This document shows positions 1 through 32,117 of a stretch of DNA of 32,117 bases, in pieces. The DNA comes from an uncultured Clostridia bacterium (GTDB taxonomy: Bacteria > Bacillota > Clostridia > Christensenellales > Borkfalkiaceae). Location: contig CALVWN010000039.1 of assembly GCA_944367415.1 (NCBI GenBank), positions 1-32,117 on the forward strand, written 5' to 3'. A program made the translations under genes and the position numbers. Position 1 is the stretch's first letter. Each line of letters opens with the position of its first letter. Under the pieces are notes generated by a model, which saw nothing but the letters and a program-made list of their open reading frames with translations, was not told the DNA's origin and made no database searches.

Positions 1-164
1 CAGTCGTTTCCAACTGTTATCCCCCTGACATGGGCAGATTGCTCACGTGTTACTCACCCGTCCGCCACTAACGCAAGGAGCAAGCTCCTTACGTCCGTTC
101 GACTTGCATGTGTTAAGCACGCCGCCAGCGTTCATCCTGAGCCAGAATCAAACTCTTAAGTTTA
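1..164 (-). rRNA. rrs: 16S ribosomal RNA, 5' end (partial)
   Basis: Read on the minus strand, the sequence begins just before the universal AGAGTTTGAT(T/C)CTGGCTCAG segment (the primer-27F site, about 138-156) and continues through GATGAACGCTGGCGGCG, CTTAACACATGCAAGTCGAACG and GGCGGACGGGTGAGTAACACGTG. These are the conserved start and first variable region of bacterial 16S rRNA. The gene leaves the window at base 1, so only about the first 164 nt are present. The exact mature 5' end is estimated by analogy with E. coli, where about eight bases precede AGAGTTTGA. The first variable stem is short. The operon is transcribed away from the putative origin at about 23.5 kb, on the leading strand, as usual for rRNA operons. 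Confidence 0.97.
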
Positions 165-374
165 ATTGTTTAAAGCCGATATGCGCTAAACATACCGACG
201 GCTCTAACGAAATTCGTTATCTTGCTGACTTTGTTTTGAGTACATTGATGCTCAAAAAATTGACAGAAACTGCTTTTTGTGTTACAAAAAATCGTTTCTT
301 TCTTATTCGATTTTTAATCTGCGTTTGACCGAACAACAGCTCGGTTGCTACCCCTTCGCGAGGAGAGCTTTGCC
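165..374 (-). other. rRNA operon leader region
   Basis: This is the transcribed spacer between promoter P1 and the 16S 5' end, about 200 nt and AT-rich. It contains two inverted repeats: TTTTGAG at 234-240 with CTCAAAA at 251-257, and a perfect 7+1+7 repeat at 205-219 (TAACGAA/TTCGTTA). Such stems in leaders are often used in processing or antitermination, but I could not recognise a boxA. The open reading frames here have no coding character. Confidence 0.6.
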
Positions 375-404
375 ATTATAGCACACTCTCTATTGATCTG
401 TCAA
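375..404 (-). promoter_or_regulatory. rRNA promoter P1
   Basis: On the minus strand TTGACA (399-404) is followed after 18 bp by a perfect TATAAT (375-380), with TG one base before it (TGCTATAAT, extended -10). Upstream, minus-strand A-runs lie at 408-413, 419-424, 429-435 and 441-446, spaced about 11 bp, resembling an UP element or curved DNA. Transcription would start near 368. Confidence 0.85.
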
Positions 405-510
405 GTGTTTTTTAGCACTTTTTTCAGATTTTTTTCGGAATTTTTTCGGAACCTTTCGGAACCTTGCAAATCCCTGCGAGGTGTTACCCTCTCGCTCAGA
501 CAGCTCGCTC

Positions 511-539
511 ATTCTATCACACCTTTATAGGAATGTCAA
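511..539 (-). promoter_or_regulatory. rRNA promoter P2 (upstream)
   Basis: On the minus strand TTGACA (534-539), a 17 bp spacer and TAGAAT (511-516). Directly upstream are five A-runs on the minus strand starting at + coordinates 543, 553, 563, 574 and 584, in phase with the DNA helix. Tandem promoters are usual for rRNA operons. Confidence 0.75.
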
Positions 540-800
540 CTGTTTTTCGCGCTTTTTTTTGCTTTTTTTCGGATTTTTTTCGCTTTTTTTCGCGACCACT
601 ACAGCTTGTGGCATGACCCCTTCCGCACCACTACCGCTATGATCCGATCGCACCTTCTTGCCGGAATTGCCGCAGCGAGAATTCAATATAGTATGCATTT
701 TTTCGGAACCCCGCGCAACGACGGCGCAAAAAGGCATCCGCTCCTGTATGATATCCGTATTATATATAATGTATAGGAAAAAGTGACGGGGCGCGTTTGA

Positions 801-829
801 TTGCACTTTTTGCGCGGGTGTGGTACAAT
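801..829 (+). promoter_or_regulatory. Promoter for the 74-residue membrane protein
   Basis: TTGCAC (801-806), 17 bp spacer, TACAAT (824-829). Transcription would start near 836, about 25 nt before the ATG at 861. Because this promoter lies inside the longer open frame, it argues against the upstream TTG start at 801. Confidence 0.7.
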
Positions 830-860
830 GAAAGAGAAATCTCACCCCCGGGAGGATACG

Positions 861-1085
861 ATGCGCATCGTTCAGATAGTCTCCTGCATTCTCGCCTGCC
901 TGTGCGTTGTCGCGGCGGCGATCGTCGGCGCCTTTGTGCGCGATCTCGTGATCGTGCTGTGCCTGCTGCTTGCCGCCGTGCTGTGCGGCGTCGTGATGTT
1001 TTTTGCGCGGGCGCGCGCGAAGGAGCGGGAGGAACAAGACCGCCCCGACTTTATGAACCCGCCCAAACACGACAAAGACGAATAA
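861..1085 (+). CDS. Small two-helix membrane protein, unknown function
   Basis: A 74-residue protein of unknown function. The start is the ATG at 861, with a good GGAGG at 851-855 six bases before it. Residues 5-25 and 29-49 are two hydrophobic helices separated by a short turn containing Arg-Asp. A highly charged, basic then acidic C-terminal tail follows (residues 50-74) and should lie in the cytoplasm by the positive-inside rule. It has its own promoter and a strong terminator right after the stop, so it is a single-gene unit, pointing toward the converging GH43 gene. It is one of the few plus-strand genes left of the origin. I do not recognise a family. Confidence 0.7.
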   Translation: MRIVQIVSCILACLCVVAAAIVGAFVRDLVIVLCLLLAAVLCGVVMFFARARAKEREEQDRPDFMNPPKHDKDE

Positions 1086-1089
1086 GAGA

Positions 1090-1120
1090 GCGCCGCCGGA
1101 ATTTTCCGGCGGCGCCTTTT
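1090..1120 (+). terminator. Intrinsic terminator between convergent genes
   Basis: Near-perfect GC-rich stem (CGCCGCCGGAA pairing with TTCCGGCGGCG) followed by CCTTTT on the plus strand. It sits 5 nt after the small membrane gene and immediately after the end of the convergent GH43 gene, so it may stop both. Confidence 0.75.
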
Positions 1121-1121
1121 G

Positions 1122-2630
1122 TCATTCGATGCGATAGGTGCTGTCCATGATGAGCGCCATGCCGCTGCGCCGCCCCATCGCGGTGACGGTCAGCCCGGCG
1201 ACGTTCTGGTTGTCGATCCAGGCGGGCATGACGACGCCGAGGAAGGTATCCCCCTGCGTCTCGATGGCGATATAGCGGGCGCCGTACATTTTCCAGCTGC
1301 CCTTGTACGCCCCGTCGAGGGTGCCGTCCTTGTGCAATACGACGCGCTTTGCCGTGAGCGGCTCCACGCCCTGCAAAAACAGCACCGCCTCGAACTTGCC
1401 CGCCGTGATGTTGAGCAGCTCGTCCTCCGTGACGTCCTGGATCTCCTCGCCCGCATAGCGGTTGGCGTTCATGACCGGCCAGCCGTCCGAATTGAAGTCG
1501 AACTGCCCGAGATAGAGATAGTGAAAGTTGTTGGAGCGCGAGAGCTTCTTTTCGATGAAATAGTTGGTGCGGCAGTGGTAGGCGATGAGGCGCACGCCGC
1601 CGCTCGTCACAAACATATCGTTGTGCCCGGGGCAGAAGTAGTCGACGGGGTCGCGCTCCCAGCGGAAGGAACCGAGCATCTTGTTGCCCGTGCCGATGTC
1701 GGTGGAGCAGACGACGGGATTGCCGTTGACGTCGGTGTAAGGCCCCTCGGGGCGCTCGCTGCGCGCGCAGCGCATATTGTACGCCGACGAGAGGGAACCG
1801 AACGAGCACATGAGATAGTAGTAACGCTTAGTCGTCCACTTGCCGTTCTCGAGCACGGGAACGGCGTCCTCATAGTGCAGCACGCCGCCCTCCACGGAGC
1901 CGCTCGCGAGATGGATGCCGTAATAGCCCGCAAGGTCGAGCTTGCCCGCGGCAAAGTCGGCGTAGACGCGCCCGTCCTTGCGCAGTCCGGTGGCGGGGTC
2001 GAGTTCGAGCAGATACAATCCCAGCCCGTAGGAACCGTAGACGAGCCACATCTTCCCCTCGGCGAAGAGCACCTGCGGGTCGATGGCGTTGGGCGTGCGC
2101 CAGCCTGCGGGCGACTGCACGAGCAGCCCTTCGCAGACGAAGGGGCCGAGCGGGCTGTCCGATTTGGCGATGCCGATGCACGACTTGGAGCCGCCGAAGT
2201 ACCCCGTCAGACAAAAATACAGCCAGAATTTGCCGTCCGTTCCGCGCACGCAGTGGGGCGCCCAGAAGGACATGGCGCCGTCCGTGCGCGTGCAGATGCC
2301 GTATCCCACCTCCCGCTGATCGGTGACGCACCAGTCATATGCCGCCTGCAGGTTGCCGTATCTGCCCCTGCCCTCCCCGTGTTTATAGGCGGACGCCGCG
2401 CCCTCGAGCGCGAACGCGCTGCCGGCATACTCCCAGTGCAGCAGATCGTCGCTGACGCGGATCTGGTAGCCGCCCGGCGCGCCGAAGGTGTCCGTCGAGT
2501 AGGCGTAATACCTCCCCTCCCATTCGAGAATGGACGGATCGTGCGCGCAGCCCTCCTGCCAGGACGCATAATCGGGCGAACGCATCTGCAGTTTGTTGAA
2601 TTTCGGATTTTTCGGATATTTGAGTGCCAT
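1122..2630 (-). CDS. Glycoside hydrolase family 43 protein without signal peptide
   Basis: A 502-residue GH43 enzyme, probably acting on alpha-1,5-linked arabinan or arabino-oligosaccharides. The five-bladed propeller signature is visible: HDPS with the likely catalytic base Asp31, IDPQ with the pKa-tuning Asp184, and SVEGG with the likely general acid Glu247. GHNDMF and a C-terminal domain starting near WPVMNANRYAGE are also present, as in arabinanases. The ATG at 2630 was chosen because GGAGG lies 5-9 bases before it; the open frame runs 23 codons further upstream but is GC-rich spacer. No signal peptide is seen, unlike the paralogue just upstream (2709-4220), so this copy probably works in the cytoplasm on imported oligomers. 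It is the last gene of the carbohydrate locus, and a terminator lies in front of it. The exact substrate is inference. Confidence 0.9.
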   Translation of the reverse strand: MALKYPKNPKFNKLQMRSPDYASWQEGCAHDPSILEWEGRYYAYSTDTFGAPGGYQIRVSDDLLHWEYAGSAFALEGAASAYKHGEGRGRYGNLQAAYDWCVTDQREVGYGICTRTDGAMSFWAPHCVRGTDGKFWLYFCLTGYFGGSKSCIGIAKSDSPLGPFVCEGLLVQSPAGWRTPNAIDPQVLFAEGKMWLVYGSYGLGLYLLELDPATGLRKDGRVYADFAAGKLDLAGYYGIHLASGSVEGGVLHYEDAVPVLENGKWTTKRYYYLMCSFGSLSSAYNMRCARSERPEGPYTDVNGNPVVCSTDIGTGNKMLGSFRWERDPVDYFCPGHNDMFVTSGGVRLIAYHCRTNYFIEKKLSRSNNFHYLYLGQFDFNSDGWPVMNANRYAGEEIQDVTEDELLNITAGKFEAVLFLQGVEPLTAKRVVLHKDGTLDGAYKGSWKMYGARYIAIETQGDTFLGVVMPAWIDNQNVAGLTVTAMGRRSGMALIMDSTYRIE

Positions 2631-2657
2631 AGCTTCCTCCCCGCGCGTTGTCTTACG

Positions 2658-2687
2658 AAAAAGGGGCGGGCGTCCTCCGCCCGCCCC
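2658..2687 (-). terminator. Terminator between the two GH43 genes
   Basis: On the minus strand a 10 bp GC stem (GGGGCGGGCG with CGCCCGCCCC, 5-base loop) is followed by five Ts. It ends 21 nt after the lipoprotein GH43 gene and would reduce or stop transcription into the downstream GH43 gene. Confidence 0.8.
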
Positions 2688-2708
2688 CGCGTCTTGCAAT
2701 GGTGCGCG

Positions 2709-4220
2709 TCAATCCTTGCGCGTCGTTCCGACCGCCCAGAGGCTGCGGCCCGTATCAGAGACCGCCGTCAGACTGAATGTCGAATAGGCGTCCTGAATGA
2801 AATTGGGCACATACATATTGTCCCACGAGGGCGTCACGACGCCCTTGAAGGTGCCGATCCAGTCGCCCTCCGTGAGGGTGATCGTGATATAGTAGTCCCC
2901 GGAGAGCGTCCAGGTGCCGAGGCTTGCGCCGTCGGCGCCGGTGATGGTGCCGTCCGCCGCGAAGGTGTAGGGCACGCTCTCCACGAAGTCCGCGGTCGTT
3001 CCCTCCGAGTGGACGACCAGGTCATAGGTATCGGAGACGAGTTCCGCCGTGATGCCCGAGCCGACCGCCTCGCCCGCATAGCGGTTGGGGTTCATGACCG
3101 GCCAGCCGTCCTCGTTGAAGAAGAGCTGGAAGGCATACAAACTGTGCCCCGCGGTGACGGTCGATCCCGCCTGACGGCGGACGTGAGCGACGACGATGTA
3201 CTTGTCCCCCACCTTGGCGACGGAGTTGTGTCCGATCGCCGCATAGCCGTTGGCGTCGCCGATGATATAATTGCCGGCGATCTTGTTGCCGCCCGTCTGC
3301 CCGGTGGCGTTGGCGACGTCCAGACCCGTGATGTCGACGTAAGGCCCGTCGGGGTTCTGGCTGCGCGCGACGCGCATATTGTAGTTGGTCATGAGGCTGC
3401 CGTAGCTGACCATCAGATAGTAGTACCCGGTGTCCTCGTTGTAGAAGATGAACGGCCCCTCCTGGTTGTTGGTGCCCGACCACAGCTTCTTGCCGTAGTT
3501 CTCCAGATCGTCCTCGATGGGAAGACCCCAGTTCTCGCCCGAGTTGTGCAGCTCTTTGATATAGATGCCGCCGGACGCCGAACCGTACACCATCCAGAGC
3601 CTGCCGTCCTTGTCATAGAACAGCTCGGGGTCGATGCAGTTGGGATCTTCGCCGCTGCCGTTCATGCTGCTGACGATGATCTTGTTGTTGATGTACGGCC
3701 CCATGGGGCTTTCCGCCTCCACCCTGCCGATGACGGAATTGCGCTTGCCGAAGCCCTTGGTGAGCGAGTAATACATATAGTAGGTGCCGTTGTACTCCTC
3801 GACGTCGGGCGCCCAGGTCGTCGTGACGGCATTGTCGCCCGTGCTGACGGGCTGCACCATCTCGACGGAGTCCTTGAGCGTCGCGGGCCACTGCACGCCC
3901 TGATAGTCGAACGCCGCCGTGCCGTACAGCTTTTCCCACTCGTTGTCGCGCGCCTCCTGCGTCCAGTTGATGAGATCGGGCGAGGACGCGACGGCAAAGT
4001 GCGTGCCGAACGCGTAGTAGGTGGAGCTTGCCTCGTCGTAGAAAATGGAGGGATCGTGGACGTTGACGTCGGGCGCGTCCTCCGGTTCGCGACCGCTCCA
4101 GGCAGGCATGACATAGGAAGTATCCTCCGTCTCCTCCGGCTGGCACGCCGCGAGCGCGCAGACGGAGAGCGCCATGACCGCCGCGAGCGAGATGCCGAAA
4201 ATTCTCTTGGTTGCTTTCAT
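2709..4220 (-). CDS. GH43 arabinanase-like lipoprotein
   Basis: A 503-residue cell-surface GH43 enzyme, most like endo-alpha-1,5-L-arabinanases. Residues 1-26 are a lipoprotein signal with lipobox LAAC (Cys26), so it should be anchored on the outer face of the membrane. Catalytic signatures are VHDPS (Asp56), CIDPE (Asp197) and QEGPF (Glu254, general acid). YGS/YGSL strands and GHNSV follow, then a C-terminal beta domain beginning near WPVMNPNRYAGE that is typical of arabinanases. AAGGGGA lies before the ATG. It is related to the unsignalled GH43 downstream. Together they suggest extracellular cutting of arabinan, import by the ABC permeases encoded upstream, and intracellular finishing. A terminator separates it from the permease genes, so its level may be uncoupled from theirs. 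The family is sure; the substrate is inferred. Confidence 0.92.
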   Translation of the reverse strand: MKATKRIFGISLAAVMALSVCALAACQPEETEDTSYVMPAWSGREPEDAPDVNVHDPSIFYDEASSTYYAFGTHFAVASSPDLINWTQEARDNEWEKLYGTAAFDYQGVQWPATLKDSVEMVQPVSTGDNAVTTTWAPDVEEYNGTYYMYYSLTKGFGKRNSVIGRVEAESPMGPYINNKIIVSSMNGSGEDPNCIDPELFYDKDGRLWMVYGSASGGIYIKELHNSGENWGLPIEDDLENYGKKLWSGTNNQEGPFIFYNEDTGYYYLMVSYGSLMTNYNMRVARSQNPDGPYVDITGLDVANATGQTGGNKIAGNYIIGDANGYAAIGHNSVAKVGDKYIVVAHVRRQAGSTVTAGHSLYAFQLFFNEDGWPVMNPNRYAGEAVGSGITAELVSDTYDLVVHSEGTTADFVESVPYTFAADGTITGADGASLGTWTLSGDYYITITLTEGDWIGTFKGVVTPSWDNMYVPNFIQDAYSTFSLTAVSDTGRSLWAVGTTRKD

Positions 4221-4293
4221 AGTGATTCCCCTTTGATAATTTTTTGCGTTTTTCCCGCCGTTTATCCGGCGGTGCCCCGCATCTGTGCGAGGA

Positions 4294-4321
4294 CAAAAAA
4301 ACGGAGCACGAGGCTCCGTTT
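4294..4321 (-). terminator. Terminator after the permease gene
   Basis: Stem ACGGAGC/GCTCCGT with a 5-base loop, flanked by seven As at 4295-4301 and seven Ts on the other side, so it could act on either strand. It lies about 12 nt after the permease stop on the minus strand and splits transport genes from GH43 genes. Confidence 0.8.
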
Positions 4322-4332
4322 TTTTCGATTGC

Positions 4333-5394
4333 TTACTCCTTGGAGCCGGTGAGCATGAGCGATCCGATGATCATCTTCTGGAATGCGGCAAACAGGATGA
4401 TGACGGGCAGGACGCACATGACGGCTGCCGCCATGACGGGGCCGACGTTCTGCGGATAGACCAGGTTCATGATCGTCATCGCGTGCGGCAGGTTGACCCA
4501 GAGCGAGTTCTGCGGAATGAAGATAAGCGATCCCATGTAGTTGTTCCAGCAGCCCATGAAGGACAGCAGGCCCTGTGCCACGATGGCGGGCATCGCGAGC
4601 GGAAGGATGAAGCTGCAGAAGATACGGAAGTATCCCGCGCCGTCGATCTTTGCCGCCTCGACGATGGACGTCGGAAGGCCGAACAGGAACTGACGGATGA
4701 AGAACGCCGTCATGATCGCACCGAACATTCCGGGGATGGTCAGCGTCATCCATGCGTTGGGCGCGCCCACGCCTTCCAGCCAGCCGAAGGAGACGTACAT
4801 GACGTACTGCGTCGTCATGATGGAGGGGCCGGGAACCATGATCGCGGCAAGCAGGAACATGAACACGACATCCCTGCCCTTCCAGTTGATCTTGGCGAAT
4901 GCGAACGCCGCCGACGCCGACGTGATGACGCCCACCACGACGGGCACGATGGAGTAGATGAGGTTGTTGGCGACTGCACGCCAGTAGGTGAAGCCGATCG
5001 CGAAGCCGTTGGAGGTCGTCGCGGTACCCTTCATGCCCTCGGTGAACAGGATGTGGTAGTTATAGAACAGCCCGTGCTCCACGCCGTTGACCGTCGTGGG
5101 CAGCGCGTTGGTGGGCCACCAGATCATGGTCGCGACCTGGCCGGAGAGCGTCGGCTCGGACGTGTTTGCGAACGAGGACGCGATCATCCACCAGAACGGG
5201 TACGCCATCAGAAATCCGCCGAGCAAAAGGACGACATAAGTCGCGATATCACCCACGAGCTTTGCGCGGTGTTTGCTGCCGCGGTGCGTCTTGGAGGAGA
5301 ATCCGAAGAACGCGAGGATGGCACCGATCGCATATTGGAAGGCGGAATATTGCTTCTCTTCCTCGGGAACGGCATTTGTCTGAATATTTTCCAT
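4333..5394 (-). CDS. Carbohydrate ABC transporter permease (MalG/AraQ type)
   Basis: A 353-residue inner-membrane permease of the CUT1 sugar family, the MalG/AraQ-like half. It has about six hydrophobic helices and the cytoplasmic EAA loop, here EAAKIDGAGYFRIFCSF followed by LPLAMPA, which contacts the ATPase. A longer than usual N-terminal tail (about 55 polar residues) precedes the first helix. The start has an excellent GGAGG close to the ATG. The gene lies 16 nt downstream of the other permease and is clearly co-transcribed with it and with the binding protein. No ATPase gene is present nearby; many Firmicutes serve such importers with one shared MsmX-type ATPase, and I infer the same here. 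Its cargo is probably arabino-oligosaccharides, judging from the neighbouring GH43 genes. Confidence 0.92.
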   Translation of the reverse strand: MENIQTNAVPEEEKQYSAFQYAIGAILAFFGFSSKTHRGSKHRAKLVGDIATYVVLLLGGFLMAYPFWWMIASSFANTSEPTLSGQVATMIWWPTNALPTTVNGVEHGLFYNYHILFTEGMKGTATTSNGFAIGFTYWRAVANNLIYSIVPVVVGVITSASAAFAFAKINWKGRDVVFMFLLAAIMVPGPSIMTTQYVMYVSFGWLEGVGAPNAWMTLTIPGMFGAIMTAFFIRQFLFGLPTSIVEAAKIDGAGYFRIFCSFILPLAMPAIVAQGLLSFMGCWNNYMGSLIFIPQNSLWVNLPHAMTIMNLVYPQNVGPVMAAAVMCVLPVIILFAAFQKMIIGSLMLTGSKE

Positions 5395-5410
5395 TTTCCT
5401 CCCCCCTTCC

Positions 5411-6649
5411 TCAGTTGTTGTTGCGCTTATCCAGCCAGAACTGGAAGAGCGTCAGAATGAGAATGATCACGGCAAGGAACATACCGTATGCAGCGCCGAG
5501 GCTCTGATAGGAAGTCTGTGCGTTTGCCAGCTGACCGAAGTTGATCGCTCCCGTTCCGGGCGAGGTCGTTGCGCTCAGGCCCCAGAACCAGATGAGGGCG
5601 ACATAGCCGGACGTGTACAGGTTGGGTTTTCCCTGATAGCTGCCGCCGATCGCGTTGCTCGTCGGGAAGAACAGTTCCGGTTCCGCGTAGATCTGCATAC
5701 CGCCGATGATGGAAGTGACGATGTTGTAGAAAATGACGGGATACAGATCGGGCATGGTGACCTTCCAGAAGATCTTCCAGCCGTTCGCGCCGTCGATCTG
5801 CGCCGCTTCCTTGGTGGAGGCATTGACGCCGGAAAGTCCCGCGATGTACAGAATGATGGTACCGCCCAGGCCCTTCCAGACGTTCATGATGACGATGATA
5901 CACTTGTTCACGATACCCTGTGCCCAGTACGGGTCGATGCCCTGGGCGACGCCGTACGGCTGCTCGCCTGCGGGAGGCGAGAACCAATAGACGTGTGCGT
6001 TGAGCAGCTCGTTGATCACGCCGCCGTAGTTGAACAGGTTGCGGAACGTGTAGACGATGGAGACCGTCGAGGCAACGCAGGGAAGGTAGTAGAGGACGCG
6101 GAAGAAGTTCCCGCCCTTGATGTCGCGCGACATACACACGGCAAGGAACATGGAGAGCACCATGCCGATCGGGATGCCGATGAGGTAGAACACCGTGTTG
6201 AAGAGCGTCGCACCCATCGTGCTGATCTCGCTGAACGATTCGCTGTTGCCGCTCGCATACATGGCGTCGGTAAAGATGAAACGATACCAGCGGAAGGGAT
6301 CGGTGCGATAGATGTAATTGCCCGACGTAGATGCGGGATCGAGGTCGGTAAAGACGTCAAATCCGAAGTTGTCTTTTTCGCCCGAGAACATCCTTCCGAG
6401 GAATTCCCAGACGTCGCTGTGAATGGTCGAGCTGTACGTCGTAAAGGAGAGCAGGAGCGCCATGACGAGCGCGATATAGATGAACAGCACCGTTCCCACG
6501 ATGAGCGGGAGACAGAATGTCCAGCCCCACAGATTGTCCTGCAGCTTCTGCTGATTGATGTGCCGTTTCTTTTTGACCGGCACCGCAGCTTCAACGACGT
6601 CCGCCGCAGCGGCGCTCTCAAACTCTGTCGTCGTTGTTTTTTCTGTCAT
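5411..6649 (-). CDS. Carbohydrate ABC transporter permease (MalF/UgpA type)
   Basis: A 412-residue inner-membrane permease, partner of the following gene. A polar N-terminus of about 40 residues rich in Thr, Glu, Ala and Lys precedes the first helix (LWGWTFCLPLIVGTVLF). The EAA loop reads EAAQIDGANGWKIFWKV followed by MPDLYPV, the classic ATPase-docking motif of the first permease of CUT1 systems. A long extracytoplasmic loop between helices 1 and 2 (about residues 85-145, with many Asp, Phe and Ser) resembles the enlarged loop of MalF. AAGGAGGG precedes the ATG. The gene sits 87 nt after the binding-protein gene, with a stable hairpin in that gap. The substrate is inferred from context. Confidence 0.92.
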   Translation of the reverse strand: MTEKTTTTEFESAAAADVVEAAVPVKKKRHINQQKLQDNLWGWTFCLPLIVGTVLFIYIALVMALLLSFTTYSSTIHSDVWEFLGRMFSGEKDNFGFDVFTDLDPASTSGNYIYRTDPFRWYRFIFTDAMYASGNSESFSEISTMGATLFNTVFYLIGIPIGMVLSMFLAVCMSRDIKGGNFFRVLYYLPCVASTVSIVYTFRNLFNYGGVINELLNAHVYWFSPPAGEQPYGVAQGIDPYWAQGIVNKCIIVIMNVWKGLGGTIILYIAGLSGVNASTKEAAQIDGANGWKIFWKVTMPDLYPVIFYNIVTSIIGGMQIYAEPELFFPTSNAIGGSYQGKPNLYTSGYVALIWFWGLSATTSPGTGAINFGQLANAQTSYQSLGAAYGMFLAVIILILTLFQFWLDKRNNN

Positions 6650-6680
6650 TCAAATTCCCTCCTTACACATGATGGCAACC

Positions 6681-6706
6681 TCTCCCCCGCACGATCGCGG
6701 GGGAGA
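6681..6706 (-). other. Intercistronic hairpin after the binding-protein gene
   Basis: A perfect 10 bp GC-rich stem (TCTCCCCCGC with GCGGGGGAGA, 6-base loop) lies between the binding-protein and permease genes and has no T-run after it. Such hairpins commonly protect the upstream message from 3' decay, giving more binding protein than permease. The role here is inferred. Confidence 0.6.
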
Positions 6707-6736
6707 CGCTGCTGCATATGCCACAGTTGCCGAGGC

Positions 6737-9535
6737 TTACGAATTGCTGTCAAGGCGCTGCTGCGAGGTGAGCGCCTGGCGGACAAGGTACACCGCGGGC
6801 GTCATGATCATGTTCTTCGTCGCATCGTAATCGCCGGGGTTGAGCGCGACGAGCGTGCCGCCGTCGAGCGCGTTCTGCTGCGCCTCGGTGAGCACCTGCT
6901 GATTGCGGTATGCGAAGAACGCAGCGGACTGCGCGGTCGCGTCGATGTTGGTGATCCAACCGGTACCCGACGTGTAGAGGAGCTGGTCGCGCGCGGCGTT
7001 CATGCCCGTCTGCATGCGGATGACGATGTCACGGTCTGCCTTGGTGTAGCCGATCATGTGCAGGACGCGCATTGCGTACGCGATCCTCGTCTGGGACGTG
7101 GTCGCCGTCGTGAAATCGCACAGACGTGTATTCGCATACTGCGTATCGTACGCGACGTCCTTGCCGCCGATCTGCTTGCCGTTGAGGTAATCCGCGACCG
7201 TCGTGGGCGTACCCTTCATGCCTTCGTTCGCCATCTCTTTTGCGAGGGCGTAATACTCATCCCAGTTCTCGTGCTCGGGCGTGATCATGTCGGCGAAGGT
7301 ACCCGTGACGTTGAGGTAGTCGGTGCACATCTCGCGCACGTTGGGGATCTGCGCGCCGCCGTAGGTCAGCGTGAGCTGCGCTTCGGGGTCGACCGTGAGC
7401 GCGAGGACGAGGGAGACGGCAGCGGCTGCCTTCCACTCGGGCTGATTGCTGTCTGCAAGGTGTCCGTTGACGGCATAGCCGACGGAGTCCATACGGCCGC
7501 CCCACTTGTCCTGACGGAGCAGCTGGTTCTGGATGATGGCATCCTGATCATAGACCTGAAGGCCCTGCTTAGGATCGTTGGAGCAGGCGTAGTCGTTGTT
7601 GGCGGCGTCGCCCGTGCCCTTTTCCGTTGCGGTGTTGTGATAGGTGATGACCGTGTCGCGGCCGTTCGCGCCGTAGTACGGATCGCGCGTCTGCGAATAG
7701 AGGGAGAACTTGTTGGAGACCGCCGTGGGCATGACGCCGACGGTGAGGGTGTCCTTATCGACTTCCTGATACTCCGCGACGTCCCAGGTACCGACGCCGT
7801 AGAAGAAGCTGTAGCCGCCGACGAAGGTGTTCTGACCGTTGAAGGTCTTGTCCGTGCTGGCGTCCGTCGCGAAGTCGCCCGCCTGACCGTCGTGCGCGTT
7901 CCAGATCCCGCAATAGTCCTGGAATGCCGCATACGTCTCAATGAAATTCTCGCTGTTGACGCCGTACATCACGTTTGCCGCACGCGTGGAGCCGTCGAGG
8001 TTGGTCTTGCTGACGACTTCCGTCGCATTGCCGACATACTTGTCGATCGTCTGACCGTCGCCCGCCTTCCAGCTGTAGGTACCGTCGCTGTTCTTGACGG
8101 CGATCGCCTCGCCGTTGTACTCCATGTTGAGCGTCTGCGTGTAGGTCGAATCGATATAGGAGGAATCATTGGAGAACAGCCAGGGAAGCACATAGCCGTT
8201 CGCACCGAACGTGCCCTGCTCGTACTGCTCGCCGCCGTAGAAGTTGGAGTAGTCGCCTTCCTCGTTGTCGTCCGCATCCTTGCCGCCGGCGCCCGTGAAC
8301 GCGCCGCCCTGGCCGTTGAACCACTCGGAGTAGTCGCTCTCCTGCGTGCCGTTGTTCGCGACGCTTCTCACGCCGTCCACGGTATCCCACGCGAAGGAGT
8401 TGAGCATATACGCGCATGCCCAGTTGATCGCGCTGAACTCCGTCCAGGTGAACGTCATATAGCCCGTGCTCGTATCATAAGGTACGTCGGAGCCGTTGTT
8501 GATGGCGTTCGCCATGTCGGACGTGATCTCGAAGGTGTCGCCGGGCAGACCGGGCAGCGTGACGATATAGCCGTCGCCGTTCGTGTAGTAGTCGCAGGTG
8601 ACCGCGAGCGGATCGCCGGCGTCGAGCGCCTGGTCGAAGTTCGCGTACTTATAGAAGTTGAAGGGACGATAGCGGACGGGAACGCCGACGCTCACGAAGG
8701 GCGCCTGCTCTTCTTCCACCGCCTCCATCGTCTCGCCCGTGTAGGGATTGGTATAGCTGTCGGTCACGGCGTACTCGATGGCGAGCGTGCCGTACGAACC
8801 GACGCTGTTGGTTCCGGTGTACTGCCAGCCCGTCTTCTTGGAAGCACCCTTATCGTAGACGTGCGAGTCGACCGCTCTCGGGCCGGACTGAGGCGTGAGC
8901 ACCGTGTATGCCTTCTTGAAGGTGTCGTTGAAGTAGTTGGAGTTGTAGCCGAGCCCGAAGTTGGAGTAGTCCTTGGGCAGGCCGTAGATGCTCGCCGTCT
9001 CGCCCGTTTCGGAGTCGACGAACGTGCCGTTCTGATAGCTGATGCCGGAGACGTGGGACGTGTTGAGTCCGGTGCCCGTCGTCGCATAGAACGCAAGGCT
9101 GTCCTGCCAGATACTGTTGACCTGCTCGGTGAGCGTCTCGTCCGCCGTGATGTAGTCGGTCAGGTTGAGGACGTGGCCGTTCATCGCATAGGCGACTGCG
9201 CGCGAGGGAGACAGGTAGATGACGTCCGCATAGGTGCCGCCGCTGATCTGGTTGCCGAGCTGTTCAAAGTAATCCGACTGGTTGGACGTCGAGGAGAAGT
9301 CGATCGTCAGCGTATTGCCCTCCAGCTCTTCGGCGTGCTCTGCAGACCAATCTGCCGCCCATCTTTCGCAGATAGAGCGGTTGGTGACAACGTCTGCGGC
9401 GCTGCAGAAGATATACACGCTGATCGTGTAATCGGAATTGCCGCTGCAGGCGGTGAACGCAAGCGCCGCGCCGCCGACCAGAACTGTGGACAGGGCGACG
9501 AGACCGGCGTTCCTCAATAGCCTTCTCTTTTTCAT
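6737..9535 (-). CDS. Oversized extracellular substrate-binding lipoprotein of ABC transporter
   Basis: A 932-residue lipoprotein at the head of the transporter operon. Residues 1-30 form a lipoprotein signal with lipobox FTAC (Cys30). The mature start, with its beta strand ISVYIFCSAADVV and a later GTYADVIYLSPSRAVAYAMNGHVLNLTDYI stretch (written here as parts of one region, residues about 100-130), is like the N-lobe of family-1 sugar-binding proteins. The usual length of that family is about 400-550 residues, so this protein carries several hundred extra residues rich in Asn, Asp, Tyr and Gly. The C-terminal part has helical segments (such as WKAAAAVSLVLALT) that look like the second lobe. 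The position before two CUT1 permeases supports the role. The cargo is probably arabinan fragments by context. The size is the odd feature; assembly of two genes is unlikely because the frame is open and codon use is even. Confidence 0.88.
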   Translation of the reverse strand: MKKRRLLRNAGLVALSTVLVGGAALAFTACSGNSDYTISVYIFCSAADVVTNRSICERWAADWSAEHAEELEGNTLTIDFSSTSNQSDYFEQLGNQISGGTYADVIYLSPSRAVAYAMNGHVLNLTDYITADETLTEQVNSIWQDSLAFYATTGTGLNTSHVSGISYQNGTFVDSETGETASIYGLPKDYSNFGLGYNSNYFNDTFKKAYTVLTPQSGPRAVDSHVYDKGASKKTGWQYTGTNSVGSYGTLAIEYAVTDSYTNPYTGETMEAVEEEQAPFVSVGVPVRYRPFNFYKYANFDQALDAGDPLAVTCDYYTNGDGYIVTLPGLPGDTFEITSDMANAINNGSDVPYDTSTGYMTFTWTEFSAINWACAYMLNSFAWDTVDGVRSVANNGTQESDYSEWFNGQGGAFTGAGGKDADDNEEGDYSNFYGGEQYEQGTFGANGYVLPWLFSNDSSYIDSTYTQTLNMEYNGEAIAVKNSDGTYSWKAGDGQTIDKYVGNATEVVSKTNLDGSTRAANVMYGVNSENFIETYAAFQDYCGIWNAHDGQAGDFATDASTDKTFNGQNTFVGGYSFFYGVGTWDVAEYQEVDKDTLTVGVMPTAVSNKFSLYSQTRDPYYGANGRDTVITYHNTATEKGTGDAANNDYACSNDPKQGLQVYDQDAIIQNQLLRQDKWGGRMDSVGYAVNGHLADSNQPEWKAAAAVSLVLALTVDPEAQLTLTYGGAQIPNVREMCTDYLNVTGTFADMITPEHENWDEYYALAKEMANEGMKGTPTTVADYLNGKQIGGKDVAYDTQYANTRLCDFTTATTSQTRIAYAMRVLHMIGYTKADRDIVIRMQTGMNAARDQLLYTSGTGWITNIDATAQSAAFFAYRNQQVLTEAQQNALDGGTLVALNPGDYDATKNMIMTPAVYLVRQALTSQQRLDSNS

Positions 9536-9620
9536 AGAATCACACCTCTACATATAGTTTTTCGCACACAGTCCGACGGAGCCTTTGTTCTTTTTGCCTG
9601 ACCTTGGGGGATGGCTTGTC

Positions 9621-9662
9621 AAAAAAACACAAAAAACCTGTCGGCAGGAACGCCGAGAGGTT
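9621..9662 (-). terminator. Intrinsic terminator in the leader of the transporter operon
   Basis: On the minus strand an 11-position stem (AACCTCTCGGC with GCCGACAGGTT, one C:C mismatch) is followed by TTTTTT, GTG, TTTTTTT. It lies between the promoter at 9811-9839 and the binding-protein ATG at 9535, so part of the transcription would stop before the operon. It may be a regulated attenuator. Confidence 0.65.
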
Positions 9663-9810
9663 TCAGAATATGGAAAAAGACGATAAAAACAAGCCCTCCT
9701 TCGCCCCATCCGTTCAAAAAACGGAACGCGCGAAAAGAGCGCTCGAAATGTTACCGTCTGCTCCTCATAATCATGACTTCCCCCCGTCGTCACTACTTGT
9801 ACTTGCCCAT

Positions 9811-9839
9811 ACTATACCATGTCGGGAGCGCTTTGTCAA
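9811..9839 (-). promoter_or_regulatory. Promoter of the ABC transporter operon
   Basis: On the minus strand TTGACA (9834-9839), 17 bp spacer, TATAGT (9811-9816). Transcription would start near 9804, leaving a leader of about 270 nt. A motif GAGCGCT overlaps the start of the promoter spacer (9826-9832) and recurs as the palindrome GAGCGCTC at 9737-9744; it could be an operator pair of a LacI-type repressor, but this is weak. Confidence 0.75.
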
Positions 9840-10132
9840 TGGGGTTTGGGAAATTTTTTTGTGAAAAATTCATCTTTTTTTCGCTTTTTTTTGGGCGGTT
9901 TCACCGAAAACCCGTACCCATCCCACAATCCCGCCAGCCCCGTTTTTTCACACAACACAATATGTTGTATTTGTGAACTTTCCTGGCACAATTTGTCGAA
10001 TCTCTCCGCAAACAGCTTCGCCGGCATATCCAAGGCTCCCTCTCCGAGGGAGCTGTCACGAAGTGACTGAGGGAGTTGTTTCGCAAAAATCTTTGCAGGC
10101 AAATCTTTTTGCGATATGCTGCGGTATCTCAT
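9836..10132 (-). CDS. Candidate small protein inside a repeat element
   Basis: A possible 98-residue protein, starting at an ATG with AAGGAG about eight bases upstream. I do not recognise it. It contains a peptide that appears twice: DLPAKIFAKQL near the start and DMPAKLFAERF about 35 residues later, each followed after a few residues by SS. At the DNA level several differences between the copies are third-codon changes (CCT/CCG, GCA/GCG), as expected for coding sequence. Against it, the frame passes through hairpins of an intergenic repeat island, its lysine-rich end overlaps the promoter of the next operon, and repeats of this LPQSLRDSS type are common in clostridial intergenic DNA. It may be a real small gene, a decayed one, or a by-product of the repeat. 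Confidence 0.3.
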   Translation of the reverse strand: MRYRSISQKDLPAKIFAKQLPQSLRDSSLGEGALDMPAKLFAERFDKLCQESSQIQHIVLCEKTGLAGLWDGYGFSVKPPKKKRKKDEFFTKKFPKPH

Positions 10133-10521
10133 TTTATAACAACTCCTTCCGCCCCTGCGGGGCACCGTCTCGGCGGCGCAAGGGAAACGCCGCCTCGGTC
10201 AAGCAATTTCCCGCCAATGGGAAATTGCTCAGTTCGGTGCACGCGCACAGTGCACCGCGCTGATGCGCATCACGTGCACCTCACCCTCTATGAGGGAGGC
10301 AAAAGCAAGGTGATAAATCATGCCGCAAGGAAAGTCGCGCCTTTCCGCAGCGGTACCCTATTTGCGCATACCTGCGCTTACGGGGAAAGGGTGAATTGAC
10401 GCGAGCTAAAATCGTAAGCCCTGAAAATCGCGTCAAGAGGGAAAACGAGCCGCAGTCTCGTCGCGGCGGCGTTTTCCCTAAACCTCACGACGTTTTTCCG
10501 CGTCAGTTCGCGGAAAAACGT
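10034..10521. repeat. Island of clustered inverted repeats
   Basis: About 490 bp holding at least a dozen perfect or near-perfect hairpins in a row: 10035-10053 (GCTCCCTC/GAGGGAGC), 10055-10067, 10081-10114 (a double-arm stem), 10151-10163, 10172-10194 (GGCGGCG/CGCCGCC), 10203-10228 (GCAATTTCCC/GGGAAATTGC), 10235-10257 (CGGTGCAC/GTGCACCG), 10262-10271, 10329-10346, 10364-10377, 10396-10436 (TTGACGCGA/TCGCGTCAA), 10439-10478 (GGGAAAACG/CGTTTTCCC) and 10490-10521. The left part has the CTCCCTCAGTCACTTCGTGA type of sequence that is scattered in many clostridial genomes. It is either a composite of miniature mobile or REP-like repeats or a large structured RNA. No transposase is seen. Confidence 0.7.
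10490..10521 (-). terminator. Terminator-like hairpin after the acetyltransferase gene
   Basis: A perfect 13 bp stem (ACGTTTTTCCGCG with CGCGGAAAAACGT, 6-base loop) begins 10 nt after the stop of the minus-strand gene at 10532. No clear T-run follows on the minus strand, so it may protect or terminate the message. It is also the last hairpin of the repeat island. Confidence 0.5.
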
Positions 10522-10531
10522 GTGAACCCTT

Positions 10532-11956
10532 TCACATCTTCGCCGTCTTCTCATAATAGACAAAGGTCTCGTCCTCTCCGCAGCGGCGCATCCCCGCAAG
10601 CGTGAGCGAACGCCCGGAGCGCGCGTTCTCATGGAAGTGCTTCGCCTCCACGCGTTCCAGTTCAAGTTTCTCAAAGGCGTACTCGCACAACGCGGACACC
10701 GCCTCGGCGGCATAGCCGCGCCCCTCCGCTTCGGGCAGGAGCCGCACGCCGATCTCCGCCTCCGCCCGGTAGCCGAAGCGGTGCAGCACCGTCTCGCCGA
10801 CGAGCGTGCCGTCCGCATAGATGCCGAGCGGCAGCTCCATCTTCTCGCGGAACAGATCGCGCGCAAAGGAGAGGAACCACCCCGCCTGCGGATGGTCGGA
10901 GGGCGCGTCCTCCCGCCAGTCGTACCCCCACCAGCGGTTGCGTTCGGGATCCCCCGCGAGGCGGGCGTAGGCGTCGGCATCCTCGTCGCGCACGGGCTGA
11001 AGGCGCAGGCGCTCCGTCTGCAGTTCGGGCAGATGCGCGATGCGGTCGATGGCGCGGCGGGGCGAGATGTTGTACTTGCCGACCACCTCGCAGGGCAGGT
11101 ACTGCAGCTTGGATTTGCGCAGCCCCATGTCCCCCGCATCGTCCATACGGTTGAGGTATTTTACGTCCCCGCCCGTAAAGGCGAGCGCAAATTGCTGCGC
11201 CACCATGGGGTACGCGCCCTCATAGCCGCGCAGCGCCTTTTCGACGTGAACGACCACCATGTCGCCGCATCGCTCGCCGATGGAGCAGGCGACGATCTTG
11301 CCGCCCGCACGCAGCAGTCCGCACAGCAGTCCGAACTTGCCGATCTCGGGCACGAGCGCGTACACCTCGTCCATCTCCTCGTCGGCAAGGTAGTTGTCCT
11401 TTGCGCGCTGCACGGCGTCATACTCGTGCAAAAAGGCGACAAGCTCCCCCTCCTCCTCGGGGCGGTAGACGGTGAACGTCCAGTCGGGGTATTCTTTTTT
11501 GAACTTGTTGACGTGGTTGCGCTGTCCGGCATATTTGCCGCCCCCGTAGGTGCGGAACGCCTCCGCTTCATAGAGGTAGTCGCGCCAGCGGCGGATGTTG
11601 GTGACGGAGACGTCCTGACCATACCGCAGCACAAGCCACGGTACGTTTTTCTCGGCAACGTTGGTGAAATGCAGGCGCATTTCTTTCTCGCGGCAGTATT
11701 CCTCGATGAGCGCCACCGCGCGCCGCTCCGCCTCCTCGTCCCCCGTGCGCGAGAGCGGATAGTGGAACCAGGCTCTGCCCGCATAGATCTCATGCAGAAT
11801 GAGACAGTCCTCCGCGACGGCAAAGTCGGGCGTGAAGTGCTTGTGCCACATGAATTGAAAGCACAGAGAAAAGTCCGAGACGTGTGTCGTTTGCCCTGCA
11901 AAGAAGGGGGCAAAGCGAATGACGTCCTCCTTTTGCGTTCTCTGAAAGTTCAGCAT
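10532..11956 (-). CDS. DUF2156 (aminoacyl-lipid transferase-like) fused to GNAT acetyltransferase
   Basis: A 474-residue two-domain protein. Residues about 1-300 match the DUF2156 family, the fold of the phosphatidylglycerol-lysyltransferase C-terminal domain built of two GNAT-like lobes. Recognisable segments are FSLCFQFMWHK, GGGKYAGQRNHVNKFKKEYP and the ending VKYLNRMDDAGDMGLRKSK, which is typical of these proteins. Residues about 315-470 are a RimJ/RimL-type N-acetyltransferase: LQTERLRLQPVRDEDA at its start and LLPEAEGRGYAAEAVSAL, the acetyl-CoA loop. No transmembrane segment is seen, so it is cytoplasmic. The ATG at 11956 was chosen because the family's conserved start follows it; its ribosome-binding site is weak, and a GTG start at 12034 remains possible. 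It lies 119 nt after parB, on the same strand. The substrate cannot be told. Confidence 0.85.
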   Translation of the reverse strand: MLNFQRTQKEDVIRFAPFFAGQTTHVSDFSLCFQFMWHKHFTPDFAVAEDCLILHEIYAGRAWFHYPLSRTGDEEAERRAVALIEEYCREKEMRLHFTNVAEKNVPWLVLRYGQDVSVTNIRRWRDYLYEAEAFRTYGGGKYAGQRNHVNKFKKEYPDWTFTVYRPEEEGELVAFLHEYDAVQRAKDNYLADEEMDEVYALVPEIGKFGLLCGLLRAGGKIVACSIGERCGDMVVVHVEKALRGYEGAYPMVAQQFALAFTGGDVKYLNRMDDAGDMGLRKSKLQYLPCEVVGKYNISPRRAIDRIAHLPELQTERLRLQPVRDEDADAYARLAGDPERNRWWGYDWREDAPSDHPQAGWFLSFARDLFREKMELPLGIYADGTLVGETVLHRFGYRAEAEIGVRLLPEAEGRGYAAEAVSALCEYAFEKLELERVEAKHFHENARSGRSLTLAGMRRCGEDETFVYYEKTAKM

Positions 11957-12075
11957 AATCTTGCCCGCCGTCGCGTGCGCGATAGCGGGCGAATGTTCTC
12001 CTTTGCCGCACCCCGCTCCGGGGCAGGCGGCCACGTTGTCCGCAAAATCGCGCAGACGTGTACGCGATTCTGCAA

Positions 12076-12978
12076 TTACTCCATGCGGTCAATGATGTCG
12101 AGAAGCTCGCTGATGCGGTCGAGATCGTCGCGCGTGTAGTAGTCGATGTAGATGCGCCCCTTCTTGTCCGTGCCGATGAGCGACACCTTGGTCTTGAGCG
12201 TCGTGCGCAGGCGGTCGACGAGGTGCTTGAGTTCCGCGTTCGCGAGCGCGTTCTTCTTCTCTTTCTCCTTGGCGATGACTTCGGGCGGGTTGAGATACTG
12301 CTTGACCGCGCGCTCCATCTCGCGCACCGACCAGGAATTTTTCACGCACTCCTTCGCAAGGTACGCCTGTGCGTCCTTTTCGACGGGAACGAGCGTGCGC
12401 GCGTGCCCCGAAGAGAGCTTGCCGTCGCGCACGAGATCGATGACCTCCTGCGAAAGGGTCAGAAGGCGCAGCGTGTTGGCGATGGCGGGGCGGGATTTTC
12501 CGAGCCGCTCCGCGAGCTGCTCCTGCGTCAGGCCGAATTCGTCCATCAGCCGCTTCATGCCCGTCGCCGCTTCGATGGGATTGAGATCCTCGCGCTGCAA
12601 ATTCTCGATGAGCGAGATCTCCTGGATCTCCTTGTCGTCGAGTTCCTTGATGATGGCGGGCACCTTGGTGAGCCCGGCGCGCAGGGCGGCGCGGTAACGG
12701 CGCTCGCCCGCAATGATCATGTACTTGCCGCCTTCGCTCTTGTTGACGACGATGGGGCTGATGATGCCGTGCTCCTTGATGGAATTGGCGAGATCGTTCA
12801 ACGCGTTTTCGTCGAACGTCTTACGCGGCTGGTGTGGATTGGGGAATACGTCCTCGATGTCGATCTCCGCAGGCCCCGCGCCGTGTTCCGCCTCTTCGAG
12901 TTCGGTGCGCGCGTTTTCGTAAGCCTCTTCGGTGTCGCTGAACAGCGCCGAAAGTCCTCTGCCGAGTCCTTTAACCAT
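12076..12978 (-). CDS. parB: Chromosome partitioning protein ParB (Spo0J)
   Basis: A 300-residue CTP-dependent DNA clamp that binds parS, spreads on the origin region and loads SMC condensin. Residues 4-13 are the GLGRGLSALF ParA-contact peptide. The N-terminal ParB domain carries GERRYRA (91-97) and ENLQRE (125-130), the nucleotide-binding motifs. The helix-turn-helix lies at about 149-172 (LTQEQLAERLGKSRPAIANT), and the C-terminal dimerisation region ends the protein. Length is normal for the family. The start is 3 nt from the parA stop, so the two are translated together. Two consensus parS sites lie about 3 kb away at 15944-15959 and 15988-16003. It sits in an operon headed by ftsH, which is an uncommon arrangement. 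Confidence 0.97.
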   Translation of the reverse strand: MVKGLGRGLSALFSDTEEAYENARTELEEAEHGAGPAEIDIEDVFPNPHQPRKTFDENALNDLANSIKEHGIISPIVVNKSEGGKYMIIAGERRYRAALRAGLTKVPAIIKELDDKEIQEISLIENLQREDLNPIEAATGMKRLMDEFGLTQEQLAERLGKSRPAIANTLRLLTLSQEVIDLVRDGKLSSGHARTLVPVEKDAQAYLAKECVKNSWSVREMERAVKQYLNPPEVIAKEKEKKNALANAELKHLVDRLRTTLKTKVSLIGTDKKGRIYIDYYTRDDLDRISELLDIIDRME

Positions 12979-12981
12979 GTC

Positions 12982-13758
12982 TTATTCCCCCTTTTGCTGC
13001 GTTTTCTTCAAAAATTCTTCGGTGAGTGCGGCATACGCGCGCGCCCCCATGCACTTGGGATCGTGCAACAGGATGGGTTTGCCGTGGCTGGGCGCCTCGG
13101 AGAGGCGCACGTTGCGCGGAATGACGATCTCATAGAGCTTCTTGGAAAAGTATTTCTTGATCTCGGCGGCGATCTGCTTGGAGATGAGCGAGCGCCCGTC
13201 GTACATCGTGAGCACGACGCCCTCCACCTTCAGCGACTTGTTTAAGTGCTGACGTACGAGGGAAATGGTGTTCATGAGCTGCGAAAGTCCCTCGAGCGCG
13301 TAATATTCGCTCTGGATGGGGATGATCGCGCTGTCCGCCGCGGCGAGCGAATTGATGGTGAGCAGTCCCAGCGATGGCGGGCAGTCGATGAGGATGAAGT
13401 CGAAATCCCCCTTCACCTTCTCGAGCGCCCCGCGCAGCACCTTGTCGCGGTTCTTCTTGTAGACGAGGCTGACTTCGGCGCCCGCCAGATCGATATTGGA
13501 GGGCAGGATGAGCAGCCCTTCCAGCTCGGTCGGCAGGATGTTGTCCTTGACATCCTCGTCGTCGATGATGACGTTATAGACGGATTTTTTGAGCGAACCC
13601 TTGGAGAAGCCCAACCCCGTCGTCGCGTTCCCCTGCGGGTCGAGATCGACCAGCAGCACCTTCTTGCCTGCCTTTGCAAGATACGCCGCCATATTGACGC
13701 AGGTCGTCGTCTTGCCTACTCCGCCCTTCTGATTGGAGAAGGAAATGATCTTTCCCAT
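12982..13758 (-). CDS. parA: Chromosome partitioning ATPase ParA (Soj)
   Basis: A 258-residue deviant-Walker ATPase that works with ParB on origin segregation and, in Bacillus, on DnaA activity. The Walker A motif KGGVGKTT is at residues 11-18 with the signature lysine, followed by the VLLVDLDPQGNAT strand. DFILIDCPPSLG is the Walker B region. Length matches the chromosomal Soj group. The ATG at 13758 was chosen because AAGGAG lies 8 bases before it; a GTG three codons earlier is too close to that site. The gene is separated from ftsH by 5 nt and from parB by 3 nt, so all three are one transcription unit. Confidence 0.97.
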   Translation of the reverse strand: MGKIISFSNQKGGVGKTTTCVNMAAYLAKAGKKVLLVDLDPQGNATTGLGFSKGSLKKSVYNVIIDDEDVKDNILPTELEGLLILPSNIDLAGAEVSLVYKKNRDKVLRGALEKVKGDFDFILIDCPPSLGLLTINSLAAADSAIIPIQSEYYALEGLSQLMNTISLVRQHLNKSLKVEGVVLTMYDGRSLISKQIAAEIKKYFSKKLYEIVIPRNVRLSEAPSHGKPILLHDPKCMGARAYAALTEEFLKKTQQKGE

Positions 13759-13763
13759 ATCTC

Positions 13764-15752
13764 TCACTCCTTATCGGTTTTATCCTGCGTACCCTCCGTC
13801 GGCGCGCTCTCCGCTCTCTGCCCCGCCGCGCCCTTTTCGGACGCCTTGAGCCCGAACGGATCGTCCGGTTCGCCCTTGTCGTGCTTCTCCATGTAGTCGA
13901 GCACTTCGGTGTATGAGCGCCCCTCCATGAGCATATCCACTTCCGCCGTATAGATGGTCTCGCGCTCGACGAGCACGCGCGCCATATTGTCGAGTACGGC
14001 GCGGTGTTCCTTTAAGAGATTGCGCGCGCGCATATACTGTTTTTCAACGATCGCGCGCACCTCGCTGTCGATCGCCGCGGCGGTCTGTTCGCTGTAGCTG
14101 TTGCGCTCCTCGAAATCTCTGCCGAGGAACACCGGGCCGTCGCTGCCGTAGCAGATGGGGCCGATCTTCTCGCTCATACCCCACTCGGTGACCATCTTGC
14201 GCGCCATCTGTGTGACCTTCTGGATGTCGTTGGAAGCGCCCGCAGAGACGTCATGGATGACGAGTTCCTCCGCAACACGGCCGCCCAGCGCCATACAGAT
14301 AAAATCGTTAAGTTTGTTAACCGTCATATCGTTATCATCCGTCTCGGGGCGCGTGAGCGTGTAGCCTGCCGCCATGCCGCGCGGAATGATGGAAACTTCA
14401 TGCACGTTGTCGTTGTGCTCGCAAAGTTTTGCGAGGATGGCGTGTCCTGCTTCGTGATAGGCGGTACATTTCTTGTCCGCTTCGGTCACGACGCGGCTCT
14501 TCTTCTGCGGCCCCATGATGACCTTGTTGATGCCCTCATACAGCTCGAGGTTGCCGATCATGTTCTTCCCCTCTCTCGCGGCGAGGATGGCTGCCTCGTT
14601 GAGAAGGTTGGCAAGGTCGGCTCCCGAGAATCCGCTCGTCATGCGGGCGATCACCTTGAAGTTGACGTCGGGAGCGAGCGGTTTGTTGCGGGCATGAACG
14701 TTCAGGATCGCCTCTCTGCCCTTGACGTCGGGCAGGTTGACATAGATCTGACGGTCAAACCGGCCGGGACGGAGCAACGCGCTGTCGAGAATGTCGGCGC
14801 GGTTGGTCGCCGCCATGACGATGACGCCTTCGTTCGTCTCGAAGCCGTCCATCTGCACGAGGATCTGGTTGAGCGTCTGTTCGCGCTCGTCATGCCCGCC
14901 GCCGAGACCGGCGCCTCTCTGGCGCCCCACCGCATCGATCTCGTCGATGAAGATGATGCAGGGCTGGTTGCGCTTTGCCATATCAAACAGGTCACGCACA
15001 CGCGATGCGCCGACGCCGCCGTACATCTCAACGAAGTCGGAACCGCTGACCGAGAAGAAGGGCACGCCCGCTTCCCCTGCGACCGCCTTCGCAAAGAGCG
15101 TCTTGCCCGTTCCGGGAGGGCCGACCAGAAGGACGCCCTTCGGGATCTTTGCGCCGAGATCGGCAAATTTTTTGGGACTCTTGAGGAATTCAACGACTTC
15201 CTTCAATTCCTCCTTCTCTTCCTCCGCACCCGCGACATCGGAGAAACGCACCTTGATGTTGGTGGAAACGCGAGCCTTCGTTTTTCCGAAGTTCATCACC
15301 TTCCCCCCACCGCCGCTCATCGAGCGGGCGATCAGGATAAACGCTACGATACCGATGACAAGCACCGCAATATAGAGAACATTCCCCCACCCCGAACCCG
15401 CGTTCGGATCTTCAAACTCGATCTGAATTCCACGATCCATCCAATCCTTCAGCTGCGGAGAAGAAGAATCGTAAAGGCTGGGGCCTGTCGTCGTGTACGC
15501 ATACGCCGCGTTCTGATTGGTCGACGTATAGCCATACAGGTTATATCCGTTGATGACAATGCGCACGATCTGCTGATTGTCGGGGATCTCCCCGGCGTCC
15601 TCCTCCCCTCTCGGGTCTTCGATCAATTCGAGGAACTGATCGTAGGTACGCTCTTTCTGCGCATTGATTTGAGAAGTGATCACGAAGTACGCTGCTATTC
15701 CCAGGATCGCGACAAGCACCACGATGATCACTGTTTTGACAGTCTTGCTCAA
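13764..15752 (-). CDS. ftsH: ATP-dependent zinc metalloprotease FtsH
   Basis: A 662-residue membrane-anchored AAA+ protease that degrades misfolded and regulatory proteins. Helices at about 7-26 and 125-143 flank an extracytoplasmic domain. The AAA domain has Walker A GPPGTGKT (211-218), Walker B IIFIDEID (266-273) and RPGRFDR. The protease zinc site is HEAGH (433-437). The start is a TTG at 15752, with AAGGAG eight bases upstream and no better ATG. The substrate-pore loop reads MYGGVG where most FtsH proteins have MFVGVG. The C-terminal tail is rich in Glu, Lys and Ala. It has its own promoter (15816-15844) and leads the parA-parB genes. Confidence 0.97.
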
Positions 15753-15815
15753 TCTTTCGTCTCCTTTTTGTAATTTTTTCGCTCAACGCATAGTATGAGC
15801 AATGATACTGTCCCT

Positions 15816-15844
15816 ATTGTATCATGAAATGCCGATTATTTCAA
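15816..15844 (-). promoter_or_regulatory. Promoter of the ftsH-parA-parB operon
   Basis: On the minus strand TTGAAA (15839-15844), 17 bp spacer, TACAAT (15816-15821); start near 15809. An inverted repeat TGATAC (15803-15808) and GTATCA (15819-15824) overlaps the -10 box and the start site and might be an operator. Confidence 0.75.
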
Positions 15845-15943
15845 GTCTTTCGCAGCAATTCTTTCCGATTTTTCAAAATTATCACGATTTTTCCGCAAAA
15901 TGGGCGATTTTATGCCTTGCGCACCCCAAAAAACGGGGTAAAA

Positions 15944-15959
15944 TGTTTCATGTGAAACA
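15944..15959. promoter_or_regulatory. parS site 1 (ParB binding)
   Basis: TGTTTCATGTGAAACA is the 16 bp parS palindrome with one change at the centre relative to the Bacillus consensus TGTTNCACGTGAAACA. It lies in the ftsH-cvpA intergenic region, 44 bp from a second perfect site. Confidence 0.9.
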
Positions 15960-15987
15960 CTTCCGAGAATTTTTTCATGAAAAACGG

Positions 15988-16003
15988 TGTTTCACGTGAA
16001 ACA
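15988..16003. promoter_or_regulatory. parS site 2 (ParB binding)
   Basis: TGTTTCACGTGAAACA is an exact match to the parS consensus and is part of an 18 bp perfect palindrome with its flanking bases (15987-16004). ParB encoded at 12076-12978 is the expected ligand. Confidence 0.95.
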
Positions 16004-16308
16004 CAAAACGCAGTTTTTGCATCGATGTGCAAAAAATATCAGCGTCAAAATCAAAATTTACGAATCAAAACGCCGTTTTCCCGCCGGTAAAACAAAATTG
16101 CGGACAAAATTTCAGACGCAATATCCCCATGACAAATGGATTATTTCGAAAATTTACGAAAAAAGAAGGCATGTGAAGGTACGATCAGCCCCCATCCGAG
16201 TAGCAAAACCCCCCTCTCAAATCACGCTTCAGACGATTTTCTCAAGAAATGAAGTCAAAACGGGCATTTTTTCGTTCTAGGAACCGCAATTTTCCTGATT
16301 TTACCCTC

Positions 16309-16344
16309 AAAAAAACGCTCTCACGTTGTCTGAGAGCGATTTTT
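16309..16344 (-). terminator. Bidirectional terminator in the ftsH-cvpA intergenic region
   Basis: Perfect 8 bp stem CGCTCTCA/TGAGAGCG (16316-16338) with a 7-base loop. Seven Ts follow it on the minus strand (16309-16315) and ATTTTT follows on the plus strand. No gene lies directly upstream on either strand. Confidence 0.7.
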
Positions 16345-16454
16345 GACCCTGTTTTTCGGATTTTTCCGCCCCAAAAAACACCATTTTGGCTCACAAAAGG
16401 GGCTTTTTTGAGAAAAATCACGTCGTTCCTCCATTTCATCAACTGATACCGCTG

Positions 16455-16546
16455 TGTGGATAACTCAACACCACATAGAACAGATACAACTTCATCCACA
16501 ATTTCTCCACCGGGTTATCCACACAAATGTGGATAACTGTGGAAAA
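16455..16546. promoter_or_regulatory. DnaA-box cluster A
   Basis: Three perfect TTATCCACA boxes (16455-16463 minus, 16515-16523 plus, 16528-16536 minus) and two with one mismatch (TCATCCACA at 16492-16500, TGTGGAAAA at 16538-16546) fall within 92 bp of AT-rich intergenic DNA. This density is typical of an origin subregion or a DnaA-titrating locus. A long inverted repeat (16569-16583 with 16597-16611, one mismatch in 15) lies just beside it. Confidence 0.85.
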
Positions 16547-16648
16547 CGTGACGACTGTTCGCGCAGAAAAGTCGCACCTGCGTCCTGATACCCGGAACGC
16601 AGATGCGACTTCATCAATTCTGCACCATAGAATAAAATACGCCGACGC

Positions 16649-16686
16649 AAAAAAAATCTGCACGCTCCACAAGGAAGCGTGCAGAT
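16649..16686 (-). terminator. Terminator of cvpA
   Basis: On the minus strand a perfect 11 bp stem (ATCTGCACGCT with AGCGTGCAGAT, 9-base loop) is followed by a run of Ts (As at 16649-16656 on the plus strand). It begins a few bases after the cvpA stop. Confidence 0.9.
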
Positions 16687-16691
16687 CCAGA

Positions 16692-17237
16692 TTACAACAT
16701 CTTCATAAAGTTAAATTGCGCCGCCCATTGGAAGCCATCCCATTCGTAGATCGCCTTGACAATGGAACTTTGCGCGATAAACTGATTGACGGCATCGACA
16801 TTGATCCAATAACAGATGGTCAGAAGCAGGAAGACAAGGATGAGCGCCTCCGCAAGCCCCAGCACCCCGCCCAAAATGCGGTTGATATAGCGGAAGACGC
16901 CGATCTTATCCACAAGCGCCGTTCCGATGAGGCCAAGCAGCCAGCTGCCGAGTTTCACGATTAGGAAGAGCGCAACAAAAGCGATCACAATACTTAACCA
17001 GTTAGCAACCGTAGCGCCGACTGAATTTGCGAGAGCGCTCGTCAGACCGAATGCATTTTCCAATGTATTCTTGAACGCGTTGCAGAAGGTGAACGCGACA
17101 AAGACCGCGAACAGCGTGCCCGCCAGCTTACAGACGCCTTTGATAAAGCCGCCCCAAGTCCCGAGCAGAATGCCGAGAACGATGATGACGATGAACGCGA
17201 CGTCCAACGCCCAGGCGGATGAAGCGAGAAGAAACAT
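16692..17237 (-). CDS. CvpA family membrane protein
   Basis: A 181-residue integral membrane protein of the CvpA/colicin V production family. After a short N-terminus the first hydrophobic helix (about 11-27) is followed by the characteristic GTWGGFIKGVCKLAG segment. Further helices lie at about 36-50, 79-104 and 123-145, with a GLIGTALVDKIGVFRYINRILGGVLGL stretch spanning a loop and the last helix (parts of residues 105-131). An AAAGGAGG precedes the ATG. It is a single-gene unit with its own promoter and terminator. In Firmicutes this family's cellular role is poorly defined. It is divergent from yyaC, with 124 nt between them. Confidence 0.88.
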   Translation of the reverse strand: MFLLASSAWALDVAFIVIIVLGILLGTWGGFIKGVCKLAGTLFAVFVAFTFCNAFKNTLENAFGLTSALANSVGATVANWLSIVIAFVALFLIVKLGSWLLGLIGTALVDKIGVFRYINRILGGVLGLAEALILVFLLLTICYWINVDAVNQFIAQSSIVKAIYEWDGFQWAAQFNFMKML

Positions 17238-17262
17238 TTCTCATCCTCCTTTCTTTTTGAGT

Positions 17263-17268
17263 ATTATA
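17263..17268 (-). promoter_or_regulatory. Promoter of cvpA (extended -10)
   Basis: Perfect TATAAT on the minus strand preceded by TGC (extended -10). The -35 region at about 17286-17291 is weak. Transcription would start near 17256, 19 nt before the ATG. Confidence 0.65.
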
Positions 17269-17361
17269 GCACATTTTCCGAAAAAAGTCACTCTCTTCGG
17301 ATAAAATGTTATAAAATCGCGGAAAATTGCCAAAAATTGCACTCACAGCGGGAGGGTAAGA

Positions 17362-17916
17362 ATGGACTACGCATTTCACTACAACAATACCATGGCGCAG
17401 ACCGGCATCTATATGGCGCTTCGGAACATCTTGGGCGAACTCGACGCTGCGCCCGTCATTCTCTGCATCGGAAGCGACCTTGCCGTAGGCGACAGCCTCG
17501 GCCCGATCGTCGGCACCATGCTGCGCACGCGCCGGCGCTTTCCGGGCTATATCTACGGAACGCTGCGCGAGCCGATCACGGCAAAAGAGGCAAAATATCT
17601 CGCCGATTTTCTCAAAAAAACGCACCCGCGCCGCGTTATTATCGCCATCGACGCCGCCGTCGGCGAAGAACCCGAAGTCGGCCTGATCAAGGTGGTTCCG
17701 GGCGCGCTCCGACCGGGCGCAGGCGCCAATAAGCGCCTTCCCAAGGTGGGCGACGTCTCCGTGCTCGGCATCGTCGCCAAAAAGACGCCGCCGCTCTATC
17801 CGCTCTTTCACCTCACGCGGCTGGGAAGCGTGTACGCGATGGCGGACGCCGTCGCCGAGGCGATCTGCGATTTTACACTTGATCAGAGTGTGAATTACTC
17901 ACAAAAATGCGTTTGA
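17362..17916 (+). CDS. yyaC: Sporulation protein YyaC (putative spore protease, DUF1256)
   Basis: A 184-residue protein of the YyaC family, a fold related to the germination protease Gpr. Diagnostic parts are the strand VILCIGSDLAVGDSLGPIVG (residues about 32-51), TLREPITAKE, the acidic strand VIIAIDAAVG, and a GDVSVLGIVA region. GGGAGGG lies five bases before the ATG. In Bacillus subtilis yyaC also lies near parB and the origin, so the placement is conserved. Its presence suggests an endospore-forming ancestry, though no other sporulation gene is in the window. It is on the plus strand, opposite to most neighbours and to replication. No clear sporulation sigma promoter was identified. Length is slightly below that of the Bacillus protein. 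Confidence 0.9.
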   Translation: MDYAFHYNNTMAQTGIYMALRNILGELDAAPVILCIGSDLAVGDSLGPIVGTMLRTRRRFPGYIYGTLREPITAKEAKYLADFLKKTHPRRVIIAIDAAVGEEPEVGLIKVVPGALRPGAGANKRLPKVGDVSVLGIVAKKTPPLYPLFHLTRLGSVYAMADAVAEAICDFTLDQSVNYSQKCV

Positions 17917-17980
17917 TTGATGGCATCCTGTGAAACAAGTTATATTTCGTTAAATTTTTTTCCTTCTTTTACAGGAATTG

Positions 17981-18009
17981 TTGACAAATGGACGAATGGG
18001 GGGTACAAT
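17981..18009 (+). promoter_or_regulatory. Promoter of the 76-residue protein gene
   Basis: TTGACA (17981-17986), 17 bp, TACAAT (18004-18009). Start near 18016, giving a 28 nt leader with AAAGGAG. Confidence 0.85.
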
Positions 18010-18043
18010 GAAAGCAAATCTATGATAAAGGAGTAAAACGGCA

Positions 18044-18274
18044 ATGGTTAAGACGACGAAAACCAAGACCTACAACACCGAGACTGCAACGGTCGTGAAA
18101 AAGGTCACGGTCGGTGCGTTTGGCGATCCCGCCGGCTACGAGATGACGATGTACATGACGCCCGAGGGAGACTACTTCCTCTACACCAACGGCGGTGCTG
18201 AGTCTGCGTATAAGGCTGAAAAGATCACCTCGTACACCAAGGCAAACGCCAAGAAGTGGCTGGAAGAGAACTGA
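18044..18274 (+). CDS. Conserved-looking 76-residue protein, unknown function
   Basis: A short soluble protein with no signal or membrane segment that I do not recognise. It begins with a Thr/Lys-rich stretch (KTTKTKTYNTETATVVKK), followed by a probable beta-rich middle (YEMTMYMTPEGDYFLYTNGG) and a helical Lys-rich end finishing KKWLEEN. It is a complete monocistronic unit with a near-consensus promoter, AAAGGAG ten bases before the ATG and a strong terminator 6 nt after the stop, so it is probably well expressed. It is transcribed against the prevailing strand of this side of the origin. It could bind nucleic acid, judging only from its charge; this is a guess. Confidence 0.85.
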   Translation: MVKTTKTKTYNTETATVVKKVTVGAFGDPAGYEMTMYMTPEGDYFLYTNGGAESAYKAEKITSYTKANAKKWLEEN

Positions 18275-18280
18275 CTTTCC

Positions 18281-18313
18281 AAAAAAGACCTGCCGCACGG
18301 CAGGCCTTTTTTT
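18281..18313 (+). terminator. Terminator of the 76-residue protein gene
   Basis: Stem CCTGCCG/CGGCAGG with a 2-base loop followed by seven Ts; six As on the left make it usable from the minus strand as well, where it could serve the gene ending at 18399. Confidence 0.88.
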
Positions 18314-18398
18314 GTCCTCATTTTAATTAAGAGCTTAACTTTATACGATCGGACGATTCGCCCGAGATCCGGAAGACGCCGATCGGAAAACGCACACG

Positions 18399-18872
18399 TT
18401 ACGCCTGTTTGGGGAAACGCCGCTTGCCCGTCACCTCGTCGCAGGTGACGCAAAAGACGTCGACAACGGGCAGCGCAGCGCACGTTTCGGCGGAATACTG
18501 CGCGAAGCCGGTGTGCTCGAGGAGACATCGGATCCCCACGATGCGCTCCTCACCCTCGCAGCGGCGCACGCTGCCGAACGCGATGACGCTCTCATAGTCC
18601 GCCGTCACCGAATGGCCCGTCTCGACGTAGCCGTGAAAGATATCCCACTCGAGGCAGACGCGCCCGTCGCGCGCCATGCAGTCCACCTTCTTTCCCTCCG
18701 TCGCGCCGTGGAAATAGACGAGCAGCTTCCCGTCACAGACCCGATACCCGAACGAGAGGGGAACGACATAGGGGAACTCCCCGCCGGACAGCCCCATCCG
18801 GACGACCTGGCAGCCGTCGATCACGGAGAGAATGTCCTCAAATGCGACGATCGCGCGTTCCTGTTTCCGCAT
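18399..18872 (-). CDS. Pyridoxamine 5'-phosphate oxidase family flavoprotein
   Basis: A 157-residue protein of the PNPOx-like split-barrel flavin family, subgroup of small NimA-like proteins. Typical landmarks are VVRMGLSGGEFPYVVPLSFGY near residues 24-44 (shown as separate strands VVRMGL and PYVVPLSFGY), LLVYFHGATEGKKVDCMARD, VCLEWD and SVIAFGSVRR followed by EERIVGIRCLLEHTG. The family binds FMN or related flavins and reduces varied substrates; the substrate here is unknown. The second of two tandem ATGs (18872) was chosen because AGGAGG sits at proper distance from it. It lies between the jag terminator and the terminator of the convergent small gene. No promoter was confidently found. Confidence 0.85.
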   Translation of the reverse strand: MRKQERAIVAFEDILSVIDGCQVVRMGLSGGEFPYVVPLSFGYRVCDGKLLVYFHGATEGKKVDCMARDGRVCLEWDIFHGYVETGHSVTADYESVIAFGSVRRCEGEERIVGIRCLLEHTGFAQYSAETCAALPVVDVFCVTCDEVTGKRRFPKQA

Positions 18873-18893
18873 CATGACCTCCTGTAAAATCAA

Positions 18894-18916
18894 ACGGGCG
18901 GGATCTTCCCGCCCGT
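18894..18916 (-). terminator. Terminator of the rpmH-jag operon
   Basis: Perfect 10 bp stem ACGGGCGGGA/TCCCGCCCGT with a 3-base loop, followed on the minus strand by TTGATTTT. It starts 5 nt after the jag stop and also lies right before the gene starting at 18872. Confidence 0.75.
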
Positions 18917-18920
18917 ACCC

Positions 18921-19832
18921 TTATTCATCCTGTTTGTCGTCCTCGTCCTTACCGAGGTAGGTGCCGAAGAAGCCCGAGAAGCTCCCCTTGCGGTAGCCGC
19001 TCGACGCCCCGCCGTCGCGCTTGAAGCTCGTGCCGGACGACTCCGGCGTGCCCTCTGCGGGAAGCTCGCGCTTCGGGTACGGCTTGCGCTCACCGTACTT
19101 GCTGCCGCCGCTGCGGTTGCCGCGGTAGCCGCCCTGGTCGCGGTTGAACTTGCCGCGGCTGCCGCCGTTGCGGTTGCCGCGATAGCCGCCCTGGTCACCT
19201 TTTCGGTCATACGTCTTGAGGTTTTTGGGAATAATGACCACAAAACGCTGCGGCTCTTTTCCCTCGCTCTTGGTCGTGACATCGGGATTATCGACGAGCG
19301 CGGCATGGATGATGCGGCGCTCATAGGGGTTCATCGGCTCGAGGCGCACGCGTTTTCCGAGGCGCACCGCCTTGGCGGCAAGCTTCTCGGCAACGCGCTT
19401 GAGCGTCTCCTCACGATCCTCGCGGTAATTCTCGCAGTCGACGACGACGCGCTTGTACTCCTTTCTGCCCGTGTTGGCAACGGCGCCCGCAAGCGTCTGA
19501 ATGGAATCGATGATCTCTCCGCGGCGGCCGATGATGCTCTTTGCCGACGCGGCGCTCAGCTCGATGACGATCTTCTCGTCCTCGCTCTTGAGCTGCACGG
19601 CAGCCTCCGTTCCGATGAGGGGAAGCAGCCCCTCGAGAAACTCCACCGCACGCTCGCCGTCCGTCTTTTTGGGTTTGACGGTGAGTTTCACCTGCGCGGG
19701 TTTTGAGCCGATCAGGCGTTTTTTTCCTTCGTCGAGCACTTCGATCTCGACCTCCGATTGCTGTACTCCGAGCGCTTCCAGCCCGGCACTGACGGCCTCT
19801 TCCACCGTCCTTCCCGTGAAAATGTTTTCCAT
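18921..19832 (-). CDS. khpB: RNA-binding protein Jag/KhpB with RG-rich tail
   Basis: A 303-residue RNA-binding protein linked to cell elongation and division in Gram-positive bacteria. Residues 1-52 are the Jag-N domain. The KH domain covers about 85-160 with the GxxG loop GRRG (102-105). The R3H domain covers about 165-205 and contains NPYERRIIH, whose Arg and His define the family. Beyond residue 210 is an extra tail of about 90 residues rich in Arg, Gly, Asn and Ser. In it the unit DQGGYRGNR occurs twice (213-221 and 232-240), like eukaryotic RGG boxes. Most Jag proteins end after R3H. It follows yidC by 29 nt, the standard partner order. Confidence 0.95.
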   Translation of the reverse strand: MENIFTGRTVEEAVSAGLEALGVQQSEVEIEVLDEGKKRLIGSKPAQVKLTVKPKKTDGERAVEFLEGLLPLIGTEAAVQLKSEDEKIVIELSAASAKSIIGRRGEIIDSIQTLAGAVANTGRKEYKRVVVDCENYREDREETLKRVAEKLAAKAVRLGKRVRLEPMNPYERRIIHAALVDNPDVTTKSEGKEPQRFVVIIPKNLKTYDRKGDQGGYRGNRNGGSRGKFNRDQGGYRGNRSGGSKYGERKPYPKRELPAEGTPESSGTSFKRDGGASSGYRKGSFSGFFGTYLGKDEDDKQDE

Positions 19833-19861
19833 GCCCTTATTCCTTCTTTATTTTCACCGCA

Positions 19862-21355
19862 TCAGCGGCCTTTCTTTTTGTTTTTCTTATTCTCCTCCCG
19901 TTCGCGCGCCTCGCGCTCCAGCATCCACTTGGGTTTGTTGGAATTGACCTCGATCGCCCGCTGTTCCTCCTTCTTCTTGAAGATCTTTCCGAGAATGAAG
20001 TTGGACGCCAGGGTGACGAGCAGCGAGAACAAGCTCGAAATGAGCATATAGATCGTGAACGCGGCACTGTACATGAATGCGAAGATCGCATAGATGAGCG
20101 GCATCATGACGAGCATGATCTTCTGCGTCTTCGCGCCCTGCCCGTCCACCGTCTGATATTGACTGCTCTCCTTCTGGGAGCGCATCATGACGAACTGCGA
20201 GAGCACCATCAGCCCGATGGAGAGGATGATGAGGATGAAGTACCCGTTCGCCTCCTCCTTCTCCGCGGAAAGTCCCGCCGTCAGATCGTTGTAGTTCTGT
20301 TCGCTGAAGATATTCTGCAGCGGCGCCGTCGTTCCGTCCGCAAGCGTGACGTTGACGTTGCCGAAGTTCTGTTGGAAGGTCGCATAGTCCTGCGGAACGG
20401 GGTGGTTGTAGGAGACGTCGGGATACCAGACGTTCTTCACCCATAAGAAGTTCGCGCGGTTGCTTTCATACCACGTCTTTGCCGCCGTCGCGCCCAGCCC
20501 CTTGACGTAGGAGAGGCACGCCGTCTCGAGGTTTTCCGCCTCCGTGACCGTCTTGTACCCTTCGGCGTCGTTTTCCTCCAGCCATGCGGTCAGCCTGTCC
20601 GTATCGATGACGTATTCCTTGGTGATGTTCGTCGCCTCGAGGCTGTAGCCGTAGGAGAGATACTTGTCTGGATCCTCCGGCACGACGCGCAGATAGTAGG
20701 CGACGTTCCCGGTGGACGTCAAGGTATAGATGCACCCGTTTTCCGTGAACGTCTCATCCATTTTGACGCTTTTCTGCGTCTGCGCACCCGCCTCGTCCGT
20801 ATATGTCAGCGTGATCGCTCCGTCCGTGACGACAATGGCGCCGTTTTCATCCTTGACGGCGGTATAGCCGATGCCCTCTGCGCCGTTCGCGAGAATGGCG
20901 GCGTTGTAGTCGCCCGACATCTCCACGAAGAAATTGAGGTTCGCGTAGCGCGAATAGGCGTTGAACGCCTGGAATGCAATGATGACGACGACGAAGGAGA
21001 TGATCATGGGAAGACAGGCGCCGAACATCGAATAGCCGTTCTTCTTATACAGCTCCATCATCTTCTGGTTATACGTCGTCTTGTCGTTGGCGTACTGTTT
21101 TTGCAGTTTGTCGAGGTCGTCGCGCATCTCGCGCATGATGAGCGTCTGCTTTCTCGTCTTGACGCGCTGATAGATGTCGAACGGCAGCGTGATCGCCTTT
21201 AAGATGAGCGTAAAGCAGATGATGCCGACACCGATGATGCCGACACTCTCGATGATGGCGCGGACACACTGACCGAGCCAGTCCAGCCCGATCGAGTATC
21301 CCTGTTGCAGCAGCGAAACAGACACGCTGCTGAGTAACGTCATAACAGATTGCAT
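19862..21355 (-). CDS. yidC: Membrane protein insertase YidC with enlarged external loop
   Basis: A 497-residue YidC/Oxa1-type insertase. Helices are at about 38-58, 114-132, 371-391, 412-430 and 433-457. Between helices 1 and 2 lies the cytoplasmic hairpin with ELYKKNGYSMFGACLPM. The usual external segment FLWVKNVWYPD (303-313) is recognisable, but it is preceded by about 160 extra residues (about 140-301) after helix 2, rich in Thr, Asp and Tyr. Gram-positive YidC proteins normally have about 260-300 residues without this insert, and the Gram-negative insert is elsewhere, between helices 1 and 2. The groove arginine of helix 1 appears to be Lys53 (FTLILKAITLPF). The basic C-terminal tail (KKNKKKGR) is typical. 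It lies in the conserved rnpA-yidD-yidC-jag order. Confidence 0.94.
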   Translation of the reverse strand: MQSVMTLLSSVSVSLLQQGYSIGLDWLGQCVRAIIESVGIIGVGIICFTLILKAITLPFDIYQRVKTRKQTLIMREMRDDLDKLQKQYANDKTTYNQKMMELYKKNGYSMFGACLPMIISFVVVIIAFQAFNAYSRYANLNFFVEMSGDYNAAILANGAEGIGYTAVKDENGAIVVTDGAITLTYTDEAGAQTQKSVKMDETFTENGCIYTLTSTGNVAYYLRVVPEDPDKYLSYGYSLEATNITKEYVIDTDRLTAWLEENDAEGYKTVTEAENLETACLSYVKGLGATAAKTWYESNRANFLWVKNVWYPDVSYNHPVPQDYATFQQNFGNVNVTLADGTTAPLQNIFSEQNYNDLTAGLSAEKEEANGYFILIILSIGLMVLSQFVMMRSQKESSQYQTVDGQGAKTQKIMLVMMPLIYAIFAFMYSAAFTIYMLISSLFSLLVTLASNFILGKIFKKKEEQRAIEVNSNKPKWMLEREAREREENKKNKKKGR

Positions 21356-21368
21356 AGTTTCTCGCCTA

Positions 21369-21614
21369 TCATAGCAGCCAGATCTTTTTGAAGAACGGCT
21401 CGGGCGCGGGGTCGATCCCCCCCTTGGAGAGGGGATTGCACCGCAGGATGCGCCACATCCCGCACAGAATGCCCGGAAGGACGCCCAGATTATTGATACA
21501 TCGCTTGGTGTACTCCGAACAGGTGGGCGTGTACAGGCACGTCCCGTGCGAGAGATACTTCTGGTAGAAACAAATCATGCGGATGCAAAGCCCCTTGAGA
21601 CGGGACTTAAACAT
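21369..21614 (-). CDS. yidD: Membrane protein insertion efficiency factor YidD
   Basis: An 81-residue membrane-associated protein that helps YidC-dependent insertion. The start overlaps the rnpA stop by 8 nt, indicating translational coupling; the longer open frame upstream is the antiparallel frame of rnpA and not coding. Family signatures are IRMICFYQKYLS, the cysteine motif CLYTPTCSEYTKRCI (residues 26-40), and the RILRCNPLSKGGIDPAPEP end. The Shine-Dalgarno sequence is weak, in line with coupling. It is followed by yidC after 13 nt. Confidence 0.93.
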   Translation of the reverse strand: MFKSRLKGLCIRMICFYQKYLSHGTCLYTPTCSEYTKRCINNLGVLPGILCGMWRILRCNPLSKGGIDPAPEPFFKKIWLL

Positions 21615-21999
21615 CTTCTTTTTGAGAAAGATTCTGAGAAAGGACGCATTCTCTCTCGCCAACGCCCGCAGAGCGATCGGCGGTAAGTTTTTCGCGTCGG
21701 AAGATCTTTCCGACATCTCTTGCGAATGCGGCATACGAATATTCCTTTGCCGCCCGCGGAATGAGCAAGAAGGAGCAGGATATGGCAAGACATTCCGCAT
21801 TGGAGCGGAATGCTTCCCGCAAGAGCCGCTTGATGCGGTTGCGTACGACGCTTTTTCCGTATTTCTTGCCCACACACACCGCGAACTTCGTCTCGTCGGA
21901 CGGCATCCAGACGATCGTCAGACTCTCCGCGTGCGCTCTCTTTCCGACCCGCAGGATTTTGGTAAAGTCTTTCTTTCTCTTGATCCGCAGGTATTTCAT
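21607..21999 (-). CDS. rnpA: Ribonuclease P protein component
   Basis: A 130-residue basic protein that assists the RNase P RNA in tRNA 5' processing. It starts MKYLRIKRKKDFTKILRVGKR and has the signature KKYGKSVVRNRIKRLLREAF (residues 45-64) with the RNR motif. The last 20 residues form an acidic extension not typical of the core. It begins 6 nt after rpmH and overlaps yidD by 8 nt, so rpmH, rnpA, yidD, yidC and jag are one operon. Length is close to the family's usual 110-130. Confidence 0.96.
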   Translation of the reverse strand: MKYLRIKRKKDFTKILRVGKRAHAESLTIVWMPSDETKFAVCVGKKYGKSVVRNRIKRLLREAFRSNAECLAISCSFLLIPRAAKEYSYAAFARDVGKIFRREKLTADRSAGVGERECVLSQNLSQKEDV

Positions 22000-22005
22000 G
22001 CAGCG

Positions 22006-22140
22006 TTATGCGGAAATGTGCTTTCTGCCCTTGTTTCTTCTTCTCTTGAGGGTGTTTCTTCCGCCCTGCGTCTTCATGCGCTGTCTGAAGCCGTGCACCT
22101 TGCTCTTCTGACGCTTCTTGGGCTGATACGTTCTCTTCAT
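22006..22140 (-). CDS. rpmH: Ribosomal protein bL34
   Basis: A 44-residue ribosomal protein of the large subunit. The sequence begins [18 protein letters not shown] and continues with [20 protein letters not shown] to RKHISA, the complete bL34 pattern at the family's usual length. AAGGAG stands six bases before the ATG. It is the first gene of the rnpA-yidD-yidC-jag operon and has a near-perfect promoter 63 bp upstream. In most Firmicutes rpmH is divergent from dnaA; here its upstream neighbour is dnaN on the same strand. Confidence 0.98.
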
Positions 22141-22202
22141 GGTAACTCCTTATTTCTGCTTTTTTTGGATTTTTCTATTCTATTTATAATAGACTACGTT
22201 TG

Positions 22203-22231
22203 ATTATAAGAAATTTTCCCCGTTCCGTCAA
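22203..22231 (-). promoter_or_regulatory. Promoter of the rpmH operon
   Basis: On the minus strand TTGACG (22226-22231), 17 bp, TATAAT (22203-22208). Start near 22196. The -35 box ends 5 bp from the dnaN stop. Confidence 0.9.
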
Positions 22232-22235
22232 GCGA

Positions 22236-23333
22236 TTATGCGACGTTTCTCACGGGTAAAATGAGATACAGGCTGTCTTTTGTGTCGCGGTTCTGCAAAA
22301 TAAAGGGGGATACGGCGCCGTTGAAGGACATCACCACGTTCTCCTCGCCCAGCGCGTGCAGCGCGTCGAGCAGATATTTCGCATTCATCGAGATCGACAT
22401 CTCCACGCCCGTCATCTCCGCGCGCACGACCTCCGCCACGTTCCCGAAGTCGGAGACGGAGGAGACCTTGACGCTCTCCGTGCCGATCTCGAGGGTGACG
22501 AGATTGTTCTTGTCCCCGCGGATGAGGATGGCGGCGCGCTCCACGGAGGCGATCAGCTCCTCCTTGTTGAGCTTCACCGTCGTCGTAAAGGAGGAGGGGA
22601 CGACGTTCTCCTTGCGGATGAACTCTCCCTGATAGAGGCGGGAGACCACCGTCGTGCCCTCCGACTGCACCAGAAGCATCCCGCCCTGCGTGTAGAGCGT
22701 GATCTCCTCGTCCTCCTTCTCCAGCATCCTGGCGATCTCCGTCAGCGTGCGCGCCGGGCAGATGATGCTCTTCTCGCCGCTCTTGGACAGGATCTTCGCC
22801 GACGTGATCGCAAGGCGGTACCCGTCGAGCGCGGTCATTTCCAGTTTGTCGCCGAACTCCATGAGGCACCCCTTGAGCACGGGACGCGAATCGTCCTGCG
22901 CGCAGCAGAACGTCGTCTCGGCGATGATCTTTTTGAGATCCGCCTGCTGCATCGTGAACGAATTTTCCCCGACCGTGAAGTCGATTTTGGGAAATTCCTC
23001 CGCCGGCAGGCTCTGCATGAAGGTACCCGCGTCGCGGTATCTGATCTCGACGCCCTTCTCTCCCGTGGAGATGCTGATCTCCTCGTCCGAGAGTTTGCCG
23101 ATAAAGTCGGAGAACAGCTTTCCGGGCACGCACGTCTCGCCCTCTTCGAAGATCTCCGCCTTGACGCCCTTGCGGATGGAGAGTTCGCCGTCGGTGGCGA
23201 GCAGGGTGACCTCCTCGCCGAACGCCGAGAGCTTGATGCACTCCATGACGGGCGCGGTCGTTCTGACGGCGCACGCCTTGCTCACCTTGATGACAGCCTC
23301 CGAGAGGGAAAGCCCGTCGCACACAAATTTCAT
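22236..23333 (-). CDS. dnaN: DNA polymerase III beta subunit (sliding clamp)
   Basis: A 365-residue replication clamp, close to the usual 366-378. It begins MKFVCDGLSLSEAVIKVSKA, has TAPVMECIKLSAF and LLATDGELSIRKG in the first domain, and ends with the motif pair VVMSFNGAVSPFILQN and the YLILPVR C-terminal strand that binds client proteins. The ATG at 23333 was chosen because AAGGAGG precedes it by 6 bases; the open frame upstream runs through the origin repeats and is not coding. It is expressed from a promoter at 23452-23480 through the putative unwinding element. dnaA, its usual neighbour, is absent; rpmH follows after 95 nt. Confidence 0.97.
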   Translation of the reverse strand: MKFVCDGLSLSEAVIKVSKACAVRTTAPVMECIKLSAFGEEVTLLATDGELSIRKGVKAEIFEEGETCVPGKLFSDFIGKLSDEEISISTGEKGVEIRYRDAGTFMQSLPAEEFPKIDFTVGENSFTMQQADLKKIIAETTFCCAQDDSRPVLKGCLMEFGDKLEMTALDGYRLAITSAKILSKSGEKSIICPARTLTEIARMLEKEDEEITLYTQGGMLLVQSEGTTVVSRLYQGEFIRKENVVPSSFTTTVKLNKEELIASVERAAILIRGDKNNLVTLEIGTESVKVSSVSDFGNVAEVVRAEMTGVEMSISMNAKYLLDALHALGEENVVMSFNGAVSPFILQNRDTKDSLYLILPVRNVA

Positions 23334-23373
23334 CGCTTGCCTCCTTATGTAGGGGATATTAAAAGAAAATAGA

Positions 23374-23412
23374 TAATAGTAATAGTAATAGTGCCTGTGG
23401 AAATGTGGACAA
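23374..23412 (-). promoter_or_regulatory. oriC: Putative origin unwinding element: DnaA boxes plus DnaA-trios
   Basis: On the minus strand the order is TTGTCCACA (23404-23412, one mismatch to the DnaA box), a second weaker box TTTCCACAG, a short GC spacer, then CTATTACTATTACTATTA. Read on the complementary strand 3' to 5' this is GAT-AAT repeated three times, the DnaA-trio pattern known from the Bacillus subtilis basal unwinding system. AT-rich DNA (TCTATTTTCTTTTAATAT) follows. Position just upstream of dnaN is also the same as in Bacillus. This is the strongest oriC signal in the window. Confidence 0.8.
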
Positions 23413-23451
23413 GCCGTCGGCGCGGCGCGCCCGACCCGTCCGAATACCCAT

Positions 23452-23480
23452 ATTATAGCGAAAATAGGCGGAAATTTCAA
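23452..23480 (-). promoter_or_regulatory. Promoter of dnaN
   Basis: On the minus strand TTGAAA (23475-23480), 17 bp, TATAAT (23452-23457); start near 23445. Its leader would cover the DnaA-trio element, so initiation at the origin and dnaN transcription may interfere. Confidence 0.8.
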
Positions 23481-23513
23481 GCGATTTGGGCTATTTTTGC
23501 AAAAAGAGCGCGC

Positions 23514-23667
23514 TGTGGAAAACCCGCGAAAACGCTGTGGACAGGCTGTTCACAATTTGTGCAGAAAATCCCGCCTGTGGAGAAAAATTTTCCCCGATTT
23601 TCGCCGCGCAAAAAAAATCGGCGCGTCGCGGCAAAGTTATCCACACACTTATCAACAGTGTGGAAAA
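23514..23667. promoter_or_regulatory. oriC: DnaA-box cluster B (oriC)
   Basis: One perfect box TTATCCACA (23637-23645) and one-mismatch boxes TGTGGAAAA (23514-23522), TGTGGAGAA (23576-23584), TTATCAACA (23649-23657) and TGTGGAAAA (23659-23667), between the divergent dnaN and rsmG genes. With the trio element at 23374-23412 this forms a complete bacterial origin pattern. Gene direction changes here from minus to plus. Confidence 0.85.
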
Positions 23668-23693
23668 ACTTCCCCGTTCTTCTCGACAAACGG

Positions 23694-23722
23694 TTGAAAA
23701 CCCCGCAGCGGTATGGTATAAT
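23694..23722 (+). promoter_or_regulatory. Promoter of rsmG
   Basis: TTGAAA (23694-23699), 17 bp, TATAAT (23717-23722) with TGG before the -10 (extended -10). The expected start at about 23729 is the ATG itself. Confidence 0.8.
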
Positions 23723-23728
23723 GGTCGC

Positions 23729-24421
23729 ATGAGAGAAAAAACCCCCGATTTTCAGGTTTTGCGGCAGAAAATCGCCCGAAACGAGCAAAAATTTCAGACA
23801 TTTTACGAGCTGCTCCTTGCGGGCAACGCGGCGTTCAACCTAACTGCGATCACGGAACAAGAGGAAGTTTTCCACAAACACTTCCTCGATTCGCTCGCCG
23901 GCGAGGCATATTTGCCCGAAAACGCCCGCGTCGCGGAGGTCGGCTCGGGCGCGGGCTTCCCGTCCATCCCCCTCGCCATCGTGCGCGGCGACCTTTCGTT
24001 CACGCTCATCGAAAGCACCGGCAAGAAGTGCGAGTTCCTGCGCACCGTCGTCTCCCGCCTCGGGCTGAACGCGACCGTGCTGCAGATGCGCGCGGAGGAC
24101 GCCGGCCGCGACCCGCGCTATCGCGAACAGTTCGACGCCTGCATCGCGCGCGCCGTCGCGCCCCTCGTGCCGCTGTGCGAGTATTGCTTCCCGCTCATCC
24201 GCACGGGCGGCTGCTTCGTCGCGTGGAAGGGCAGCGAGGACGAGACCCCCTCGGCGCGCCATGCCGTGCAGCTGCTCGGCGGCAGCCGTCTTTGCTCGCT
24301 CGCCTACGAGCTTCCCGCCGGCTACGGCGCCCGCCGTCTCGTGCTCGCCGAAAAGACCTCCCCGACGCCCGCAAAGTACCCCCGCGGCAACGGCAGGGAA
24401 CGAAAAAACCCCATCGTATGA
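23729..24421 (+). CDS. rsmG: 16S rRNA (guanine-N7) methyltransferase RsmG (GidB)
   Basis: A 230-residue SAM-dependent methyltransferase acting on G527 (E. coli numbering) of 16S rRNA. Family markers are NLTAITEQEEVFHKHFLDSL near the start, the SAM-binding VAEVGSGAGFPSIPLAIVR (about residues 70-88), LIESTGKKCEFLRTV, IARAVAPLVPLCEY and GGCFVAWKG. Length is close to the usual 235-240. The first family-like codon is the ATG at 23729. It has no ribosome-binding site, and the -10 box ends only 6 bases before it, so the message is probably leaderless. It is the first plus-strand gene right of the origin, its usual neighbourhood in Firmicutes. The next gene starts 19 nt later. Confidence 0.95.
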   Translation: MREKTPDFQVLRQKIARNEQKFQTFYELLLAGNAAFNLTAITEQEEVFHKHFLDSLAGEAYLPENARVAEVGSGAGFPSIPLAIVRGDLSFTLIESTGKKCEFLRTVVSRLGLNATVLQMRAEDAGRDPRYREQFDACIARAVAPLVPLCEYCFPLIRTGGCFVAWKGSEDETPSARHAVQLLGGSRLCSLAYELPAGYGARRLVLAEKTSPTPAKYPRGNGRERKNPIV

Positions 24422-24440
24422 CGCAAAAGGAGACGATCGC

Positions 24441-24887
24441 ATGAAAACCTGCGCCCTCACCGGTCATCGCGGCCTTCCCGCCGACTTCGACAGAGCCGCC
24501 CTCGCCGCCGCGCTCGAGCGCCTCATTCAAGGCGGCTGCACCCGCTTTTTGTGCGGCATGGCGATGGGGTTCGACCTCACCGCCCTCGAGTGCCTCGTCG
24601 CGCTGCGCGAGCGATATGCCATCACCCTCGTCGCCTGTATTCCCCACGCAAGGCAGCCCGAGCGTTTCCCCGACGCCGAAAAGGCGCGCTACGCCCGCCT
24701 TCTGCCGCTGTGCGACGAGCAAGTCGTCCTCGGCGATCACTACACCGACGGCTGTATGCAGCGCCGCAACCGCTATATGGTCGACCGCGCCGACGTGGTG
24801 CTCGCCTATTGCCGCAAGAGATCGGGCGGCACCGCCTATACCGTCGGCTACGCAAAGCGCTGCGGCAAGCCCGTCATCTTTCTGTGA
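24441..24887 (+). CDS. YpsA-like SLOG (DUF1273) family protein
   Basis: A 148-residue protein with a Rossmann-like SLOG fold, the superfamily of DprA, LOG and YpsA, which bind nucleotides or their derivatives. It begins with the diagnostic strand CALTGHRGLP (residues 3-12). GGCTRFLCGMAMGFDLTALE, ITLVACIPHARQPERF, YTDGCMQRRNRYMVDRADVV and SGGTAYTVGYAKRCGKPVI are the remaining fingerprint regions. YpsA influences cell division in Bacillus, and other members may bind signalling nucleotides; no function can be fixed here. AAAAGGAG precedes the ATG. It is co-transcribed with rsmG (19 nt gap) and is followed 3 nt later by a DnaA box. Confidence 0.9.
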   Translation: MKTCALTGHRGLPADFDRAALAAALERLIQGGCTRFLCGMAMGFDLTALECLVALRERYAITLVACIPHARQPERFPDAEKARYARLLPLCDEQVVLGDHYTDGCMQRRNRYMVDRADVVLAYCRKRSGGTAYTVGYAKRCGKPVIFL

Positions 24888-24890
24888 AAT

Positions 24891-24995
24891 TGTGGATAAC
24901 TTTCCCGACAGACACAAAAAAAGGACGCGCGCGGTTCCACTTATTATAATATAATAGAAAAGTTATCCACATTCCCGCGCCCGCACTGTGGATAA
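24891..24995. promoter_or_regulatory. oriC: DnaA-box cluster C with AT-rich stretch
   Basis: Three perfect TTATCCACA boxes: 24891-24899 (minus), 24963-24971 (plus) and 24987-24995 (minus), around an AT-only stretch of about 17 bp (24941-24957, TTATTATAATATAATAG). Nothing codes here. It looks like a second origin subregion, one gene pair away from cluster B. Confidence 0.85.
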
Positions 24996-25084
24996 CTCGG
25001 CTGACGGCAGCCCGCCGATGCGCCGCCGATGTCAGCGGACGGCAGCCCGCGCCCGGCGCGCAACGCCATCCTCCGAAAAAAATT

Positions 25085-25127
25085 TGCAAAAATGCGCGCC
25101 TTCCCCGTCGCAACGGGGAAGGCGCGC
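25085..25127 (-). terminator. Minus-strand terminator-like hairpin right of cluster C
   Basis: Perfect 15 bp stem (25094-25108 with 25113-25127, 4-base loop CGCA) followed on the minus strand by ATTTTTG and further Ts. No minus-strand gene leads into it; it may shield the origin from transcription. Confidence 0.5.
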
Positions 25128-25224
25128 CCCGCACCGACGCAAGACCCGACACAAGATATTGTGTTTACACGTTTGAAGCATACATTTTGTGGAAATTTTA
25201 TGTGAAAACCGAAAAAAATTTTCA

Positions 25225-25262
25225 CGAAAATTGCCGCCCGCCGTTCGTTCGGCGGGCGGCAA
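25225..25262 (-). terminator. Second minus-strand terminator-like hairpin
   Basis: Perfect 13 bp stem TTGCCGCCCGCCG/CGGCGGGCGGCAA (25231-25262, 6-base loop) followed on the minus strand by TTTTCG. As with the previous hairpin no gene leads into it. The rest of 25128-25340 is AT-rich and without recognised features. Confidence 0.45.
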
Positions 25263-25342
25263 AAAGCGCCCGTCCAATATTTTCCAAGCGCGCATATAAA
25301 TACATTATATCGGATTTTTTCAAAAAAATTCTCGCAAAACGA

Positions 25343-25371
25343 TTGACAAGCCTTTTGAAATGTATTATAAT
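25343..25371 (+). promoter_or_regulatory. Promoter of the giant lipoprotein gene
   Basis: TTGACA (25343-25348), 17 bp, TATAAT (25366-25371), a full consensus promoter. Start near 25378, leaving a leader of about 160 nt with a stem-loop pairing the AAAAGGG region (about 25380) with the CCTCTTTT region (about 25422-25430). Confidence 0.9.
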
Positions 25372-25446
25372 CGTTCACACAAAAGGGTCGCCGTATACGC
25401 GGTCGTTTTTCGCGTGCGGCGCCTCTTTTGGGAGGATGAGAAGTCG

Positions 25447-25536
25447 ATGAAAGAGAATTCCCGTTGCGAAACGGTGGCTTTTTCGGAACAGATCGTACTT
25501 CAAACAAATTTTAGAACAATTAAAAGGAGAAAGTGA
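25447..25536 (+). CDS. Candidate leader peptide upstream of the giant lipoprotein
   Basis: A 29-codon open frame starting at the ATG at 25447, with GGGAGG upstream (long spacing of about 12). It ends with TGA at 25534-25536, two bases before the ATG of the large gene and overlapping its alternative GTG start. The peptide starts MKENSRCETVAF and ends RTIKRRK. The arrangement suggests translational coupling, but it could be chance. Confidence 0.3.
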   Translation: MKENSRCETVAFSEQIVLQTNFRTIKRRK

Positions 25537-25538
25537 GT

Positions 25539-28500
25539 ATGGTTCAGAGAATCAGGCATTTGGTTGCGAAAGTGCTGATGCTTCTTCTGGTCGTCTGTAT
25601 GGTGATCGGCGCCGCTTTTCTGTTCGCGGGCTGTTCTGAAGACACCAAGAGCGTGCAGTCTTTTGCAATCGAAAACGGGGAACTCATCGTCACGTATACG
25701 GACGGGACGACGGATAACCTCGGCAGCGTAGTCGGCTCCAACGGCACGCAGGGCGACCAAGGCCCTCAGGGCCCTCAGGGCCCCCAGGGCGAGCAAGGCG
25801 ACAAGGGCGACAAGGGTGACCAAGGCGATAAGGGCGACCCTGGCCGTGGTATCGTGAAAGTTGAGATCGTTGACGGCAACCTGATGGTTACCTATACCGA
25901 CAGCGAAACGCCCGTTAACGTCGGCAAAGTGGACGAGGCAGACGCGATCGGCGTCGCCGACATCACGACCGAGCTTGTCGATGGCAAGATCAACATCGTC
26001 ATTACATACACGGACGCATCGAAGGAACCCGTCAAAATTCCTGTCGAGAATCTTCTTCCTACCTGCGAGCATGAGTTCTATCAGATCACGCTTACGGAAG
26101 CGACCTGCCAGGAAGGCGGCGTTATCCTGAGCGTCTGCCAGAAGAACTGCGGCACGGCGAACATTGACTTCACCGAAGTCGATCCCGAAAACCACACCTA
26201 CGTCGATACGCTGACGATGCCCACCTGCGAGGCAGACGGCTTCATCACGCGTACCTGCACGGGCAAAGATTCCACCGTTACGGTCACGCTTAAAGAGATC
26301 GTTGCAGACGTTGCGGAGGACGGCGAGGGCATCTTCGCAGAGCTTCTTGCGGAAAACGAGATTACCGATCCCGCAACGCAGCTCAAGGCGCTTGGTCACG
26401 ATTACAAGTATACGTTTGTCGAGCCCGGCTGCGAGACGAACGGCTATATCACCTACGAATGCACACGCGACGAGGCGCATGCCGGCACCATCACGATGGA
26501 GCAGGTCAAGGCGGACTTCGATCTTGAGGAAGCAGACAGACAGTACACCACGATCCTTTCCGGTCTCGGCATCGATTCCGTCGAGGATATGATGGCAACC
26601 GGTCACTCCGGTAAAGAGAAAGCCGAGTGGGTCACCGTTGTCGATACCGGCGCAAACATCTGCGAGGACGGCGGACAGTACGTTCTTCTTTGCAGCAACT
26701 GCTACGACTATATGTACGACTCCGTGGACATTCCCGCGCTGGGTCACATCGTCACGGAAGAATGGAAGGTTCTCAAGGCTCCTACGCTCACGGAAACCGG
26801 TGTTCTCAGCGGTGCCTGCGCAGAGTGCGGTCTCTCCGCCGCAACCGTTGTGCTTCCCGCGCTGAACGACGAGGATTACGAAGTCACAACGAAGGAAGAG
26901 GCTTCCTGCGATAAGGAAGGTCTTGATGAGTACAAGATCACGTTCAACCAGGCGAGAGTAGATGCCGAAGAGGATGTCGAGCTTGTCTCCTTCACGTTCG
27001 AACAGGCAACGACCGCGCAGCATAAGCTCGGCACGACTTTGATGGATCTCAACAAGGTCTACAGCAAGCAGGAGCTTGAGTCTCTCAATGCAGCGAATAA
27101 GGGCGACAAGGAATATAATGTCGCCGGCGTTTCCGGTAACTATCCCGCAACCTGCCTCGATACAAGCGGCAGAGGCTTCTTCTACTGCTCCGAGTGCGAC
27201 AACCTGTTCATCGTCAGTGTCTCCGGCCCTCATACCTATACGGAGGAAGATATCATCGACGAGAAGGCTCCTTCCTGCTACGAAGAGGGTTACAAGACGT
27301 ATAAGTGCACCGTCTGCGGCAAGGATGAGACGATCACGATTCCCAAGACCGAGCACACCTACGGCGAGCCTGTTGTCACGCCCAATAGCGATGGAAACGG
27401 TGCTACCATTGTCTTCACCTGCTCCGTCTGCCCCGAGGGCACGGAAGGTCATACCTACACGATCAACGCGCTTACTTGGGAGAAGAGCGTTGATCCCGAG
27501 GAGACGTGGGATGCGACCTGCTCGAAGGAAGGCCAGACGACCTGGAACTACACCTACGAGAATAAAGATGGCGGCGAACCGATCGCGGATACTTACGTCG
27601 TGACGTATCCGAAGCTTCCTCACCACAGCAAGAACGGCGCGACCTACGTGGACGGTCAGGACAATAATGAGATCTACCAGGCATCGCAGATCGACGAAGT
27701 TTCCGGCAACTATCCTGCTGACTGCACCATCATCGGTCAAGGTATCATCCGTTGCGAGGATTGTAAGGAAGTCTTCATTGTTCAAGTCCAGGGCGATCAC
27801 AAGTACGGCGCAGGCGTCCTTACCAAGCCTACCTGCACGGAAGATGGCACCATCACCTACACCTGCACGGTCTGCGACGAAGACACCAATGGTCATACCA
27901 TGGTTGTCACGCAGGCAATCTATGCAGCGGCTACGGGCGCTGAGAAGGAAGCTTATGACGCGATCCTCAGCGCGGCAGGTCTTGACAGCCTCGAGGCACT
28001 CGGTCACACCTACAGCAGCGATCCTGTCATCGACATCGATAACGAGACGCTCAGCGGTACGATCACCTTCACCTGCGACGTCTGCGGGTTTGAGTATGTT
28101 GTGGAAGGCAAGAACTTCCAGAAGGATACTGGAAGGAGCAAGGCATCGACCTGTACCGTTCAGGGATTCGATCTCTACACTTACGAGTACGACCTGCCCA
28201 ACGACGGCGGTACGACGAGCGGCGAAATCGAAGTGCCTCTGCCGCTTGCAGCACACGTCAACAATCTGGGCACCGAATATGATCCGGACGAAGATTGGTA
28301 TTATGCGAGCAAGGTCGACAAGGAAGCACAGAACTTCCCTTCGAGCTGCCTCGAAATGGGCCAGGGCATCATCACCTGCAAGGGTTGCGGTACCGTCTTC
28401 ATTGTCGACGTCAAGGGCGACCACGACTTCGGCGAACAGGTCGATTGGATCACGGTCAACGCAACCTGCACGACGGCGGCTTATCAGTATAAGCACTGCC

Positions 28501-29546
28501 TCGTCTGCGATCAGGACATCCGGAACAAAGACTATGTGGGCGCTACTGCAACCGGTCACAGCTACAACTATGAAGCGACCGTTGAGCCTACGGCTACCAC
28601 GGCGGGCACGTTGGTTGCGACCTGCTCCAAGTGCGACGACGAAGTCGAGTACACGCTTCCCGCACTTTCCGAAGCGAACGGCTACAAGGTAGTTACGGTT
28701 CCTGCGACCTGCCAGGCACAGGGTTCCATCACCTACAGCTACGAGGTCAAGGGTACGGACGGCTCTGTTCTCTACACCTACACCAAGGTTGAGTCCACTC
28801 CTACGGTCGATCACAAGCTTGGCGACAAGGTTTACAGCTGGACGCACGAGGGCTATGACTACACCGGTAAGCTCTGCTCGACCTGCAATCAGATGATCGT
28901 CATCACCAAGACCGAGTCCGTCGGGTCGAAGCCCGTCAACGACAAGATCCTTGGTTCCGAGTTTGCAACGTGGGTGGATCCTTGGCAGGATGTTGAAGAG
29001 TACACGATCGCAGAAGGTCAGACCATCGTCCTTTCCGCAACCTATGCAAACGCAGGGGCTGATGCATTTGACGGTATCATGGCGTTCGTCTACACCGGTG
29101 CATTCACCAGCGGGTTCGACTATGTCTACCGCGCTCCCGGCGACATCTGTAATTCCACTTGGACGGGTGCGACCACGAACGTGACGATCAACAAGGGTAT
29201 CGATCTTTCTGATCTTAATGCTCAGGTTGTTAAGGATTTTGCTGCGATGAAGAGCGACGCGAAGTTTGACCTCACGATCAGCTTTGCAGACGACACGCTC
29301 ACCTTCACGATGAACTACTACGCTGCAGACGGCACGACCGTTGCTGAAACGCTCAGCGCGACCATCACCGGTTTGACGGCAGACAGCTACAAGATCGGCT
29401 TCGTGCTTGATCGTGCGACGGTTGTCGGCGATGTCACGATCACCGAGAATGCGCTTCCCGCAGTCGACGAAGGTGAAGACGAGGGCGAAGGCGAAGTGAC
29501 GGTTCCCACCGATCCCACCGAGCCCGGCGACGTCGTGATGGCGTAA
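25539..29546 (+). CDS. Giant Cys-rich lipoprotein with collagen-like stalk
   Basis: A 1335-residue surface protein of unknown function. Residues 1-32 are a lipoprotein signal with lipobox FAGC (Cys32). Residues 66-104 form 12-13 Gly-X-Y triplets (such as GPQGPQGPQGEQGDKGDKG), a collagen-like stalk. The body, about 180-1170, contains at least a dozen CxxC pairs in modules of the type TCxxxGxxxYxCxxC...H(T/D)Y. Three longer units share GNYPA(T/D)C or NFPSSC, then GxG(I/F)(I/F)xCxxC...(F)IV and H. A C-terminal domain (about 1185-1305) looks beta-rich and may bind carbohydrate. The end is acidic. Cysteine pairs may bind zinc or form disulfides. AAGGAG precedes the ATG by ten bases; a GTG two codons earlier is possible. 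A strong promoter and terminator make it a single-gene unit. The bases are somewhat less GC-rich at third positions than in flanking genes. Confidence 0.9.
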   Translation: MVQRIRHLVAKVLMLLLVVCMVIGAAFLFAGCSEDTKSVQSFAIENGELIVTYTDGTTDNLGSVVGSNGTQGDQGPQGPQGPQGEQGDKGDKGDQGDKGDPGRGIVKVEIVDGNLMVTYTDSETPVNVGKVDEADAIGVADITTELVDGKINIVITYTDASKEPVKIPVENLLPTCEHEFYQITLTEATCQEGGVILSVCQKNCGTANIDFTEVDPENHTYVDTLTMPTCEADGFITRTCTGKDSTVTVTLKEIVADVAEDGEGIFAELLAENEITDPATQLKALGHDYKYTFVEPGCETNGYITYECTRDEAHAGTITMEQVKADFDLEEADRQYTTILSGLGIDSVEDMMATGHSGKEKAEWVTVVDTGANICEDGGQYVLLCSNCYDYMYDSVDIPALGHIVTEEWKVLKAPTLTETGVLSGACAECGLSAATVVLPALNDEDYEVTTKEEASCDKEGLDEYKITFNQARVDAEEDVELVSFTFEQATTAQHKLGTTLMDLNKVYSKQELESLNAANKGDKEYNVAGVSGNYPATCLDTSGRGFFYCSECDNLFIVSVSGPHTYTEEDIIDEKAPSCYEEGYKTYKCTVCGKDETITIPKTEHTYGEPVVTPNSDGNGATIVFTCSVCPEGTEGHTYTINALTWEKSVDPEETWDATCSKEGQTTWNYTYENKDGGEPIADTYVVTYPKLPHHSKNGATYVDGQDNNEIYQASQIDEVSGNYPADCTIIGQGIIRCEDCKEVFIVQVQGDHKYGAGVLTKPTCTEDGTITYTCTVCDEDTNGHTMVVTQAIYAAATGAEKEAYDAILSAAGLDSLEALGHTYSSDPVIDIDNETLSGTITFTCDVCGFEYVVEGKNFQKDTGRSKASTCTVQGFDLYTYEYDLPNDGGTTSGEIEVPLPLAAHVNNLGTEYDPDEDWYYASKVDKEAQNFPSSCLEMGQGIITCKGCGTVFIVDVKGDHDFGEQVDWITVNATCTTAAYQYKHCLVCDQDIRNKDYVGATATGHSYNYEATVEPTATTAGTLVATCSKCDDEVEYTLPALSEANGYKVVTVPATCQAQGSITYSYEVKGTDGSVLYTYTKVESTPTVDHKLGDKVYSWTHEGYDYTGKLCSTCNQMIVITKTESVGSKPVNDKILGSEFATWVDPWQDVEEYTIAEGQTIVLSATYANAGADAFDGIMAFVYTGAFTSGFDYVYRAPGDICNSTWTGATTNVTINKGIDLSDLNAQVVKDFAAMKSDAKFDLTISFADDTLTFTMNYYAADGTTVAETLSATITGLTADSYKIGFVLDRATVVGDVTITENALPAVDEGEDEGEGEVTVPTDPTEPGDVVMA

Positions 29547-29636
29547 CGTCTACCCCTGCCGAGGGAGTTTCCCGAGGCACCACAATGGATGTGGTTATTA
29601 TGATAACTTCTCATCATCCATTATAAATCAAGAAAG

Positions 29637-29665
29637 CAGCAGACTTCGGTCTGCTGTTTTCTTTT
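29637..29665 (+). terminator. Terminator of the giant lipoprotein gene
   Basis: Perfect 8 bp stem CAGCAGAC/GTCTGCTG with a stable TTCG loop, followed by TTTTCTTTT. It lies 90 nt after the stop. The stretch between holds a second weak inverted repeat (ATGGATG near 29584 with CATCCAT near 29616). Confidence 0.92.
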
Positions 29666-29748
29666 GTTTGAAAATTCGACGCGTTCTCCTTTTTTCCCTC
29701 TTTGTTCGCGCCCGCCGCCGTGGTAAGCTGTCTGCAAAGAGGTATTCT

Positions 29749-30684
29749 ATGGCTTACGAAAAACGCGTCTGTATCCTGCGGCAGATCCGCAAGGGATTTT
29801 CCGCCGACGGCAGCGCCCTCACGGGCGCCGTCTATGCCGAGCGCCTGGGCGACGAACTCACCGTCACCCCGCGCATCGCCGATCTCTCCCCGCTGCGTGA
29901 CGGCCGCTATGCGCTCTATCTCTGGGCGGACGGCAAGACCTTCTGTCTCGAACTGCACGGCAACAGCGCATTGCGCCTTGCCGCCGCGCCCTCCCTTGCC
30001 TCCGGCTTTGCGGTGCTGCTCTGTTTCGTCAAGGGCGACGTCCAGCCGCTCGCCTTCGGCCGCTGCGGCGCCGCGCCCGAGCGCTACGCCGCGCTCCTGG
30101 AGGATCGCTCCATCCCCAACCCGCGCCCGCCCGTCGAGCTGCCCATCCCCAACGCGCCCAACGTGCCGCTCGCGCCCACCGTGCCCCTGCCCGACCCGCT
30201 CCCCGACGACACACGCGGACAGCGCGCCGCCGCGCGCTACGATGACGACGCCGTCGCCGCAGACAACTATTTCGCGGACGCGGTGGATGGCGATGCAAAA
30301 GCTGCTTCTGCGCCTTGCGCGCAGCCCGGGGCGGCGGCGCCGGGCGATGCAGGCGATCTTCTCCTGCGCCCGCGCGGCGCGCTTACATACTATTTCTCCG
30401 TCAAAGAGCGGCTCGACGCCGCCTTCCGCGACCACCCGCACGACGAGCGCCTGCTCGCCGCCTTTCCGCAGTCCGAATGGGTGAACGTCGGCGGCGCGCT
30501 GCTCGGCATCGTCTGCGCGGAGGGCATCCCGCGCTGGCTCTGCGTCGCCGTCGAGGGCGAAAAGCCCGCCGAGATGGGGGAGCATGCCCGCTTTGTGCCC
30601 TACACGCCCTACTCGGACGCGGGCGCCTGGGTGGTCTTTCAGGACGCCGACACGGGCGAATACGTCACGCTCTCCGACACATAA
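29749..30684 (+). CDS. Hypothetical two-part protein with proline-rich linker
   Basis: A 311-residue soluble protein I do not recognise. The N-terminal part (1-110) is predicted beta-rich, beginning YEKRVCILRQIRKGFSADG, with strands such as YALYLWADGKTFCLEL and FAVLLCFVKGDVQPLAFG. A proline-rich linker follows (122-154, PNPRPPVELPIPN and repeats of VPLxP), then an acidic, alanine-rich region to about 205. The C-terminal part (about 210-311) has YYFSVKERLDAAF, SEWVNVGGALLGIVC and ends in WVVFQDADTGEYVTLSD. GAGG precedes the ATG at 29749; the upstream frame includes the terminator tail and is not coding. It has no signal peptide. The gene is complete and ends in a terminator. High GC at third positions fits the native genome. 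Confidence 0.8.
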   Translation: MAYEKRVCILRQIRKGFSADGSALTGAVYAERLGDELTVTPRIADLSPLRDGRYALYLWADGKTFCLELHGNSALRLAAAPSLASGFAVLLCFVKGDVQPLAFGRCGAAPERYAALLEDRSIPNPRPPVELPIPNAPNVPLAPTVPLPDPLPDDTRGQRAAARYDDDAVAADNYFADAVDGDAKAASAPCAQPGAAAPGDAGDLLLRPRGALTYYFSVKERLDAAFRDHPHDERLLAAFPQSEWVNVGGALLGIVCAEGIPRWLCVAVEGEKPAEMGEHARFVPYTPYSDAGAWVVFQDADTGEYVTLSDT

Positions 30685-30716
30685 AAAAAATCCGTCCTCA
30701 CGACGGATTTTTTTCT
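30683..30716 (+). terminator. Bidirectional terminator
   Basis: Stem ATCCGTC/GACGGAT (30690-30708) with a 5-base loop, eight As on the left and seven Ts on the right. It directly follows the stop of the 311-residue protein. Confidence 0.9.
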
Positions 30717-30968
30717 GCCGAAAAAACTTGCCGAGCAGCGGCGTTGTAAATCGCCCGAGCGCCTTTGCTTCGGGCATCACCGTGCGGTGCATGAGAACGT
30801 GCGCCCGCATGCGTTCATGGTGGAGTGCGTCCTGCATCCTGCCCTCCGAATGGTAAGGATCCTTATCATTCGTTTTCTTATGATATCCAGCCGTGCGCGC
30901 TGTCGTGCGCGCGCTGTCGACCGTTCGTGAGGGGAAAAAGAAAATTTTTCTCCGCCGCATCCAAACCC
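30717..30968. other. Intergenic region before pckG
   Basis: About 250 nt without a clear gene. A minus-strand frame with GGAGG before an ATG at 30837 reads about 45 residues of plausible composition before running through the terminator; it is treated under findings. Otherwise only short repeats of GCGCGC type (about 30895-30915) were seen. Confidence 0.4.
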
Positions 30969-30997
30969 TTTACAAGTTGCACATTTTGTGCTAAAAT
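30969..30997 (+). promoter_or_regulatory. Promoter of pckG
   Basis: TTTACA (30969-30974), 17 bp, TAAAAT (30992-30997) preceded by TGC (extended -10). Start near 31004, leader about 80 nt with AGGAGG. Confidence 0.75.
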
Positions 30998-31083
30998 GTA
31001 TCGTGGGATGCGAGCGGCATAATCCGTTCATTTCGGCGCCGCCCTCCCCGCAACACCCGGACACTTTTTCAGGAGGAAAATAT

Positions 31084-32117
31084 ATGGCATACCCCACCAA
31101 GAACAAGAAGGTCATCGCCTTCGTCGAAGAGAGCGCCAAGCTCGCCTGCCCGGACAACATCGTCTGGATCGACGGCAGCGAGGAGCAGCTCGCCGCGCTC
31201 CGCAAGGAAGCGTGCGCGACGGGTGAGATGATCGAACTCAACCAGGAAAAACTTCCCGGCTGCTACTACCACCGCACCGCCCAGAACGACGTCGCGCGCG
31301 TGGAGGACAGAACGTTCATCTGCTGCCGCGAGAAGGAGAACGCCGGCCCCACCAACAACTGGATGGATCCCAAGGAGGCGTACAAGATGTGCGCCGACAT
31401 CGCCCGCGGTCAGATGAAGGGCAGAACGATGTATGTCATTCCCTATTCGATGGGCGTCATCGGCTCCTCCTTCTCCAAGATCGGCATCGAGGTCACCGAC
31501 TCCATCTACGTCGTGCTCAACATGGCGATCATGACCCGCGTCGGCCTTGCCTGCTATGAGCAGCTCGGCGAGGACGGCGACTTCATCAAGGGCTTCCACG
31601 CAAAGTGCAACGTCGATCCCGAGAAGCGCTATATCATGCACTTCCCCGAGGACGACACCATCATCTCCGTCAACTCCGCTTACGGCGGAAACGTGCTTCT
31701 CGGCAAGAAGTGCTTCGCGCTGCGCATCGCGTCCTACCTCGGCAAGACGGAGGGCTGGATGGCGGAGCATATGCTCATTTTGGGCGTGACCTTCCCCGAC
31801 GGCAGCAAGAAGTACGTCGCGGCGGCGTTCCCGTCCGCCTGCGGCAAGACCAACCTCGCCATGCTCATCCCGCCCAAGCACTATCTTGAGGAGGGCTACA
31901 AGGTCGAGACGGTCGGCGACGATATCGCATGGATCCGCGTAGGCGAGGACGGCAGGCTCTGGGCGGTCAACCCCGAGAACGGCTTCTTCGGCGTCGCGCC
32001 CGGCACCAACGAGAAGAGCAACCCCAACGCGCTCGCCGCGACGAGAAAGGGCACCATCTTCACCAACGTCGCCATCAACCCCGCGGACAACACCGTGTGG
32101 TGGGAGGGGCTGACCAA
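31084..32117 (+). CDS. pckG: Phosphoenolpyruvate carboxykinase (GTP), partial
   Basis: The first 344 codons of a GTP-dependent PEP carboxykinase (family length about 600), which interconverts oxaloacetate and PEP and links the citric-acid branch to glycolysis. Diagnostic parts are MKGRTMYVIPYSMG, the substrate loop ISVNSAYGGN, the P-loop AAFPSACGKTNLAM (248-261) whose reactive Cys253 is typical of the GTP class, GDDIAW (278-283) and FFGVAPGTNEKSNPNA. AGGAGG stands eight bases before the ATG. In anaerobes the enzyme often runs toward oxaloacetate for succinate or propionate formation; this is inference here. The gene is cut by the window edge. It has its own promoter. Confidence 0.97.
   Translation, partial: MAYPTKNKKVIAFVEESAKLACPDNIVWIDGSEEQLAALRKEACATGEMIELNQEKLPGCYYHRTAQNDVARVEDRTFICCREKENAGPTNNWMDPKEAYKMCADIARGQMKGRTMYVIPYSMGVIGSSFSKIGIEVTDSIYVVLNMAIMTRVGLACYEQLGEDGDFIKGFHAKCNVDPEKRYIMHFPEDDTIISVNSAYGGNVLLGKKCFALRIASYLGKTEGWMAEHMLILGVTFPDGSKKYVAAAFPSACGKTNLAMLIPPKHYLEEGYKVETVGDDIAWIRVGEDGRLWAVNPENGFFGVAPGTNEKSNPNALAATRKGTIFTNVAINPADNTVWWEGLT

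What the first reader, a model, noticed from the sequence alone, without database searches (positions are those of the whole stretch)
23374..23667. Bacillus-type oriC with DnaA-trios next to dnaN
Seen: on the minus strand a DnaA box (TTGTCCACA), a second weak box and a GC spacer are followed by CTATTACTATTACTATTA, which reads GAT-AAT three times on the opposite strand 3' to 5'. Further boxes follow to 23667. Known: DnaA-trios next to two boxes and a GC spacer form the unwinding element of Bacillus subtilis. The gene strand switch at the same place supports origin function. The alternation GAT-AAT is unusually regular.
Basis: partly seen in the sequence, partly recalled or inferred. Interest (0 to 1): 0.75.

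Follow-up and report, generated by a model that had tools for sequence, protein, structure and literature searches.

The report
Replication origin separated from dnaA gene
This stretch is almost certainly the place where an uncultured gut bacterium (Candidatus Gallimonas) starts copying its chromosome: it carries the standard bacterial opening sequence next to the clamp gene dnaN, while the gene for the starter protein DnaA lies elsewhere in the genome.

Summary
At 23374-23412 (minus strand) lie a DnaA box, an overlapping weaker box, a 4-bp spacer and six DnaA-trios, with more boxes up to 23667. By one pattern it is the only such element in the 1.73-Mb draft genome (74% complete). By my rule a box-plus-trio element lies upstream of dnaN in 49 of 50 loci.

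The window itself shows no GC-skew switch. On 10 relatives' contigs the skew minimum lies about 18 bp before dnaN in two, 223 bp before it in one, 1.1-3.5 kb past its start in five, and elsewhere in two. So this is very probably oriC.

Five of 11 other same-order genomes also have the two genes apart.

The GAT-AAT alternation is not special. Less expected: the distance from the dnaN -10 hexamer to box 1 falls in separate classes (16-18, 27-30, 37-41, 52 bp; 73 of 103 genomes matched), roughly one helical turn apart, suggesting geometric coupling of clamp-gene promoter and origin opening.

The parts
23374..23391 (-). six DnaA-trios (CTA-TTA x3 on the minus strand; 3'-GAT-AAT-5' x3 on the plus strand); the minus strand here also reads as overlapping TnnT motifs (possible DnaD recognition element)
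   Evidence: related loci; TnnT definition from passages of PMC10201434
23392..23395 (-). spacer GGCA between boxes and trios
23396..23404 (-). DnaA box 2, ATTTCCACA, 2 mismatches
23404..23412 (-). DnaA box 1, TTGTCCACA, 1 mismatch
23413..23451 (-). 39-bp interval between the -10 hexamer and box 1; its length falls in classes in relatives
23452..23457 (-). -10 hexamer TATAAT of a predicted dnaN promoter
23475..23480 (-). -35 hexamer TTGAAA of the predicted dnaN promoter, 17-bp spacer
23514..23667 (.). upstream DnaA boxes (<=2 mismatches): 23514-23522(-), 23536-23544(-), 23558-23566(-), 23576-23584(-), 23637-23645(+, exact), 23649-23657(+), 23659-23667(-)
22236..23333 (-). dnaN, sliding clamp
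   Evidence: TIGR00663 over cut-off
22006..22140 (-). rpmH, 44 aa (name recalled from the sequence, no family search)
   Evidence: translation
21607..21999 (-). rnpA
   Evidence: TIGR00188 over cut-off
19862..21355 (-). yidC
   Evidence: TIGR03592 over cut-off
18921..19832 (-). jag/eloR
   Evidence: NF041568 over cut-off
15944..16003 (.). two parS-like sites (15944-15959 with 1 mismatch, 15988-16003 exact)
16455..16546 (.). second DnaA-box cluster (three exact boxes) near parS; no trio run seen by eye; such a cluster is in 6 of 36 loci examined
12982..13767 (-). parA/soj (name partly from position)
   Evidence: ParA-type matches, none of the 25 shown (of 31) over its cut-off
12076..12978 (-). 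parB/spo0J
   Evidence: TIGR00180 over cut-off
23729..24421 (+). rsmG (gidB), divergent from dnaN
   Evidence: TIGR00138 over cut-off

Best explanation
The dnaN-rsmG intergenic region (23334-23728) is the chromosome origin oriC. DnaA made from a gene elsewhere binds boxes 1 and 2, is guided onto the adjacent trios on the plus strand and melts the AT-rich stretch about 23340-23391; a DnaD/DnaB-like protein and the helicase then enter. The upstream boxes to 23667 raise the local DnaA concentration. Shown here: the sequence, its conservation, its place at or near the skew minimum in most relatives tested, and the separation from dnaA. Inferred from B. subtilis work: binding, melting and loading. 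Also inferred: boxes and trios lie inside the predicted dnaN leader (box 1 about 32 bp past the start in this window, if transcription begins about 7 nt after the -10) at distances in steps of about a helical turn, so DnaA occupancy or opening is probably coupled to the dnaN promoter by geometry.
For: Anatomy. Single site in the held genome; boxes and parS concentrated here. Conservation: 49 of 50 loci (window + 49) pass my rule, and the first trio starts 12 nt after the box scored in 46 of the 49. GC skew: minimum about 18 bp before the dnaN start in G058:C1 and G040:C2, 223 bp before it in G026:C4; in G058 and G026 the sign switches at dnaN/the element and not at dnaA. Public loci: rsmG side negative in 39 of 42, dnaN side positive in 34 of 45. 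dnaA not adjacent in 26 of 26 same-family genomes where both genes were found. DnaB_2-domain protein in 7 of 7 same-genus genomes searched, over the cut-off in 6. Spacing classes.
Against: The window shows no skew switch; among the six contigs three do (G005, G006, G015) and three do not (window, G007, G016). Of the 10 contigs, G101 (60 kb off) and G077 (21 kb off) have the minimum elsewhere and five have it 1.1-3.5 kb past the dnaN start; these are contigs, so no chromosome-wide minimum was tested. The public loci overlap in part with the G genomes (e.g. L063 is G004:C17, L087 is G006:C3), so the sets are not independent. The 49-of-50 rule allowed up to 3 box mismatches and had no shuffle control of its own. 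L110 fails it. In G144 a TATAAT lies between the element and dnaN. Spacing classes are shared by descent: at least six class changes on the tree, and the period is not sharply resolved (R 0.84-0.91 for 10-12 bp). No experiment exists.
Confidence: 0.95

Rival explanations
1. The box cluster is only a DnaA-controlled dnaN promoter; the origin is at dnaA.
For: DnaA boxes lie inside the predicted dnaN leader; DnaA is a known transcription regulator (recalled).
Against: No skew switch at dnaA in G058 or G026, switch at dnaN/the element in both; no box with <=1 mismatch within 300 bp upstream of dnaA in 16 of 18 same-genus loci; the box-trio pattern has no second site in the own genome.
Confidence: 0.02
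2. The origin is bipartite: the second box cluster at 16455-16546 near parS works together with the dnaN-side element by looping.
For: Five boxes with <=1 mismatch, three exact, within 92 bp near the only parS sites found; the cvpA-ftsH interval holds 1.84 such boxes per kb over 36 loci against 0.18 in nearby genes; bipartite origins are known in B. subtilis and H. pylori (recalled).
Against: Only 6 of 36 loci have >=3 such boxes in 150 bp there; no trio run seen by eye.
Confidence: 0.1
3. The discrete -10-to-box distances come from gain or loss of an RNA hairpin in the dnaN leader, or from shared descent, not from helical phasing.
For: Leaders of the 37-41 class fold better than 60 shuffles each (mean z -2.41, 14 of 18 below -1.5); 27-30 class mean -0.94, 16 of 50; 16-18 class mean +0.47, 0 of 3. 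An inverted half-box GGACAAG (<=1 mismatch) is in 18 of 48 spacers against 7.5 expected from letter shuffles. At least six changes only.
Against: A hairpin alone would not leave 19-26, 31-36 and 42-51 bp empty; sister loci differ by about two turns (L069 17, L072 38) and one turn (L093 41, L097 52).
Confidence: 0.4
4. Chance AT-rich leader sequence that looks like trios.
For: Trio motifs are short and AT-rich; L110's run is broken.
Against: 0 of 60 shuffles with >=4 trios (1 of 60 with >=3); conserved register in related loci.
Confidence: 0.01

Closest known systems
B. subtilis incC / basal unwinding system (BUS)
   Same: Tandem boxes with the better one upstream, short spacer, consecutive trios (abstract, search-program section and first part of the results of PMC8287927; passages of PMC6669920); position before dnaN (recalled)
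   Different: dnaA is not upstream; a predicted dnaN promoter lies directly before the boxes; the two boxes share one base
Cyanobacterial oriC next to dnaN (Cyanothece 51142)
   Same: Origin beside dnaN; 55 of 68 cyanobacteria are said to have dnaN on one side; no DnaA box near dnaA in Synechocystis 6803 and Prochlorococcus (passages of PMC4674748)
   Different: Another phylum, box type TTTTCCACA; here rpmH-rnpA-yidC-jag follow dnaN and parA/parB are near
Same-order genomes with dnaA next to dnaN (G025; by eye G027 and G028)
   Same: Box-plus-trio-like sequence between dnaA and dnaN (G025 by pattern; the others read by eye)
   Different: dnaA adjacent; G019, G020 and G022, also adjacent, gave no match to the pattern and were not looked at further

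Membership tests
BUS-type bacterial oriC | DnaA box with <=2 mismatches to TTATCCACA (rule of PMC8287927) | tested here: met
   1 mismatch at 23404-23412
BUS-type bacterial oriC | second box with <=4 mismatches next to it (often, not always, present) | tested here: met
   ATTTCCACA, 2 mismatches, sharing one base with box 1
BUS-type bacterial oriC | >=3 consecutive NAN trios within 16 nt of the box | tested here: met
   six trios, 12 nt after box 1
BUS-type bacterial oriC | lies in an origin by GC skew | tested here: met
   contig-level minimum in relatives, (8 of 10 within 3.5 kb, 3 within 223 bp, 2 elsewhere); not seen in the window itself; no whole chromosome tested
BUS-type bacterial oriC | DnaA-dependent strand separation needing boxes and trios | not testable with these tools
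   needs purified DnaA
Bacillus-type oriC (dnaA-dnaN locus) | dnaA adjacent to the origin | tested here: not met
Bacillus-type oriC (dnaA-dnaN locus) | DnaD recognition element (TnnT repeats opposite the trios) and a DnaD/DnaB homologue | tested here: inconclusive
   TnnT repeats follow from the trio sequence itself; a DnaB_2-domain protein is in the own genome at C71, but whether it is DnaD and binds here was not tested

The most novel reading that the evidence does not exclude
In this family the origin has been uncoupled from dnaA and coupled to the clamp gene: the unwinding element sits in the dnaN leader at helically quantised distances from the dnaN promoter, so that RNA polymerase and the DnaA complex touch or exclude each other on one face of the DNA and clamp expression and origin opening form a single switch. 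(A further step, that this replaces self-regulation of dnaA, is weaker: boxes upstream of dnaA are also missing in 5 of the 11 other same-order dnaA loci examined.)
Probability: 0.25. Interest if true: 0.75.

Novelty: new variant of a known kind. Interest (0 to 1): 0.42.

Why it matters
It adds an uncultured gut lineage to the evidence that the box-trio element, not the dnaA gene, marks where a bacterial chromosome opens: with dnaA elsewhere, the element is still beside dnaN. The many related genomes act as a natural mutational scan of an origin (nearly fixed box-to-trio distance, promoter distance in classes), which makes a coupling between clamp-gene transcription and origin opening testable. 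It also gives an oriC position for copy-number-based growth estimates in these bacteria.

Tried and rejected
Window-only GC skew: no switch here. Origin at dnaA: rejected by skew in two relatives and by few boxes. Second box cluster near parS as a generally conserved partner: 6 of 36. Helical phase of upstream boxes against box 1: weak (same strand n=76, R=0.43 at period 11; opposite strand n=45, R=0.34) and confounded by relatedness, not used. Special meaning of the GAT-AAT alternation: rejected. Rfam at gathering cut-offs found only a partial 16S rRNA at the window edge; no tRNA. A same-order search for the promoter-box pattern (distances 6-36 bp only) matched 5 of 200 genomes, two in this genus; the other three (G148, G183, G192) were not examined. 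Literature: listings showed no title or abstract start describing this origin or a promoter-phased unwinding element; I opened five papers, none in full (sections of PMC8287927; passages of PMC6669920, PMC10201434, PMC4674748 and PMC8035907, whose held text gave no passage on Gallimonas). The hits were not opened, only open PubMed Central papers are held, and DoriC was not checked.

Full report
WHAT IS THERE. The window is contig 39 of an unnamed draft genome (1.73 Mb, 86 contigs, 74% complete). Related public records are titled Candidatus Gallimonas (several) or uncultured Clostridia or similar; placing Gallimonas in Borkfalkiaceae/Christensenellales is recalled. On the minus strand the order is dnaN, rpmH, rnpA, yidC, jag, a cvpA-like gene (name recalled; weak NF033740 match), ftsH, parA, parB; rsmG starts divergently at 23729. 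Between dnaN (start 23333) and rsmG lie 395 bp with the reported element. Box 1 and box 2 share one base, the spacer is GGCA and six trios follow; a TTGAAA-17-TATAAT pair points at dnaN, its -10 ending 39 bp before box 1.

MORE THAN CHANCE. Box counts and the box-trio combination exceed shuffles. In the held draft genome the box-trio pattern occurs only here. Of 18 same-genus genomes with a dnaN match (own included), 16 have the pattern just upstream of dnaN and 2 (G011, G016) have none; in the 19 same-genus genomes there are two sites elsewhere (G009, G013), and the reversed control pattern matched once (G004). Over all 31 genomes the control matched 3 times. Eight of the genome's 13 exact TTATCCACA and its only parS-like sites (<=1 mismatch) are in this window. 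Box density over the 50 loci is 2.54 per locus in the 500 bp before dnaN, 0.45 in the next 500, and at most 0.29 per 500 bp elsewhere within about 10 kb.

CONSERVATION. For the 49 public dnaN loci plus the window, 49 of 50 pass a rule of box (<=3 mismatches), 0-16 nt and at least three trios with two of CTA/TTA type, sought in the 900 bp before dnaN; this rule had no shuffle control. The failure, L110, reads TTGTCCACA-TTTCCACGCCGT-CTA-TTT-CTA-TCA-CTA. L107 and L108 are more distant (52-53% identity). rsmG is the divergent neighbour in 46 of the 49. In L080 and L085 the dnaN-jag segment is flipped relative to its flanks, and in L106 rsmG and its neighbour are turned round. The element is upstream of dnaN in all three, so it is not tied to rsmG.

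IT IS THE ORIGIN. GC skew was tested on 10 long contigs, nine of this genus and one (G026) of the order. The cumulative minimum lies about 18 bp before the dnaN start in G058:C1 (295,252 bp) and G040:C2 (158,748 bp) and 223 bp before it in G026:C4 (100,000 of 103,989 bp used). In G006, G097, G103, G076 and G111 it lies 1.1-3.5 kb past the dnaN start. In G101 it lies 60 kb and in G077 21 kb away. Among the six contigs (G006 again included) the sign switches in G005, G006 and G015 but not in the window, G007 or G016. Over the public loci the rsmG side is negative in 39 of 42 and the dnaN side positive in 34 of 45 (loci with over 3 kb on that side). These sets overlap in part.

dnaA IS ELSEWHERE. 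dnaA sits between recF (divergent) and mnmG in 18 of 18 same-genus loci and in 9 of 9 further genomes of three genera of the family. In 26 of 26 same-family genomes where both genes were found, they are on different contigs (25) or, in G058, 162 kb apart; different contigs of drafts give no distance, but the neighbouring genes show that the two are not adjacent. G013 lacked a dnaN and G008 a dnaA match. In G058 the skew is -0.060 on both sides of dnaA (20 kb each) but -0.072 and +0.066 around dnaN (20 and 12.6 kb); G026, with dnaA about 38 kb away, behaves alike. Sixteen of 18 same-genus dnaA loci have no box with <=1 mismatch within 300 bp upstream; but so do 5 of 11 other same-order loci, so this is not a mark of the family. 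Of the 11 other same-order genomes with both genes, 6 have dnaA directly before dnaN (G019, G020, G022, G025, G027, G028) and 5 have them apart (G023, G024 and G026 on one contig, G021 and G030 on two), so separation is not unique either. Between adjacent dnaA and dnaN a box-trio match was found in G025 and read by eye in G027 and G028. The simplest history, an inference, is that dnaA was moved and the element stayed with dnaN.

PROMOTER GEOMETRY. Two pattern searches over the 103 genomes of the genus, together allowing 6-63 bp between an exact TATAAT and box 1 and requiring box 2, matched 73; 30 had no match. Distances: 16-18 in 4, 27-30 in 50, 37-41 in 18, 52 in 1; none at 19-26, 31-36 or 42-51. 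On a quick dnaN protein tree the classes change at least six times, so the events are few. The period is not sharply resolved (R 0.84-0.91 for 10-12 bp). Seven loci outside the genus, with box 1 chosen by eye, have TATTAT at 27-30 bp (two also TATAGT at 24, one TATAAT at 25). Steps of about 11 bp suggest that promoter and boxes keep one rotational setting. The longer class also carries leader hairpins, so an RNA explanation remains open. In G144 a TATAAT lies between element and dnaN.

MECHANISM. By analogy with B. subtilis (abstract, search-program section and first part of the results of PMC8287927; passages of PMC6669920 and PMC10201434): DnaA on the boxes is guided onto the trios, stretches that strand and opens the duplex; DnaD binds TnnT repeats on the opposite strand. 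A DnaB_2-domain protein exists in 7 of 7 same-genus genomes searched, over the cut-off in 6. None of this was tested for these proteins.

STATUS. The element meets the published sequence rule for a BUS. An origin beside dnaN and away from dnaA has a parallel in cyanobacteria (passages of PMC4674748). The classes of promoter distance are the part that I did not see described in the listings.

Noticed in passing
window 23694-23729: rsmG may be leaderless: TTGAAA-17-TATAAT ends 6 nt before the ATG; a -10-like hexamer 6-7 nt before the start is seen in 37 of 50 loci, none was found in 8.
   Followed up: partly
window 16455-16546: Second DnaA-box cluster with three exact boxes near parS; also in the near relatives L062 and L063, but in only 6 of 36 loci overall.
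   Followed up: yes
window 24891-24995: Three exact TTATCCACA boxes between a DUF1273-like gene (name recalled; weak PRK13660 match) and a large surface-protein-like gene.
   Followed up: no
L131 399-491 (G000:C54): Another three exact boxes near a contig end, beside what looks by eye like a tRNA gene (not scanned); a regulatory or titration cluster, or a contig near the origin.
   Followed up: partly
L080, L085 around dnaN: The segment from the origin element through jag is inverted relative to rsmG and the par block.
   Followed up: no
window 23413-23451 and relatives: An inverted half-box GGACAAG (<=1 mismatch) facing box 1 is in 18 of 48 spacers against 7.5 expected from letter shuffles.
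   Followed up: partly
window 1-163: Partial 16S rRNA at the contig end (minus strand), so an rRNA gene lies about 23 kb from the origin.
   Followed up: no
window 25533-29546: 1,337-aa open frame with a collagen-like G-x-y stretch and repeated cysteine-containing segments, perhaps a surface protein (by eye).
   Followed up: no
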